Of a DNA stretch of 64,000 nt, positions 1 to 64,000 are shown in pieces. The notes beneath the pieces were generated by a model, which saw only the letters and a program-made list of their open reading frames with translations, was not told the origin of the DNA and did no database searches. A program made the translations under genes and the position numbers. How positions within the stretch are numbered: the stretch's first letter is position 1; each line of letters begins with the position of its first letter. This DNA comes from Desulfolutivibrio sulfodismutans DSM 3696 (GTDB lineage Bacteria > Desulfobacterota > Desulfovibrionia > Desulfovibrionales > Desulfovibrionaceae), in NCBI RefSeq assembly GCF_013376455.1, contig NZ_CP045504.1, positions 4,299,001 through 4,363,000 of the forward strand, read 5' to 3'.

Positions 1-9
1 AGAAGTCTT

Positions 10-372
10 TTGTTTCCGTATTTTTGTTCGCTGTTCGTTGTTGTTGTGTTTGTAGGTTTTATATATACAGCGCAAGCTTACGCAAAACTGTCCATAAATC
101 TCTCCGTCGAGGGCGAAATACATAATACTCCGGAGACGTTCACCGGAAAGGCCACGGCGTACTTCAGCGGCGGAGGCATATTAACCCTCACGACGAACCA
201 GGGCGTGACCTGCCAGGGCGAATACATCAACACGGACGATAACCAAGGAAACGGAACGGTTGTCTGCGAAGATGGTCGGTTGGGCTCTTTTAACTTTGTC
301 GCCTCTGGTTTTAGTGGCAACGGTGAAGGATTGATAGATACGAAGCCTTTTGCGTTTCGCATCGGAAAGTAG
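10..372 (+). CDS. Small secreted protein of unknown function, possibly 5' truncated
   Basis: About 120 residues with a hydrophobic N-terminus ending in an Ala-rich cleavage-like site (AQAYA), so export is likely. The mature part is rich in Gly, Thr and Asn, looks beta-rich and has two cysteines (in VTCQGEY and VVCEDG) that could form a disulfide. The first possible start is a TTG at the window edge, and the frame is open to base 1, so the true start may lie outside. Base composition is more AT-rich than the neighbouring operons. I do not recognise the family and propose no function. Confidence 0.5.
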   Translation: MFPYFCSLFVVVVFVGFIYTAQAYAKLSINLSVEGEIHNTPETFTGKATAYFSGGGILTLTTNQGVTCQGEYINTDDNQGNGTVVCEDGRLGSFNFVASGFSGNGEGLIDTKPFAFRIGK

Positions 373-557
373 TGCGTGCGGCCAATCTGGACAGCCAGTT
401 GCCCACTGAACACATTGAAAAACAAAATCTTGTTCCAAGTCGGCCGTATTGATTTCATCCTGCAATACGTCATTGCACGAGTGAAAGACTGACAGAGCGA
501 ATAGTATTTTTTTGAGAAACGAAATCCAGCGGGACGACCACCGCCAGCGGCACAAAC

Positions 558-593
558 GAAAAGGCCCCCCGGGATATGTCCCGAGGGGCCTTT
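558..593. terminator. Bidirectional rho-independent terminator
   Basis: A GC-rich stem (AAAGGCCCC ... GGGGCCTTT) with an A-run on the left and a T-run on the right sits just past the end of the minus-strand gene at 613. It can work in both directions. The bases from 373 to 557 hold no convincing gene. Confidence 0.75.
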
Positions 594-612
594 GATGCGT
601 TCAAAGTCGCTG

Positions 613-900
613 CTATTTCGCCACGCGCACCAGTTCGGCCAGATTCGGACTGAACATGGCGATGGCCACGAGCGCCAGGATGATGAGCAGTTTTACCTGC
701 ATGGCCAGCTTGTCGATCTTGCCGTCGAGCTTGGCGATTTCGATTTTGACTTCCGCCAGGTCGGTCTTGGTCGCAACTTCGGCCCGCAGATCGTGAAGGG
801 TTCTGGCGTCAACACCGTTGATGGCGTCGATGACGGCGCGTGCCGCCTCTTCACCGAGTGTCTTTTCCAGCTTTTTGGTATCGTCGAATAAAAGCGTCAT
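613..900 (-). CDS. Small coiled-coil protein with C-terminal membrane anchor (DUF1640-like)
   Basis: 95 residues starting MTLLFDDTK. The middle, about residues 35 to 70, has heptad-like Leu/Ile/Lys/Asp spacing typical of a coiled coil. Residues about 70 to 88 form one hydrophobic transmembrane segment, leaving a short tail. This layout resembles the DUF1640/CCDC90-like proteins of bacteria; the assignment rests on architecture only. The start at 900 was preferred to longer in-frame starts because those add a low-complexity Arg/Gly stretch and because a purine-rich AAGAAGAAA lies upstream. A strong terminator follows. Function unknown. Confidence 0.6.
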   Translation of the reverse strand: MTLLFDDTKKLEKTLGEEAARAVIDAINGVDARTLHDLRAEVATKTDLAEVKIEIAKLDGKIDKLAMQVKLLIILALVAIAMFSPNLAELVRVAK

Positions 901-989
901 GGTTTCTTCTTGGGCAAAGGCGCGTAGGATGTCAAGGGATTCTCGGCGTGGGGCGGCGCATCGGCGGCCTCTGCCTCTGCTATGGCCCC

Positions 990-1031
990 CAAAAAAGCCG
1001 CCCCGTCGGCGCGGCGTTCCAACGGGGCGGG
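990..1031 (-). terminator. Terminator of the nif operon
   Basis: On the minus strand a CCGCCCCGT/ACGGGGCGG stem is followed by a run of six T. It lies about 35 bases past the stop codon of the 2Fe-2S ferredoxin and closes the nif transcript. Confidence 0.8.
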
Positions 1032-1065
1032 GGTTGGGCAATGGCCCAATTGCGGAGGGGTGTCG

Positions 1066-1371
1066 TTAGGTGAACAGACGCTCTTCGGCGGCCTCGCCGC
1101 CCTCCAGCGCGTCCAGGATCTCATCCACGGCGTCCTCGCTGTCGATGCCCTTGTACCAATAGTTTTCGGGCATCACGATGACCACCGGGCCGTCCTCACA
1201 CTGCTTCATGCAGCCGGTGCTGATCACCCGGGCGTCGATATCCCGGTCCAGCACCCCTTCTTCCATATATCCCAGAAGCGAATGCGAACCCTTCTTGTGG
1301 CAGATGCCCTTGGGTTCGCCCTTCATCCGGAAGCTGGCGCAGCACAAAATGAGATGTTTCGGCTTCTCCAT
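1066..1371 (-). CDS. Thioredoxin-like [2Fe-2S] ferredoxin of the nif operon
   Basis: 101 residues. Two cysteine regions, CCASFRMKGEPKGIC near residues 10-24 and the later GCMKQCEDGP, match the thioredoxin-fold 2Fe-2S ferredoxins related to the small subunit of NADH dehydrogenase and to the Shethna-type FdI found in nitrogen-fixation clusters. It probably carries low-potential electrons or protects nitrogenase. It is the last gene of the minus-strand nif operon, 68 bases after nifK and followed by a strong terminator. The C-terminus is acidic. Family confidence is good; the exact redox partner cannot be read from sequence. Confidence 0.85.
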   Translation of the reverse strand: MEKPKHLILCCASFRMKGEPKGICHKKGSHSLLGYMEEGVLDRDIDARVISTGCMKQCEDGPVVIVMPENYWYKGIDSEDAVDEILDALEGGEAAEERLFT

Positions 1372-1439
1372 GCGTGGCGTTCTCCATCTCGCGACAAGCG
1401 CGAAAAGGGGAGGGGGCCTCCCCCCTCCCCGGTTGGTCG

Positions 1440-2825
1440 TTACATTTGCAGTTCGAACTTCGTCTCGGGGCAGTCGCGATCCATGCGGTCCATGATGGCC
1501 CCGGTGATCTTTTCGATCATCCTAAGCGCCCCCTTGTAGCCCACGGTGGGGAAGTACTGGTGCCCCATGCGGTCCAGGATCGGGAAGCCGTGGCGGATCA
1601 GCGGAATGTCCTCGTCCCGGGCGATGTATTTCATGTAGGTGTTGCCGATCAAAAGGTCCACGGACTCCGTTTTGATCCACTGGTGCAAGAGGTACATGTC
1701 CGCCTGCTCGCCGTTTTTGAACTTGCAGGGGTAGGGCACGTCTTTGAGCAGGGCGTTCATGCGCTCTTCGAAGAGCTTGCCGCCGGTGCCCGTCACCACA
1801 TAGGCCGGGATCATGCCCAGGGTCAGGAGCATCTCCACCATGGGCAGGAGCTGGTCGGGGTCGCCGGCCAGGGCCACCTTCTTGCCGTGCAGGTACTGGA
1901 TGTAGTCGGAGATGGCGTCCACCACCTGGCCGCGCTCGAAATCCACGGCCGTGGGAACCGCGACCCCGGCCATTTTGCGCAGGGCGTCCACGAAGCGGTC
2001 CGTGGCCTGGAGGCCGATGGGCAGGTCGAGGATCTTGCCCGGCACCTTGAATTCGGCGTCCAGGTAGTTCACCGCCTCGGCCGTGGCCCAGCGTCCCAGC
2101 CCGATGGAGCCTGCGGCGTCGCCCATGGTTCCCACCTCTTCGGGGGTGGTCCCGTAGTTGGGGAACATCTCGTAGGTTCCGGTCAGGGGACCGTTGACCA
2201 CCCCGTCGGTGTCCGGGACCATGACGATCTCGACGCCGAGCATGCCGCACAGGCGACGGATCTCAGCCATGTCCGAGGGTTCGCAGAACCCGGGGATGAT
2301 GTTCACCTTGCCGTTTGGCGCGCCGGTCTTTTTGGCGAAGCCCTTGAGGATGCCCTTGACCATGTTGGCGTAGCCCGTGACATGGGTGCCGACGTAGCTC
2401 GGGGTGTTGCAGTAGATGATGTGCTTGCCGTCGGGCACCTTGCCGTCGTCCTTGGCCTTTTGCGAGATCTGGCGCAGATCGTCGCCGATGGTCTCGGACA
2501 GGCAGGTGGTGTGCACGGCGATGACGTTGGGCTCGTACAGGGTGAAGATGTTTTCGATGGCCTGGAGCAGGTTGGACTGGCCGCCGAAGACCGAGGAGCC
2601 TTCGGTGAACGAGCTGGTGCCGGCCACGATGGGCTCTTTGTAGTGCCGGGTCAGGGTGGAGCGGTGGTAGGCGCAGCACCCCTGCGACCCGTGGCTGTGC
2701 GGCATGCAGCTGCGCACGCCCAGGGCGGCGTACATGGCCCCGATGGGCTGGCAGGTCTTGGCCGGATTGACGGTGAGCGCCGAACGCTCCTTGATCTCCG
2801 GGGTGGTGTGTCTGAGAAGGGCCAT
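1440..2825 (-). CDS. nifK: Nitrogenase molybdenum-iron protein beta chain
   Basis: 461 residues, the short form of NifK that lacks the long N-terminal extension of the Azotobacter protein. The P-cluster cysteines are present at Cys25 (TCQPIGA), Cys50 (GSQGCCAYHR) and Cys108 (HTTCLSE); their spacing of 25 and 58 residues equals that of Azotobacter Cys70, Cys95 and Cys153. It pairs with NifD to form the alpha2-beta2 dinitrogenase that reduces N2. The gene lies 34 bases after nifD and is cotranscribed with it. No nifE, nifN or nifB follows in the window. Confidence 0.97.
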   Translation of the reverse strand: MALLRHTTPEIKERSALTVNPAKTCQPIGAMYAALGVRSCMPHSHGSQGCCAYHRSTLTRHYKEPIVAGTSSFTEGSSVFGGQSNLLQAIENIFTLYEPNVIAVHTTCLSETIGDDLRQISQKAKDDGKVPDGKHIIYCNTPSYVGTHVTGYANMVKGILKGFAKKTGAPNGKVNIIPGFCEPSDMAEIRRLCGMLGVEIVMVPDTDGVVNGPLTGTYEMFPNYGTTPEEVGTMGDAAGSIGLGRWATAEAVNYLDAEFKVPGKILDLPIGLQATDRFVDALRKMAGVAVPTAVDFERGQVVDAISDYIQYLHGKKVALAGDPDQLLPMVEMLLTLGMIPAYVVTGTGGKLFEERMNALLKDVPYPCKFKNGEQADMYLLHQWIKTESVDLLIGNTYMKYIARDEDIPLIRHGFPILDRMGHQYFPTVGYKGALRMIEKITGAIMDRMDRDCPETKFELQM

Positions 2826-2859
2826 AATGTCTCCCTCGTGATCGGGGTTTTGTGGTGTC

Positions 2860-4482
2860 CTAGTCGGCCACGTAGGCGGCTTCGAGTTCGGGGCCGTTGT
2901 CGTTCCAGGGGGCCTTGATCAGGCTCCAGACCTTGGTGTTCACCAGACGGTCGATCTCGTGGTACCAGTTGACGGCGCCGACGAATCCGGCATAGGGGCC
3001 GCCCATGTCGTAGTTGTGCAACTGCTTGAGCGGCACGCCCATCTTCTGGATGATGTACTTTTCCTTGATGCCCGCGCAGAAGATGTCCGGCTTCATGAGC
3101 TCAATGATCTTGTGCGTCTCGTACTGGTTGATGTCGTCGATGATCAGGGCCTCTTTTTTCATCTCGCCGATCAGGCCTTCGTAAACCTTGAAGCGCACGC
3201 CCTGGTCCTCAAGGGCCTTGATCTGTTCCGGGGTCTTGCGGGGATTGTAGCGCACCGGATCGGGCTCGATCTCAAGCTCTTCGATGTTGCGCGAATCGGC
3301 GTCCACCTTGATGGTGGACAGCACATGGCGGCCTTCGTAGTCGTCGCGGTGGGCGAATTCGTATCCGGCGGCCAGGGTCTCCATGCCGATCTCGCGGAAC
3401 AGATCCTGGTAGTGGTGGGCCCGGGAGCCGCCCACGAACAGCATGGCCGTCTTGCCCGTGGTGCGGGGCAGGACTTCGGCCGCAGCGGCCTTCACGGCAG
3501 GCATTTCCTCGGCGATGACCTGCTCCACCCGGGCCATGAGCTCGGGATCTTCGAAGTAGGCCGCGATGCGCCGAAGCGATTTGGCCGTGGCCTCGGCCCC
3601 GATGAAGTTGATCTTTATCCAGGGGATGCCGAACTTGGTCTCCATCATCTCGGCCACGTAGTTGAGCGAGCGGTGGCACATGACGGTGTTCAAGTCGGCG
3701 TGGTGGGCCTGGCGGAACTGGGTGATGGTGGAGTTGCCCGAGAAGGTGGCCAGAAGCGTGATGCCGCACTTCTCGAAGATACGCTCGATCTCGAAGGCGT
3801 CGCCGCCGATGTTGTATTCGCCAAGCAGGTTGATCTTGTACTTGCCCTCGACCGGGGTGTCGTCCGTGCCGATGACGTGTCGAAAGATCTGGTTGTTGGC
3901 GATGTGGTGCCCGGCGGACTGGGAGACGCCCTTGTAGCCTTCGCAGGAGTTGGCGAACACGGTGATGCCCAGTTCCTCCTGCATCTGGCGGGTCACGGCG
4001 TGGATGTCGTCGCCGATGAGCCCCACGGGACAGGTGGCGAAAACCGAGATGCTCTTGGGCTTGAAGTTGTCGTAGGCCTCTTTTATGGCCGCGCGCAGCT
4101 TCTTTTCGCCGCCGAACACGATGTCGTTTTCGGTCATGTCCGTGGAGAGGCAGTAGGGGATGTAGTTGTCGCCATCCTCGCCCGCGTCGGTCTGGTTGCG
4201 GCGGGTGAGCCAGGAATAGTATCCGCAGCCGATGGGGCCGTGGGTCAGGTTGACGATGTCCCGGGTGGGCCCCAGAACCACGCCCTTGCAGCCGGCGTAG
4301 GTGCAGCCGCGCTGGGTGAGGATGCCGGGGATGGTGCGGACGTTGGCCTGGATGACGGGGATGGTCTCGCCGGACTCGGCCCCTGGGACGATGGCCTTGT
4401 CGCGCTTGCGGGCGACCTTGGTGGGCATCTTGTCCAAGAGCTCTTTTTTAAGCTCTTCCAGGTTTTTGGGAGTCGTGCTCAT
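2860..4482 (-). CDS. nifD: Nitrogenase molybdenum-iron protein alpha chain
   Basis: 540 residues. P-cluster ligands correspond to Cys60 (RGCTYAGCKG), Cys86 (GPIGCGYYS) and Cys151 (ATCPVGLIGDD). Cofactor contacts correspond to Cys269 (TVMCHRSLNY) and His489 (KQLHNYD), with the conserved GHH at 191-193. Residues about 380-430 (HVLSTIKVDADSRNIEELE onward) are the extra segment seen in the longer NifD proteins of clostridia and Desulfovibrio. These ligands make a molybdenum-type, catalytically competent alpha chain likely. The start follows nifI2 by 66 bases. Confidence 0.97.
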   Translation of the reverse strand: MSTTPKNLEELKKELLDKMPTKVARKRDKAIVPGAESGETIPVIQANVRTIPGILTQRGCTYAGCKGVVLGPTRDIVNLTHGPIGCGYYSWLTRRNQTDAGEDGDNYIPYCLSTDMTENDIVFGGEKKLRAAIKEAYDNFKPKSISVFATCPVGLIGDDIHAVTRQMQEELGITVFANSCEGYKGVSQSAGHHIANNQIFRHVIGTDDTPVEGKYKINLLGEYNIGGDAFEIERIFEKCGITLLATFSGNSTITQFRQAHHADLNTVMCHRSLNYVAEMMETKFGIPWIKINFIGAEATAKSLRRIAAYFEDPELMARVEQVIAEEMPAVKAAAAEVLPRTTGKTAMLFVGGSRAHHYQDLFREIGMETLAAGYEFAHRDDYEGRHVLSTIKVDADSRNIEELEIEPDPVRYNPRKTPEQIKALEDQGVRFKVYEGLIGEMKKEALIIDDINQYETHKIIELMKPDIFCAGIKEKYIIQKMGVPLKQLHNYDMGGPYAGFVGAVNWYHEIDRLVNTKVWSLIKAPWNDNGPELEAAYVAD

Positions 4483-4548
4483 CTTTATAACCTCGTTGGT
4501 CTGTATGTCCTTAACCGGTCTGGCCGTGGGCGCTGGCGGCGCGGCGCA

Positions 4549-4923
4549 TCAGGAAACGGCGGCCTCGCCGGCCTCGCCCGTGCGCACCCGGACCGAATCG
4601 CCGATGGGCATGACCATGATCTTGCCGTCGCCGGCCCGGCCGGACTTGTTCACGCCGATGATGGTGTCCACGACTTTTTGCACGTCGGCGTCGGGGACCA
4701 CCACGGTGACGATGCGTTTGGGATACAGGCGTCCCTTTGTTCCAAGAAGGGCGATGGCCTCCTCGTTGCCCTCGGCCGCGCCTTTAAGGACTTCCTGATT
4801 GATCAGGCCGCGTCCCCGTCCCAGGCACTCCAGGGCCACGAAGGCCGGAAGGCCCGCGTCGGCCAGGGCCTTTTTGGTCTGATTCATCTTGTTCATGCGG
4901 ATGATCGCCATGACTTCCTTCAT
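4549..4923 (-). CDS. nifI2: PII-like nitrogenase regulator NifI2
   Basis: 124 residues of the GlnB/PII fold, starting MKEVMAIIRMNKM. The T-loop region is long (LINQEVLKGAAEGNEEAIALLG), as in NifI2, and the nucleotide-binding GDGKIMVMPIGDSVRVRTGE stretch is kept near the C-terminus. In methanogens and other anaerobes NifI1 and NifI2 form a complex that switches off dinitrogenase after ammonia addition and is relieved by 2-oxoglutarate. The position between nifH and nifD, directly after nifI1 with a 10-base gap, fits that role. Confidence 0.92.
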   Translation of the reverse strand: MKEVMAIIRMNKMNQTKKALADAGLPAFVALECLGRGRGLINQEVLKGAAEGNEEAIALLGTKGRLYPKRIVTVVVPDADVQKVVDTIIGVNKSGRAGDGKIMVMPIGDSVRVRTGEAGEAAVS

Positions 4924-4933
4924 GACCGTCTCC

Positions 4934-5263
4934 TTAGGATTCCTTCGTGCCGGAAGATATGGTGTACATCTCCTCCACGGGGCTGACGAAGATCTTGCCG
5001 TCGCCGAAGGAGCCCTGCTTGCCGGTGCGGGCGCTCTCCATGATGGTCTTGATCACGTAGTCCTTGTCGTCGTCCTTCACCACGCAGATGAGCATGACTT
5101 TGGGGATCTCGTCGTAGTGGATCTCCCCGATCTTGATGCCGCGCTGCTTGCCGCGCCCGGCCACGTTGAACTTGGTCACGGCCGGGAATCCGGCGTCCAT
5201 GAGGGCGGAAAGGACGTCGTCGATTTTCTCGGGGCGCACGATGGCTCTCACCATGGTCAGCAT
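4934..5263 (-). CDS. nifI1: PII-like nitrogenase regulator NifI1
   Basis: 109 residues with the PII fold, starting MLTMVRAIVRPEK and ending in the GDGKIFVSPVEEMYTI nucleotide-binding segment. The T-loop contains AGRGKQRGIKIGEIHYDEIPK, typical of NifI1. It is expected to act with NifI2 in post-translational ammonia switch-off of nitrogenase. The start at 5263 has a clear AAGGAGA seven bases upstream; the frame continues upstream of this but without a second good site. It follows nifH after an unusually long gap of about 307 bases. Confidence 0.92.
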   Translation of the reverse strand: MLTMVRAIVRPEKIDDVLSALMDAGFPAVTKFNVAGRGKQRGIKIGEIHYDEIPKVMLICVVKDDDKDYVIKTIMESARTGKQGSFGDGKIFVSPVEEMYTISSGTKES

Positions 5264-5570
5264 GTGATGTCTCCTTGTCGGTTTCCGTTGCGGCCCTGTG
5301 GGGGCCGTGTCCCGCGCGGCATTTTGTGAATTTTGCCGCAAGCCTGGTCGCGCGGGGCCGGAAAAAGGCTCCGGCCGTCTTCGTTTCCATCGTAAATATG
5401 GTCGAAATTCCCGCCGCGCTTTTCGTCCCTGCGCCGCAGTCGGCGACGAAGGGGCGTCTTCCCTGGTGGATGGTCGCGGGGAGCGGGCCTTTCGCCGCGC
5501 CCCCCGCCGCGATCACGAGGGAGGTCAATCCGTGTTTTCAAAGAAAGCCGCTGTCCGGAGTCAGGCGTCC
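5264..5570. other. nifH-nifI1 intergenic gap with a stem-loop
   Basis: No gene was found in these 307 bases. A perfect 7-bp stem (GGCCGGA/TCCGGCC, 5356-5376) lies in the middle. In other nif operons a stem-loop after nifH helps keep nifH mRNA more abundant than nifDK; that role is an inference here. No second sigma-54 promoter was found. Confidence 0.4.
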
Positions 5571-6491
<921 letters not shown>

Positions 6492-6540
6492 TTAGTTGAT
6501 ATTATGGCCGGATTTCGACCACGCCGGGCCGAGGGTGCGG

Positions 6541-6586
6541 CTACAATTCTGTAGGGCTTTGGCTGACAAAAATGTAGGATTTTGTC
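6541..6586. promoter_or_regulatory. Two inverted repeats upstream of the nif promoter
   Basis: CTACA-ATTC-TGTAG (6541-6554) and GACAAAA-N8-TTTTGTC (6565-6586) lie about 90-135 bases upstream of the -24 box. Both contain TGTAG. This is where enhancer-binding activator sites are usually found, but neither fits the classical NifA site TGT-N10-ACA. A third repeat, TTGCCG-AAC-CGGCAA, is at 6681-6695. They could also belong to the divergent ftsH promoter. The remainder of 6396-6870 holds no gene. Confidence 0.4.
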
Positions 6587-6870
6587 CGGCGCGGCGAGCT
6601 TCCGGATCGGGAAACACCTGTCTGAGGGGCAGGGCGGGGAGGGAATGTGCCCTTTCCCGCGAAAGAAGCGGTGAAGGCGGTTGCCGAACCGGCAATGCGG
6701 AATTATTTCCCGTACGATGCCCTGGTGTCGCGGCGGCGGACAGGGGGCAAAGGCTTGGTTTTTGCGCGTGGACAGACCTGTCCCGCCCGTGATACGCTGA
6801 AAAATGCTCTACGCGGCATCCGAATTGCTTGCCCAACCCCGGATCATGAAATCCCCTGGAGGATCACGGT

Positions 6871-8883
6871 TTGAATAGTTTCGCGAAAAACATCATGCTT
6901 TGGGCGGCCATCTCCCTGGTCATGGTCGTCCTGTTCAATCTTTTCAACCAGCCCCAGTCGCCCAGCGCCAAGTTCTCCTATTCCGAGTTCGTTCAGAAGG
7001 TGACGGCCGGCGAGGTGGTTTCGGTCAAGATTCAGGGCCGCAAGATCAGCGGCGTGACCTCCGACGGCAGCAAGTTCATGACCTACACCCCCGAGGATCC
7101 GGGTATGGTGGGCATGCTCATGCAGAACAAGGTGCAGGTCATGGCCGAGCCCGAGGAGGAATCGCCCTGGTACATGACACTTTTGATCTCCTGGTTCCCC
7201 ATGCTGCTTCTGGTCGGGGTGTGGATCTTTTTCATGCGCCAGATGCAAAACGGCAGCGGGAGGGCCATGTCCTTCGGGCGGTCCCGGGCCCGGATGATCT
7301 CCCAGGAATCGACCAAGATCACCTTCGACGACGTGGCCGGGGTGGACGAGGCCAAGGAAGAGCTGTCCGAGGTGGTGCAGTTTTTGTCCGATCCCAAACG
7401 GTTCACCCGCCTGGGCGGGCGCATCCCCAAGGGCGTGCTCCTGGTGGGCTCTCCGGGCACGGGCAAGACGCTTCTGGCCCGGGCCGTGGCCGGTGAGGCC
7501 GGGGTGCCGTTTTTCTCCATTTCCGGTTCCGACTTTGTGGAGATGTTCGTGGGCGTGGGCGCGGCCCGGGTGCGCGACCTGTTCCTGCAGGGCAAAAAAA
7601 GCGCCCCCTGTCTCATCTTCATCGACGAAATCGACGCCGTGGGCCGCCAGCGCGGGGCAGGCCTGGGCGGCGGGCACGACGAACGCGAACAGACCTTGAA
7701 CCAGCTTTTGGTGGAGATGGACGGCTTCGAGTCCAACGAGGGGGTCATCCTCATCGCCGCCACCAACCGCCCCGACGTCCTGGACCCGGCCCTTTTGCGC
7801 CCCGGGCGTTTCGACCGCCAGGTGGTGGTTCCCACCCCGGACGTGCGCGGCAGAAAGCGCATCCTTGAGGTCCACACCCGCAAAACGCCGCTCAATTCCG
7901 GCGTGGATCTGGAGGTTCTGGCCCGGGGGACGCCGGGCTTCTCCGGCGCGGACCTGGAGAACCTGGTCAACGAGGCCGCGCTTCAGGCCGCCAAGGTGGG
8001 CAAGGACCACGTGGCCATGGAGGATTTCGAGCACGCCAAGGACAAGGTGCTCATGGGCAAGGAGCGCCGCAGCCTCATCCTCTCCGACGAGGAGAAGCGG
8101 ACCACGGCCTACCATGAGGCCGGACACGCCCTGGTGGCCCGGGTGCTGCCCGGCACCGACCCCATCCACAAGGTGTCCATCATCCCGCGCGGCATGGCCC
8201 TGGGCGTCACCATGCAATTGCCCACGGACGACCGCCACAATTATTCCAAGGACCACCTGGACAAGACCCTGTGCGTGCTCATGGGCGGCCGGGTGGCCGA
8301 GGAGCTGGTGCTCAACCAGCTCACCACCGGGGCCGGCAACGACATCGAACGGGCCACCAACATGGCCCGCAAGATGGTGTGCAAGTGGGGCATGAGCAAG
8401 GAGCTTGGACCCCTGTCCTACGGCGAACGCGACGACGAGATCTTTTTGGGCAAGGACTTGGTGCATCACAAAAACTTCAGCGACGAGACCTCCCGGCGCA
8501 TCGACGCCGAGGTCAGAAAGATCGTGGAGGACGCCTACAGTCGCGCTCAGGCCATCTTGACGGAAAACCTGGAGGTGCTGCACGCCATCGCGGCGGCCCT
8601 GCTCGAACGCGAGACCATCTCCGGGGCGGACATCGACCTGATCATGCGTGGCGAGCCCCTGCCGCCCCAGGACAATCCGGCTCCCAAAAACGGCCAGTCC
8701 GGTTCGGCCGCCGGTCAGCCCGCTCCGGGCGCTGCCGCGCCCCAGGCCGCGCCCGCTTCCAAAGCCGCTTCCGAGGCCGGTTCCAAGGCCGGTTCGGAGA
8801 CGGAGGAATTTTCCCTGGAACCGGGGGACGAGGCCACAGGCGATGCCGGAAACGATGCTGCAAAACCCCGCGATCCCTCGTGA
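6871..8883 (+). CDS. ftsH: ATP-dependent zinc metalloprotease FtsH
   Basis: 670 residues. Two transmembrane segments (about 5-25 and 105-125) flank the periplasmic domain, followed by an AAA+ module with Walker A GSPGTGKT at 193-200, Walker [12 protein letters not shown] and the second region of homology around [17 protein letters not shown], then the zinc site HEAGH at 415-419. The last 60 or so residues are low-complexity Ala/Pro/Ser/Gln. It degrades misfolded and regulated membrane proteins. The start is a TTG with GGAGGA nine bases upstream. It heads a tight cluster with folP, cdaA and cdaR. Confidence 0.95.
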
Positions 8884-8905
8884 GGCCGCCCCGGGCTTTG
8901 CCGTG

Positions 8906-9961
8906 ATGGCCCCTGGCGCATCCGGCCCGGCCTCCCGGCATCCCGGGGCCCCCGCCCAGCGCAGCCCTGAAACGGCGGCGGCCGATGAATCGGCCGCCGT
9001 CTCACGCTTTGGCCCGGGCTCCGTGTGGCGTCTGGGCGGCCCGCAAGGGGGGCGCGCCCTTGCGCCAGACCCGTTTTTGGTGGCGGGCATCGTCAACGTC
9101 ACCCCGGATTCCTTTTACGACGGCGGCGTCCACGCCACCTGCGAGGCCGCCGTGGCCCATGGTCTCCAACTGGCCCGCGACGGCGCGGATCTGGTGGACG
9201 TGGGCGGCGAGTCCACCCGGCCCGGGAGCGATCCCGTTCCCGAGGCGGTGGAGCTGGCCCGGGTGGTTCCGGTGGTTCGGGAGCTGGTCCGGGCCGTTGC
9301 GGACCCGGCCTTTGCCGTCGACCCGGCCTGCGCCCAGGGTCTTTTCCCGCCGTCGTCGACCCGGCCCCTGGTGTCCGTGGACACCACCCGGGCCGCCTGC
9401 GCCGCCGCCTGCCTTGAGGCCGGGGCGGCGATCGTCAACGACGTGTCGGCGTGTTCCGTGGACCCCGGGCTGGTGGACGTTTTGGTCCAGTACCGGCCGG
9501 GATACGTGCTCATGCACAGCCAGGGGACGCCCAAGACCATGCAGGCGGCCCCGGCCTACGACGACGTGGTGGACGAGGTGCTGGCCTTTTTCGAACGCGG
9601 GCTGGCCCGCCTTGTCGCCGCCGGACTTCCCGAGGAGCATGTGGCCCTGGACCCGGGCATCGGCTTCGGCAAGCTGGCCACGCACAATCTGGAGCTTTTG
9701 CGCGGCCTGCCGCGTTTTGCCGCCCTGGGGCGGCCGATCTATCTGGGGCTTTCCAACAAGTCCCTTTTCCAGGGGCTTTTCGGGCTGGACGTGTCGGCGC
9801 GCGGCCCGGTGACCATGACCGCCACGGCGCTGTGCGGGGTGCGGGGGGCGCATGTCCACCGGGTGCATGACGTGACGGCGGCCAGGCAGGGCCTGGCCCT
9901 GGCCCGGGAGCTTTTTTTTCACCGCGCCTGCGCCGACGGGGCCGGAAGGGGTGCGCCGTGA
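8906..9961 (+). CDS. folP: Dihydropteroate synthase
   Basis: About 351 residues from this start. Diagnostic motifs are present: GIVNVTPDSFYDGG (pterin loop 1), GADLVDVGGESTRPGSD (loop 2), IVNDVSA, LDPGIGFGK and the late SNKS segment. It joins dihydropterin pyrophosphate and p-aminobenzoate in folate synthesis. The start is uncertain: ATG codons at 8843 and 8855 overlap the end of ftsH, and a GTG at 9023 lies just before the conserved domain; no candidate has a strong ribosome-binding site. The N-terminal 35 residues are Ala/Pro-rich and not part of the fold. Confidence 0.9.
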   Translation: MAPGASGPASRHPGAPAQRSPETAAADESAAVSRFGPGSVWRLGGPQGGRALAPDPFLVAGIVNVTPDSFYDGGVHATCEAAVAHGLQLARDGADLVDVGGESTRPGSDPVPEAVELARVVPVVRELVRAVADPAFAVDPACAQGLFPPSSTRPLVSVDTTRAACAAACLEAGAAIVNDVSACSVDPGLVDVLVQYRPGYVLMHSQGTPKTMQAAPAYDDVVDEVLAFFERGLARLVAAGLPEEHVALDPGIGFGKLATHNLELLRGLPRFAALGRPIYLGLSNKSLFQGLFGLDVSARGPVTMTATALCGVRGAHVHRVHDVTAARQGLALARELFFHRACADGAGRGAP

Positions 9962-10731
9962 ACGTTCTCCAGTGGTGGGAAAACCTGCATTTCACATGGC
10001 GGGAGCTTTTGGACATCGCCATCGTGACCTTTATCTTCTACCGGGGCATGCTGCTGGTCAAAGGCACCCGGGCCGTGTCCATCGTCCACGGCTTTTTACT
10101 GATCATCATCATCTATTACGTCTCCGGCGAATTCGGCCTGAACACCCTGCACTGGCTTCTCACCAACTTCCTGGGCTCCATCTTCCTGGTGGTCATCATC
10201 CTGTTCCAGGCCGACATCCGGCGCGCCCTGTCCACCATGGGCACGGGGCTGTTCTGGAAACGGACCCGGCGCTCCGAGATGGCCGAAACCCTGGTGCGCG
10301 AGGTGGTGCTGGCGGTCTTTCGCATGGCCAAGTCCCGGACCGGGGCGCTCATCGTCATTGAGCGGGACATCCTTTTGGGCGACGTGGTCCAGCGGGGCGT
10401 GGAGTTGTCAGCCACAGTCAGCAAGGAGCTTTTGTTGTCCATTTTCTACGTCGGCACCCCCCTGCATGACGGGGCCGTGGTCATCAGCCGCGACCGCATC
10501 GCCGCCGCCGGATGCATTCTTCCCCTGGCCGCGGTGGCGGGGCTCGATTCGGACTACGGCACCCGGCACCGGGCGGCCCTGGGCATCACCGAGGAGTCCG
10601 ACGCCCTGGCCGTGGTGGTTTCCGAGGAGCGCGGGGTGGTGTCTTTGGCCGAAAACGGCGAGATCGTGTCCTGCCTGGACGAGGCGGCCCTCAAGGAAAA
10701 ATTGTGGGACGTGTGGGGACGGCGGATATGA
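9958..10731 (+). CDS. cdaA: Diadenylate cyclase (c-di-AMP synthase)
   Basis: 257 residues. Three hydrophobic helices fill residues about 15-82, followed by a DisA_N domain with the catalytic motifs DGA (171-173, in LHDGAVV) and RHR (203-205, in TRHRAA). It makes cyclic di-AMP from two ATP at the inner membrane. The GTG start overlaps the folP stop codon (GTGA), and the end overlaps cdaR by four bases, so the three are probably translationally coupled. Placement next to cdaR is the known pairing of enzyme and regulator. Confidence 0.95.
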   Translation: MNVLQWWENLHFTWRELLDIAIVTFIFYRGMLLVKGTRAVSIVHGFLLIIIIYYVSGEFGLNTLHWLLTNFLGSIFLVVIILFQADIRRALSTMGTGLFWKRTRRSEMAETLVREVVLAVFRMAKSRTGALIVIERDILLGDVVQRGVELSATVSKELLLSIFYVGTPLHDGAVVISRDRIAAAGCILPLAAVAGLDSDYGTRHRAALGITEESDALAVVVSEERGVVSLAENGEIVSCLDEAALKEKLWDVWGRRI

Positions 10732-11618
10732 AATCCAACTGGCAGCAGCTCCTTTTGGCCTTCGTGTTGGCCGTCTTTTGCTGGTACCTGGTCACGGGAC
10801 GGGAGAAGGTGGACAGTTGGGTGCCCATGAAGGTGGAGATGACCGGCATGCCCGACGGGCTGTTCATCAAGGGCGGCATGCTCGGCTCCGTGGAGGTGCT
10901 GGTGCGCGGCCCGCGCGGCATGGTGCGCAAGATTGAGGAAAGCCAGTTGGTCTATCCCCTGAATTTGAGCGGCATCACCCCGGGCAAGAACATGGTCGGG
11001 CTGGACCCGGTCAACATCCCCATCTCCAAGGTCTTCGACGTGGTGGAGATTCGCCCTTCGCGCATCGAACTCGACGTGGAGCGCCGGGTGTCCCGGGATA
11101 TCCCGATCAAGCCCGTGCTCGGCTCGCCCGTGCCCGAAGGCTATGTCCTGGCCGGAACCCGGGTGCGGCCCGAGACAGCCCGGGTCACGGGGGCGGAAAA
11201 GGCCGTTTCCGCCATTGAGGACATCCGCACCAACCCCCTGACCTTTGGCCCCGCCAGCGGGGCCGTGGTCGAGGAGCGGGTCGGCCTGGCTATTCCCGAA
11301 GGGCTGGAGGCCTCGCCGCTTTCGGCCATGGTCACCCTGCATTTCGCCCCGCGCCTGGGCGAGGCCACGGTGCGGGTGCCGGTGCGGGCCTTCCCTCCGG
11401 AACGGGTGGAGATCGGCCAAAAGACCGTGACGCTGCGCATCAAGGGACCGGTGCAGCTTTTAAACGACAAGGGGTTCGAGGATCTGGTCGAGGCCCGGGT
11501 GGACGTCAAGCCCGGGACCGAGGTGGGGCGGCGCGACATGCCCTATCAGGTCAAGATGCCCCAGGGGTGCGAACTTCTGGAGGCCCGCCCGGACAAGGTT
11601 TCCGTGACCGTGAAATAG
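10728..11618 (+). CDS. cdaR: YbbR-domain regulator of diadenylate cyclase (CdaR)
   Basis: 296 residues with one N-terminal transmembrane helix (LLLAFVLAVFCWYLV) followed by tandem YbbR repeats that extend outside the membrane. In Gram-positive bacteria this protein binds and regulates CdaA; the same is inferred here from the ATGA overlap with cdaA. In other Desulfovibrio genomes I recall glmM following this pair; here the next gene is eutB. Confidence 0.88.
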   Translation: MKSNWQQLLLAFVLAVFCWYLVTGREKVDSWVPMKVEMTGMPDGLFIKGGMLGSVEVLVRGPRGMVRKIEESQLVYPLNLSGITPGKNMVGLDPVNIPISKVFDVVEIRPSRIELDVERRVSRDIPIKPVLGSPVPEGYVLAGTRVRPETARVTGAEKAVSAIEDIRTNPLTFGPASGAVVEERVGLAIPEGLEASPLSAMVTLHFAPRLGEATVRVPVRAFPPERVEIGQKTVTLRIKGPVQLLNDKGFEDLVEARVDVKPGTEVGRRDMPYQVKMPQGCELLEARPDKVSVTVK

Positions 11619-11635
11619 TCCGCACGAGGTTTTTC

Positions 11636-13018
11636 ATGAGGACATGCACTATTGGCGGGGTAAGCTACCGTTTTCCGGACCTGGCCGGGCTTTTGGCCAA
11701 GGCCACGCCGCATCGCTCGGGGGACGCCCTGGCCGGGCTTGCCGCCGAAACCGAGGCCGAGCGCGTGGCGGCCCGGTTCGTCCTGGCCGACACGCCGCTT
11801 TCCGACTTTTTGGAGCATCCGCTGATTCCCCCCGAGATCGACGAGATCACCCGGCTGATCCTTGAGACCCATGACCGGGCCGCGTTTGCCCCGGTGTCCG
11901 GGATGAGCGTGGGGCAGTTTCGGGACTGGCTGTTGTCCGAGGCCGCCGACGCCGCGAGTCTTGCCGCCCTGGCCCCTGGCCTGACCCCGGAGATGGCCGC
12001 GGCCGTGTCCAAGATCATGCGCAACCAGGATCTGATCCTGGCGGCCGCCAAAATCCGCAATGTGACCGCCTTTCGCACCACCATCGGCCTGCCTGGCCGG
12101 ATAGCCACCCGCCTCCAGCCCAACCATCCCACGGACGACCCCACGGGAATCCTGGCCTCAGCCATCGACGGCCTGGCCCTGGGCAGCGGCGACGCCTGCA
12201 TCGGCATCAATCCCGCCACGGACAGCCCGGCCAACGTGCTGCGCCTTTTGCACATGCTCGACGAATTGCGGCAGCGCTACGCCATCCCCGCCCAAAGCTG
12301 CGTACTGACCCATGTTACGACCACCCTGGAACTGGTGCGCCAGGGCGCTCCGGTGGATCTGGTCTTCCAGTCCATCGGCGGCACCGAGGCCGTCAACAGC
12401 AGTTTCGGGGTGAACTTGGCCCTTTTGGCCGAGGCCCGGGACGCGGCCCTGTCGCTTCATCGGGGGACCGTGGGCCAAAATGTCATGTATTTCGAGACCG
12501 GCCAGGGTTCGGCCCTGTCCGCCGGGGCGCATCACGGCGTGGACCAGCAGACCCTGGAGGCCCGGGCTTACGGCGTGGCCCGGGCGTTTTCACCCCTTTT
12601 GGTGAACACCGTGGTGGGGTTCATCGGGCCGGAATACCTCTACGACGGCAGGCAGATCATCCGGGCCGGGCTTGAGGACGTCTTTTGCGGCAAGCTTCTG
12701 GGCCTGCCCATGGGGGCGGACGTGTGCTACACCAACCACGCCGAGGCCGACCAGGACGACATGGACGTGCTGTTGACCCTGCTTGGCGTGGCCGGATGCG
12801 CCTTCGTCATCGGCGTGCCCGGGGCCGACGACATCATGCTCAATTACCAGAGCACCTCGTTCCATGACGCCCTGTACCTTCGCCGGGTGCTGGGGCTTTC
12901 GCCCGCGCCGGAGTTTGCGGTCTGGCTTGCGGCCATGGGCCTTTTCGACGACCAGGGGCGGCCCCGGGGCGTCGGTCCCGGACACCCTTTGCTGGAGTTG
13001 CCCCATGACCTGCGCTGA
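11636..13018 (+). CDS. eutB: Ethanolamine ammonia-lyase heavy chain
   Basis: 460 residues, the usual EutB length, starting MRTCTIGGVSYRF. Recognisable family segments include RNQDLILAAAKI, NHPTDDP, GIGINPATD-like GINPATDSP, TTLELVRQGAPVDLVFQSIGGTE and the late YTNHAEADQDDMD. It is the catalytic subunit of the adenosylcobalamin-dependent enzyme that splits ethanolamine to acetaldehyde and ammonia. It starts 17 bases after cdaR with an ACGAGGT site and overlaps eutC by 14 bases. No microcompartment shell, eutA or eutH gene accompanies it. Confidence 0.96.
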   Translation: MRTCTIGGVSYRFPDLAGLLAKATPHRSGDALAGLAAETEAERVAARFVLADTPLSDFLEHPLIPPEIDEITRLILETHDRAAFAPVSGMSVGQFRDWLLSEAADAASLAALAPGLTPEMAAAVSKIMRNQDLILAAAKIRNVTAFRTTIGLPGRIATRLQPNHPTDDPTGILASAIDGLALGSGDACIGINPATDSPANVLRLLHMLDELRQRYAIPAQSCVLTHVTTTLELVRQGAPVDLVFQSIGGTEAVNSSFGVNLALLAEARDAALSLHRGTVGQNVMYFETGQGSALSAGAHHGVDQQTLEARAYGVARAFSPLLVNTVVGFIGPEYLYDGRQIIRAGLEDVFCGKLLGLPMGADVCYTNHAEADQDDMDVLLTLLGVAGCAFVIGVPGADDIMLNYQSTSFHDALYLRRVLGLSPAPEFAVWLAAMGLFDDQGRPRGVGPGHPLLELPHDLR

Positions 13019-13916
13019 TTCGCCCTTGGACAGCGCCGCGAAGACGTCCGCCCCTGCGCCCGAAACCGCCGCCCAGGGCGCGACGGCGGAAACGTCCGGC
13101 CAGAGCCTGGACCTGACCCGGTTCACCGCCGCCCGGGTGGCCGTGGGGCTGACCGGGGTAAGCCTGCCCACCGCCGCGCATCTGGCCTTTCTGGCCGACC
13201 ACGCCATGGCCCGGGACGCGGTGCATCTGCCCGTGGACGTGCCCGGGCTTTTGCAGGAGCTTGCCGAGGCGGGGCTGCCATCCCTGTCGCTTCGCAGCCG
13301 GGCCGGGGATCGCCGGGAATACCTGCTGCGGCCGGACCTGGGACGCCGTCTCGACAACGATTCGGCGGCCATGGTGGCGCGCGCCGCCCACGAGGGGGCG
13401 CTTGCCGGGTCAAATCGTCCCGATCTGGCCCTGGTGGTGGCCGACGGACTGTCCGCCCCGGCGGTGATGCGCCAGGCCGTGCCGTTTTTGAGGGAATTTT
13501 TGCCGCGCTGCCGCAGCCGGGGTTACCGCCTGGCCATGGGAACCTATGTGCGTTTCGGCCGGGTGGCCGTGGCCGACGAAGTCGGCGAACTGTGCCGGGC
13601 CAGGACCACGGTCATCCTCATCGGCGAACGCCCGGGGTTGACCTCCCCGGACAGCCTGGGCGTCTACCTGACGTTTGGCCCCAAGGTGGGCAATACCGAC
13701 GAGCGGCGCAACTGCATCTCCAACGTCCGGCCCGAGGGCCTGCCCCACGCCGAGGCCGCCGCCACCCTGGACCATCTGCTGCATCTGGCCCTGACCCGGG
13801 AGCTGACCGGGGTCATGCTCAAGGACGACCGCCCCCTGGCCGTGGGGAACGCCGCCGCGAGCGTGCCGGGCGTGGCTGCAGGAAAGGGGGAGCGCCGGGG
13901 GGATGGGGTGTCGTAA
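13005..13916 (+). CDS. eutC: Ethanolamine ammonia-lyase light chain
   Basis: 303 residues. The first 30 or so are Ala/Ser/Thr-rich and variable, as in other EutC proteins. The core has TAARVAVGLTG, RRDLGRRL-like RPDLGRRL, DLALVVADGLSA, and the conserved IGERPGLTSPDSLGVYLTFGP stretch followed by RNCISN. It completes the cobalamin enzyme with EutB. The start lies inside the end of eutB, indicating translational coupling. The C-terminal tail after LGVMLKD-like residues is Gly/Ala-rich. Confidence 0.95.
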   Translation: MTCADSPLDSAAKTSAPAPETAAQGATAETSGQSLDLTRFTAARVAVGLTGVSLPTAAHLAFLADHAMARDAVHLPVDVPGLLQELAEAGLPSLSLRSRAGDRREYLLRPDLGRRLDNDSAAMVARAAHEGALAGSNRPDLALVVADGLSAPAVMRQAVPFLREFLPRCRSRGYRLAMGTYVRFGRVAVADEVGELCRARTTVILIGERPGLTSPDSLGVYLTFGPKVGNTDERRNCISNVRPEGLPHAEAAATLDHLLHLALTRELTGVMLKDDRPLAVGNAAASVPGVAAGKGERRGDGVS

Positions 13917-13935
13917 GACATGCGGCCATGCGCCC

Positions 13936-13962
13936 ACAAAAAAGCCGGGATCGCTCCCGGCC
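13936..13962 (-). terminator. Terminator, minus strand
   Basis: GCCGGGA/TCCCGGC stem with six T on the minus strand. It is about 125 bases past the fliM stop, with no gene between, and is the likely fliM terminator; the opposite strand lacks a T-run. Confidence 0.6.
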
Positions 13963-14086
13963 GAGGATGCCGTCTCCGTCCTGATCCGCATGCCGGGCCA
14001 ACTGGCGCGCCATGCGGATGCCGAAAGCCAGGCGGCCAAAAATCGGCATTGGATTTTACCGGGCGAAGCCCCGCCGCCGCCCGCGC

Positions 14087-15067
14087 CTATTCGTAGCGGA
14101 TTTCTTCTTCCTTGATGATCTGGAAGGCCTTGTTGGACTTGACCTGGCCCGGGATGCCCTGGAACTTGCGCACGCCCTGGACATCGGCCGCCAAAAGGTC
14201 GTCCTCGTCGTTACTGAGCATCAAAATGTCCCCGGGTTTCAGGCTCAAAAGCTGGCGGCCGGTGATCTGGGTCTCCCCGAAGCGGATGACCATCTCCACC
14301 GGCGTCTCCATGAGCCGCTCCTTGAAACGCGAGATCCAGGCGTGGTCCACCTCCAGGCGTTCGGTCTGGAACGAGGCGTAGAGCTTGGAGCGGATGGGCT
14401 CGATGGTGGCGTAGGGCAGGCACACGATCAGCGACCCGATGGCGTTTTCCAGCTCCACCTCGTAGGTCACCACCACCACCACGTCGCTTGGCGGCACGAT
14501 GGCCGCAAACTGGGGGTTGACCTCCGAGCGCACCAGTTCGATATGCACCTCATGCACCGGGGCCCAGGACTCCTCCATGTTTTCCAGGGCGATGCGCACC
14601 ACCTTGCTGATGATGGCCTGCTCAATGGGGGTGAAGTCCCGGCCCTCGATCTTGGGCTGGCTTCCGGCGCCGCCGAAAAAACTCTCCACCATGGCGAACA
14701 CCAGCCGCGAATCCACCACCAGGATGGCGTTGCCGCGCAGGGGATCGAGCTTGAAGATGTTGATGGAGGTGGGTACGGGCAGGGAACGCATGAAGTCCCC
14801 GAACTTGGACATGTCGATGGAGATGGGATTGACGTCGGCCCGCTTGCGCATGGCGTTGGCCAGGGCGTTGGAGGCCAGGCGGGCGAAGCGGTCGTTGATG
14901 ATCTCAAGGACCGGCATCCGGCCTCGGATGATGCGATCCTGGTTGGACAGGTCGAAGACCACCACCCCGGTGTCGTCCTCCAGGATGTCCGACTCGGCCT
15001 CGATTTCGCCCCCGGAGAGACCGCGCAACAGCGCATCGACCTCGTCCTGGTCCAGTATCTTGCTCAT
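14087..15067 (-). CDS. fliM: Flagellar motor switch protein FliM
   Basis: 326 residues starting MSKILDQDEVDALLRG, which contains the CheY-phosphate binding N-terminal peptide (DQDEVDALL). The middle CheC-like domain includes NPISIDMSKFGDFMRSLPVPTS and the GGxG-type FFGGAGSQP; the C-terminal SpoA domain ends with MLSNDEDDLLAADVQGV. It sits in the C-ring and sets rotation direction. It stands alone here rather than in the fli cluster, opposite eutC and apart from the flg genes at 60 kb. Start chosen at 15067 over an upstream ATG because residues before it are not family-like. Confidence 0.96.
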   Translation of the reverse strand: MSKILDQDEVDALLRGLSGGEIEAESDILEDDTGVVVFDLSNQDRIIRGRMPVLEIINDRFARLASNALANAMRKRADVNPISIDMSKFGDFMRSLPVPTSINIFKLDPLRGNAILVVDSRLVFAMVESFFGGAGSQPKIEGRDFTPIEQAIISKVVRIALENMEESWAPVHEVHIELVRSEVNPQFAAIVPPSDVVVVVTYEVELENAIGSLIVCLPYATIEPIRSKLYASFQTERLEVDHAWISRFKERLMETPVEMVIRFGETQITGRQLLSLKPGDILMLSNDEDDLLAADVQGVRKFQGIPGQVKSNKAFQIIKEEEIRYE

Positions 15068-15175
15068 GGTCCGCTGTCCTTGGCTGTCATGATCCGTCCC
15101 TCGTCCGCCACGCCGCATCGTGCGTCGGGCTGTGCGGCAGACGCCAGGGCGTTCACTGAAACGCTACCTTCGGCG

Positions 15176-15216
15176 AAAAAAAAAGTCCACCCGCATGGCT
15201 GCGGCCGGACTTTTTC
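15176..15216. terminator. Bidirectional terminator
   Basis: AAAAAGTCC ... GGACTTTTT with an inner GC stem. It lies just past the stop of the outer-membrane gene at 15237 and works on either strand. Confidence 0.8.
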
Positions 15217-15236
15217 TGTAACCGGCCGAGGCCGGG

Positions 15237-15818
15237 TCAAAACGTGAAATTGAGGCCCAGGTTGCCGCCCAGGGCGCTCAGGCCGTTTTTATCGAAGGTT
15301 CCGATGTGCTGGTAGCGTCCGGCCAGCTTGATGTTGAAGCCGTCGGTGATCTTGACGGTCGCGCCCAGTTCGGCCTGCTCGGTGACGCTGTACTGCATGC
15401 CCCGGTAGGGCACCTTGCGGTCGGCCCACAGTCCGCCTGCCCCGGCCCCCACGAAAAAGGATGCCTGCTCCGAGGCGGCCATGTGCCAGCGGGCCATCAT
15501 GCTGCCCCCAAACGCCGTGGCGGCGTCTTTTTTGGCGGCCATCCCGACGGTGGTGGCGTCGATTTTCTGCTGGTCGATGTAGTAGCCCAGGCCCTCGGCC
15601 TCAAGGGACAGGTTGTCCACGATGAAATAGCCCAGGGCGCCGCCGTAGGTGGCGATCACGTCAACGTGATCATCGAAGGTGCCGTAAACGCCCCCCCGGG
15701 GCTCGAAATAGGCGGTTCCGGATTTGAACTCCTGGGCCGCCACATAGGCGGTGGTCATGCAAAGGACAAGACCGATGACCGCCAAGAAAAAAAGTGTTTT
15801 GCGCAGACGCCGTTCCAT
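15237..15818 (-). CDS. Outer-membrane beta-barrel protein
   Basis: 193 residues. A signal peptide ends near AYVAAQ (residues 1-29). The rest alternates polar and hydrophobic residues with Gly and aromatic girdles, and the last residue is Phe (LNFTF), the usual signal for barrel insertion. The pattern GALGYFIVDNLSLEAEGLGYY is typical of the small OmpA/OmpW-like or PagL-like barrels; the catalytic residues of PagL cannot be confirmed by eye. It is a single gene with its own terminator and a 505-base upstream region. Function unknown. Confidence 0.75.
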   Translation of the reverse strand: MERRLRKTLFFLAVIGLVLCMTTAYVAAQEFKSGTAYFEPRGGVYGTFDDHVDVIATYGGALGYFIVDNLSLEAEGLGYYIDQQKIDATTVGMAAKKDAATAFGGSMMARWHMAASEQASFFVGAGAGGLWADRKVPYRGMQYSVTEQAELGATVKITDGFNIKLAGRYQHIGTFDKNGLSALGGNLGLNFTF

Positions 15819-16324
15819 TTCTCCCCCCTCCTTGCATGAGATTCAAACCGTGGCATGTTTTGCGTTACGTCGATTCGGCCAAGCAAAATCAATGCCAGAT
15901 ATATAATTACCGTTGTATTCTTGTATCCAGCTGTATTTTCTGATGTTTTATGAATAAGGCTGCCCGGGCGGGGCGTCTGCGCAGGAAAGACAGGGAAGAA
16001 ACGACCAAGTGATTAAGAAAGTGAAAGATGTTCAGGGACTGTGGAGAAGGCTCGCCGGAGGCCGAGCGGTTGGCGTCGCATCGGTGGAGCCGGGGAGGTG
16101 GAGACGGACGGCGCGGATAATTTCATGTGTCGAGACTGGGACATGATTCCAAAAGTCACTCCGGACGCGGATTCCCGGGCTTCTGCGGCCTCCTTTTGGG
16201 TTGTCTTTCCTGTGGGGTTGTCATAAAAGTCCGACACCCCGTGAGTGACAGTGGTGGTTTTTAAAAAACGTCGCGGCGGCGTATTCCGATCAATCCTTTT
16301 ATTCAATATGCCTTGGAGAAGATG
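15819..16324. other. Divergent intergenic region upstream of ald
   Basis: About 505 bases between the outer-membrane gene and ald, AT-rich from 15840 to 15960. It should hold promoters for both directions. I see no convincing gene, RNA or consensus promoter in it. Confidence 0.4.
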
Positions 16325-17437
16325 ATGATTATTGGAATTCCTAAAGAAATCAAGACTTTGGAGAGCCGGGTGTCCATGACCCCGGGCGCGGTGGAAACCT
16401 TGACCCGGCGTGGACACACCGTGTTGGTGGAGTCCGGCGCGGGCAAGGGCAGCGGGCTTCCCGACGAACAGTATGCGGCCGCCGGGGCCAAACTGACCGA
16501 CGCCGCCGGGGCCTGGGGCGCGGAAATGGTCATCAAGGTCAAGGAACCCATTGCGGCGGAATACCAATATCTGCGCAAGGGCCTGCTTCTTTTCACCTAT
16601 CTGCATCTGGCTGCGGACAAGCCCCTGACCGAGGTGCTGCTCAAGTCCGGGACCATCGGCATCGCCTATGAGACCGTGCAGTTGCCCGGCGGCGGGCTGC
16701 CGCTGCTTCTGCCCATGAGCGAAGTGGCCGGACGCATGGCCCCCCAGGTGGGCGCGCATCATCTGGAGAAATCCGAAGGCGGCCGGGGACTTCTGCTGGG
16801 CGGCGTGCCCGGCGTGCCCCAGGCCTCGGTGGTCATCCTCGGCGCGGGCGTGGTGGGCACCAACGCGGCCAAGATCGCCATGGGCATGGGCGCGCAGGTC
16901 ACCGTGCTCGACGTCAACCATTCCCGCCTGCAGTATCTCGACGACATCTACCAGGGCCGCATCGTCACCGTGTCCTCCAACGAGCCCAACATCCGCAAGG
17001 CCGTGACCTACGCCGACCTGCTCATCGGCGCGGTGCTCATCACCGGGGCCAAGGCCCCCCGTCTGGTGACCCGGGACATGATCGGGACCATGAAGGAAGG
17101 CTCGGTCATCGTGGACGTGGCCGTGGACCAGGGCGGGTGCGTGGAGACCATCAAGGCCACCACCCATGCCGCCCCCACCTATCTGGTGGACGGCGTGGTG
17201 CATTACGGCGTGGCCAACATGCCGGGTGCGGTGCCGCGCACCTCCACCTACGCCCTGTGCAACCAGACCCTGCCCTATGCCATGAAGCTGGCCCAAAAGG
17301 GCGTGGAGGCCCTGCACGAGGACCGCTCCCTGGCCCTGGGCCTGAACACCTATCTGGGCGAACTGACCTATGGGGCCGTGGGCGAGGCCTTCGGCATGCC
17401 CTCGACCACGGTTGAGAAGGTTCTGGGCCTGGCCTAG
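16325..17437 (+). CDS. ald: Alanine dehydrogenase
   Basis: 370 residues, the normal family length. The N-terminus [20 protein letters not shown] binds substrate; the NAD fold carries [17 protein letters not shown] near residue 170; the catalytic His is in the LFTYLHLA segment (about 96). It interconverts L-alanine and pyruvate plus ammonia. The start at 16325 has GGAG seven bases upstream; two earlier in-frame starts (TTG 16313, ATG 16322) overlap that site. It precedes a branched-chain amino-acid transporter, suggesting joint amino-acid use, but a strong hairpin separates them. Confidence 0.96.
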
Positions 17438-17447
17438 ACAAAACGCA

Positions 17448-17492
17448 TACCGGCCGGGCATGGGGGGCATCTTCACCCATGCCTGGCCGGTA
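17448..17492. repeat. Long imperfect inverted repeat after ald
   Basis: TACCGGCC-GGGCATGGG pairs with CCCATGCC-TGGCCGGTA around a short loop. No T-run follows on either strand, so this is an mRNA-end hairpin or attenuating structure rather than a classical terminator. Confidence 0.5.
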
Positions 17493-17642
17493 GACGCCCA
17501 AACCACGAAAAGGCGGCCTGGATTTTACAAATTTGTTTTTTGTGCCGAACGAGGGATTTCCTTCCAAGGGAAGTTAGGGTATAGGCTGGTCTCGGTGCGG
17601 AGTTGTTAACTCTTTGAAATGAAGCGAGAACAGGAGGTTTGC

Positions 17643-18812
17643 ATGAAAAAGTCCCTGCTTGGCGCCCTGGCGCTGGTCCTTCTGACGGCATTGCCCGCGT
17701 TTGCCGCCGACAGCATCAAACTCGGGTTCAACATCCCCATGACCGGCGACATCCCGGATGTGGGCGAGTCGTCCAAAAATTCGGCCGAGATGCTCAAGAA
17801 AAAGATCAATGACGCTGGCGGCCTCGACATCGGCGGCAAGAAGTACACCCTGGAATTCGTGTATGAGGACAACGAGTCCAAGGCCGAGTCGGCCCTGTCC
17901 GCCGCCCGCAAGCTCATCACCCAGGACAAGGTTCTGGGCATCATCGGACCCCAGTCCAGCAAGCAGGCCGTTCCCGCTGGCGAGGCGTCCAACGAGCTGA
18001 AGGCCCCCATGATCTCCCCCTGGTCCACCAACCCCAACACCACCAAGGGCCGTCCCTTCGTCTTCCGGGGCTGCTTTTTGGACACCTTCCAGGGCCCCGT
18101 GGCCGCCAAGTTCGCCACCGAGGAGTTCGGCGCGAAAAAGGCTGCCGTGATCTACGACATCGCCAGCGACTATCCCAAGGGCCTGGCTGAGGATTTCAAG
18201 GCCGCCTTCGAGAAGATCAACGGCCCCGGCTCCGTGGTGGCCTTTGAGACCTTCACCACCAAGGACGTGGATTTCTCCGCCCAGTTGACCAACATCGCCA
18301 AGTCCGGCGCGGACGTGCTGTTCACCCCGCAGTATTACAATGAAGTGCCGCTGATCGTGAAGCAGGCCAAGTCCATGGGCTTCAACAAGCCGGTCCTGGG
18401 CAGCGACTCCTGGGGCAGCGGCGACCTGATGGGCCTGTGCGGCGACGACTGCAAGGGCCTTTTCTTCGTCACCCACTACGCCGCCGCCGGCGCCAAGGGC
18501 AAGACCAAGGAATTCATCGACGAGTACACCAAGCTCTACAACAAGACCCCCGACGACGTGGCCGCCCTGACCTGGGACTCCATCAACCTGATGCTCGACG
18601 GCGTCAAGCGCATGGGCCCCATCACCGGCGACATGGAGAAGGACCGCGACGCCCTGCGCAAGGCCATGACCTCCACCAAGGACTTCGACGGCATCACCGG
18701 CCAGATGTCCTTTAATCCCGAGGGCGATCACGACCCGGTCAAGTGCGCCGTGGTGGTCAAGATCGACGACGCGGGCAAGTTCGGCTTCTACAAGTCGGTG
18801 TGCCCGAACTAA
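17643..18812 (+). CDS. livK: Branched-chain amino-acid ABC transporter, substrate-binding protein
   Basis: 389 residues. Signal peptide MKKSLLGALALVLLTALPAFA is cleaved before ADSIKLG. The mature protein has the type I periplasmic fold of the Leu/Ile/Val family (IKLGFNIPMTGDIPDVG, ESALSAARKLITQDKVLGIIGPQSS, VLGSDSWGSGDLMG). A later Cys pair (GLCGDDCKG) may form a disulfide. The start at 17643 has a near-perfect AGGAGGT; an earlier in-frame ATG lies within the leader. Substrate is probably a branched-chain or small amino acid. Confidence 0.93.
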   Translation: MKKSLLGALALVLLTALPAFAADSIKLGFNIPMTGDIPDVGESSKNSAEMLKKKINDAGGLDIGGKKYTLEFVYEDNESKAESALSAARKLITQDKVLGIIGPQSSKQAVPAGEASNELKAPMISPWSTNPNTTKGRPFVFRGCFLDTFQGPVAAKFATEEFGAKKAAVIYDIASDYPKGLAEDFKAAFEKINGPGSVVAFETFTTKDVDFSAQLTNIAKSGADVLFTPQYYNEVPLIVKQAKSMGFNKPVLGSDSWGSGDLMGLCGDDCKGLFFVTHYAAAGAKGKTKEFIDEYTKLYNKTPDDVAALTWDSINLMLDGVKRMGPITGDMEKDRDALRKAMTSTKDFDGITGQMSFNPEGDHDPVKCAVVVKIDDAGKFGFYKSVCPN

Positions 18813-18895
18813 CTCACCATGTCACTTTCCTGGCCCGGGATTCCGTTTCCCGGGCCGGGGCGTGACGTTTATCCCATCGCCGGGGGGGCAGGCCG

Positions 18896-19819
18896 TTGCT
18901 TCAATCGTTTATCCAAAATATCTTCAATGCCCTGCAGTGGGGGAGCTTTTATTCCCTCATCGCCCTGGGCTACTGTCTCGTCTACGGCGTACTGCTCCTG
19001 ATCAACTTCGCCCACGGCGACATCTTCATGGTCGGGGCGTACATCGCCTTTTACGTGTGCATGCTTTTTCTGGGCAAGTTCGGGATCATTCCCGGCATGC
19101 CCGGCTGGCTGGTCCTGGCCCTGGCCGTGCCGCTGACCATGATGCTCACCGCCGTGGTGGGCGTCACCCTGGAGCGGGTGGCCTATCGGCCGCTTCGCCG
19201 CAAGGGCGTCAACCGGCTCTACGTGGTCATCACCGCGCTCATGTGCGGGCTTATCCTGGAGCACGCCAACCTGGCGCTTCTGGGCGCCAGCCGCCGCAGT
19301 TTCCCCACGCTCATTCCCACGACGGTCTACAACATCGCCGGGGTCAACATCACCAACGTCAAACTGGGCGTCATCCTGGTGGCCGTCCTGGCCTTTTTCT
19401 TCCTGCGCTTCGTGGTGGTCAAGACCAAGATCGGCATGGCCATGCGGGCCATCTCCTACGACCGGTTCGCCGTGCCGCTCATGGGCATCCCGGCCGACAG
19501 CGTCATCGTCTTCACCTTCGTCCTGGGTTCCGGGTTCGCGGGGCTGGCCGGGCTTTTGTTCGCCGTGACCTATCCGGTGCTCGACCCCTACATGGGGGCG
19601 CTTATCGGCTGGAAGGCGTTTATTGCGGCCGTGGTGGGCGGCATCGGCTCCATTCGGGGGGCCTTTGCCGGAGGCTTTTTGCTGGGGTTCGTGGAGATCA
19701 TGGTGGTGGCCTTTTTTCCCTCCACCCTGCGTGACCTCATCGCGTTCACCATTTTGCTCCTCATTTTGTCGGTCAAGCCCACCGGACTCTTCGGCGTGGC
19801 GCGACGGACCAAGATTTAG
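18896..19819 (+). CDS. livH: Branched-chain amino-acid ABC transporter permease LivH
   Basis: 307 residues with about eight hydrophobic helices. Family marks are LIALGYCLVYGVLLLINFAHGD near the start, the AMRAISYDRFAVPLMGIP coupling segment and the late GWKAFIAAVVGGIGSIRGAFAGG. It forms the channel with LivM. The start is a TTG preceded by a G-rich site (GGGGGGGCAGG), 83 bases after livK. Confidence 0.93.
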   Translation: MLQSFIQNIFNALQWGSFYSLIALGYCLVYGVLLLINFAHGDIFMVGAYIAFYVCMLFLGKFGIIPGMPGWLVLALAVPLTMMLTAVVGVTLERVAYRPLRRKGVNRLYVVITALMCGLILEHANLALLGASRRSFPTLIPTTVYNIAGVNITNVKLGVILVAVLAFFFLRFVVVKTKIGMAMRAISYDRFAVPLMGIPADSVIVFTFVLGSGFAGLAGLLFAVTYPVLDPYMGALIGWKAFIAAVVGGIGSIRGAFAGGFLLGFVEIMVVAFFPSTLRDLIAFTILLLILSVKPTGLFGVARRTKI

Positions 19820-19837
19820 CCTTTTGGCCGGGTAACG

Positions 19838-20854
19838 ATGAAACAGTATACCATTCCCGCGCTCCTCGCCCTGCTTCTGGCGGTGCTCGTGTTCGTGTCC
19901 ATGACCGGGGCCATGAACGTCTATTGGCAGTCGGTCCTCATGTTCATGGGCATCAACATCATCCTGTCGTCGAGCCTAAACATCATCAACGGCAACATGG
20001 GCGAGTTCTCCTGCGGCCACGCCGGATTCATGGCCGTGGGGGCCTACGTGTCCTCGGTCTTGTCCGTTCTGCTCTTCGCCGAGGGCTCCGTGTTCGGCGA
20101 GGCCCTTTTGCCTCCGCACCTGGCCGTGTTCCTGTTTCCCTTCATCCTGGTCGCGGGCGGGGTGGCCGCCTCGCTGGTGGGCCTTCTGGTCGCCGTGCCG
20201 TCGTTTCGCACCCGGGGCGACTATCTGGCCATCATCACCATCGCCGCCGCCTACATCGTCAAAAGCACCATCGAGAACATCAACGCCATCGGCGGGGCCA
20301 GGGGTTTCATGGGCATGAGCAAGGTCACCGCCGCCATGAACACCACGGCCGAACTGCCCTGGATGATCATCTGGGTCTTTCTGGGCACGGTGTTCTCCGT
20401 CTGGCTCATCCGCCGCTTCATCTTCTCCACCCTGGGCAACGGGGTCAACGCCGTGTGCCAGGACGAGATCGCGGCCGAGATCATGAGCGTGAACACCAAC
20501 CAGGTGAAGATGACGGCGTTTATGGTCTCCTGCGGGCTGGCGGGCATCGCCGGGGCGCTGTTCGCCCACGTGTTGGGCTACGTGAACCCTGGATCGTTCA
20601 CCATCCTCAAATCCACCGAGGTCATGGTCATGGTCTATCTGGGGGGCATGGGGTCGCTGTCGGGCTCGGTGCTCTCGGCCATCCTGATCACCCTGCTCAT
20701 GGAGGCGCTTCGGCCCTTGCAGATCATCAAGTGGATCGTCATCCCGCTTCTTTTGGTGCTTCTCATGCAGTTTCGTCCCGAGGGAATCATGGGCAACCGC
20801 GAGTTGGCCAACATCTTCCCCGGCTTGAAAAAATTCTACAGACTGAAGGGGTAG
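19838..20854 (+). CDS. livM: Branched-chain amino-acid ABC transporter permease LivM
   Basis: 338 residues, about nine helices. It carries LSSSLNIINGNMGEFSCGHAGFMAVGAYVSS, the FRTRGDYLAIITIAAAYIVK segment and GYVNPGSFTILKSTEVMVMVYLGGMGSLSG, all typical of LivM. It pairs with LivH in the inner membrane. It lies 18 bases after livH and five bases before livG. Confidence 0.93.
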   Translation: MKQYTIPALLALLLAVLVFVSMTGAMNVYWQSVLMFMGINIILSSSLNIINGNMGEFSCGHAGFMAVGAYVSSVLSVLLFAEGSVFGEALLPPHLAVFLFPFILVAGGVAASLVGLLVAVPSFRTRGDYLAIITIAAAYIVKSTIENINAIGGARGFMGMSKVTAAMNTTAELPWMIIWVFLGTVFSVWLIRRFIFSTLGNGVNAVCQDEIAAEIMSVNTNQVKMTAFMVSCGLAGIAGALFAHVLGYVNPGSFTILKSTEVMVMVYLGGMGSLSGSVLSAILITLLMEALRPLQIIKWIVIPLLLVLLMQFRPEGIMGNRELANIFPGLKKFYRLKG

Positions 20855-20859
20855 GGCTC

Positions 20860-21627
20860 GTGGCGCTTTTGGAAGTCAAGGACATGACCCAGTACTTCGG
20901 CGGCCTGTGCGCGGTCACCGATTTCAGCGTCACCTTTGCGGGCGGCGAACTCATGGGGCTTATCGGCCCCAACGGCGCGGGAAAGACCACGGTCTTCAAC
21001 CTGATCAGCGGATTCTACCAGCCCTCGCGCGGCGACATCGTCTTCAAGGGCAAAAACACCCGGGGACTTAAGCCCCACAAGGTCACGGGCCTGGGCATCG
21101 CCCGGACCTTCCAGAACATCCGGCTGTGGTTCGACATGTCCGTTTTGGACAACATCCTGGTGTCCCAGTATTATCATCTGGGCTACAGCCTCTGGGATTG
21201 CTTTTTGCGCTCCAATCGCTACCTGCGGCGCGAAACCGAGATGCGCGCCTGGGCCATGGAGATCCTCGAAGCCCTGGATCTGGCCCAATTCGCCGATGAG
21301 CTGCCGGGCAACCTGCCCTACGGCATCCAGCGCCGGGTGGAGATCGCCCGGGCCCTGTCCACCAAACCCGATCTGCTCATGCTCGACGAGCCCGCCGCCG
21401 GACTCAACTCCTCGGACGTTGAGGGCTTAATCAAGCTCATCGCCTGGATTCACAAGGAATTCAAGCTGTCCATCTGGATGATCGAGCACCAGATGGACGT
21501 GGTCATGAGCCTGTGCACCTGGATCAAGGTCATCGATTTCGGGGCCACCATCGCCGAGGGCACGCCCAAGGAGATTCGGGAAAACCCCGTGGTCATCAAG
21601 GCCTATCTGGGAGACGACGCCATCTAG
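20860..21627 (+). CDS. livG: Branched-chain amino-acid ABC transporter ATPase LivG
   Basis: 255 residues. Walker A GPNGAGKTT, the LivG-type long insertion between Walker A and the signature, a degenerate signature (LPYGIQRRVEIARALS), Walker B LLMLDEPAAGLN and switch His in WMIEHQMD. It energises the LivHM channel. The GTG start was chosen by homology and the AAGGGG upstream, five bases after livM. The C-terminal AEGTPKEIRENPVVIKAYLGDD is the family tail. Confidence 0.94.
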   Translation: MALLEVKDMTQYFGGLCAVTDFSVTFAGGELMGLIGPNGAGKTTVFNLISGFYQPSRGDIVFKGKNTRGLKPHKVTGLGIARTFQNIRLWFDMSVLDNILVSQYYHLGYSLWDCFLRSNRYLRRETEMRAWAMEILEALDLAQFADELPGNLPYGIQRRVEIARALSTKPDLLMLDEPAAGLNSSDVEGLIKLIAWIHKEFKLSIWMIEHQMDVVMSLCTWIKVIDFGATIAEGTPKEIRENPVVIKAYLGDDAI

Positions 21628-21820
21628 CGTCGCTTGGCATGAGGTTGGCCGTGACTTCAGGTCGCGCGCCTGAAGCGGTCGCCGCATGCGGCCGGACGTG
21701 GCCAGACGCGACCGGACGCGCCGCTCCCGGGTGGGCGGCTGCCTGGCCGGGAACTTTGCCTCCATCACTCAAGCTGGAAAACGCGCCGCATTGCCTGACG
21801 GCGCGCCACGGGACCACAGC

Positions 21821-22549
21821 ATGCTTCTTTCCGTCGAGAATCTGCACGTCAAATACGGCAACATCGAGGCCCTGCACGGCATCACCTTTCATGTGAACCG
21901 CGGGGAGATCGTCACGCTCATCGGGGCCAACGGCGCGGGCAAGACCACCACGCTTCTGACCGTCATGCGCCTGCCGCCCCCCGAGGCCCCCAAGGTCACC
22001 CAGGGCGATATCCGTTACGACGGCCAGAGCCTGCTTTCCGTCGAGACCCACGACGTGGTGCGCAAGCTGCACATGGACCTGGCCCCGGAAGGCCGCCGCA
22101 TTTTCGGCAACCTCACGGTCATGGAAAACCTGAACCTGGCCACCTACGCCCGTACGGACAGCCCCGAGGCCAGGGCCAAGGATCTGGACCGGGTGTTCAC
22201 CCTGTTCCCGCGCCTGTCCGAACGGCGCAAACAGCGCAGCGAGTCCCTGTCCGGCGGCGAACAGCAGATGTTGGCCGTGGGCCGGGCGCTTATGACCGGC
22301 TGCGACTTCATCCTGCTCGACGAACCGTCCATGGGACTGGCGCCGCTACTCATGTACGAGATGTTTCGGACGCTTAAAAAGCTCAACGAAGAGGGCATGA
22401 CCATCCTGCTCGTCGAACAAAACGCCAAGGTGGCCCTGGATTTCGCCCACCGGGGCTACGTCCTCGATACCGGCGAGATCGTGGCCCAGGGCTCCTCCGA
22501 GGAACTGCGCCACGACCCCATGGTCAAAAAAGCCTACCTGGGCGGCTAA
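21821..22549 (+). CDS. livF: Branched-chain amino-acid ABC transporter ATPase LivF
   Basis: 242 residues. Walker A GANGAGKTT, signature LSGGEQQMLAVGRALM, Walker B FILLDEPSMGLAP and switch His replaced by VEQNAK as in LivF. The tail EELRHDPMVKKAYLGG is characteristic. A 193-base gap separates it from livG, unusual for this operon, and holds a CTTCAGG/CCTGAAG stem at 21655-21675. The ribosome-binding site is weak; an upstream in-frame ATG at 21686 would add 45 unlike residues. Confidence 0.93.
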   Translation: MLLSVENLHVKYGNIEALHGITFHVNRGEIVTLIGANGAGKTTTLLTVMRLPPPEAPKVTQGDIRYDGQSLLSVETHDVVRKLHMDLAPEGRRIFGNLTVMENLNLATYARTDSPEARAKDLDRVFTLFPRLSERRKQRSESLSGGEQQMLAVGRALMTGCDFILLDEPSMGLAPLLMYEMFRTLKKLNEEGMTILLVEQNAKVALDFAHRGYVLDTGEIVAQGSSEELRHDPMVKKAYLGG

Positions 22550-22586
22550 CGCACGCGAAGCGCGCCGAAGTTTTTTGGAGAGGGGT

Positions 22587-22626
22587 CCAGGGGGGAACCT
22601 TTTTTTCAAAAAAGGTTCCCCCCTGG
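22587..22626. terminator. Long perfect hairpin, bidirectional terminator of the liv operon
   Basis: CCAGGGGGGAACCTTTTTT pairs with AAAAAAGGTTCCCCCCTGG, a 19-bp near-perfect stem with T and A runs inside. It lies between convergent livF and the small gene at 22642 and can end both transcripts. The same style of hairpin is common in Desulfovibrio genomes. Confidence 0.75.
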
Positions 22627-22641
22627 TCGCCGAAGGCCCCC

Positions 22642-22926
22642 CTAAAATTTATCCAGGGCCTTGGTTACGGCGGTTTTGAGTTCCGCAAAGGCGCCTTCGA
22701 AGCCTTCCTTGAGGTCGTGTAGGGCGTCGGAACCGCCCTTGCGCAGGAGGGTGAGCCTGTAGCGGGCCTTTTCGTATTTGCCGAGCATCTTTTCCAGGTC
22801 GGCGGCGTACCGGTCGAAAAACGCCGGACCCTTTTTCTCCGCCTCGGCCTTGCTTTCGTCGATCTTGGCCTTCCACTTGGCCAACTGGTCTTCCAGACTG
22901 ACGCCGAATTGATCCTTGTCGCCCAT
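22642..22926 (-). CDS. Small charged coiled-coil protein
   Basis: 94 residues starting MGDKDQFGVSLEDQLAKW. It is mostly helical, rich in Lys, Glu and Ala, without signal peptide or membrane segment. Residues about 10-60 have coiled-coil spacing. It resembles the short stress-response coiled-coil proteins of the sll1863 type, but that is only a resemblance of composition. AAGGAGGT lies just upstream of the ATG. Monocistronic, convergent with livF. Function unknown. Confidence 0.7.
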   Translation of the reverse strand: MGDKDQFGVSLEDQLAKWKAKIDESKAEAEKKGPAFFDRYAADLEKMLGKYEKARYRLTLLRKGGSDALHDLKEGFEGAFAELKTAVTKALDKF

Positions 22927-23146
22927 GTCTGACCTCCTTGATCCCGCCTGCGGCTGGCGGGACTGTTTCCACTGCACTCCGTATATCCCAGAAACGGTTG
23001 AGGCGAAAGTCCGGCGTTCGGACGACGCGCAGGCCGCCATTGACCCCGGATGGCCTACCGGGTAGTTTCCCTGGTTCGGAAAAATGCTGTCAAAATAACC
23101 GGCGAACGCGGTCATGCCGCGCCCGCCATGGCCCGGAGAAGTCGCC

Positions 23147-24577
23147 ATGTCCCGATACGAGGCGGTCATCGGTCTTGAGGTGCATGCCCAACTGCGCACC
23201 AAAAGCAAAATCTTCTGCTCCTGCTCAACGGCCTTTGGCGCGGACCCCAACGAAAACGTCTGCGCCGTGTGTTCCGGCATGCCCGGCGTGTTGCCCGTGC
23301 TCAACGAAAAGGTCGTGGAATACGCCGCCAAGATGGGGCTGGCCGTGGGCTGCCGCGTCAACGCCACCTCGGTCTTCGCCCGCAAGAACTATTTCTATCC
23401 CGATCTGCCCAAAGGATATCAGATATCCCAGTTCGAGACGCCGATTTGCGAGCATGGGCGTCTGGCCGTCACCGTGGACGGGGCGGAAAAGGTCGTGGGC
23501 ATCACCCGCATCCACATGGAAGAAGACGCCGGAAAGAACATCCATTCCGCCACCGAAAACGCTAGCTATGTGGATTTGAACCGCACCGGCGTGCCGCTGA
23601 TTGAAATCGTCAGCGAGCCGGACATGCGCAGCGCCGAGGAGGCCGTGGCCTATCTCAAGGCCCTGCGGTCCATCCTGGTCTACCTGGGCATCTGCGACGG
23701 CAACATGGAAGAGGGCAGTTTCCGCTGCGACGCCAACGTGAGCCTTCGGCCCTTCGGGCAGGCGGAACTCGGCACCCGGGCCGAGCTTAAAAACATGAAC
23801 TCCTTCCGCCATGTCCAAAAGGCCATCGAATACGAGATCGAACGTCAGGCCGATATGTTGGACGACGGCCAAGCCGTTATCCAGGAGACCCGCCTCTACA
23901 ACGTCGACAAGGGCGTCACCGCCTCCATGCGCGGCAAGGAGGAGGCCCACGACTACCGCTATTTCCCGGACCCCGATCTGGTGCCCCTGGTGGTGACCGA
24001 GGCCCAGCTCGCCGCCTGGGCGGGCGAGCTTCCCGAGCTTCCCGTGGCCCGGCGCGACCGGTTCGTCTCCCAGTACGGCCTGACCCCCAAGGACGCCGAC
24101 GTGCTTACCGCCGAGCGCGACGTGGCCGATTATTTCGAGGAAGCCGCGCGGCTGTGCAACGAGCCCAAAAAGGCCGCCAACTGGATCATGTCCGAGCTTT
24201 TGCGCGAGCTCAACCAGGCCGCCGTCACCGCAGCCGCCTGTCCCCTGCCTGCGGCGTACCTGGCCAGCCTCGTCACCCTGGTGGAATCCGGCAGGATCAG
24301 CGGCAAGATCGGCAAGCAGATTTTTCCCGAAATCTTCGCCAGGGGCCTTGACCCCAAAACCTATGTGGACCAACAAGGGCTGTCGCAGATTTCCGACTCT
24401 TCGGCTCTGGAATCCGCCGTGGACAAAATCCTGGCCGACAATCCGGACGAGGTGGCCGCCTACAAGGCAGGAAAAACCAAGCTGATGGGGTTTTTCGTGG
24501 GCCAGATCATGAAGGCCACCAAGGGACAGGCCAATCCCGCCCTGGTCAACGAACTGTTGGGCAAAAAGCTGGCGTAG
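23147..24577 (+). CDS. gatB: Aspartyl/glutamyl-tRNA amidotransferase subunit B
   Basis: 476 residues. Starts [16 protein letters not shown] and contains the amidotransferase core ([63 protein letters not shown]) and the C-terminal YqeY-like helical domain that holds tRNA. With GatA and GatC, not in this window, it converts misacylated Glu-tRNA(Gln) or Asp-tRNA(Asn). The start at 23147 follows a GGAGAAG site; an in-frame ATG 33 bases earlier is less likely. Confidence 0.97.
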
Positions 24578-24581
24578 GCTG

Positions 24582-24645
24582 CCGGGGAGAGGGCGCCGCC
24601 CTCTCCCCGGACCCCTCTCCCGCCGGGGGAAATCATTTCCCCCGG
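24582..24645. repeat. Two consecutive perfect hairpins after gatB
   Basis: CCGGGGAGAGGGC/GCCCTCTCCCCGG (24582-24610) and CCGGGGGAAAT/ATTTCCCCCGG (24623-24645). Neither has a T-run, but together they are likely to end or stabilise the gatB transcript. Similar to the hairpin at 22587 in being flanked by a ggaccccct-type sequence. Confidence 0.55.
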
Positions 24646-24830
24646 ACCCCCTGGACAGGGGATGCAGAGGGGGCGTCATGTTTGGATAAAAGATGGGTGC
24701 CTGCGTTACAAACGCTCAGGTTGGAAAAGAAACTGACGCGGACAGCAGCATGTCTAGGCCGGGCGACGGGTTTGCGCGCGGGGCGGCGGCTGCGCGAAGC
24801 GTTGCTGGCGCCGACCCGCGTCGACAAACC

Positions 24831-24873
24831 CCGAGCCCGGCCATAAACCCTGTTCCCGAGCCCGGCCATAAAC
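24831..24873 (+). repeat. 18-bp tandem direct repeat upstream of mtnA
   Basis: CCGAGCCCGGCCATAAAC occurs at 24831-24848 and 24856-24873 with 25-bp period, ending 20 bases before mtnA. A 67-codon frame (24693-24896) runs through it and overlaps the mtnA start as ATGA; it looks non-conserved and is not called as a gene. Nothing else was seen in 24646-24892. Confidence 0.5.
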
Positions 24874-24892
24874 AAACCGCTGTGGAGACCCC

Positions 24893-25939
24893 ATGACCGA
24901 CCACATTCAGTTTTCGGAAATCAAACAGGCGCTTGTCCTCCTGGATCAGCGCATTCTGCCGAACCGTGAGGAATATTTTCTCTGCAAGACCACCCAGGAC
25001 GTGATCTACGCCCTGCAGACCATGGTGGTGCGTGGCGCTCCGGCCATCGGCGTCACAGCGGCCTACGGCTGCTGGCTGGCCCTGCGCCAGGCCATGGACC
25101 AGGCCGGGCCGGGCTGGCGGGTGCGGCTGGCCGAACTCCTGCGCGACCTGGAAGACGCCCGTCCCACGGCCGTAAACCTGCGCTGGGCCGTGGAGCTTAT
25201 GCGCGCCGACGCGGCCGCTGCGGGCGAGATCGGGGCCGAGGAACTGTCGGCCCGCTGGCTGGCCAAGGCCAAGGCCGTGCATGCCGAGGACATCGAGATC
25301 AACAAGGCCATGGGCCGCTTCGGGGCCGAGGCCATCGACGACGGCGATACGGTCATGACCCACTGCAACGCCGGGGCCCTGGCCACGGCGGGCTACGGCA
25401 CGGCGCTCGGGGTGATCCGGGCGGCCATCGAGCAGGGCAAGCGCATCAAGGTCATCGCCAACGAGACCCGGCCGTTTTTGCAGGGCGCACGCCTGACGGC
25501 CTATGAGCTGCACAAGGACGGCATCGATGTCACCGTGGCCTGCGACAACGCCGTGGGGCATCTGATGAAGCGGGGCATGGTCCAGAAGGTGGTGGTGGGC
25601 GCGGATCGCATTGCCGCCAACGGCGACGCGGCCAACAAGATCGGCACCTATACCGTGGCCCTTGCCGCCAAGGCCCATGGCGTGCCGTTTTACGTGGCCG
25701 CCCCGGCCAGCACCTTTGACCTGCGCATACAAAGCGGAGACGAGATTCCCATTGAAGACAGAACGCCGCGGGAGGTGACGCACATCGGGGACCACCAGAT
25801 CACCCCCGAGGGCGTACCGGTCTATAACTACGCCTTCGACGTGACCCCGGCCGGACTCATAAGCGGCATCGCCACGGAAAAGGGGCTCCTGCGCGCCCCC
25901 TATGTGCAGGCCATCAAGGAAAAAATCGGGTCCGTCTAG
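24893..25939 (+). CDS. mtnA: S-methyl-5-thioribose-1-phosphate isomerase (MtnA family)
   Basis: 348 residues. Signature [13 protein letters not shown] at 48-60, catalytic Cys158 ([12 protein letters not shown]) and catalytic Asp238 ([12 protein letters not shown]) are intact. In methionine salvage it isomerises methylthioribose-1-phosphate to the ribulose form; in some anaerobes it also handles 5-deoxyribose-1-phosphate. No other methionine-salvage gene is nearby; the neighbour is thi4, 63 bases downstream, and the two are probably cotranscribed. Confidence 0.94.
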
Positions 25940-26002
25940 AGGACTTTCCTGTGAAAGGACGCGACTGCCCCGAGTGCAACACACTGCCAAAAGAGAGGAT
26001 CT

Positions 26003-26803
26003 ATGGCGCTGAATGAACGCATCATCACCGAGGCCATTCTCACCGAGTATTTCGAGAAGTTCAAGGAATGTCTGGATCTGGATGTGGCCATTGTGGGCGG
26101 GGGGCCGTCGGGCCTGACCGCCGCCTACCGGCTGGCCAAAGACGGCTACAAGGTCGCCCTGTTTGAACGCAAGCTGTCCATCGGCGGCGGCATGTGGGGC
26201 GGGGGCATGACCTTCAATTATATCGTGGTCCAGGAAGAGAGCAAGCACCTGCTGGAAGAGATCGGCGTGCCGGTGAAGCACTTCCGCGACGAATACTACA
26301 CCGCCGACGCCGTGGCCTGCACCACCACCCTGGCCTCCCGGGCCTGCCTGGCCGGGACCAAGGTGTTCAACTGCATGAGCGTGGAGGACGTGGTCCTGCG
26401 CGAGGTGGACGGCGTCAAACGCGTCTGCGGGCTGGTCATCAACTCCTCGCCGGTGGAGATCGCCGGGCTGCATGTGGACCCGCTGGTTTTGCACACCAAG
26501 TTCATCATTGAGGCCACGGGACATGATGTGGAGGTGTTGAAGACCCTGGTGCGCAAAAACGACGTGCGCCTTCTGACGCCGTCCGGGGGCATCGAGGGCG
26601 AGCAGTCCATGTGGGCCGAGGTGGCCGAGACCAATACCGTGAAAAACACCCGCGAGGTGTTCCCCGGGGTGTACGTGGCCGGAATGGCCGCCAACGCCAG
26701 CTTCGGCTCCTACCGCATGGGCCCGATCTTCGGCGGCATGCTCCTGTCCGGGGAGAAAGTCGCGGCCGAGATTGCCGGGCTGTTGCGTTCCGGGGCATAC
26801 TAG
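26003..26803 (+). CDS. thi4: Sulfide-dependent thiazole synthase (Thi4 family)
   Basis: 266 residues. FAD/NAD-type dinucleotide motif [18 protein letters not shown] at 28-45, GGGMWGGGM at 61-69 and the C-terminal [27 protein letters not shown] are diagnostic. At the position of the sacrificed cysteine of yeast Thi4 this protein has His157 (GLHVDP, 155-160), as in methanogen enzymes that use free sulfide catalytically. It would make ADP-thiazole for thiamine from NAD, glycine and sulfide, plausible in a sulfide-producing cell. GAGAGGAT precedes the ATG. No TPP riboswitch was recognised in the 63-base gap. Confidence 0.9.
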
Positions 26804-26910
26804 GCCACAACGGATACCGAAGCGGGAGGGGGCTTGGTCCCCGGCCCTGAAAAAAACGTCCCGGCAGGGACGACACGCCAACGCACGGGCCGGTTTTTCG
26901 GCCCGAAAAC

Positions 26911-28281
26911 ATGAACAAACGAGACACCATGCCGCCGGTCATCGCCCTTATCGGACGTCCCAATGTGGGCAAATCCACCTTGTTCAACCGCCTGGCGCGG
27001 CGAACCAAGGCCATCACCCACGATCGTCCCGGGGTCACCCGGGACCGTCTCGAGACCCGGGCGATCATTGAGGACCGCGAGGTGACCCTGGTGGACACCG
27101 GCGGCATGGTCCTTGACGATCCCGACAAGCTGGGCCGCATGGTCATGGACCAGGCCCGCATGGCCATCAGCCAGGCCCATCTGGTGCTGTTCGTCGCCGA
27201 CGCGAGGGAAGGCCTGACGGGCCTGGATCATGACGTGGCCGAGCTTTTACGCCAAAGCGCCAAGCCGGTGCTTCTGGCGGTCAACAAGGCCGACGGCGAG
27301 GAGCGGGCCGGGGAATTCGCCGGGGATTTTTATTCCCTGGGGTTTCCCCTGGTGCCGGTTTCCGCGGCCCATGGCCGGGGCATCCCGGAACTGCGGGAAA
27401 TCATCGCCGATCTGTTGCCCGATGCCGAGGATGACGAAACCCCGCTGACGGATGAGGAGGCGGCGGCCGCCGAGGCCGCGCCGCGTCCCTTGCGGCTGGC
27501 CATGATCGGCCGTCCCAACGCCGGGAAGTCCTCCGTAGTCAACGCCCTTTTGGGCGAGACGCGGCTCATTGTCAGCGATGCGCCGGGCACCACCCGCGAC
27601 GCCGTGGACGTGGCCTTCACGCGTGGGGGCACGTCGTATGTCTTTGTGGATACGGCCGGGGTGCGCAAGAAGGCCCGCATTGACGACGAACTTGAGCGCC
27701 ATACGGCCACCCGGTCCCTGCAAAGCGCCAAGCGGGCGGATGTGGCGGTTCTGGTCATCGATGCCGTGGGCGGCGTGGGCATGCAGGACAAAAAGCTCAT
27801 CGCCTTTTTGGATAAGGAAAAAACGCCGTTTTTGGTGGTCATCAACAAGATCGACCTGATCCCCAGGGACAAGATGCTGGAGCTTAAAAAAGACATGAAG
27901 GACGAACTGCGCATCTGTCCCCATGTGCCTGTGCTCTACGTCTCGGCCCTGCGCAAAAAGGGCCTGGACCGAATCCTGGACACGGCCCGGGCCATGAAGG
28001 CCGAATGCGCCATCCGGGTGGGCACCGGTGAGCTCAACCGGATGATGCGCCAGGTGTTGGACAAGCATCAGGCCCCGGTGATCAAGGGACGTCGCGCCAA
28101 GTTCTACTATCTGACCCAGACGGCGTCCGAGCCGCCCACCTTTGTCTTCTTCGTCAACGACACCGAGCGGGTCCGGCCGTCCTACGCCAAATACGTGGAA
28201 AACCAGTTGCGGCGGCTTTTCGGACTGACCATGGCCCCGCTGCGGATTCTCTTCCGCTCCAGCCATACCTCTAAAGAATAG
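26911..28281 (+). CDS. der: Ribosome-associated GTPase Der (EngA)
   Basis: 456 residues with two tandem GTPase domains: GRPNVGKST near residue 15 with DTGG, and GRPNAGKSS near residue 200 with DTAGVRKK and NKIDLIP, then a KH-like domain ending YVENQLRRLFGLTMAPLRI. It is needed for 50S subunit maturation. Two starts are possible (26911 or the ATG at 26929); neither has a strong site. A TTCCGGGG/CCCCGGAA stem at 28288-28310 follows the stop. Confidence 0.95.
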   Translation: MNKRDTMPPVIALIGRPNVGKSTLFNRLARRTKAITHDRPGVTRDRLETRAIIEDREVTLVDTGGMVLDDPDKLGRMVMDQARMAISQAHLVLFVADAREGLTGLDHDVAELLRQSAKPVLLAVNKADGEERAGEFAGDFYSLGFPLVPVSAAHGRGIPELREIIADLLPDAEDDETPLTDEEAAAAEAAPRPLRLAMIGRPNAGKSSVVNALLGETRLIVSDAPGTTRDAVDVAFTRGGTSYVFVDTAGVRKKARIDDELERHTATRSLQSAKRADVAVLVIDAVGGVGMQDKKLIAFLDKEKTPFLVVINKIDLIPRDKMLELKKDMKDELRICPHVPVLYVSALRKKGLDRILDTARAMKAECAIRVGTGELNRMMRQVLDKHQAPVIKGRRAKFYYLTQTASEPPTFVFFVNDTERVRPSYAKYVENQLRRLFGLTMAPLRILFRSSHTSKE

Positions 28282-28567
28282 GCGGCGTTCCGGGGGAGAT
28301 TTCCCCGGAAAGGCATCGCTTCTCTTCGCAGATCTTTCGTCCGGCGCGAATGCGTCCGGGCGGGGGAGGGCTTTGTTGCGCCTTCTGCAAAAAGAGTTCG
28401 TTGATTTACACGGGGTGTGGCATCTGGTAGTTTTGCCATGGAGAACCGGATATCCCTGCCCGCGAAACCCGCCACAAGGCGGCGTGGCGGTCGGCGGCAG
28501 TCGTGACGCGCGGCAGGCCTTGGAGTGCGGCATAGACCGCAACATTTTGAAATGTACGGAGGGCGCC

Positions 28568-29281
28568 ATGAGATCAAATGCTTGGGGAACTCTCCCCCCG
28601 GTTTTTCTGATTTTGGCCCTACTCATCGGATTTTCAGGTTTTTTCCCTGCCACCCCGGCCCATGCCCAGGATCCTCCCCGCACGGCGGATGACGACCACG
28701 CCAGGCGGCTGTATGAACAATACAAGGCCAGCCAGGAGCGGGAAAAGGCCCTGGAGGCGGCCAGGCAAAGAGGCTTGAGCGACGCCAAGGGCGCCGCCTA
28801 CGGCACCTTTGGCGGGCTGGGCGTCGATACGGAGGCCCTGGCGAACGCCACCAGGGCGGCCCAGGAGGCCGAACGCGAGCGGGAGCGCCAGCAGAAGCTG
28901 ATCAAGGCCTGGGACAAGAAGTTCTCCGGCCGGTATGGCGATCTCAAGGAGACGTCGTCCCAGGCCCCGTTGCCGCCCCAGTCCGGTGACAAGCCCTATA
29001 AGGACAGGATGGACATGCGCCTGAAGTGGTTCCCCTACAATCCGGCCACGCCCGCAAAGCCGCCCACCCCGGGCTACACCCCCGGACGGCCCACGCCGGG
29101 CTACACCCCCAGTACGGTGAAGGCGCCGCCGTACCCGCCGGGATCTTCGCGCGGGACGCCGCCTGCCGCTCCGCCGGACAAGCCCAAGAGTCTCGGGGCG
29201 GGAATCCGGCCTTCAGACGATTACCGGGACACGAACAGCGGCAGCGGCGGATCAAGCGGCGGTGGCGGCGGCGGATATTGA
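28568..29281 (+). CDS. Exported protein with Pro/Gly-rich repeats
   Basis: 237 residues. Signal peptide about 1-33 (cleavage near AHAQD). A charged helical stretch (about 40-110, rich in Glu/Arg/Lys/Ala) is followed by a Pro-rich linker holding the repeated PTPGYTPGRPTPGYTP and a Ser/Gly tail (SGSGGSSGGGGGGY). Such tails suggest a flexible periplasmic or surface protein. GGAGGG precedes the ATG. The next gene begins 12 bases downstream, so the two may be cotranscribed. I do not recognise a family. Confidence 0.65.
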   Translation: MRSNAWGTLPPVFLILALLIGFSGFFPATPAHAQDPPRTADDDHARRLYEQYKASQEREKALEAARQRGLSDAKGAAYGTFGGLGVDTEALANATRAAQEAERERERQQKLIKAWDKKFSGRYGDLKETSSQAPLPPQSGDKPYKDRMDMRLKWFPYNPATPAKPPTPGYTPGRPTPGYTPSTVKAPPYPPGSSRGTPPAAPPDKPKSLGAGIRPSDDYRDTNSGSGGSSGGGGGGY

Positions 29282-29293
29282 GGCGGCTTGGCC

Positions 29294-30931
29294 ATGAAGA
29301 CCCGGGCCATCCTCCTGTTGCTTGTGCTTTTGGGCCTTGCCCGCAGCGGTCAGGCGGCGGGATTCCCCGAGGCCCCGGCAGGCTTGTCGCCGGGTGATGC
29401 CTGTTTCGCGGCCACGTCGGATGGCCCAGCGGACTCCGCCGAGGTGCGTCAGGCGGTCATGCTGCTGGCGGCCGGGTATGATCCTGGTCGCGTCGTGGAG
29501 TCGCTACGCATCATGCACCCCCTGCACGGGGCGCTTTTGCCCGCCGATCTGGCCCCGCCCCTGATCACCTGGGTCGACGCCCATCCTCAGGTCGGTTTCT
29601 GGCTGATATCCTTTCGGATTTCACCGTCCCGGGCGCTGTATGTCCTGTGCCGGGAGCCGTCCTATGAGCCGCCCGAGGCGGTGTGGAAGCCCGTTCGGGC
29701 CGCCTCACGGCGCCATGACGTGCCGATCACCGTCTACGGGATCGATGCCGAGACCTTAGAGGTCGTTTCCCAGGACGTGGTTTCCGTGGCCACCTCCCGG
29801 GACAGGGTCGACGCCCTGGTCATGTACCGGCAACTGCCGCCGGTTTTTTCCCAGGCCCAAAACCGCCTGGACCTTCTCGGGGGGCGCCTTGGCGATCCCG
29901 CCTCGCCGAAGCCGCCCCGGACGCTTTTCCAGGGCGTGCCGGGATGTGTGGGCTGCCACAGTTTCTCTCGTGACGGCATGGTGTTCGGCATGGATCTGGA
30001 CCACGCCGGGGACAAGGGGGGATACATCCTGGCCGGGACGCGCCGGGACATGGATCTGACGGCGGGGGAACTGCTCAGTTGGAACGATTTCCCCAAAATC
30101 GATGACCGCCAGACCACGGGGCTGTATGCCCGCATCACCCCGGACGGGCGGCAGGTGATCGGCACGGTCAACGAAATCGCGTTGTTGATCAAGATGGATG
30201 ATCCCTTCGCCTCGCAGCTTTTTTATCCGTATAGGGGCATCCTGGCCGCCTATTCCCGGGCGCAGGGGCGGTATTTCCCCGTGCCCGGGGCGGACGATCC
30301 CGGCTACGTCCAGACCTGCCCGGACATCCGTCCCGATGGGCGGCAGATCGCCTTCGCCCGGACAGCGACGCAGTGGGAGTTGATCCAAAAGCTTGGAACC
30401 GGGCATGTGTTTGCCCTGCCGCAGGCCTCCCTCCACGAACTCAACGCGGCCTATCCCGTGCAGTTCGACATCTACCATGTCCCCTTTGACCCGGACCACC
30501 GGGAGAGACCGGCGGTGGCCGAACCCCTGCCCGGGGCCGACGGCAACGGCATGAGCAACTACAATCCGCGCTATTCCCCGGACGGCCGATGGATCGTCTT
30601 CACCCAAAGCCGACATGGGCTTGTGCTGCAACCCGACAGCCGCCTGTACGCGATCCCGGCCACAGGCGGCGTGCCGCGCCGGATGACGTGCAACCTGGGG
30701 CTGATGAATTCCTGGCACAGCTTTTCGCCCAATGGCCGCTGGCTGCTTTTCGTGTCCAAGGAGACGGGCGCGGACAGCCGCATCTGGATCACGCATTTCG
30801 ACCGCCAGGGACGCGACAGCGTGCCGGTCATGCTGCACCGGTTCGGGGAGCCCGGCCTAGCCTGCAATGTTCCGGAATTCGTGGACCGCGCGGCCGGGGG
30901 CATGGAGCGGATCAGCTTTCCCGCGCCGTGA
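29294..30931 (+). CDS. Exported heme-motif beta-propeller protein
   Basis: 545 residues with a signal peptide ending near GQAAG. One c-type heme motif CVGCH lies at 218-222, followed by SFSRDG. The second half holds repeated PD40/TolB-like blade motifs: TPDGRQVIGTV, RPDGRQIAFAR, YSPDGRWIVFTQS and FSPNGRWLLFVSKE. A monoheme cytochrome fused to or embedded in a propeller is expected to be periplasmic and to bind a partner or substrate. No catalytic residues were recognised. It follows the Gly-rich exported protein by 12 bases. The TTG at 29288 is a less likely start. Confidence 0.75.
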   Translation: MKTRAILLLLVLLGLARSGQAAGFPEAPAGLSPGDACFAATSDGPADSAEVRQAVMLLAAGYDPGRVVESLRIMHPLHGALLPADLAPPLITWVDAHPQVGFWLISFRISPSRALYVLCREPSYEPPEAVWKPVRAASRRHDVPITVYGIDAETLEVVSQDVVSVATSRDRVDALVMYRQLPPVFSQAQNRLDLLGGRLGDPASPKPPRTLFQGVPGCVGCHSFSRDGMVFGMDLDHAGDKGGYILAGTRRDMDLTAGELLSWNDFPKIDDRQTTGLYARITPDGRQVIGTVNEIALLIKMDDPFASQLFYPYRGILAAYSRAQGRYFPVPGADDPGYVQTCPDIRPDGRQIAFARTATQWELIQKLGTGHVFALPQASLHELNAAYPVQFDIYHVPFDPDHRERPAVAEPLPGADGNGMSNYNPRYSPDGRWIVFTQSRHGLVLQPDSRLYAIPATGGVPRRMTCNLGLMNSWHSFSPNGRWLLFVSKETGADSRIWITHFDRQGRDSVPVMLHRFGEPGLACNVPEFVDRAAGGMERISFPAP

Positions 30932-31173
30932 CAGGCCAAACGCGAAATGGGCACGGGGGCGGCCGCGCCGTTTGGTTGTGAAAACGGTTGCCTCCGAGGC
31001 GGTTGCGGCATAATCATGAAGCTGGGTCCACGCGCCGTACGGTTTGGCGGCCGGGAGGGCGCGGCGACAGGCGCGCCGCCTGGGCGTGTGCGGTCATGAA
31101 ATTGACGTATCGTCCGGCGGGTGTTGAAGCGCCGATAGGTTTCCCGTCAATGAACCAATTCATGGAGACAGCT

Positions 31174-31518
31174 ATGCTTGGCAAAAATGGTCTTCTCCGG
31201 GGATGCCTGTTGCTGGCCGCCCTGTTCATCGCCTTGACCGCCGTGTCCTGCGTGGAGGTGGCTGACCCGTATTACGGCGATCCCTATTATTACGGCCCGC
31301 CGCCGCCACCGCCTCCCCGATACGGAGGCGGCGTATATTACGGTGGCGGCCACGATTATCAGGCGGATGAAAGGCGGCAGAGCCGGGGACGCCAGAACTG
31401 CAACGCCCAGTGGAGCAACTGCGTGGCCGTGTGCAATCAATTCCCCAATCCTTCCCAGCGGGCCATGTGCATCGCCAGCTGCAACAACGGCCTCAACCAA
31501 TGCATGAACAGCTTCTGA
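31174..31518 (+). CDS. Small lipoprotein with mirror-symmetric cysteine array
   Basis: 114 residues. Lipobox LTAVSC with Cys26 as the acylated residue. Then a Tyr/Pro/Gly-rich stretch (DPYYGDPYYYGPPPPPPPRYGG in two parts) and a C-terminal domain with six cysteines spaced C-x6-C-x3-C-x11-C-x3-C-x6-C, which reads the same in both directions. This suggests a disulfide-linked helical hairpin. The start at 31174 has GGAG seven bases upstream; in-frame ATGs at 31150 and 31162 are alternatives. Family not recognised. Confidence 0.65.
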   Translation: MLGKNGLLRGCLLLAALFIALTAVSCVEVADPYYGDPYYYGPPPPPPPRYGGGVYYGGGHDYQADERRQSRGRQNCNAQWSNCVAVCNQFPNPSQRAMCIASCNNGLNQCMNSF

Positions 31519-32111
31519 CGCCGGGGATGCGGACGTAACGGGAAATTCCTCGCCGGAAAACAGAGCAAAATGGGGCGGGCGGTCGGATGGCGGTATTCGG
31601 CCGCCCCTGTCGTTTCCCTATGTCCCTTGGCCGGGCAAAGCGGTGTCATTGATGGCGTCGCGGGGGTGCCGCGCGGGAAGGGAGGCTGCCGCCTTCGCAA
31701 GGTCGGGGCCGGGCCGGTGTCGTTTACAGCCGGGGAAGGGCCGGGTCGGATACGCGGGATGGATTTGGCCGGGGCCGGGCGGGCTGAAGAAAAGCCGGGA
31801 CGCGGCGGGCAAAAAGATTCGCCCTTTTCCGCGCTTTTTCCGGTGACCGGAGTTCTCCCCGTGGGGCGCCCGCCTGGGCTTGGGGAACGTTCGCGCGTCT
31901 GGGCGAATCAGGGGGCGCTCAGTCGCCCGTTATGCGGGATGGAATTAACGTCTGCTACCCTCCGTTGCCGGTTGCGCCACTCTGCAGGGGGCCTTCCCCG
32001 GCATTGATTCCTTTCTAGTCCGGCCATAGGCCGCTGTAAAGAAAAATGAGTCCCCGCGATTTCGACGGTTTATGGACATTCGCCTGACGTTTTCGCGACA
32101 GCCCCTTTTTT
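31519..32111. other. Large convergent gap without a convincing gene
   Basis: 593 bases between the lipoprotein and pgpA. A GGGGCGG/CCGCCCC stem at 31571-31606 may end the lipoprotein transcript. A 44-codon minus-strand frame (31945-32079, MSINRRNRGDSFFF) has no good ribosome-binding site. The stretch 31900-32050 contains several short inverted repeats (for example CGGCC-ATA-GGCCG) and could be a structured RNA or a decayed gene; nothing was identified. Confidence 0.35.
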
Positions 32112-32588
32112 CTACCAGATGGCCCACAACACAAGGGCGGAGGCGGCCCCGGCCAGGGCGTCGTCGATCATGACGCCGTAGCCGCCGGGCAGCCAGCGTT
32201 CCGACTGGCGGATGGGCGGCGGCTTGGTCATGTCCAGGATGCGGAACAGCACAAAGGCGAGAAGTATGGCCCATGGCTCGGCCGCGGACAGGGGCAAAAG
32301 GGCCATCCATTGCCCGAGCACCTCGTCGATGACCACGGGCCCCGGGTCTTTGCGCCCAAGGAGGGTCTCGGCCCGGGAGGCGGCCATGGCCCCCAGGACG
32401 AAGACCAGGGCCAGAACCAGGAGTCGGCCTGCCGGACCAAGGGGCAAAAAGACCCATGGGGCGGCCAGGGCGGCCACGGCGGACCCGGCCGTGCCCGGCA
32501 CGACAGGGAACCTGCCCACGGGCCCCAGGGTGGCCGTCCACAGGGCGAGGCGATCCGATACCGACATGGGGGGGGTGGTGGAGGTCAT
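32112..32588 (-). CDS. pgpA: Phosphatidylglycerophosphatase A
   Basis: 158 residues. The family motifs GRFPVVPGTAGSAVAAL near the N-terminus and DPGPVVIDEVLGQWMALLP are intact, with DMTKPPPIRQSERWLPGGYGVMIDDALAG near the C-terminus, and about four hydrophobic helices. It removes phosphate from phosphatidylglycerophosphate in the inner membrane. Start is uncertain (32588 or 32567), since neither has a clear ribosome-binding site. Confidence 0.92.
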   Translation of the reverse strand: MTSTTPPMSVSDRLALWTATLGPVGRFPVVPGTAGSAVAALAAPWVFLPLGPAGRLLVLALVFVLGAMAASRAETLLGRKDPGPVVIDEVLGQWMALLPLSAAEPWAILLAFVLFRILDMTKPPPIRQSERWLPGGYGVMIDDALAGAASALVLWAIW

Positions 32589-32744
32589 GGACAAGGGGTA
32601 CACGGGACCGGGCGGCCAGGCAAGACGGCGGCCCCGGCGGGCGGGGAGGCGTGGCCGCCTTGCTCCGGGGTTGTCTTTGCGCTCGAAATGTGAAAGGATT
32701 TTTGCCTGCGGCCAGCGGCCGCATTTCCCCATGGAGGAGCGTCA

Positions 32745-33035
32745 ATGATCGCGCTTGGAACGGCTATTTTTTGGCTGGCCCTGTATGTGGCCGTGTTTTT
32801 TGCCTATTATCAGTATTATTTCCGGCCCAGGATCTTTTTGCTCATGCTCGACGAAAAAGCCTATTTGGAGCACTACCTGGACAGGCTGCCGCACATGAAA
32901 AACCGTCCGGGCGAACGTCTGGGGATGGTGGAGTTCCTTATGGACAAGCGCAGCGCGTTTGTCCGGGAAAACCGCATCTTCATGGCCACCGCGACCATCC
33001 TGGTGATCCTCGGCCTGGCCTTCTCCGCCAACTGA
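32745..33035 (+). CDS. Small membrane protein
   Basis: 96 residues with one hydrophobic helix at each end (about 3-25 and 76-94) and a charged middle (YLEHYLDRLPHMKNRPGERLG). GGAGGAG precedes the ATG. It is divergent from pgpA. The two-helix hairpin topology gives no functional hint, and I do not recognise the family. Confidence 0.65.
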   Translation: MIALGTAIFWLALYVAVFFAYYQYYFRPRIFLLMLDEKAYLEHYLDRLPHMKNRPGERLGMVEFLMDKRSAFVRENRIFMATATILVILGLAFSAN

Positions 33036-33037
33036 TT

Positions 33038-33211
33038 CCCCGCGACCCGGCTGGGCGTCGCCTTCCGACCCCGTGGCCGCCTCTCCTGAATTGGGAGGAG
33101 GCCCCGGTGGCTTTCGTTCGCCTTCCCCGCGACCCGGCGGGGTGGCGTCTTTCGACCCTGTGGCCGCCTTCCTTGAATCGGGGGGAGGCCCGGGGGACTT
33201 TCGTTCGCCCG
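33038..33211 (+). repeat. Imperfect 87-bp tandem duplication
   Basis: Two copies begin CCCCGCGACCCGGC at 33038 and 33125 and end CTTTCGTTCGCC. Each contains a GTGGCCGCC block and a GGGAGGAGGCC-like block, with several substitutions between copies. Period 87 is a multiple of three, but no supported gene covers the region. It fills most of the gap between the small membrane protein and the regulator. Confidence 0.6.
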
Positions 33212-33305
33212 GCCGTCATCGGCCTTCCGAGGGCGCTGTGACGTGGACCGACCGCCCCGGGACCGTCTACGCAGGGACGCCTGGCGGCCGTTTCAGGCCG
33301 CGCCG

Positions 33306-34838
33306 TCATCTTTTCCGGATACCGAGCTTTTTGATGCGCGAATCGAAGGTGGAGCGGTTGACCCCGGCCTTTGCGGCCGCCTGGGTGATGTTCCAGTGGC
33401 ATTTTTCCAAAAGGGCCAGCACATAGCCGCGCTCCACCTCTTCCCAGGTCTGCTCGCACATGTCATGCGCCGGGGCGGCTGCCGCAGGACGGCCGGGGTC
33501 GACCGGCGTCTGGGAGAGGTCGGCAAGGGGGGCTGGCGTCGACAGGATGGCGGCGGGCAGATCGGCGTCGTCGATGGTGTCGCAGGGCAGGGTGGCCAGG
33601 AGGTAGCGCACCAGATTTTCCATCTCCCGGATGTTGCCTTTCCAGGGATGGTCCGTGAGGCGGCGCAGGGCCTTTGGGGTGCATTTTTTCGGGGCGATGC
33701 CCATGCGCTGTGCGTCGCGGCGCAGGAAATAGTTGAGCAAAAGGGGGATGTCGTCGCGGCGTTCGCGCAAGGGGGGCAGGGACAGGGGCAGGACGTTGAG
33801 GCGGTAGAACAGATCCTCGCGAAACGTCCCGGCGGCGATGGCCTGGCGCAGATCCTTGTTGGTGGCCGAGATGATGCGCACGTCCACCCGCTTGGACCCG
33901 GTCCCGCCCAGGGGCTTGATCTCGTTTTGCTGGATGACCCGCAGGATGCGGGCCTGAAGGGACAGGGCCATGTCCCCGATCTCGTCGAGAAACACCGTGC
34001 CGCCCGAGGCGGCCTCGAAAAGTCCGGTCTTGTCCTTGTCCGCGCCGGTGAAGGCCCCTTTGCGGTATCCGAACAGTTCGCTTTCGAGCAGGGTGTCGGG
34101 GATGGCGCTGACGTTTTGCACCAGGAAGGGGCCATTCTTGCGGTCGCTTTGGCGGTGGATCTCCCGGGCGGCCAGTTCCTTGCCCGTGCCGGACTCGCCG
34201 GTGATGAGCACCGGAAAGTCAGTTTTGGCGTAGTCGCGCAGGGATTTTTGCGCCGCCAAAAAGGCGTCGCTTTGGCCGATGAAGGCGTCGACGTTGAGGT
34301 CGGCGATCATGCGGCGCAATTTTTCGTTTTCGTCCCGCTTGTCGGCGAAGGCCAGGGCGTTGCCCAGGGCGATGGCCCCGATGGCCACCAAGTCCTCCAT
34401 GAGCTCCAGGTAGTCCTTGTGCAGGTTGAGCCGGCTGCCGCCGTGGGCGGTGTCGATGATCTCCACCGCTCCATAGACCCGGCCGTCGCGCAGGATCAGG
34501 GGATAGCACAAAATCAGCGTGCTTTTGACGTCGAGTCCGGCCTCGACCTCCCGGAAATGGCGCTTGTCCTTGTAGGCCTCGGCGATGGTCATACGGCCGT
34601 TGTCGATGACCCAGCCCACGATGCTCTGGGCGCTTTTGGGGATGACGTAGCCTGCAATGTCCGCGCTTTGCGAACCCACGGCCGCGATGCACCGGTACCC
34701 GTCGTCCTCGGCGATCCACAGGGAGCCGCGTTCGACATTTTGCATTTCGAGCAGGGCCGAAAGAAATTTTTTCTGCAACCGGCTGGTGTCGAGCTCCTCG
34801 AAGAGGGCCTTGTGGAATTCGAGCGCCTGGGATTTCAT
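33306..34838 (-). CDS. Sigma-54-dependent transcriptional regulator with GAF domain
   Basis: 510 residues. An N-terminal GAF domain (about 15-175, SRLQKKFLSALLEMQNVERGSLWI ... ALGNALAFADK) is followed by an AAA+ domain with Walker A GESGTGKE, the sigma-54 contact loop GAFTGA in RKGAFTGADKD, Walker B GGTVFLDEIGD and the sensor segment, then a Fis-type helix-turn-helix (NITQAAAKAGVNRSTFDSRIKKLG). The GAF domain should sense a small molecule, and no receiver domain is present. It is divergent from the GldA-type dehydrogenase 300 bases away, a possible target. AAGGG lies before the chosen ATG; an adjacent ATG at 34841 is equal. Confidence 0.92.
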   Translation of the reverse strand: MKSQALEFHKALFEELDTSRLQKKFLSALLEMQNVERGSLWIAEDDGYRCIAAVGSQSADIAGYVIPKSAQSIVGWVIDNGRMTIAEAYKDKRHFREVEAGLDVKSTLILCYPLILRDGRVYGAVEIIDTAHGGSRLNLHKDYLELMEDLVAIGAIALGNALAFADKRDENEKLRRMIADLNVDAFIGQSDAFLAAQKSLRDYAKTDFPVLITGESGTGKELAAREIHRQSDRKNGPFLVQNVSAIPDTLLESELFGYRKGAFTGADKDKTGLFEAASGGTVFLDEIGDMALSLQARILRVIQQNEIKPLGGTGSKRVDVRIISATNKDLRQAIAAGTFREDLFYRLNVLPLSLPPLRERRDDIPLLLNYFLRRDAQRMGIAPKKCTPKALRRLTDHPWKGNIREMENLVRYLLATLPCDTIDDADLPAAILSTPAPLADLSQTPVDPGRPAAAAPAHDMCEQTWEEVERGYVLALLEKCHWNITQAAAKAGVNRSTFDSRIKKLGIRKR

Positions 34839-35139
34839 CATCTGCCCTTGGTCTTGTGGTTCCGGAAGGCGGCACGGCTGTACCGACCCCTTTTCCAACC
34901 TATGTTCCCGGGTGGAAAATGACAAGGGGGAATGGCCGGTTGGGAGGTCTCGTCGGCGGTTTCGGGAACGGCCGCCCTTGTCACCGGACGCGGGGCAGGG
35001 GTATAGGCCACGATGTGATGATCCGAGAGGACATGCCCCTCGTGCCTGGACGGCTCGCCGCAGTTTTCCGACGGCGTCCGCCCGGTCGCCCGGGCGCTTA
35101 TGAACCGCGAAACCGTCGCCGAAAAAAAAGAGGAGCCGC

Positions 35140-36270
35140 ATGATCAGCACCACGCTTTTTCCCGGACGCTACGTGCAGGGCCCAGGCGCCCTGTCCCGCC
35201 TGGGCAGGGAACTGGCCCGCCTGGGGGATCGGCATTTTCTCATCTGTTCCCCGCACCCCCTGGAACATCTGCTGCCCGCCGTGCTGCCCGGGGTGCAACA
35301 GGCCGGGGCCGTGCGCACGGAACGCTTCGGCAGGGAATGCACGGACCAGGAGATCGAACGCCTCTCGGGCCTGGTGCGGGAGTTCGGCGCCCGGACCGTG
35401 ACCGCCGTGGGCGGCGGCAAGACCCTGGACGCGGCCAAGGCCGTGGCCGCCCGGGTCGGGCTGCCCGTGGTCGTGGTCCCCACCATCGCCTCCACGGATG
35501 CGCCGTGCAGCTCCGTGTGCGTGGTCTATTCCCCGGACGGCGTTTTTTTGCGGGCGGATGTGCTGCCGCGCAACCCGGACGTGGTCCTGGTGGATACCGA
35601 GGTCATGGCCCGCGCCCCGGCCCGGTTTCTGGTGTCGGGCATGGGCGACGCCCTGGCCACCTGGTTCGAGGCCGACTCCTGTCGCAAAAGCCGGGGCCGC
35701 AACATCGCGGGCGATACGGGTTCCATGACGGCCCTGGCCCTGGCCCGGCTGTGCTATGAGACCGTCCGGGACTTCGGACTGTCCGCGCGCACGGCCTGCG
35801 AGGCCGGGGTGGCGACCCCCGCTTTGGAACGGGTGGTGGAGGCCAATACGCTCTTAAGCGGCCTGGGCTTCGAGAGCGGGGGGCTGGGCGCGGCCCATTC
35901 CATCCATAACGGCCTGACGGCCCTGCCCGCCGTCCGGGGGCTGCACCATGGCGAGAAGGTGGCCTTCGGCGTGCTGGCCTCGCTGTTTCTTACAGACGCC
36001 CCCCTGGCCCTTGTGGACGAGGTCTACGCCCTGTGCGCCAGCCTTGGCCTGCCCACCACCTTTGCTGATCTGGGCCTTGCGGGCGTGTCGGACCAGGAAC
36101 TGCTGCGCGTTGCGGAAAAAAGCTGTGCGCCGGGGGAAAGCATCCACAACGAGCCGGTGGAGATATCCCCGTCCCTGGTCCAGGCCGTTCTCAAGGCCGC
36201 CGACGCCGAGGGACGCCGCCGCGTCGGCGCCCGCGTCGGCCATGGTCCCGCCGGTTCGCCGTCGCGCTGA
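35140..36270 (+). CDS. gldA: Glycerol dehydrogenase-like iron/zinc alcohol dehydrogenase
   Basis: 376 residues. NAD-binding GGGKTLDAAKAVA near residue 90, VVPTIASTDAPCSS, and metal ligands expected in SGMGDALATWFEAD (Asp), GGLGAAHSIHNGL (His) and LHHGEKVAFG (His). Closest to GldA: oxidises glycerol, or acts on related small diols. AAAGAGGAG precedes the ATG. The region 34842-35139 to the divergent regulator holds no gene and should carry both promoters. Confidence 0.88.
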   Translation: MISTTLFPGRYVQGPGALSRLGRELARLGDRHFLICSPHPLEHLLPAVLPGVQQAGAVRTERFGRECTDQEIERLSGLVREFGARTVTAVGGGKTLDAAKAVAARVGLPVVVVPTIASTDAPCSSVCVVYSPDGVFLRADVLPRNPDVVLVDTEVMARAPARFLVSGMGDALATWFEADSCRKSRGRNIAGDTGSMTALALARLCYETVRDFGLSARTACEAGVATPALERVVEANTLLSGLGFESGGLGAAHSIHNGLTALPAVRGLHHGEKVAFGVLASLFLTDAPLALVDEVYALCASLGLPTTFADLGLAGVSDQELLRVAEKSCAPGESIHNEPVEISPSLVQAVLKAADAEGRRRVGARVGHGPAGSPSR

Positions 36271-36292
36271 TCGAGCCCGCCTTCTCGTTCGC

Positions 36293-36329
36293 GCCGGGGG
36301 AAACGCAACGGAGTGGTTTCCCCCGGGCA
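36293..36329. repeat. Inverted repeat after gldA
   Basis: GCCGGGGGAAAC pairs with GTTTCCCCCGGGC around an 11-base loop; no T-run. Likely the end of the gldA mRNA. The rest of 36330-36568 shows only a 16-codon frame (36488-36538) with a plausible ribosome-binding site, not called as a gene. Confidence 0.5.
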
Positions 36330-36568
36330 CATGTCCGCCTGGAACACGCCATACCCGCTCCTCAAAGATAGGTACGGTTTCTCCCTGGCCTGAGGCCGCC
36401 CGCCGACGAAATCCTCCCCGCATTTTGCCTGCCGCCTGCGCTTCACATCGGCGCGCGGATCGAGTCTTCTCCAGAGTGAGGCGAAAAATGCATCCGTACA
36501 TGGACGGACGCCGCATGATTTTGTACATGAGGGCATGAAGAAAGTGCGTTCTGACGAAGGAGGCCCCC

Positions 36569-38413
36569 ATGCTTCGGAATTACTCGATATCGAGTCGGCT
36601 TTTTTGTCTCCTGGCCCTTGTGGCGCTGTTTGTTGCGGCCGTGGTGTGGGCATTCTACGGGGGAATAACGAGCATGAAGGAGGAGGCCGTACGCGAGACG
36701 CAAAAGGCTATGCTCGACGGCCAGAAGCAGAAGCTCCTGGTGGGGACGCATGCCCTGGCCCTGGCCTTGGGGCAGGCTGTCGGCGCTGTGGCGGACCCGG
36801 CGGGGCGGGTGGAAGCGATCCGGGGCATGGTGGACCCCATCCGTTTTGAAGACGACAAGTCGGGGTATTATTTTGTCTACCAGGGCACGGTCAATGTGGC
36901 CCTGCCGCCGAAAAAAGAGGTCCAGGGCAAGGATCTTGGCGAAAACAAGGACTCGGGCGGGGTGTATTACGTTCGCGAACTGGCGGCCCGGGCCCGAAGC
37001 GGCGGCGGGTTCGTGGAATACGTGTTCCCCAAGCCCGGCCAGGGCGACCAGCCCAAGCTCAGTTATGCCGAGATGATTCCGGGCACGGACATGTGGATCG
37101 GCACGGGCATCTACATCGACAACGTCGACAAGGAAAAAGCCCGCATCGCCGGTGTCCTGGACGCATCCACCTCCTCCATCCTGCGGGCCATCCTCGGGGC
37201 CGTGGGGGTCGTCTTCGCGATCCTGGCCGTGCTGTGCATCGCCATCACCCGCAGCATCGTGCGGCCCATCCGGGAGGCGGCCACGGCGGCCCAGGATATC
37301 GCCTCGGGAAATCTCGACGTCCGCCTGAACGTCTCGGGCAAGGACGAGGCCGCCCGGTTGGAAATCGCCCTGAACACCATGGCCGACGCCCTGCGCGACA
37401 ATATCCGGGACATCACGGCCAAGACCGCCCTGGCCGAGGAAAAGGCCAGACAGGCCGACCAGGCCAAACTTCTGGCCGAGGAGGCCTCGAATCGTGCCGA
37501 GGCGGCCAAGTCCGAGGGCATGGCCGATGCGGCGATGCGCCTGGAGTCCGTGGCGGCCGCCATGACCGGCTCCACCAAGGCCCTCTCCGGCCGCGCCGAG
37601 GCCATCCGGTCGCGCACCGTGCATCAGCGGGACCGCATCCAGGAGACGGCCACGGCCATGGAAGAGATGAACGCCACGGTGCTCGAGGTGGCCAAAAACG
37701 CCGGCCAGGCGGCCACCGAGGCCGAATCGTCCAGGAGAAAGGCCCAGGAAGGGCAGAACGTGGTGGACGGTTCGGTGACCTCCATGCGGGCCATCCGGGA
37801 ACAGGCCCAGAGCCTGTCCGCGAACATGACCGAGCTTGGGCGCATGGCCGAGGACATCGGGCGGATCATGACCGTCATCCTGGACATCGCCGACCAGACC
37901 AATCTTTTGGCCCTAAACGCGGCCATCGAAGCCGCCCGGGCCGGGGATGCCGGACGGGGATTCGCGGTGGTGGCCGACGAGGTCCGCAAGCTGGCCGAGA
38001 AGACCATGGGGGCCACCAAGGAGGTGGGCGACAGCATAAACGCCATCCAGAACGTGGCCAGGGAAAACGTGGCGGGCATGGAGCGCACGACCGAGGCCAT
38101 CACCGAGGCCACGGAACTGTCCGGAAAATCCGGCCAGATGCTGCGGGAGATCGTGGACAGCGCCCAATCCTCGGCCGGACAGATCAACAGCATCGCCACG
38201 GCCGCCGAGGAGCAGTCCGCCGCCTCCGAAGAGATCAACCGGGCCATCGAGGAAATAAACGGCATCGCCCTGGACATCACCTCGACCATGGAGGAAACCG
38301 TGACGGACATCCATGCCCTGACCGAGCAGGCCGACGCCCTGCGCGGGGTCATCGGCAGCCTCCTGGAAGATGCCGGACAGGGGGGGAAGGGGGACCGCCG
38401 GTCCATCCGGTGA
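36569..38413 (+). CDS. Methyl-accepting chemotaxis protein with Cache sensor
   Basis: 614 residues. Transmembrane helix about 10-32, a periplasmic single Cache domain (about 35-190, with [12 protein letters not shown] and [17 protein letters not shown]), second helix about 202-225, a HAMP domain ([22 protein letters not shown]) and a long cytoplasmic signalling hairpin with the conserved tip ([39 protein letters not shown]). It signals to CheA/CheW. GGAGG lies upstream. Ligand cannot be predicted; Cache_2 receptors often bind small organic acids. Confidence 0.95.
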
Positions 38414-38563
38414 GGCGCGCGCCATGATGCGCCCATGCCGCGCCCGGAGAGGTGCGGGAACAGGGACGTGTATGGTTGCGCCGTTGGGAAAGAGGCCGTA
38501 TCCTGCTTATGGTGGAACAATGACGTTGTGAACTGACCGGGAAATCGGGAGGCGCACAGACCA

Positions 38564-39370
38564 ATGAACAGACACCCCCTTGTGGCCGGGCAGTTTTATC
38601 CCGCCGGGCCGACGTTGGCCACGGACGTGGCGGCCTTTTTGGCGCTGGGCGGTGCGGCGCGCGAGGAGCCGACCATTCTGGCCATGGTTCCCCACGCGGG
38701 ATATGTCTATTCCGGGGCCGTGGCCGGGAAGACCCTGGGCCAGGCTAGGCTGGCGGACACGGTGATCCTTTTGGGACCCAACCATACCGGCCGGGGGAAG
38801 CGGCTGGCGGTGTGGCCTGACGGAAAATGGGAGATCCCCGGCGGCGGCCTGGATGTGGACGAGGATCTGGCCCAGGCGTTTGTAGCCGCCGATTCGCGTC
38901 TGACGGCGGACTATGCAGCGCATCTGGGGGAGCATTCCCTGGAGGTGGTCATTCCCTTTTTGATGGGCAAAAATCCGGCCACGCGCATCGTGCCCATGGT
39001 GGTGGCCGAATTCAATCCCACGGTTTTGGCCGACGTGGCCGTGAGCATGGCCGGAGTCATCAAGGCCCGGCCCGGGCCGGTGTCCCTCGTGGTCAGCTCG
39101 GACATGAGCCACTACGTGAGCCATGACACGGCCAAAAGCCAGGACGCCATGGCCCTGGCGGAGATCGCGGCGCTTCGGCCCATGGGGCTTTTTTCCGTGG
39201 TCAGGGACCGGGGCATCACTATGTGCGGGGTGTTGCCCATGACCCTGGGGCTTTTTTTGGCCCTGGAACTGGGGGCGCGCACGGCCGAGGTCACGGCCTA
39301 CGCCACCTCGGGGGAGACCTCCGGGGACATGCGGCATGTGGTGGGATATGCCGGAGTGCTGGCGTCGTAG
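38564..39370 (+). CDS. MEMO1 family protein (AmmeMemoRadiSam system protein B)
   Basis: 268 residues. Conserved metal or substrate residues are in VPHAGYVYSG (His44), GPNHTGRG, GEHSLEVVIPFL, SSDMSHYVSHDTAK and MCGVLP. The fold is related to aromatic ring-opening dioxygenases; human MEMO1 binds iron. In bacteria it is usually next to AMMECR1 and radical SAM genes, which are absent here. GGGAGG precedes the ATG. The substrate is not known. Confidence 0.88.
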   Translation: MNRHPLVAGQFYPAGPTLATDVAAFLALGGAAREEPTILAMVPHAGYVYSGAVAGKTLGQARLADTVILLGPNHTGRGKRLAVWPDGKWEIPGGGLDVDEDLAQAFVAADSRLTADYAAHLGEHSLEVVIPFLMGKNPATRIVPMVVAEFNPTVLADVAVSMAGVIKARPGPVSLVVSSDMSHYVSHDTAKSQDAMALAEIAALRPMGLFSVVRDRGITMCGVLPMTLGLFLALELGARTAEVTAYATSGETSGDMRHVVGYAGVLAS

Positions 39371-39467
39371 GGGCCTTTGCCCCTTTGCCTTTCCCGCCTG
39401 GCGGGACCAACCGGAACAAGGAGACGTGCCGTTTTTTTAGTCCAACGCCAACATGGAGGTGGTGCGT

Positions 39468-40109
39468 ATGAGAGCGAAACTGACGGGGTGTTCCCTGCTT
39501 GCGACGTTCGCCGTTGTGCTCGTGTATTGTGCGACGGCTTTTGCCCAGTTGGGCTTCATCCAGCAAGGCCTTGACGCCGTAACGGCGGGCAAGAAACCGG
39601 CAGCCGCGCCGGACGCTGCCTCTCCGGCCGCCTCCGGCGGCAAGGTGCTGACCCAGGACACCACCTACACCAACGCCGCCCGCAATCTGCAGTTCACCAT
39701 CCCGGCCGGGTGGGAGATCGTGGAGGGTAGCCCCGATTCCGAGAGCGTGGGCTTTCGGAACATGAAGACCACCATGGGCTTTTCGTTTCACGCCGAGCAG
39801 ATGGTGCCGAGCTTCCCCCGGGCCTCGGCCGTCACCGCCGGGCTCAAGCAGGACCAGGAGCGGGTGACCATCAAGAAGCTTTTAAGCGCCAAGCGCCGCG
39901 ATGACGGGGACGCCAAGAAGAAGTGCGGGGTCATCGGCTGGGAGATCGTGGAGGCCCCCCAGAAAAACGATTTTCAGCGCATCATCTGGCAATGCTATGA
40001 CGGTCAGAATTTTTACATGAATATCATGGCCTACAGCGAGAACAAGGATTTCGCGGCCTCCGAGGCCACCCTGCGCAAGATCATGGACTCCGTAAAGTTC
40101 TGCAAGTAA
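39468..40109 (+). CDS. Exported protein of unknown function
   Basis: 213 residues. Signal peptide ends at TAFAQ (about residue 26). A short Ala/Pro linker is followed by a compact domain (NLQFTIPAGWEIVEGSPDSESVGF ... MDSVKFCK) whose start resembles the PsbP/DUF1795-like domains that begin with a FTIPxGW motif. Two cysteines (KKKCGVIGW and IIWQCYDG) plus a terminal CK may form a disulfide. GGAGGTGG precedes the ATG. Confidence 0.7.
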   Translation: MRAKLTGCSLLATFAVVLVYCATAFAQLGFIQQGLDAVTAGKKPAAAPDAASPAASGGKVLTQDTTYTNAARNLQFTIPAGWEIVEGSPDSESVGFRNMKTTMGFSFHAEQMVPSFPRASAVTAGLKQDQERVTIKKLLSAKRRDDGDAKKKCGVIGWEIVEAPQKNDFQRIIWQCYDGQNFYMNIMAYSENKDFAASEATLRKIMDSVKFCK

Positions 40110-40184
40110 TATCCGCCTCGCGTTCGCGTCGTCAGATCCTGGCGGCGCGAACCCCTACATGCCGCAACGGAGAAACACCCGATC

Positions 40185-41096
40185 ATGAACCGTCCCTTTC
40201 GCGGTCCCTGCCGCGCCGTGGCTTCCCTGGCGGCGCTGGCCCTGTCGGCCGTCCTTTTGACTTCCTGCGTCATGGGCTATCCGCCCCCGCCCGCCCTGGT
40301 CCTGGCCGAACCCGCCGCCATCCCCGGGGCCGTGTCCACGGCCTGGTGGGATGTGGCCGCCCAGGGATATGCGGACGATGGCCAGGGGTTGGATTTTTCC
40401 CGGGCCGGGCTCAAGCCGGTGCTTATCGTTTTGCGCAACAAGACCCCCGGCTATCCCCTCGTCGATCCGGCCGAGGTCCGGGGGATGGCCCCGGGACGGG
40501 AATACGCCCCCTATCCGCCGTATCAGGCCGCCGACGTGGCCGAGGCCACCACGGCCTTTGACGAATCGGCCAAGGCCGCCCTTCGCGGCGGCGCGGCCGG
40601 GGCGATCATCGGGGCAGGCGTAGGCACCCTGATCGGCGCGGCCGCAGGCGGCGGCGACGCCCTGTGGCGGGGGGCGCTTATCGGCGGCGGCATCGGCGCG
40701 GTCACCGGCGCGGCGACCTCCATGCCCGAGGCCAGATATCAACTGCGCCGGGGCGTCCAGACGGAGCTTGAGACGTTGGCCCTGCGGCCGGTCCCTGCGC
40801 CCCCCTACGGCCTGACGGCCGGGTACGTCTATTTCCCGGCGAATGCGGGGATAGGCTGGGTGCGGGTCACGGTGCGCACCCAGAGCGCGACCTACAGCTA
40901 CGACGTGTCCATTGCCGCGCCAGCCCCGGCCATGGCCCCCCGGCCGACGGCGGCCCCGGTCCCCTATCCGGCCTCTCAGCCCGCGCCGTCGACGCCGTCG
41001 GCCTCGCCCTCTGCCCAACCCGCCTCGCCCGGCGGCGGATATTCCAACCCGGCCCCAGCCACGGGTTCCCCCGCCCCCCAAGGGGGCGGCAGCTAG
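40185..41096 (+). CDS. Lipoprotein with glycine-zipper membrane segment
   Basis: 303 residues. Lipobox VLLTSC with Cys28. In the middle (about 142-186) a glycine zipper (GGAAGAIIGAGVGTLIGAA and GALIGGGIGAVTGAAT) could insert in or oligomerise at the outer membrane, as in the SlyB/Rcp-like families. The C-terminal 80 residues are Pro/Ala/Ser-rich. It follows the exported protein at 39468 by 75 bases. Function unknown. Confidence 0.75.
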   Translation: MNRPFRGPCRAVASLAALALSAVLLTSCVMGYPPPPALVLAEPAAIPGAVSTAWWDVAAQGYADDGQGLDFSRAGLKPVLIVLRNKTPGYPLVDPAEVRGMAPGREYAPYPPYQAADVAEATTAFDESAKAALRGGAAGAIIGAGVGTLIGAAAGGGDALWRGALIGGGIGAVTGAATSMPEARYQLRRGVQTELETLALRPVPAPPYGLTAGYVYFPANAGIGWVRVTVRTQSATYSYDVSIAAPAPAMAPRPTAAPVPYPASQPAPSTPSASPSAQPASPGGGYSNPAPATGSPAPQGGGS

Positions 41097-41115
41097 CGGT
41101 GCGCCCCTGGCGTCC

Positions 41116-43161
41116 CTAGGCCGCCATCCGACCCGTTCCGCCAACGGTTTCGTCCGGGAAAAGCGGCAGGGTGAAAATGAAGCGCGATCCCCGGCCGGGT
41201 TCGGATTCCACCCGGACGGCCCCGCCCAGGCGTTCGGTCTCGGCCCGGACGGCCGCCAGCCCCACCCCCCGGCCGGAGAGCAGGCTGACCTCGTCGCGGG
41301 TGGAGAAATCGTCCCGGAAAAGCAGGTCGTAGACCGCCTCCGGCGCCATGCTCCCCGCCGCCTGGGGCGTCACCAGCCCCTTTTGCATGGCCTTGGCCAG
41401 CACACGGGCCACGTCGATGCCCCGGCCGTCATCGGACACCTCCAGGCGCACCATGTCTTCCCCGGCCCGGGCCACATGGCAGGCGATGGTCCCGGTCTCG
41501 GGCTTGCCCGTGGCCAGGCGCTCGTCCATGTCCTCCAGTCCGTGGTCGATCATGTTGCGGAACACATGCACCAGGGCCTTGACGAACGCCTCCCGGGGGA
41601 CGCGGTCCACGAACACGTCGTCGCCGGTGACGAGAAGCGGGGCCACGGCCTTTTCCAGACGCTCGGCCAGACCGGCCAGATAGTCGCCGTAGGGGGCCAG
41701 GATGTCCTTGACGTTGTGGCGGCGCAGCACCCGCAACTCGGCCAAAACGGCCTCCCGCGCGGCCCCGGACAGAAGCGAGCCCACCCGGCCCTCCAGGTCC
41801 AGCAGGGCGCGTTTGTCCACCCGCAGGCTCTCGCTGCCGCCAAAGAACGATTCCCCGAGGATGCCGGTCAGGATGGCCACGTCCCGCTCCAGGATCAGCT
41901 CGGCGTCCATGCCGGAAAGGACGTCCGCCAGCGCCTCCCGGGACGGCGGCGGCCCATTGGCCAGGACCGCCAGGGCGTTTTCAAGCTCGTGCAGGGCGGC
42001 GGCGGTGTTGTGCAGCCCCAGTTGGGCGAAATCGCCCTTGAAGGTGTGCACCTGACGGAAGATTTCGGCCAGGGCCGTGGCGGCGCAGTCGTCCGCCCCA
42101 AGAGCGGCGACATCCGGGCCAAGATTTCCGGCGAACTCCCGGAAGGCGGCCATGGCGGAGAGCACCTCGGACTGCCGGGACAGGGCCCGGACCACCATCT
42201 TCACGTTGTTTCGCTCCTCGGCCATCTCCCGTTCCAGGCGCTTTCTCTCGGTGACGTCGGTCAAAATGACCATCATCCGGATTTCGTCCTGGCGACGGAT
42301 GAGCTTGTACTGGGCGCGTACGGCCCGGTCGTGGATGATCAGCTCCCCGGGCAGAAGCGACAGGAAGACCTTTTGCTGCAGGGGCTTGGCCGCCAGGAAA
42401 ATGCCGCCCAGCACCTCGTCCACGGTGGCCTGGGTCTCGGAGGGCAGGTGCCGGGCCAGAAGCTCCGGGAAGCGGCGGCCGCCGATCTGCACCCGGAAAA
42501 GCTGGACGCACTCCAGGCTGTATTCCTCGGAGATGGCCAGGTCCGCGCCAAAGGACAGAAATCCCTGCCCGGCGTTGTCCAACAGGTTTTTCACGGCCTC
42601 GTTGCGGTCGCGCAGTTCGTTGTTTTTGACCTCGATCTGCTGGCGGTGGAGAATCTCCGCCTCATTGGCCAGGCGCAGGATCTCCTGCTGTTCGTTTAAC
42701 AATTCGATCTGCCGTCCCCGGCCGCGCGACAATTCCAGCATGAAGCGCTTGATGCTGACCACCCCCAGGTAGCTGTCCTCCTCGGTGACCAGCACCATGT
42801 CGTAGAGATGGTTGGGGTCGCGGTTCATGGCGATGACCGCGATGGAGGCCACGTCCACGGAGACCTCCACAATGAGCGGGGCCGGGTTCATGATCAGCCG
42901 GATGGGCCGGGTCATGAATAGGTCGCGGCCGTAGAGGGAGCCGAGCTTTTGGTAGAATTCGTTGCGCATGATGAGCCCGGCCGGGCGGTCGCCGTCGAGC
43001 ACGGCCACGCCGTCGGCGTCGGGATGTTCCTTGAAAAAGGCGTGGACCGTGCCGCCCAGGGCCGAGGCCGGGAAGGTCATGGCCTGTTCCACGAGGTTTT
43101 TGATGGACTGGTCTTCGCTGGACAGGTCGGCGGGGGTGAAGGCGGCCAGGGTGGCGCTCAT
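41116..43161 (-). CDS. CheA-like histidine kinase with CBS, PAS-like and Hpt domains
   Basis: 681 residues. The N-terminal 145 look like a CBS pair (GVAVLDGDRPAGLIMRNEFY and MVLVTEEDSYLGVVSIKRFM). A coiled coil (about 150-190) leads to a PAS-like domain ending LTDVTERKRLE, then an Hpt domain with phospho-accepting His372 (VHTFKGDFAQLGL) and a CheA-type ATPase (N-box Asn536, DDGRGID 577-583, GRGVGLAAV 630-638). No CheW-like P5 domain follows; the protein ends shortly after the ATPase. With the CheY-like and CheX-like genes upstream it forms a likely phosphorelay. Start at 43161 follows AAGAGGT. Confidence 0.88.
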   Translation of the reverse strand: MSATLAAFTPADLSSEDQSIKNLVEQAMTFPASALGGTVHAFFKEHPDADGVAVLDGDRPAGLIMRNEFYQKLGSLYGRDLFMTRPIRLIMNPAPLIVEVSVDVASIAVIAMNRDPNHLYDMVLVTEEDSYLGVVSIKRFMLELSRGRGRQIELLNEQQEILRLANEAEILHRQQIEVKNNELRDRNEAVKNLLDNAGQGFLSFGADLAISEEYSLECVQLFRVQIGGRRFPELLARHLPSETQATVDEVLGGIFLAAKPLQQKVFLSLLPGELIIHDRAVRAQYKLIRRQDEIRMMVILTDVTERKRLEREMAEERNNVKMVVRALSRQSEVLSAMAAFREFAGNLGPDVAALGADDCAATALAEIFRQVHTFKGDFAQLGLHNTAAALHELENALAVLANGPPPSREALADVLSGMDAELILERDVAILTGILGESFFGGSESLRVDKRALLDLEGRVGSLLSGAAREAVLAELRVLRRHNVKDILAPYGDYLAGLAERLEKAVAPLLVTGDDVFVDRVPREAFVKALVHVFRNMIDHGLEDMDERLATGKPETGTIACHVARAGEDMVRLEVSDDGRGIDVARVLAKAMQKGLVTPQAAGSMAPEAVYDLLFRDDFSTRDEVSLLSGRGVGLAAVRAETERLGGAVRVESEPGRGSRFIFTLPLFPDETVGGTGRMAA

Positions 43162-43188
43162 GGGATACCTCTTTGTTTTACCGCCGAC

Positions 43189-43340
43189 GTCAGGCGGCCA
43201 AGACCTCGGCCACGGCGTCCAGCACCTTGTCGGCCTCACGCCCATAATATATATTATTATATATTATTAACCCATATCCACGCCGCCTAGGTCAGGCGGC
43301 CAAGACCTCGGCCACGGCGTCCAGCACCTTGTCAGCCTCA
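43189..43340 (-). repeat. 50-bp direct repeat: duplicated end of the cheY-like gene
   Basis: Bases 43189-43238 repeat 43291-43340 with one mismatch (49 of 50), offset 102. The second copy is the true 3' end of the receiver gene (last 15 codons and stop); the first is an orphan copy lying just before the kinase ribosome-binding site. Between them are 52 unrelated bases with an AT-rich palindrome. Confidence 0.9.
43244..43267. repeat. Perfect AT-only palindrome
   Basis: ATAATATATA-TTAT-TATATATTAT, a perfect 10-bp stem of A and T only, in a region of about 65 percent GC. It sits between the two copies of the cheY tail. Confidence 0.9.
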
Positions 43341-43654
43341 AACGGCTTGGTCAGGTAATGGCGGGCGCCGTTTTGCAGGGCCTCCAATATCTTGGCCCCC
43401 TGCCCCAGGGCGCTGATCATCACCACCCTGGCCTCTTCGTCTGCGGCCACGATGCTTTTTAAGCCCTCAATGCCGCTGACCCGGGGCATGGTGATGTCCA
43501 TGGTCACCAGATCGGGCTTGAGGGATTTGTATTTTTCCAGGGCGTCCTGGCCGTCACCGGCCTCGCCGACGATCTCGTGGCCGGCGTGTTCCAGGATTTC
43601 CTTAAGGCTTTTGCGAGAGAGGGCGGAATCATCCACCACGAGGATGCGGGCCAT
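43292..43654 (-). CDS. CheY-like response regulator receiver
   Basis: 120 residues, a single receiver domain. Acidic pocket Asp8/Asp9, phospho-acceptor Asp53 (VTMDITMP), Ser81 (ISAL) and Lys103 (LTKPF) are all in place. It has no output domain, so it should act by protein contact, possibly at a motor switch such as FliM or as a relay partner of the kinase 130 bases downstream. Its last 15 codons are duplicated downstream (43189-43238). AAGGAGCACTT lies upstream. Confidence 0.93.
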   Translation of the reverse strand: MARILVVDDSALSRKSLKEILEHAGHEIVGEAGDGQDALEKYKSLKPDLVTMDITMPRVSGIEGLKSIVAADEEARVVMISALGQGAKILEALQNGARHYLTKPFEADKVLDAVAEVLAA

Positions 43655-43678
43655 GGCAAGTGCTCCTTTGCGCTGCGG

Positions 43679-44575
43679 CTAATTGAATATCGGCGACCCA
43701 AGGCCGATGAAAAAGGTGAATTCCCCGAACGGCAGGGAAAACGGGATGGCGTAGGCCACGCCCACGGCCCGGATGATGCCGTCGCTTTGGCATTCCGGGG
43801 GCAGAAGCTCCAGTTCCACCCAGTCGTTGGACAGCTTGGAGAGGAAAAGCCCGTTTTGCACGTTCATGAATTCCCCCAGGGCGTCCCGGGCCAGGTCGTC
43901 GAAGCCGTCCATGGGCATCTTGGCGTACCGCGCCGCGAATTCGGCCATGGCCGGGCCTGAGCCGGAAAATCCGGTGAAAATCTTGAAGCGGCCGTCCATT
44001 TCCTGATGCACCAGATGCCCAAAGGGGGTGGCGACCACCTTTTCGGCCCGGCGGATGACGATGCCGGGTTCGATGAAGCGCACCAGATTGCGGGTGAACA
44101 GGGCGAAATAGTCGGCATAGACCTCGGGGTCGCCAAGCTCGGGCATCCGGGCCAGGGAGGCGGCCACGGCGTCCATGTCGTTTTCCTTGAGGGCCTCGTA
44201 TTCGGCGTCGGAAAAGCCCGAGTCGCGGCGATAGGCGGCCAGCACCCGTTCGATGTCCTCGAAGCTCATGATGCCCTTGTCGGCCAGGGCCTGACTGACC
44301 AGCAGGTGGCGCTTGCTCTGGCGGGACAAAAGGTCCGTGAGCTGGTCCTCGGTGAGGTAGCCCTTGCCGATGGCGATTTCGCCGAAACGCATGTCGAAGG
44401 TGGTCTGGAGGCGGTGGGCGGTCTCCACCTGCTCGGCGGTCATGTAGCCCGCGTCGATGGCCAGGATGCCGATTTTGACCCGCACGGAATCCTGCAGGGC
44501 CAGCACCTCGCGCAGTTGGTCAGCGGTGATGTGTTTGTTCTCGAGAAGGTAATGACCGAAGAAGTGGCTGAACAT
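43679..44575 (-). CDS. Protein with C-terminal CheX-like phosphatase domain
   Basis: 298 residues. The first half contains two repeats that resemble type II secretion ATPase N-terminal segments (ITADQLREVLALQDSVRVKIGILAIDAGYM and MRFGEIAIGKGYLTEDQLTDLL). The second half (about 150-298) has DALGEFMNVQNGLFLSKLSND, like the E-x2-N motif of CheX/CheC phosphatases. It lies 24 bases before the CheY-like gene and probably removes its phosphate. AAGGAGAG lies upstream of the chosen ATG. Confidence 0.75.
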   Translation of the reverse strand: MFSHFFGHYLLENKHITADQLREVLALQDSVRVKIGILAIDAGYMTAEQVETAHRLQTTFDMRFGEIAIGKGYLTEDQLTDLLSRQSKRHLLVSQALADKGIMSFEDIERVLAAYRRDSGFSDAEYEALKENDMDAVAASLARMPELGDPEVYADYFALFTRNLVRFIEPGIVIRRAEKVVATPFGHLVHQEMDGRFKIFTGFSGSGPAMAEFAARYAKMPMDGFDDLARDALGEFMNVQNGLFLSKLSNDWVELELLPPECQSDGIIRAVGVAYAIPFSLPFGEFTFFIGLGSPIFN

Positions 44576-44701
44576 CAGGGGTGCTCTCCTTGTGAATCGG
44601 CCGTGCGGCGGGCCGTTGCTCACAGGGAAGCTACGCGCGGCGTGTGATGGTTCCTTCAACTTCACGTGGCGATTTCATGAAGCCGCGCCTCGGTTCGCCA
44701 T

Positions 44702-44736
44702 AAAAAACGGGGAGCCTCCCATGGGAGGCCCCCCGT
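44702..44736 (-). terminator. Terminator of the rimP-to-pnp operon
   Basis: On the minus strand ACGGGGGGCCTCCC pairs with GGGAGGCTCCCCGT and is followed by six T, about 85 bases past the pnp stop. Confidence 0.85.
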
Positions 44737-44820
44737 CGCATATTCTTCCCCCGGTACGGGATTCCAAAGGGGCCGTGCCCCTTTGGCTGCCGGAGGCCTT
44801 TCTTACATCAATTCCCGTGC

Positions 44821-47055
44821 CTAGCGCCGGTCCCGGCGATCCCCGCCGCGTCCGCCGAAGCGGTCGCCGCCGCGTCCGCCGCGATCCCCGCCCGGGCGGC
44901 GTGCGCCGCCGGTCTTGGGATAGTCGGCGGGGTCGTAGGGGCGGCCCTGTTCCTCGAAGAGCACGGCCTTGCGCGACAGGCGCACCCGGCCGTTGGACTC
45001 CACATCCAGAACCTTGACCTCCATGGGCTGTCCGAGCTTGACCACGTCGGCCACGTTTTCCACGCGTTCGGTGTCAAGCTGCGAGACATGCACCAGTCCG
45101 TCCAGGCCGGGCAGGATCTCCACCACCACGCCGCAGTCCAGAACCTTGGTCACCGTGCCCTGGTAGTTCCGGCCCACGTCGGCCTTCTGATCGAAGTACA
45201 TCACGCGCTCTTTGGCCTTTTCCAGGGCCTCGAGGGTGGGGGCGAAGATGCTGACCTTGCCCGAATCCTCGATGTCGATGGAAGCGCCGGTCTCGGCGGT
45301 GATGGCCTTGATCATCTTTCCCCCCGGGCCGATGATCTCCCGGATCTTTTCCGGGTTGACCATGACCACGGCCAGTTGCGGGGCGTTGGGCGACAGCTCG
45401 GGCCTGGGGGCGGCCAGAACCTCGTTCATCTTGCCCAGGATGTGCTGGCGGGCGTCGCGGGCCTGGTAGAGGGCCTTGCGCATGACCGCCTGGGGGATGC
45501 CGGTGATCTTGATGTCCATCTGGATGCCGGTCACCGCGTCGTGGGTGCCCGCCACCTTGAAGTCCATGTCGCCCATGGCGTCCTCGTCGCCGAGGATGTC
45601 CGTGAGCACGTGGAACTCGTCGCCTTCCTTGATCAGCCCCATGGCGATGCCGGCCACGGGCTGGGTGATGGGCACGCCCGCGTCCATGAGCGCAAGGCTG
45701 GCGCCGCACACCGAAGCCATGGACGAGGAGCCGTTGGACTCCATGACCTGGGAGACCACCCGGATGGTGAAGGGGAAGTCCTCGGAGGAGGGCAACACCT
45801 GCTGGATGGAGCGTTCGGCCAGGGCGCCGTGGCCGATCTCGCGCCGGGACGGGCCGCGCAGCATCTTGACCTCGCCCACGCAGTAGGGCGGGAAGTTGTA
45901 GTGCAGCATGAAACGCTTGGAGGAGTCGCCGGTGAGCGTTTCGATTTTCTGCTCGTCGCCGGTGCTGCCAAGCGTGGCCACGCACAGGGCCTTGGTCTCG
46001 CCCCGGGTGAACAGGCAGGAGCCGTGGGTGCGCGGCAGCACCCCGACCTCGGTGGCGATGGGCCGCACGGTGGTCAGGTCGCGGTTGTCGATGCGTGTTC
46101 CCGTGGACCGGATGCGCTCGCGCATGATGGATTTCTCCATCTTCTCCATGAGCTCCTTGGCCTGTCCCTTGAATTCGGGATGCTCGGGATACGCGGCGGC
46201 GATGGCCTCCAGGACCGCCGTCTTGACCTTCTTGCGGGCCTCGCGGCGTTCCATCTTGTCGGTGATGGAGAGGGCGGCGGTCATGTCGGCCGTGGCCAGT
46301 TCCGTGACCTTGGCGTCGATTTCCGGGTTGATCTGGGGCGGCGTGAATTCGATCTTGGGCACGCCCACCTTGTTCCGCAGTTCCTCCTGGAGGTCGAGCA
46401 GGGGGATGATCTGCTTATGCCCCCATTCCAGGGCGTCGGCGATCAGATCCTCGGTCACGAACCTGCCGCCGCCTTCGACCATGACCACGGCGTCGCGGCT
46501 GGCCGCGAAAACCATGTTCAGGGTGCTCGGGCCGTTTAAGGCCGCATAGGAGGGGTTTAAGACGAACTGGCCGTCCACGTAGCCCACCCGGGCCCCGGCG
46601 ATGGGTCCCAGGAAGGGGATCTTGGAGATGTGCAGGGCCGTGGAGGCGCCGGTCAGGGCCAGGATGTCCGGATCGGTGAAGGGATCGGCGGACAGGACCG
46701 TGGCGATGATCTGGACCTCGTCGCGGAAGCCCTTGGGGAAAAGCGGACGGCAGGGGCGGTCGATGGAACGGCAGACCAGCACCTCGCGCTCGGACGGGCG
46801 GCCGATCTCACGGCGGAAATAGCCGCCGGGGATGCGCCCGGAGGCGTAGGACATTTCCTGGTAATCCACGACCAGGGGAAAAAATCCCTTGTCCATTTCC
46901 AGGGTCTGGGTGCAGGCCGTGACCAGCACCACGTTGTCGCCGCTTTGAATCCAGATGGCGCCGTCGGCCTGGTTGGCCAGCCGTCCGGTTTCAATGATGA
47001 AGGTGTTGTCGCCGATCGTGGTTTGCAGGCGGGTAGCCGGAGTTCCAAATGCCAT
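44821..47055 (-). CDS. pnp: Polyribonucleotide nucleotidyltransferase
   Basis: 744 residues. Two RNase PH domains (first about 1-210, second about 310-540 with the SNGSSSMASVCGASLALMDAGVP active region), then KH (IREIIGPGGKMIKAITAETG) and S1 (GRNYQGTVTKVLDCGVVVEILPGLDGLVHVSQL) domains and an Arg/Gly-rich tail (GGDRGGRGGDRFGGRGGDRR). It degrades RNA from the 3' end. Start at 47055 fits the family (MAFGTPATRLQTTIG) with GAGGA upstream; the ATG 72 bases earlier is unlikely. Downstream of rpsO, the classic arrangement. Confidence 0.97.
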   Translation of the reverse strand: MAFGTPATRLQTTIGDNTFIIETGRLANQADGAIWIQSGDNVVLVTACTQTLEMDKGFFPLVVDYQEMSYASGRIPGGYFRREIGRPSEREVLVCRSIDRPCRPLFPKGFRDEVQIIATVLSADPFTDPDILALTGASTALHISKIPFLGPIAGARVGYVDGQFVLNPSYAALNGPSTLNMVFAASRDAVVMVEGGGRFVTEDLIADALEWGHKQIIPLLDLQEELRNKVGVPKIEFTPPQINPEIDAKVTELATADMTAALSITDKMERREARKKVKTAVLEAIAAAYPEHPEFKGQAKELMEKMEKSIMRERIRSTGTRIDNRDLTTVRPIATEVGVLPRTHGSCLFTRGETKALCVATLGSTGDEQKIETLTGDSSKRFMLHYNFPPYCVGEVKMLRGPSRREIGHGALAERSIQQVLPSSEDFPFTIRVVSQVMESNGSSSMASVCGASLALMDAGVPITQPVAGIAMGLIKEGDEFHVLTDILGDEDAMGDMDFKVAGTHDAVTGIQMDIKITGIPQAVMRKALYQARDARQHILGKMNEVLAAPRPELSPNAPQLAVVMVNPEKIREIIGPGGKMIKAITAETGASIDIEDSGKVSIFAPTLEALEKAKERVMYFDQKADVGRNYQGTVTKVLDCGVVVEILPGLDGLVHVSQLDTERVENVADVVKLGQPMEVKVLDVESNGRVRLSRKAVLFEEQGRPYDPADYPKTGGARRPGGDRGGRGGDRFGGRGGDRRDRR

Positions 47056-47143
47056 AGGGTGTGTTCCTCGTTTTCGGGTCGGGGCGATTCCCGATGCAAA
47101 ACCCGATGTTGGGGTGTGCCCCCCCAAAAAACTCCGTCAGGCG

Positions 47144-47180
47144 CGGCGGCCATCGGGACCGGATGGCGGTCCCGCCGCCC
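47144..47180 (-). promoter_or_regulatory. Candidate pnp leader hairpin
   Basis: Between rpsO and pnp the transcript can form GGCGG...CGGGACC paired with GGTCCCGCCGCC, with several internal mismatches. In E. coli a hairpin here is cut by RNase III and lets PNPase repress itself. Position and shape agree; function is inferred. The remaining bases of 47056-47268 show no gene. Confidence 0.4.
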
Positions 47181-47268
47181 GGCGCGCATGGTGAATTTTC
47201 GGGGAGGCGGGGGCCGCCCCGCGCGAGGCCGTTTTTCGGCAACGCGCAAAGATGGCCCCCGGCCGGTG

Positions 47269-47538
47269 CTACTTGCGCAGCCCAAGTCTCGCGATGAGAT
47301 CGCGATAGCGTTGGATGTCCTTGCTTTTCAAGTACTTGAGAAGCTTGCGACGCTGCCCGACAAGTTTCAGAAGGCCCGTGCGGGAATGGAAATCCTTGGC
47401 ATGGACCTTGAAATGGTCTGTCAGATAGTTGATGCGCGTGGTGAGAAGCGCCACCTGCACCTCAGGGGAGCCGGTGTCGCCCTCATGCTTCTTGTACTCA
47501 TCAATGACCTTGGATTTTTCCTCGACGGTCATGACCAC
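47269..47538 (-). CDS. rpsO: 30S ribosomal protein S15
   Basis: 89 residues, the same length as E. coli S15. Core motifs [27 protein letters not shown] and [24 protein letters not shown] are intact. It binds 16S rRNA early in 30S assembly. The start is placed at a GTG (47538), eight bases after GGAGG, rather than the ATG two codons later which would be 14 bases away. Confidence 0.97.
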
Positions 47539-47643
47539 AGCGATATCCTCCGTTTGTCGTGTTTTTCGCCTCGCGCGACCCGTCCGTTTCACGCCGGACG
47601 GATGCCCGGGAAAAAGCGGAAGCAGGAAGGCCGGACGTTTGCG

Positions 47644-48546
47644 TCAACCGAGGCCGCGCAAAATCGCCCACCGCATCGCGCCGTCCGTCGCCACCGCCTC
47701 GGCGGCGGCCAGGGGTTCGCCAGCGGGACCGAGGAGCAGGGCCTTGTCGCCCGGGGCCGCGCCAGCGGCGTCAAGCCGCATGCCCCGGGCCACCTTGGCC
47801 GCATCCTCCGCCCCGAAACGCACCCGTGGCCAATCCGCAAGCGCCGCCTCAAGGGGTAAAACCCTCTCGGGCAGACGCGCGGGCTCGGCCAGCACCTCGG
47901 CCAGGCCATGGGCCTGGTCCAGGCGAAACGGACGGCTGTACTCCCGGACAAGGGTGGTCATCACTGCGCCGCAAGTAAGTCGCTGCCCCAGGCTGTGGAC
48001 CAGGGAACGGACGTAGGCGCCGGATGAAACCCGTATCCGGAATTGAACCGACGGCAGATCCATGGAAACGATCTGCGCGTCGGAAATCTCGACCTCTTTG
48101 GTCTTGACCGGGGTCATCATGCCCCGTCTGGCCAGTTCATACAAGGGTTTTCCCTGGTGCTTGGCTGCAGAATAGGCCGGAACCTCCTGCATCTGGCGGC
48201 CGTTTGCGGCCGCGAGCTCGCGAAGCACATCCCCCTCGGTCACCGACTGCCAGGAAAATTCTCCGGTCACGGTCCCCTGGATGTCGTAGGTGTCCGTGGT
48301 CAGGCCCAGGCGCATGCCCGCCAGATAGACCTTGTCGTCGTGCAAAAACGTGGCGACCTTGGTGGCCCGCCCCAGTAAAACCACCAACACCCCCTGGGCC
48401 AGGGGGTCCAGCGTCCCGGCGTGGCCGATCTTTTTTTGCCCGAGCTGGTACTTGATGTCGTTTAGGCACGCCGTAGAGGTCGGCCCCGAGGGCTTGTCGA
48501 GAACCAGCACGCCATGCTGCTGGGTCGGTTTCACGGGGCTAGACAT
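47644..48546 (-). CDS. truB: tRNA pseudouridine-55 synthase
   Basis: 300 residues. GVLVLDKPSGPTS, the catalytic Asp in GHAGTLDPLAQGVL, and SSGAYVRSLVHSLG are all present. It converts U55 of the T-loop. The start overlaps the end of the nrnA-like gene by eight bases, showing translational coupling. C-terminal PUA-like part is Ala-rich. Confidence 0.96.
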   Translation of the reverse strand: MSSPVKPTQQHGVLVLDKPSGPTSTACLNDIKYQLGQKKIGHAGTLDPLAQGVLVVLLGRATKVATFLHDDKVYLAGMRLGLTTDTYDIQGTVTGEFSWQSVTEGDVLRELAAANGRQMQEVPAYSAAKHQGKPLYELARRGMMTPVKTKEVEISDAQIVSMDLPSVQFRIRVSSGAYVRSLVHSLGQRLTCGAVMTTLVREYSRPFRLDQAHGLAEVLAEPARLPERVLPLEAALADWPRVRFGAEDAAKVARGMRLDAAGAAPGDKALLLGPAGEPLAAAEAVATDGAMRWAILRGLG

Positions 48547-49513
48547 GCGCGATTGGCGCTCCAAGCGACGCTCCCACGGCTGCGACCAGCGTGGCCTGGG
48601 CCGCGTCCAGCGGCCCGTCCAGGGATCCGCCCGAGGCGTTTTTATGACCGCCGCCGCCAAATGACGCCGCCACGCGCTGCACGTCCACATTGCCCACCGA
48701 ACGCAGGCTGAACTTCACCTGGCCGCCCGGCAGTTCGCGCACGGCCACGGCCGCCTGCACGCCGCGCACCCGCAGCGCCCAGTTGACCAGCCCGTCGCAG
48801 TCCTCGACCGAAGTGCCGGTGCGGATCAGCGTCTCCTGGGAGATGGCGATGGCGCCGACGCGACCGTCGAAGTGCTGCGTCATGCCGCCCATGACCTCGG
48901 ACCACAACCGGATGCGGGACAGCGACCACTGATTTTTCAGGCGGGCGTTGGTCTCGCCCACGTCGAGTCCGGCGCGCAGGATCCGGGCCGCCAGTTCCAG
49001 GGTCTCGGGCCGGGTGGAGCCGAAGGTGAAATCCCCGGTGTCCGTGACCATGGCCACGTACAGGCATTGCCCCAGGCCGCCGGTCAGGGGCACGCCGAGT
49101 TCGTCCGCCAGGGCCGCCACCATTTCCCCGGTGGAGGACGAGGTGGTGTCCACCCAGTTCAGGGCCCCGAAGCCGGGATTGCCCAGGTGGTGGTCGATGA
49201 CGATGAGTCGGGCCGGGTCCACGGCATGCTCCAAAGGCCCCAGGCGGGCGGCGTCGCCGCAGTCCAGGGCCACGGCGAAGCCGTAGGCCGTCGGCAGGGC
49301 GGTGGTCCAATGCCCGGGAATGTCCATCCAGGAAAACTGGCCGGGCAGGGGCGAGGCGTTGGCCATGGTGAAACGCTTGCCCAGCCGCGACAGGATGTGT
49401 CCCAGGGCTGCAGCCGAGCCCACGGCGTCGCCGTCGGGATTTTCGTGGGAGAGGATCGCGATGTCGTCGTGTTCGCGAAGGATGCGCGCGATATCACGCA
49501 TCGGGGTGGGCAT
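48539..49513 (-). CDS. DHH/DHHA1 phosphoesterase (NrnA-like oligoribonuclease/pAp phosphatase)
   Basis: 324 residues. DHH motifs HENPDGDAVGSAAAL, ALDCGD, IDHHLGN and DTGDFTFG, then DHHA1 with the GGGGHKNASGG signature near the C-terminus. It degrades nano-RNA and 3'-phosphoadenosine 5'-phosphate. The start at 49513 has GAGG nine bases upstream and overlaps the end of rbfA by 20 bases. Position between rbfA and truB is the usual one. Confidence 0.93.
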   Translation of the reverse strand: MPTPMRDIARILREHDDIAILSHENPDGDAVGSAAALGHILSRLGKRFTMANASPLPGQFSWMDIPGHWTTALPTAYGFAVALDCGDAARLGPLEHAVDPARLIVIDHHLGNPGFGALNWVDTTSSSTGEMVAALADELGVPLTGGLGQCLYVAMVTDTGDFTFGSTRPETLELAARILRAGLDVGETNARLKNQWSLSRIRLWSEVMGGMTQHFDGRVGAIAISQETLIRTGTSVEDCDGLVNWALRVRGVQAAVAVRELPGGQVKFSLRSVGNVDVQRVAASFGGGGHKNASGGSLDGPLDAAQATLVAAVGASLGAPIAHV

Positions 49514-49829
49514 AGACCATGTCCTCAAGAAAGGTGTCGCGCGCAAAACGCAGTTCCGGAACGAATTTGATCTTGAGCCGGTGGCCCAAAAGTCCGCGCA
49601 TATAGCCCTTGGCCTGCTCAAGCCCGGCGGCGGCCTGGGCCTGGCGTTTCTCGTCGCCGGTCAGGGTGTAGAGCACCTTGGCCACGCTTAAGTCGGTATT
49701 TAAGGCCACGCCGCTTATGGTCACCAGTTCGAGCCGGGGGTCTGTCACGTCTTCCACGAGCATCTGGGCGATTTCCCGCATAATCAGGTCGGAAAGCCGT
49801 GTGGAGCGCCGGGAGGTCGCCTGTTTCAT
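49494..49829 (-). CDS. rbfA: Ribosome-binding factor A
   Basis: 111 residues. It contains RLSDLIMREIAQMLVEDVTDPRLELVTISGVALNTDLSVAKVLY-type core (split here), and AKGYMRGLLGHRLKIKFVPELRFARD, the family pattern. It acts in late 30S maturation. The ATG at 49829 lies nine bases from AAGG; the GTG at 49835 is too close to it. Confidence 0.95.
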   Translation of the reverse strand: MKQATSRRSTRLSDLIMREIAQMLVEDVTDPRLELVTISGVALNTDLSVAKVLYTLTGDEKRQAQAAAGLEQAKGYMRGLLGHRLKIKFVPELRFARDTFLEDMVYAHPDA

Positions 49830-49864
49830 AATCACTATCCTTGCCGACCCCGGGGGGTCGCGCC

Positions 49865-49919
49865 AGATCAGACCGGGGCAGACCGGGTCTGACCGGTTCA
49901 GATCGGGCCGGATCAGACC
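49865..49919. repeat. Short direct and inverted repeats between rbfA and the ylxP-like gene
   Basis: CAGACCGGG occurs at 49869 and 49879, CAGATCGGG at 49899 and CAGACC at 49914, with the inverted CCGGTC between. Together they can form a stem (CAGACCGGGTCTG). The last bases overlap the end of the DUF503 gene. Confidence 0.5.
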
Positions 49920-50200
49920 TGAATGATCTCGATGTCGTCGTAGACCAGTTCGGCCGCGTCCATGGCCACGACCTTGTTGAGCGCCTTCTGCAAAAGCCCC
50001 TGCACCCGGGGGGCGTCCGGGGAGACGGTCACGGCGGCCAGGACCAGGGTGTCGTGGGCATCCTGGCGGGCGATCTCGCTTATGGCCACATTGAAGGTGT
50101 TGCGCAGCTTCTGCTTGAGGCTTAAGGCCACGCGCCGTTTTCCCTTGAGCGAGTCGTTTCCATGGAGCCGAAACTCCAGGGTCAGGATGCCGATGACCAT
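49913..50200 (-). CDS. YlxP-like DUF503 protein
   Basis: 95 residues. MVIGILTLEFRLHGNDSLKGKRRVALSLKQKLRNTFNVAISEI is the family N-terminus (shown in parts), and the ferredoxin-like fold ends VVAMDAAELVYDD. It is conserved between infB and rbfA in many genomes and probably acts in translation, but its function is not established. 15 bases after infB. Confidence 0.92.
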   Translation of the reverse strand: MVIGILTLEFRLHGNDSLKGKRRVALSLKQKLRNTFNVAISEIARQDAHDTLVLAAVTVSPDAPRVQGLLQKALNKVVAMDAAELVYDDIEIIQV

Positions 50201-50215
50201 GGCCTAGGCACCGCC

Positions 50216-53086
<2,871 letters not shown>

Positions 53087-53098
53087 TTTGGCTTCCCC

Positions 53099-53374
53099 CT
53101 AACGTTTCCTGCCGCGCCCGGCGAATTTCTTGAATTTTTCCCGGCAGACGGGGTTGTCGCAGACATAGTGCCCTCTGCCGTCCATGCGCATCTTTGCGTC
53201 ATGGACCAGATGCGGCGGCGCTGTCTCGGCCGTGGCCGGGCCGCCGGACGCCCGGGACCGATCAACATATCGGGACAGTCCGGCTTTGGGAAACCGGCCC
53301 CGGCATATCACACACATGCGCACGGGAACGTGCTTCCCGCCGCAGTCTCCATTTTCGGGCCCCGTTGCACTCAT
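53099..53374 (-). CDS. ylxR: YlxR-family RNA-binding protein (DUF448)
   Basis: 91 residues. The motif RMCVICRGRFPKAGLSRYV and the later GRGHYVCDNPVCREKF match YlxR; the CxxC and C-x4-C pairs may bind zinc in this clade. It lies between nusA and infB, 12 bases from each neighbour, as usual. Other members bind RNA or affect RNase P; the role here is unknown. Confidence 0.9.
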   Translation of the reverse strand: MSATGPENGDCGGKHVPVRMCVICRGRFPKAGLSRYVDRSRASGGPATAETAPPHLVHDAKMRMDGRGHYVCDNPVCREKFKKFAGRGRKR

Positions 53375-53385
53375 GGGGCGGCGTC

Positions 53386-54810
53386 CTATTCCCCGGGCTT
53401 GGCCACAGGGTCGGCCTCGACTGCCGGGGCGTCGTCCGCCGGGGCCTCCGGCGTCGCAACGTCGGCATCGGCCGCCGTATCGCCAGCCGTGTCGGCAGCC
53501 GCCTCGGGTTCGTCACCGGCCGCCTCGTCCGCCGCCGCAACGGCCTCGGGCGCATCGCCCGTCTCTTCGGCCGGGGCCTTGGCCGGGGCCAGGAGCTTTA
53601 AGGCCAACCGGATGTTGCCCAAGCGCGTGGGGGTCATGTCCTCGATGCTTGAGAGGGCCTCGTCGTCGGCCTCGATCATCTGCTCAAGCGAGGTGAACCC
53701 GGCGGACAAGAACTTCTCCACAGGCATCTCAGCCACGCTGGCCAACTGCTCGAGTTCCTTGCGCGAGGCGTTTAATTCCCCGAAGCGGGATTCGGTGAAA
53801 ATATCGATCTTCCAGCCCAAAAGCTTGGCCGCCAGCTTGACGTTCTGGCCCTTGCGGCCGATGGCCAGGTTGAGCTGGTCGTCGGGAACCACGACCTCCA
53901 GGGTCTTTTCTTCCTCGTCCACGGTGATGCGCGAAACCGAGGCCGGAGACAGGGCGTTTCTGGCGAATCCGGCGATGTCCGGGCTCCAGACCACGATGTC
54001 GATGCGCTCGCCGCGCAGTTCCTGGACGATGTTCTGGATGCGCGATCCCCGGATGCCCACGCAGGCCCCCACCGGGTCCACGTCGCGATCCTTGGACATG
54101 ACCGCCACCTTGGCCCGGGAGCCGGGGTCGCGGGACACGCCCAGGATGCGCACGGTGCCGTCGGCCACCTCGGGCACCTCGCGGGAGAAAAGCGCGCTCA
54201 TGTAGTCGCCATGGGTGCGCGACACGATGATCTGCGGGCCGCGTCCCTGGGGCAGCACCTCGATGATGAAGGCCTGGACGCGGTCGCCGCGTTTGTAGCG
54301 TTCGCGGGGGATCTGCTCTTCCTTGGGCAAAAGGGCCTCGGTGCGGCCGAGGTTGATGATCCAGCCCGAACGGTCCCGGCGCTGGATGATGCCGCTGACG
54401 ATCTCGCCCTTTCTGTCCTTGTATTCCTCGTAAATGATTTCCTGCTCGGCGTCGCGCATGCGCTGGATGATCACCTGCTTGGCCGATTGGGCCGCGATGC
54501 GTCCCAGATCCTCGATCTTGAGCTTGAACCCCATCTCGTCGTCGATCTGCACGTTGGGGTCGATGGCCCGGGCCTCCTCCAGGGTGATCTCAGCGTCCGG
54601 GTCTTCCACTTCCGCGGCGACCACCTTGAACTGGTAGACGTCGATCTCGCCCTGCTCTTCGTTGTACCCCACCTCGAAATCCAGGTGGTCCCCATATTTG
54701 CGGGCCACGGAGGAGCGCACGGCCTCCTCGAGGGTGTCAACGAGGAGATCCCGGTCGATGCCCCGGTCCTTGCTTATCTGGTCGATTGCCTTTTTCAGCT
54801 CCATGCTCAT
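53386..54810 (-). CDS. nusA: Transcription termination/antitermination protein NusA
   Basis: 474 residues. N-terminal RNA-polymerase-binding domain (about 1-125), S1 domain (GEIVSGIIQRRDRSGWIINLG), two KH domains (about 200-345; VGACVGIRGSRIQNIVQELRGERID) and C-terminal helix-hairpin-helix repeats before an acidic Ala-rich tail. It controls pausing and termination. GGAGGTGACCCC precedes the first ATG, which overlaps the rimP stop by four bases. Confidence 0.97.
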   Translation of the reverse strand: MSMELKKAIDQISKDRGIDRDLLVDTLEEAVRSSVARKYGDHLDFEVGYNEEQGEIDVYQFKVVAAEVEDPDAEITLEEARAIDPNVQIDDEMGFKLKIEDLGRIAAQSAKQVIIQRMRDAEQEIIYEEYKDRKGEIVSGIIQRRDRSGWIINLGRTEALLPKEEQIPRERYKRGDRVQAFIIEVLPQGRGPQIIVSRTHGDYMSALFSREVPEVADGTVRILGVSRDPGSRAKVAVMSKDRDVDPVGACVGIRGSRIQNIVQELRGERIDIVVWSPDIAGFARNALSPASVSRITVDEEEKTLEVVVPDDQLNLAIGRKGQNVKLAAKLLGWKIDIFTESRFGELNASRKELEQLASVAEMPVEKFLSAGFTSLEQMIEADDEALSSIEDMTPTRLGNIRLALKLLAPAKAPAEETGDAPEAVAAADEAAGDEPEAAADTAGDTAADADVATPEAPADDAPAVEADPVAKPGE

Positions 54811-55379
54811 GGGGTCACCTCCGAGGGTCCATGGAAATGTTCCTGGCCGGGATCTCCTGCCGCATCGGGAAAACGGTGCACCAGCCTGGCCTTTTTGACG
54901 TCGTTCCAGGCAAAGTCCACGGCGGTCTGTTTCGGTCCCGGATCGGCCGTCATGGTGAACGCCTCGCCTGCGGCCCCGGTCAGGATTCCCCGGAACCTCC
55001 GACGCCCTAAGCGGGGCGTCAGAAGCGTCACCTCGATTTCACGGCCGATGTGCCCGGCGAGTTGGCCGGGCGTGAAAAAACGGCGCTCGATGCCCGGTGA
55101 AGAGACCTCAAGCACATAGGGGCCGGGCATGATGTCTTCCACGTCCAAAAGATATCCGGCATGGCGGCTGACCGTGGCGCAGTGGTCCACAGTCACTCCG
55201 GCCTCGCGCTCCGTCTGCCCCTGAGCCGCCCGGGCCTCGGGGGACAGGTCGATGAAAATACGCAAAAGTTCCCGATGCCCGGCCGAGGAGAGTTCGATTC
55301 CCCAGGGGATGAGTCCCTCGGCGGCGAGAAACGGGGTGAGAAGCTTTTCGATCCGTTGGGCGCGTTCCTGGATGTCCAT
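54807..55379 (-). CDS. rimP: Ribosome maturation factor RimP
   Basis: 190 residues. The N-terminal domain has WGIELSSAGHRELLRIFID and the conserved CATVSRHAGYLLDVEDIMPGPYVLEVSSPGIERRF (in parts), followed by the Sm-like C-terminal domain. First gene of the translation operon; the ATG at 55379 follows ATAGGAT. Between it and the tRNA terminator is a 14-base palindrome (CGGCTCGCGAGCCG, 55404-55417) that may be an operator. Confidence 0.94.
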   Translation of the reverse strand: MDIQERAQRIEKLLTPFLAAEGLIPWGIELSSAGHRELLRIFIDLSPEARAAQGQTEREAGVTVDHCATVSRHAGYLLDVEDIMPGPYVLEVSSPGIERRFFTPGQLAGHIGREIEVTLLTPRLGRRRFRGILTGAAGEAFTMTADPGPKQTAVDFAWNDVKKARLVHRFPDAAGDPGQEHFHGPSEVTP

Positions 55380-55425
55380 ATATCCTATAAAATACGGGAA
55401 AGTCGGCTCGCGAGCCGTGGCCCGG

Positions 55426-55458
55426 CAAAAAAAAAGTGGACCCAACCCGCTGGTCCAC
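55426..55458 (-). terminator. Terminator of tRNA-Gly
   Basis: On the minus strand GTGGACC/GGTCCAC followed by nine T, about 50 bases past the tRNA and ahead of rimP. Confidence 0.85.
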
Positions 55459-55507
55459 CTCTCCTCGTCACACATAAAAACGCCAGGGTCGTCAGAGGCT
55501 TAGAAGC

Positions 55508-55583
55508 TGGAGCGGGCGACGAGGATCGAACTCGCGACACCAAGCTTGGGAAGCTTGTACTCTACCAGCTGAGCTACGCCCGC
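55508..55583 (-). tRNA. tRNA-Gly (anticodon CCC)
   Basis: 76 bases with encoded CCA. The acceptor stem GCGGGCG pairs with CGCCCGC; the anticodon stem CAAGC/GCTTG closes the loop TTCCCAA, giving anticodon CCC for GGG codons; the T-loop TTCGATC is standard. It is followed by its own terminator. Confidence 0.95.
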
Positions 55584-55862
55584 TCGAATTGATGAAATTA
55601 CCCGGTGTGGAGTTTTTGTCAAGGGGCAAGATGCCCCGGGGAGCCCCCGGGGTTCCCCCGATGGGCGGAGGCGGGCGCCGACACGCCCGGGCGCAGCAAC
55701 CCGTCCGGACGCAAGACATCCCTTTTTCCGGGGAGTTGCGTGCGGATGCCGGATGTCGCTTCAGGGTTGCCTTTTTTGCCCGCGATGTATAGAAGTAATT
55801 GGTTGTCGGCACGCTGCCCCAGGGCGGCATGCGATTTAAAACAATCAACCCAAGGTTTTTTC
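55584..55862. other. Intergenic region upstream of the mgtE leader
   Basis: No gene seen. The first half contains GC-rich stems (GCCCCGGGG/CCCCGGGGT type); the part from 55760 to 55860 is AT-richer and should hold the mgtE promoter. Confidence 0.4.
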
Positions 55863-55991
55863 ATGGACCCTGACGGTAGTCGGCCCCGAAAGGCCGCGCG
55901 GCGCCAGCGCCGCGACCAGACCATGTCCCGCGCCTTTTCCCGGCCGCGAGGGATGTCCTGGTCGCTCCCGTTTTCGGACGGGTCCGACTAA
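55863..55991 (+). CDS. Candidate magnesium-sensing leader peptide of mgtE
   Basis: 42 codons: begins Met-Asp-Pro-Asp, followed by a Pro- and Arg-rich stretch (GSRPRKAARRQRRD) and a later SRPRG. An acidic-Pro-acidic start followed by basic residues is the pattern of Salmonella MgtL (MEPDP...RRR), whose synthesis destabilises ribosomes at low magnesium and raises expression of the following transporter gene. An AAGG lies eight bases upstream of the ATG. It ends 75 bases before mgtE. No homology was tested; chance resemblance is possible. Confidence 0.45.
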   Translation: MDPDGSRPRKAARRQRRDQTMSRAFSRPRGMSWSLPFSDGSD

Positions 55992-56066
55992 GCCTTTCCC
56001 CTCCCGGTTCGCCAAAGGCGCGGCCAGTTCCGCAGCCTGTAATTCCCTGTGCAAGGGAGGCGAACC
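55992..56066 (+). promoter_or_regulatory. Folding leader that can mask the mgtE ribosome-binding site
   Basis: Three pairings are visible. GCCTTT/AAAGGC (55992-55997 with 56014-56019). GGTTCGCC (56006-56013), in the loop of that stem, is exactly complementary to GGCGAACC (56059-56066) directly before the mgtE ATG. TCCCT/AGGGA (56044-56048 with 56054-56058) covers the Shine-Dalgarno AGGGAGG. These could switch with ribosome position on the upstream leader frame. Confidence 0.45.
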
Positions 56067-57530
56067 ATGCCGAACACCCTTCTGGCGAAATTTCCCATGG
56101 CGACGTCCGTCCCGGGCGTTTCCGACGTTTCGCGCGATGATCGCCGGGATGCCGTCGACGTCACGGCCCTGATCCGTTGCGCCGCAAGCGGCGAGCATCC
56201 CGGCGTCACGGCGCAACGCCTGTGCGCCGCCTTCGAAAACTCCCGCGAGGGCGACTCCCCCGATCCCGGCAGGGCGGCCCAGGTGGCCCGGCGGGTGTTG
56301 GCGGCCCTGGCCCCCGAGCGCCGGGCGGAAATCTTCGCCCACCTGACCGTGCCCGCCCAGGTGGCCACGGCCCAGGCCATGACCCGGGGCGAGGTTACGG
56401 CCCTGGTGTCGGCTATGCCCCACGACGACCGGGTGGATCTGCTCAAGCGCATCCCGGCCGAATGCCGCCAGGCCGTGATGCCCGCCCTGGCCCAGGCCGA
56501 GCGCGAGGACATCCGCCGCCTGTCCTCCTACGCCGAGGGCACGGCCGGGGCGGTCATGACCTCGGAATACGCCTCCCTGAATCCGGAGATGACCGCCCGG
56601 GAGGCCATCGAGAAGCTGCGCCTGGAGGCCCCGGACAAGGAGACCATCTATTACGCCTATGTGGTGGACGCCGCCCGGGGGCTGACGGGATTCGTGTCGC
56701 TTAAGGATCTCATCCTGGCCCGGCCCGAAAGCCGGGTCTCGGACCTGATGAACCGGGAGGTGATCTTCGCCCGGGCCGGTGACGACCAGGAAGAGGTGGT
56801 GAAAACGATCTCCCGCTACGACCTGCTGGCCCTGCCCGTGGTGGACGAGAACGGGGTCTTGGTGGGCATCGTCACCCATGACGACGCCATGGACGTGCTG
56901 CACCAGGAGCACACCGAGGATATGGAGAAGTTCGCGGCCATCGGCGGCAGCCACGACGGCCAGGCCTACCTGCGCACCTCGGCCTTCGGGCATTTCCGCA
57001 ACCGGGCCTTCTGGGTGGTGATCCTGGCCGCCCTGGGGCTGGTGTCCGGGCTGATCATCAGTTCCTTCGAGTCCACCCTGGCCAGTCTTTTGATCCTGAC
57101 CCTGTACATGCCCATGATCGCCGCCGCCGGGGGCAACGTGGGCAGCCAGTCGGCCACGGTGGTCATCCGGGCCCTGACCCTTGGCGACGTGAAACCCCGC
57201 GACGCCCTGCGGGTCTTTCTCAAGGAGTTCCAGGTGGCGGCCATGCTGGGCGGCATCCTGGCCCTTCTGGCCTTCGCCAAGGTGTCGTTTCTGTCCCACG
57301 GGGCGGTGTTGCCAGCGGGCGTGACCCTGGCCAAGGTGGGCCTGGTGGTCGGCCTGGCGCTGTGCGCCCAGGTGGTCACGGCTACCATCCTCGGCGCGGC
57401 CCTGCCGATTCTGGCCGTGCGCCTGGGGCGCGACCCGGCCGTGGCCGCCAGCCCCTCCCTGACCACGTTGGTGGATATCACCGGGCTTCTGCTCTATTTC
57501 GGCGCGGCCAGGATCATTCTGGGCGTGTAG
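56067..57530 (+). CDS. mgtE: Magnesium transporter MgtE
   Basis: 487 residues. The N-terminal superhelical domain (about 40-175, VSAMPHDDRVDLLKRIP) and a CBS pair (AGAVMTSEYASLNPEMTAREAIEKL and SDLMNREVIFARAGDDQEE) sense cytoplasmic magnesium; five transmembrane helices follow, including PMIAAAGGNVGSQSATVVIRAL, which lines the pore and holds the conserved Gly/Asn. It is a homodimeric magnesium channel. The ATG at 56067 has GGGAGG upstream; an in-frame ATG at 56049 has none. Confidence 0.95.
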   Translation: MPNTLLAKFPMATSVPGVSDVSRDDRRDAVDVTALIRCAASGEHPGVTAQRLCAAFENSREGDSPDPGRAAQVARRVLAALAPERRAEIFAHLTVPAQVATAQAMTRGEVTALVSAMPHDDRVDLLKRIPAECRQAVMPALAQAEREDIRRLSSYAEGTAGAVMTSEYASLNPEMTAREAIEKLRLEAPDKETIYYAYVVDAARGLTGFVSLKDLILARPESRVSDLMNREVIFARAGDDQEEVVKTISRYDLLALPVVDENGVLVGIVTHDDAMDVLHQEHTEDMEKFAAIGGSHDGQAYLRTSAFGHFRNRAFWVVILAALGLVSGLIISSFESTLASLLILTLYMPMIAAAGGNVGSQSATVVIRALTLGDVKPRDALRVFLKEFQVAAMLGGILALLAFAKVSFLSHGAVLPAGVTLAKVGLVVGLALCAQVVTATILGAALPILAVRLGRDPAVAASPSLTTLVDITGLLLYFGAARIILGV

Positions 57531-57551
57531 CCGGAGCGCGGCGCGAAGCCG

Positions 57552-57586
57552 GGGCCGGGCGGGGAATCCCCGTCCGGCCCTTTTTG
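57552..57586 (+). terminator. Terminator of mgtE
   Basis: GGGCCGGGCGGGG/CCCCGTCCGGCCC stem followed by five T, about 20 bases past the mgtE stop. Confidence 0.85.
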
Positions 57587-57675
57587 TTGCTACGGACCTG
57601 TCTCGATCCCGAGAATGGCGGCCAGAAGATTCGTCATACCGAGCACGCAGTCGTTCCGACCTGGGGCGTCGGATG

Positions 57676-57921
57676 TCACAGCAGTTCCCGTCCGGACGGT
57701 CCTCCCCAGCCCACGGCCTCGTGCCGGTTGTCCGCAGTCACCCGGGCCAGCAGTTCGGCCAGAGACATCTTCGGGCGCTGCCGCACTTTCATGATCATGA
57801 GCCCTTCCGGCGTGCGGTCGATGCGCACTGCATCGCCCGGGGAAAGCCCGGCCTCGGCGGCCAGGGCCTTGGGGATGCGCAGGCCGAGGCTGTTGCCCCG
57901 GCGGGAAACGAGGGTTTCCAT
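57676..57921 (-). CDS. AbrB/MazE-type antitoxin, orphan
   Basis: 81 residues. The N-terminus (SRRGNSLGLRIPKALAAEAGL, in parts) is the swapped-hairpin AbrB DNA-binding domain, followed by GDAVRIDRTPEGLMIMK and a C-terminal tail that would bind a toxin. GAGGAGG precedes the ATG. Normally a MazF or PIN toxin gene overlaps the stop codon; here only a 29-codon GTG frame follows before mgtE, so the toxin is missing or eroded. Confidence 0.8.
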   Translation of the reverse strand: METLVSRRGNSLGLRIPKALAAEAGLSPGDAVRIDRTPEGLMIMKVRQRPKMSLAELLARVTADNRHEAVGWGGPSGRELL

Positions 57922-58101
57922 AACGCCTCCTCGGTGAGTGGGTTGTCCGCTCCGGCATGGATGTGCTTTGCATATTCGGTGACCGGCGTCATCATGGCCG
58001 CCAGCCGGAAGGGATTGGCCTCAACCTTGCGGCGAGGACGGTTGCCATGTACCGTTGTCACATGATTCCGTGAGGTATGTCCGGTCATTATCGGAGGATG
58101 T

Positions 58102-58297
58102 ATGGGGTATTTTCTCTTTGTGGACGAAAGCGGACATGACCGCCGCGAGGCGCCGTACATGGTGCTGGCGGGAATCATTGTCGAAGATCGGAATATCTGG
58201 AACCTCATCCAGGCGATACGCAGGGCGGAAGAAGTCTTTTTTGGTATGCGGATCACCAAGGGTGAGCTGGAACTGAAAGGAAAAAAGCTCCTGAAAA
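58102..58297 (+). pseudogene. DUF3800 gene, 5' part, cut by an insertion sequence
   Basis: The first 65 codons (MGYFLFVDESGHDRREAPY ... KGKKLL) carry the acidic FVDESG motif of DUF3800 proteins. GGAGGA precedes the ATG. The frame runs on without a stop into the inserted transposase. Joined to 59566-60263 with one copy of the GAAAA duplicate it restores a 297-residue protein. DUF3800 proteins are often found with mobile or defence genes; their function is not settled. Composition is AT-richer than the flanks. Confidence 0.85.
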
Positions 58298-59560
58298 GAG
58301 ACCGTTGCACGGGAAAATGGCACAATTCTATTGTAATTTTAGGCAATTATGCTATATTTTCTCCATCAAAAATGATGGAGGCGATCATGAGCGAGCGCAA
58401 TTCCAAAAAGCCCGGTATTGCCGACTACGTCGTGTCCCATCGCAGGCACAAGGAATGCTTTCTGGATGAGATTGATCGCCTCATTGATTGGAAGCCGTTT
58501 GAGAAGCTTCTTCGAAAAAAGCTCAGCCGAGTCGTCAATGCCGTTGGTAATCCTGCATATGCACCGTTGCCGATGTTTAAAATCCTTCTGCTCCAGAGGT
58601 GGTACAACCTGAGCGACGCGGCGGTGGAGGAATGCTTGTACGATCGGTTGTCCTTTGTCCGATTCGTGGGCCTTTCCCTTGATCATGACGAGGTGCCCGA
58701 TTCCTCGACCATTTGCCGGTTTCGGCAGAGCCTGCTTGAAAAAAACGTCTTGAAGCGGCTTCTGGACAAACTCAACCATCAACTCCAGCGGCGCGGCTTA
58801 CTGGTACGTGAAGGAGCCATCGTGGACGCGAGCGTCATCACCTCCTCGCGCCGCCCCCTCAAAGTAATCGATATTCTTCCCGAAGATCGCGAGGAAGATG
58901 ACGACGAGGCGTCGGACGTAACCATCAGCTACTCCGATGACGCCGATGCGGCCTGGTTGCGCAAAGGGAACCGGGCTTATTACGGCTACAAAGTCCATGC
59001 GGCCACGGACAGCCGGGACGGCTTTCTCCTCGGCGGCCATGTCACGCCCGCCAACCGTTCGGATACGCAGGAATTCGTGGATATTCTTGATGAGATTGGC
59101 CCCATGCCAGGGGGCCGCATCTATGCGGACAAGGGATACAGCAGCCAGTTGAACAGGCATGTGCTCCAAGCTCGGAGACTTGCCGACGGCATCATGCATA
59201 AGGCCGCTCGCAACCGTGCGCTGAACCCCGCCGAAAAAGCGGCAAATCGTCAAGTTAGCAGCGTCCGGTCGAAGGTGGAACGGGCTTTCGGAACGCTCAA
59301 AAGAAGTTATGGCTTCTTCCGGACGCGTTACCTGGGGGTAGCCAAGGTTGAACTTGAATTTTTACTCAACGCTATGGCTTTCAACTTGAAAAAAGCGGTG
59401 CTCAAAGCGGGATGTTGAGGAACACTTACGCTAAGGAGTGACGAACGCCGCCTCAAGGTGAAACAAGATCAGCGCTGTCGGCTAAACGACGGCGGAAACA
59501 GACGACCGAGACCTTTCGAGAGAATTCCGTAACGACATCAGAGGATTGTGCAGCGGTCTC
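58298..59560 (+). mobile_element. IS5-family insertion sequence, 1263 bp
   Basis: Terminal inverted repeats GAGACCGTTGCAC (58298-58310) and, inverted, GAGACCGCTGCAC (59548-59560) match at 12 of 13 bases. The direct repeat GAAAA flanks both ends (58293-58297 and 59561-59565). The element carries one transposase in the same direction as the gene it disrupts. An AT-rich stretch at 58319-58370 probably holds its promoter. Intact ends and duplicate suggest a recent insertion. Confidence 0.92.
58387..59418 (+). CDS. IS5-family transposase
   Basis: 343 residues. N-terminal helical domain with ILLLQRWYNLSDAAVEECLYDRLSF, as in IS5. DDE catalytic residues are expected in IVDASVI (near 145), YADKGYSS (near 246) and VERAFGTLKRSYGFFRTRY (near 297). 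It appears intact. The ATG at 58387 has TGGAGGCGATC upstream. The same frame is open upstream to the disrupted gene, so a fused 438-residue product from 58102 is also possible. Confidence 0.93.
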   Translation: MSERNSKKPGIADYVVSHRRHKECFLDEIDRLIDWKPFEKLLRKKLSRVVNAVGNPAYAPLPMFKILLLQRWYNLSDAAVEECLYDRLSFVRFVGLSLDHDEVPDSSTICRFRQSLLEKNVLKRLLDKLNHQLQRRGLLVREGAIVDASVITSSRRPLKVIDILPEDREEDDDEASDVTISYSDDADAAWLRKGNRAYYGYKVHAATDSRDGFLLGGHVTPANRSDTQEFVDILDEIGPMPGGRIYADKGYSSQLNRHVLQARRLADGIMHKAARNRALNPAEKAANRQVSSVRSKVERAFGTLKRSYGFFRTRYLGVAKVELEFLLNAMAFNLKKAVLKAGC

Positions 59561-59565
59561 GAAAA

Positions 59566-60263
59566 GGAAAACATACAAATATGCATTGCAGTTTCCGGAT
59601 TATGAACCAGATGAGCGCACGAGGTTGGCAAGACGCTGTTTGGAAAAGGGTTTTTCAAGTCGAGGAAGTGAATGCAATGAAGTCACAAAATATGAATTGA
59701 CAGCTCTTGCACAGGCAAAGATTGCATATGTGAAATATGTTTTTGACGTATGCAGAAGATCTAATGTTAAAGCTATAGGTAGTATTGTAGATAGATCGTC
59801 GGCGATCCCCCAAGGGGCCGATTATCTCAGGAAGGACTATGCTTACCTCTTTGAAAGGTTCTATTATTATCTTGAGAATGTACATCGATCTGAAATGGGA
59901 TATATCGTTTTTGATGAGCTTGACAAATCACAAAGCCATATCCTCCTGGATCAAATGGAAGCGTATTTCATTAAAACGAAGAAAGGACGTGACCGGGCGG
60001 CAAGGATCATTCCGGAACCGTTCTTTGTCCACAGCGATATGAGTAGTCTTGTCCAAGTCGCTGATATTTTGGCATATGTTTTGTCGTGGGGGAAGGTGCT
60101 TCCAACAAAAGAATCCTGCCGCCCAGAACTTGGGGAGGTGGCACAAAGGGCCGTGGCCTTGCGAAGCGATGCCAGACGTGAAATCGCAGAAATCAAGAAA
60201 GGGCAGGAGTCGATCATCTATGGATTCGCATTGATTGAGAATCTTTGCGCCGGAGGAAAATAA
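59566..60263 (+). pseudogene. DUF3800 gene, 3' part
   Basis: The remaining 231 codons, beginning with the Lys/Tyr-rich stretch (RKTYKYALQFPDYEPDE) that joins the 5' part. It contains the second acidic region (IVFDELDKSQ) and SSLVQVADILAYVLSW, the conserved LxQxAD motif of DUF3800. A TTG at 59586 could start translation of this half alone, but without a ribosome-binding site. It is clearly AT-richer than the surrounding genes. Confidence 0.85.
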
Positions 60264-60460
60264 AAAAGGCAATGCCGACTTGCGCCAGCAAAGCCTCCAG
60301 CTAAAAGATAGGTAGGTATCGTTTTTCTGTCAAGACGATTTTCTGCCTCCTCACTTTCCCGCCTTTCCGGGCTCATCGCCCCTCATTGTTTTTCGTCTCC
60401 CTGACGTTTTCACCGTTGGTCCGCCCCTTGCATCCCTCCCGGTCGAGGAGGACTCCTTCC
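60264..60460. other. Intergenic region upstream of flgF
   Basis: No gene, and no perfect sigma-54 or sigma-28 flagellar promoter, was found in these 197 bases, although the flg operon should start here. Confidence 0.4.
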
Positions 60461-61243
60461 ATGGACATGAGCATGTACAGCGCGCTTTTCGGGGCTTTAA
60501 GCAACGAAAACCGCCTCAACATCAGCGCCAACAATTTGGCGAACATCAACACCACCGGCTACAAGCGCGACCAGGTGTCCTTCCACGACACCTTCGTGCG
60601 CTACGCCCATGATTATCACCCCGACCCGCGCGGAACCATCCGCGAGGAAGAGCTTCTGCCCGAGGCCGAGCTCATCGCCAAACCGCGCCTGTCCATGCAG
60701 CAGATCGACTTCTCCCAGGGGGCGCTGCAGGCCACGGGCAACACCTTCGATCTGGCCATCCAGGGGCCGGGATTTTTCCGGGTGCGTTCTCCGGACGGGG
60801 ACTATCTGACCCGTAGCGGAGCCTTTATGCGCGGCCCGGATGGAACGCTCATGACCGACCAGGGCTATCAGGTGCTTGGAGAGGGAGGCGCCATCGACAT
60901 CCCGGCGGGCAAGGTCATCACGGTGGCCGGAGACGGCCAGATCTCCGTGGACGGCGCGCCCGTGGGCACGCTGGACCTGGTAGCCGTGGCCGAGCCCGAG
61001 ACCCTGGAGAAGTACGGGTCCAACCTCTACCGGGGGAATGATGGCGCAGCCATCCAATCCCAGGCCATCGATCCGGCCCTGACCCAGGTGGTGCAGGGCT
61101 ATCTGGAAAAGCCCAACGTGGAGGTGGTTTCGGAGATGGTGTCCATGATCGAGACCCAGCGGACCTTTGAGGCCTACCAGAAGGTCATGACCACCTCTCA
61201 GGAACTTGACACCCGGGCGACCAGGGTCGGTTCGGACAAATAA
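60461..61243 (+). CDS. flgF: Flagellar basal-body rod protein FlgF
   Basis: 260 residues. N-terminal rod motif NRLNISANNLANINTTGYKRDQVSF and C-terminal VVSEMVSMIETQRTFEAYQKVMTTSQE are the self-assembly ends of the family; the middle holds GFFRVRSPDGDYLTRSGAF. It forms the proximal rod. GAGGAGGA lies upstream; the longer in-frame start at 60386 adds non-family residues. First gene of flgFGAHI. Confidence 0.93.
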   Translation: MDMSMYSALFGALSNENRLNISANNLANINTTGYKRDQVSFHDTFVRYAHDYHPDPRGTIREEELLPEAELIAKPRLSMQQIDFSQGALQATGNTFDLAIQGPGFFRVRSPDGDYLTRSGAFMRGPDGTLMTDQGYQVLGEGGAIDIPAGKVITVAGDGQISVDGAPVGTLDLVAVAEPETLEKYGSNLYRGNDGAAIQSQAIDPALTQVVQGYLEKPNVEVVSEMVSMIETQRTFEAYQKVMTTSQELDTRATRVGSDK

Positions 61244-61261
61244 CGCAGGAGGTTGACGCGT

Positions 61262-62044
61262 ATGATGCGTTCTCTTTGGACGGCCACCACCGGCATGGTG
61301 GCCATGCAGATGCAGATAGACACCATGTCCCACAACCTGGCCAACGTGAACACCATCGGCTTCAAAAAGAGCCGGGCCGAGTTCGAGGATCTCATGTACC
61401 AGACCCAGGCCGTGGCCGGCACCGAAATCGCCGGCGGCGACCGCCTGCCCACCGGCCTTCAGGTAGGCCTTGGCGTGCGGCCCACCACGGTGCACAAGTT
61501 CTTTACCCAGGGCGATCTGCAAAACACCGGCAACCAGCTCGACATCGCCATCGAGGGCGACGGGTTTTTCCGCCTGGACGTCAACGGCCGCGAACTCTAT
61601 TCCCGGGCCGGCTCCTTCAAGCTCAACCAGGACGGCACCATCGTCTCGGCCAACGGCTATGTCCTGCAGCCTGAATTCGCCGTGCCCCAGGAGACCAAAA
61701 ACATCACCATCACCGAGGGCGGCCACCTGGCCTGCCTGGATGCGGACGGCGAGGAACTGGCCGGGGTGGACATCCCCCTCTACACCTTCATCAACCCGGC
61801 GGGCTTAAGCGCCGAGGGCCGCAACCTCTATTCCACCACCGAGGCCTCGGGCGACCCCGAGGAACTCAATCCCGGCGACCAGAACGCAGGCATCCTGGTC
61901 CAGGGTTTCCTGGAAATGTCCAACGTGGAGCTTGTGGACGAAATGGTGGGGCTCATCGTGGGCCAGCGGGCCTATGAGGCCAACTCCAAGGCCATCACCA
62001 CCGCTGACGGCATGCTCCAGACAGCGGTCAACGTGAAGCGGTAA
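61262..62044 (+). CDS. flgG: Flagellar distal rod protein FlgG
   Basis: 260 residues starting MMRSLWTATTGMVAMQMQID, with SHNLANVNTIGFKKSRAEFEDLMYQT, the extra segment that is specific to FlgG, and the C-terminal GLIVGQRAYEANSKAITTADGMLQ. It builds the distal rod. GGAGG lies nine bases before the ATG; a TTG at 61253 is less likely. 18 bases after flgF. Confidence 0.97.
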   Translation: MMRSLWTATTGMVAMQMQIDTMSHNLANVNTIGFKKSRAEFEDLMYQTQAVAGTEIAGGDRLPTGLQVGLGVRPTTVHKFFTQGDLQNTGNQLDIAIEGDGFFRLDVNGRELYSRAGSFKLNQDGTIVSANGYVLQPEFAVPQETKNITITEGGHLACLDADGEELAGVDIPLYTFINPAGLSAEGRNLYSTTEASGDPEELNPGDQNAGILVQGFLEMSNVELVDEMVGLIVGQRAYEANSKAITTADGMLQTAVNVKR

Positions 62045-62050
62045 CCTGCC

Positions 62051-63052
62051 ATGAACAGCACGGGACGTATCTTTGACTCCGCCCGGGCCGCCATCTTTGC
62101 GACAGTGGTCTGCCTGGGGGGCGTTTTGTGCGCACCGACGGCCCAGGCCGCCTGGATGCTGCGCATCCTCCCGGCGGCCTGCGCGGACGGCGAGAGGGTG
62201 ACGCTACGCGACATCGCCGCGCCTGATCCGGGATTTCCCGAAGACGCCTGGGCCATCCTGGGGGCCACGGCCCTGTGGGCCGCCCCTGCGCCGGGACAGT
62301 CCCAGACCCTGTCCGGGGCCGAACTGCCGGGCAGGCTGCGGGCCTACCTGAAAGACGCCCCCGTGGAATACGTCCTGCCGATGCAGCTTGTGGTGCGCCG
62401 GGGAGGACGGGTGGTCCAGCGCACGGAACTGGAAAATCTCGTCGTCGATTTCTTGACGCCGCGTCTGTCCGGGCTGCCCGGGCGGACATGGCTGAGCGGG
62501 GTGGAGACCCCGGAATACCTCTTTTTGGCCGAGCACGACCGGCTGGCCGTGGAAATGGCCGCCGGAAGCACGACCAACGGCCCGGGGCCGACGGAACTGC
62601 GGCTGTGCGTGGCCGGCCAGGATGGTCGCACGGTCAGCAAGGTGGCGGCCAAGGCCGTGGTCAACCAGACGACCCGGGTGGCTGTGGCCAGGCGGCCGGT
62701 CAATCCCCGCGACGGGGTTTTGACTCAGGAGCTGGTGTCCTTCGAGGAACGCAATCTGGCCGGGCTTCCCGGACGCCCCTGGGACGGCGCGGGCGTGCCC
62801 GTGCGCCTGGTGCGCGGCGTGGGGCAGGGACAGGTGATTTTCGCCCAGGACGTGGAGCCCATGCCCGTGGTGCAAAAAGGCGACAAGGTGCTTTTGGTGT
62901 ACGAAGGCGGCCGCATCCGGCTTCAGGTGGACGCCCTGGCCGAATCCGACGGCGCGCCGGGCGGGCGGGTGACGGTGCGCAACTTGCAAAGTGAACGGAA
63001 AGTCATCGCCTCGGTGCGCGACAAGAACACCGTGGTCGTCACCGAAAGGTGA
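62051..63052 (+). CDS. flgA: Flagellar P-ring assembly chaperone FlgA
   Basis: 333 residues with signal peptide to about 34. The C-terminal SAF domain contains VNPRDGVLTQELVSFEERNLAGL, GQVIFAQDVEPMPVVQKGDKVLLVYE and a final VRDKNTVVVTE, the usual FlgA end. It helps FlgI form the P ring in the periplasm. Six bases after flgG. Confidence 0.92.
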   Translation: MNSTGRIFDSARAAIFATVVCLGGVLCAPTAQAAWMLRILPAACADGERVTLRDIAAPDPGFPEDAWAILGATALWAAPAPGQSQTLSGAELPGRLRAYLKDAPVEYVLPMQLVVRRGGRVVQRTELENLVVDFLTPRLSGLPGRTWLSGVETPEYLFLAEHDRLAVEMAAGSTTNGPGPTELRLCVAGQDGRTVSKVAAKAVVNQTTRVAVARRPVNPRDGVLTQELVSFEERNLAGLPGRPWDGAGVPVRLVRGVGQGQVIFAQDVEPMPVVQKGDKVLLVYEGGRIRLQVDALAESDGAPGGRVTVRNLQSERKVIASVRDKNTVVVTER

Positions 63053-63068
63053 TCAAGGGGGATATCCC

Positions 63069-63800
63069 ATGAATCGTACCGCCATCCTGGCCATGATCGT
63101 CTGCGTCACCGCCTCCGGCGCGTTGGGCTGTTCTTCGGCGAGCAAGCGGCCCGCCCCGGCGCCGACCTTGTCCGAGCCGGTCTTCCAGGCCCCGCCCGCG
63201 GCGGAGAACCCGGGCTCCATCTTCAGCCAGTCCCAGGCCGGGTTCCTCTTCGAGGACAACCGGGCCAGGCACATCGGCGACATCGTCATGGTCAACATCG
63301 TGGAGAACTCCCGGGGCAAGAATAAGGCCGAGACCAAGTCCGACAAGGATTCCACCGTGGACATCGGTGTGGAGAACTATTTCGGGAACCGGACCTTCGA
63401 CGGTTCCCTCACCGGACAACTCGGCGGCCCCAATTTCGGCTTGGTGGGCAACACCGGCCAGAACGCCATGGTCAAGGCCGGGACCAGCAACAAGTTCAAG
63501 GCCAAGGGCGAGACCAAGCGCGAGTCCGACGTCAGCGCCTCCATCGGCTGCCGGGTGGTGGCCATTCTGCCCGGCGGGGTGATGCAGGTGGAAGGGGCGC
63601 GCGAGACCAAGGTCAACGACGAAAACCAGATCATCGTGGTGCGGGGGCTGGTGCGGCCCACGGACATCGACCCGGACAACTCCGTGGAGTCCACGGCCCT
63701 GGCCGACTGCAAGATCGAATACTACGGCGAGGGCGTCTTGGCCGACCGGCAAAAGCCCGGCTGGCTGTCGCGCATCCTCGACAACGTGTGGCCATTCTAA
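63069..63800 (+). CDS. flgH: Flagellar L-ring lipoprotein FlgH
   Basis: 243 residues. Lipobox SGALGC, Cys21. Family marks are DNRARHIGDIVMVNIVENS, GCRVVAILPGGVMQVEGARE and ENQIIVVRGLVRPTDIDPDNSV with ADCKIEYYGEG and a C-terminal hydrophobic WLSRILDNVWPF. It forms the L ring in the outer membrane. The ATG at 63069 has AAGGGGGAT upstream. Confidence 0.96.
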   Translation: MNRTAILAMIVCVTASGALGCSSASKRPAPAPTLSEPVFQAPPAAENPGSIFSQSQAGFLFEDNRARHIGDIVMVNIVENSRGKNKAETKSDKDSTVDIGVENYFGNRTFDGSLTGQLGGPNFGLVGNTGQNAMVKAGTSNKFKAKGETKRESDVSASIGCRVVAILPGGVMQVEGARETKVNDENQIIVVRGLVRPTDIDPDNSVESTALADCKIEYYGEGVLADRQKPGWLSRILDNVWPF

Positions 63801-63862
63801 CCCCTGCGCACGGACGCGGCAGGCGTTCCCGGACGACGGGAACAGGAATGAAAGAGGACGTT

Positions 63863-64000
63863 ATGGGCGAGATCGTGATTGGAAGACGCGGCGACCGGAT
63901 GACGAAGTCGGCCATGGGCCGGTGGATGGCGGCGACCTTTCTTCTGTGCGCCTTTGTGTTGGGCGCGACCCAGGCCGTTCATGGCACGCGCCTCAAAGAC
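63863..64000 (+). CDS. flgI: Flagellar P-ring protein FlgI, 5' part only
   Basis: 46 codons to the window edge: a basic N-terminus, a hydrophobic signal segment (WMAATFLLCAFVLGATQAVHG) and then TRLKD, the start of mature FlgI. An AAGAGGA lies before the ATG; an in-frame ATG at 63848 is an alternative. Its place after flgH supports the call. The gene continues beyond the window. Confidence 0.8.
   Translation, partial: MGEIVIGRRGDRMTKSAMGRWMAATFLLCAFVLGATQAVHGTRLKD

Follow-up and report, generated by a model that had tools for sequence, protein, structure and literature searches.

A conserved leader ORF precedes mgtE in Desulfolutivibrio

The window, by which we mean the whole 64,000-nucleotide stretch of the Desulfolutivibrio sulfodismutans DSM 3696 genome that was analysed, encodes an Mg2+ transporter, MgtE, whose best solved relative by sequence is MgtE 2yvx (Table 1). 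With the window protein as the query one match was found in the organism's own genome, and with the MgtE of a relative (locus L035) as the query two were found. A sequence-only reading of this DNA had pointed to a 42-codon frame starting Met-Asp-Pro-Asp and lying 75 nt before the mgtE ATG (56067). This leader ORF is present, encodes MDPDGSRPRKAARRQRRDQTMSRAFSRPRGMSWSLPFSDGSD followed by a stop codon, and is kept in both congeners. Scans for sigma-70 promoters and for intrinsic terminators at this locus found 0 of each. A block further upstream, GGGTTGCC...TGTATA (window 55765–55795), is alike in the three genus genomes and may be the mgtE promoter. Elsewhere in the window a reading frame (58102–60263) is seemingly split by a transposase gene; the split frame is presumably DUF3800-like and the interrupting transposase IS5-like.

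Table 1. Features of the mgtE locus, in window coordinates
Feature	Position	Strand	Basis or remark
Weak Shine-Dalgarno-like site AAGG, 7 nt 5′ of the leader ATG	55852..55855	+	sequence
Leader ORF (uORF), 42 codons, MDPDGSRPRK...GSD-stop	55863..55991	+	translation; kept in genus, recurs in wider set
Codons 2–4, Asp-Pro-Asp, predicted ribosome-destabilising motif	55866..55874	+	identical in 3/3 genus genomes
Codon 6 of the leader, AGT (Ser), where the wider set is codon-locked	55878..55880	+	
GCGGCG-NNNN-CGCCGC hairpin inside the leader ORF	55898..55913	+	alignment, by eye
Candidate antisequester CCGCGCCTT in the leader ORF	55928..55936	+	could pair with 56015–56023
Anti-SD arm GGTTCGCC	56006..56013	+	genus alignment, shuffles, covariation
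mgtE Shine-Dalgarno (SD) GGAGG	56056..56060	+	sequence
SD-side arm GGCGAACC, adjoining the mgtE ATG	56059..56066	+	genus alignment, shuffles, covariation
mgtE, Mg2+ transporter, 487 aa	56067..57530	+	Pfam MgtE_N, CBS, MgtE

The genus comparison comprised three genomes (that of the window, G001 and G002), and the region is present in 3/3. The congener leader peptides, MDPDGSRPRKAVRRSRRDMTRTRAALRPRGPVRSLPSQGGSD and MDPDGSRPLPTVRRSRRDQTRTRAALRPRGFFRPVPSIPGTD, each followed by a stop codon, have the same 42 codons; a check of the genus for frame loss and for frameshifts found neither. The first 8 leader codons and both 8-nt arms listed in Table 1 are identical DNA in the congeners, with indels in the spacers, and the AAGG before the leader ATG lies within a block conserved in 3/3 genomes. 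The hairpin inside the ORF has identical arms and a loop that differs among all three genomes. Changes at codon positions 1, 2 and 3 numbered 9, 11 and 7 between the window and G002, and 13, 12, 9 and 10, 7, 6 in the other two genus comparisons. No purifying codon-position pattern was found in the genus over the whole leader frame or beyond its N-terminus, so what seems important is how the peptide starts and that the frame stays open, not the tail as protein. A genus-level DNA pattern allowing up to 2 mismatches matched 35 of 288 family genomes; of these matches only those in the three genus genomes resemble this leader, the others being judged by eye on the letters matched.

A predicted helix covers the mgtE start site

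The proposed pairing of GGTTCGCC with GGCGAACC beside the mgtE ATG was borne out, both arms being present in the window and identical in both congeners. A second proposed pairing, TCCCT (56044–56048) with AGGGA (56054–56058), is present in the window but is not kept in the genus, where G002 reads TTCCAGTGCAAGGGA and G001 ATTCCCATGGA. The 8-bp helix is mildly unusual in the window, where it is equalled in 0.04 of upstream shuffles; in G002 and G001 the fractions as good are 0.1 and 0.1. Across the wider set, the best helix that the SD region can form with sequence upstream of it outdoes shuffles (p ≤ 0.02) at 49/105 loci.

Compensatory change in the stem had also been anticipated; since the arms are invariant in the genus, the genus is silent on this point, and the matching changes come from the wider set. 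In an alignment of 45 sequences, 81.8% of the cells of an 11-pair sequester helix are paired and covariation is 0.294, compared to 0.183 in shuffled controls (0/500 reach 0.294) and a maximum of 0.133 when the helix is slid; an alignment of 20 sequences gave 88.6% and 0.233. One of the five covariation measures applied to the 45 sequences, the number of pairs changed on both sides, was ordinary (7 versus 5.3, reached by 79/500 controls). RNAalifold recovered 7 of the helix pairs unprompted from the 20-sequence alignment and predicted no pair from the 45-sequence alignment. Both alignments were made without structure; the larger holds 45 of 56 leaders (11 were dropped, 4 of them, L014, L017, L019 and L061, by hand) and the smaller holds 20 of the 56, chosen by hand where an arm was visible, which biases both alignments in favour of the helix. 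Finally, a search for the exact sequester pattern that made no use of mgtE matched 8/395 phylum genomes, and its backward control matched 0. Three of the matches are the genus, one is a locus already known and four are new; all four new loci stand before an MgtE-type frame (judged by eye, one being broken) and have a similar leader.

Leaders with acidic starts recur before mgtE

Relatives' loci comprised the best 80 of 155 MgtE-relative loci from species genomes, plus those from whole-genome searches. A strict search for Met, Asp or Glu, Pro, then Asp or Glu upstream of 78 distant mgtE loci gave one match, inside mgtE, and no leader; the wider set emerged only with looser, then automatic scans. 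The automatic test sought an ATG ORF with an SD before it and its end at −115 to −38 of mgtE, and called the start of this ORF acidic when it had at least 2 acidic residues at positions 2–8. At the 77 loci tested, which are not all independent as some are near-identical relatives, an ORF was found at 52, an acidic ORF at 44, an ORF with AGT at 38 and one with both at 34. The corresponding counts at the same 77 loci were 2, 0, 0 and 0 on the reverse strand, 8, 0, 2 and 0 inside mgtE, and on average 8.4, 0.85, 1.05 and 0.05 in dinucleotide shuffles. It is these relatives, more than the window helix taken alone, that carry the case.

The analyses of codon bias, AGU position, antisequester and folding were run on 56 leaders (of 106 loci) that were chosen partly by eye, some with internal starts. 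L081, L088, L093 and L099 are poor examples among them, and the loci include redundant ones (L004/L039, L005/L056, L006/L047 and several others; L078–L094 include many near relatives). The leaders range from 16 to 54 codons. The Asp-Pro-Asp motif recurs in L035, L039, L047, L056, L072 and L106, and the starts found across the set include MSDPDGSHRC, MSDSDGSHSC, MPDPDSRR, MIDPDSRR, MNDSEGGSQ, MDDPGGSS, MDDGGSSTRQ and MSCCEDGDPYPSKIDG; the leader of L008, from another genus of the same family, starts MSEQSGSRPR. A second acidic-proline stretch about 12–20 codons in (EEPEDPGPR, EESEDPGPR, DPDDPGPR, QDDPGPRK and RDDPGPRR in L174, L181, L053, L060 and L086) is absent from the window leader.

Hosts, as labelled in deposited records that are mostly metagenome-assembled genomes and may be mislabelled, are Desulfobacterota-type groups, Acidobacteria, Aminicenantes/Saccharicenans, BRC1, Fermentibacter, Spirochaetes, Hydrogenedentota, Marinimicrobia, WOR-3 and Abyssobacteria; named strains with a leader include Desulfatibacillum alkenivorans DSM 16219, three Desulfoluna species and Desulfothermus okinawensis. 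No leader was assigned at 50/106 loci, 3 of which duplicate leader-bearing loci, and divergent MgtE proteins (about 40% identity or less to the L035 protein) are mostly encoded without such a leader. Leader-like frames with GTG/TTG starts precede divergent mgtE genes at L161 (MDDSDSCQ) and L169 (MGDSD), and are perhaps remote members of the class. At L181 (G624) and L106 (D. okinawensis) the mgtE frame is broken near its start and the leader and sequester look intact.

Serine is nearly always encoded by AGU at codons 6–9

The leaders use serine codons in a strongly position-dependent manner. AGT makes up 67/124 Ser codons at leader codons 2–13, compared to 3/107 in the rest of the leaders and 70/1235 in the downstream mgtE genes; it is likewise rare in the mgtE, infB and nusA genes of the window (2/93). 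Its share of Ser is 15/15 at codon 6, 19/22 at codon 7, 5/8 at codon 8 and 10/12 at codon 9, as against 0/15 at codon 4 and 12/20 at codon 2. With 38 non-redundant leaders, AGT accounts for 35/41 Ser at codons 6–9 and for 8/48 at other codons up to 15. Nine hold-out loci, picked by eye on the look of the peptide and not on codons, with leaderless-looking loci (L145, L158 and others) uncounted, gave 13/15 and 3/13, respectively. Other codons raised in the leaders relative to the mgtE genes are CGA (16/49 versus 85/1296), GGT (21/60 versus 157/1203) and GAA (30/33 versus 854/1704); Asp codons have no bias (37:63 versus 560:948).

RNA structure was considered as the source of the AGU preference and rejected. 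Compared with synonymous resamplings, the start region has slightly less structure (mean z 0.67 and 0.53), and pairing of the AGU stretch with the downstream or upstream leader is no better than in shuffles (mean z 0.09 and 0.03; 36 loci). A pairing noticed by eye in the window and conserved in the genus, AGTCGG (55878–55883) with CCGACT (55984–55989), found no support in the latter test.

Could the leaders instead be attenuators of serine or codon supply, in which AGU stalls the ribosome when charged tRNA-Ser is short and the acidic residues are incidental? The high AGT share at the 41 non-redundant Ser positions is what such a mechanism would produce. However, AGC and AGU are read by the same tRNA, and AGC occupies only 3 of those 41 positions. 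Furthermore, no link between serine and mgtE is known, and the acidic start (44/77 loci versus 0/77 on the reverse strand) would be left as an accident. We consider serine supply a highly improbable signal.

A plain structured 5′ UTR, a riboswitch or thermometer with the ORF as a by-product, is also improbable. It would account for the fact that some of the 49/105 loci with a sequester-type helix are loci at which no leader was found, and there is a precedent in the Thioalkalivibrio mgtE motif SRC-65-1, a strong riboswitch candidate reported from a single genus only (PMC11109978), which as described also lies upstream of mgtE with the SD and AUG at the base of its last stem. In the consulted part of that description a uORF is not mentioned, whereas here there is a leader ORF, whose features far exceed those of shuffles and of the reverse strand. 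In addition, the AGU lock tracks codon position, and an Rfam scan at the gathering score found no family in 8 relatives and none but a tRNA in the window.

The reading that we prefer is that AGU, as a weak wobble codon, may help the ribosome drop off. More tentatively, and with the odds against it, the leaders might all belong to a single ancient class of nascent-chain Mg2+ sensors that crosses phyla, in which an acidic stretch in the exit tunnel acts together with the weak wobble AGU (codons 6–9) at the decoding site. If this two-part reading is true, codon–anticodon strength would be part of the magnesium sensor, an idea that we did not meet in the consulted parts of the Mg2+ leader-peptide literature.

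The tail of the leader ORF may act as an antisequester

In the genus, a pairing of CCGCGCC with GGCGCGG that could serve as an antisequester is kept in 3/3 genomes; it does not stand out significantly from codon shuffles (z −0.4, 0.12 and 1.05), nor does the pairing probability of tail and arm from that of shuffled tails (p 0.32, 0.23 and 0.22). In the wider set, part of the SD arm often recurs in the ORF tail, for example as GTGAACC in L035; in L048 an SD-arm-like GGCGAAC lies closer to mid-frame. For the 51 of 56 leaders with a usable helix, we scored the complementarity of the ORF, from codon 8 onwards, to the anti-SD arm. The mean z was −1.98, with p ≤ 0.05 at 30/51 loci, compared to −0.68 (p 1.6e-4) and 7/51 loci for the reversed arm; since this control departs from zero, part of the antisequester signal is composition. 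The true arm nevertheless does better than the reversed arm at 37/51 loci (paired p 7e-5), and among 36 non-redundant leaders p ≤ 0.05 was reached by 21 with the true arm and by 3 with the reversed arm. Before the SD is made, the predicted pairing probability of the anti-SD arm with the ORF tail averages 0.65, versus 0.40 for codon-shuffled tails. Thus, at the window locus, sequence comparison supports the predicted sequester well, and the candidate antisequester rests on the wider set.

Equilibrium folding was tried as a test of direction and dropped as weak: with the ORF free the SD was more open in 45/56 loci, and the gain is small (mean 0.29 versus 0.21), with none in the window (0.02 either way).

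The leader stop lies a median of 10 nt (quartiles 8–14.5) before the anti-SD arm, close enough that the helix could also be opened by a ribosome terminating there. This geometry speaks for a response of the opposite sign, in which a ribosome that has read the leader to its stop sits over the anti-SD arm and thereby opens the mgtE start, mgtE being switched on by complete translation of the leader. In the folding predictions the SD is indeed more open with a ribosome masked at the stop than with the ORF masked, in 46/56 loci. The opposite sign, however, leaves unexplained both the antisequester complementarity and the presence of destabilising start codons before a low-Mg2+ importer, and we regard it as quite unlikely.

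A model for translational control of mgtE

The leader and the RNA fold that follows it very probably form an on/off switch that senses ribosome performance, most likely at low magnesium, because the acidic start and the fold recur, with matching changes, before mgtE in several groups. We put the probability at about 0.6 that this switch attenuates the translation of mgtE by means of a translation-aborting leader peptide, in the manner of Salmonella mgtQ/mgtL. When Mg2+ is ample, ribosomes would read the leader ORF to its stop and cover the ORF tail, leaving the anti-SD arm (56006–56013) to pair with the mgtE ribosome-binding site (56059–56066) and turn mgtE off. When Mg2+ is low, the acidic/proline start (Asp-Pro-Asp) would cause ribosomes to drop off after a few codons, perhaps assisted by the Ser AGU codon. 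Freed in this way, the ORF tail would capture the anti-SD arm ahead of SD transcription, leaving the SD open and mgtE on. The comparative data support the conserved ORF, the covarying sequester helix, the complementarity of tail and arm in the wider set and the codon-locked AGU; we infer that the ORF is translated, that ribosomes drop off it, that Mg2+ is the signal and that the response runs in the direction given.

The same anatomy could serve another signal. The ABC-F protein EttA relieves pausing at acidic residues in the first 30 codons, the EPDP of MgtL included (PMC11282234), and a leader with early acidic residues might accordingly report the ATP or energy state, instead of or alongside Mg2+. 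The genome of the window strain does encode a protein that scores above the cut-off of TIGR03719 (936 bits). This family, which we take to be that of EttA, was also scored in 14/14 control genomes (4 above the cut-off), so its presence says little. On the other hand, all 8 places at which the mgtE-independent search met the sequester pattern lie before MgtE-type frames, a point in favour of Mg2+; the remaining loci, having been retrieved by way of mgtE, are uninformative about the signal. We consider an energy signal unlikely, and favour Mg2+ as the input to the attenuator.

Relation to known magnesium leaders

We take the mgtE leaders to be a class of translation-aborting uORF that was not previously met in the literature searched. 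Among the matches listed (titles and the starts of abstracts) there was no leader peptide before mgtE in such bacteria, and an mgtE leader class spanning several phyla was not found in titles and abstract starts either. In the literature consulted in part, the examples of ribosome drop-off as a magnesium sensor are those of Salmonella and E. coli. Were the mgtE class indeed widespread, the principle would be general and old, and there would be a natural library with tens of candidate drop-off sequences, in which the AGU lock would be a direct handle on whether decoding strength sets ribosome release.

Of the systems described to date, the M-box (ykoK) riboswitch likewise exerts RNA control over Mg2+ transport genes, and the Mtb Mbox, with its uORF2, likewise involves a small ORF (PMC12810186); an M-box, however, requires an aptamer, and the Rfam scan at the gathering score gave none here. 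corL, like mgtL, figures in the Mg2+ leader literature. The sequence-only reading had likened the window leader to MgtL. The mgtL leader shares an acidic-Pro-acidic start (EPDP, versus DPD in the window), and its drop-off at low Mg2+ is proposed to turn the transporter on (PMC11282234, PMC11552253). It precedes mgtA in Salmonella and E. coli, however, and acts through Rho-dependent termination (same sources), whereas here the gene belongs to the MgtE family and a predicted stem lies over the start site.

The sequence-only reading is borne out, in the genus and beyond, for the conserved ORF with its acidic/proline start and for a covarying helix predicted to hide the mgtE ribosome-binding site. 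Because this stem is predicted to lie over the start site, the nearest system known is not mgtL but Salmonella mgtQ, which acts on translation. The mgtQ uORF, of 8 codons between mgtC and mgtB, is a short ORF with early acidic codons before an Mg2+ transporter gene, and is described as exerting translational control through alternative stem-loops, one of which hides the transporter ribosome-binding site (PMC8092293), as the predicted helix would here. The mgtQ uORF stands within an operon before mgtB, whereas the leaders described here have 16–54 codons (42 in the window) and precede mgtE; unlike mgtQ as described, they carry the proposed antisequester in the ORF tail together with the AGU serine lock, and occur in several phyla as labelled.
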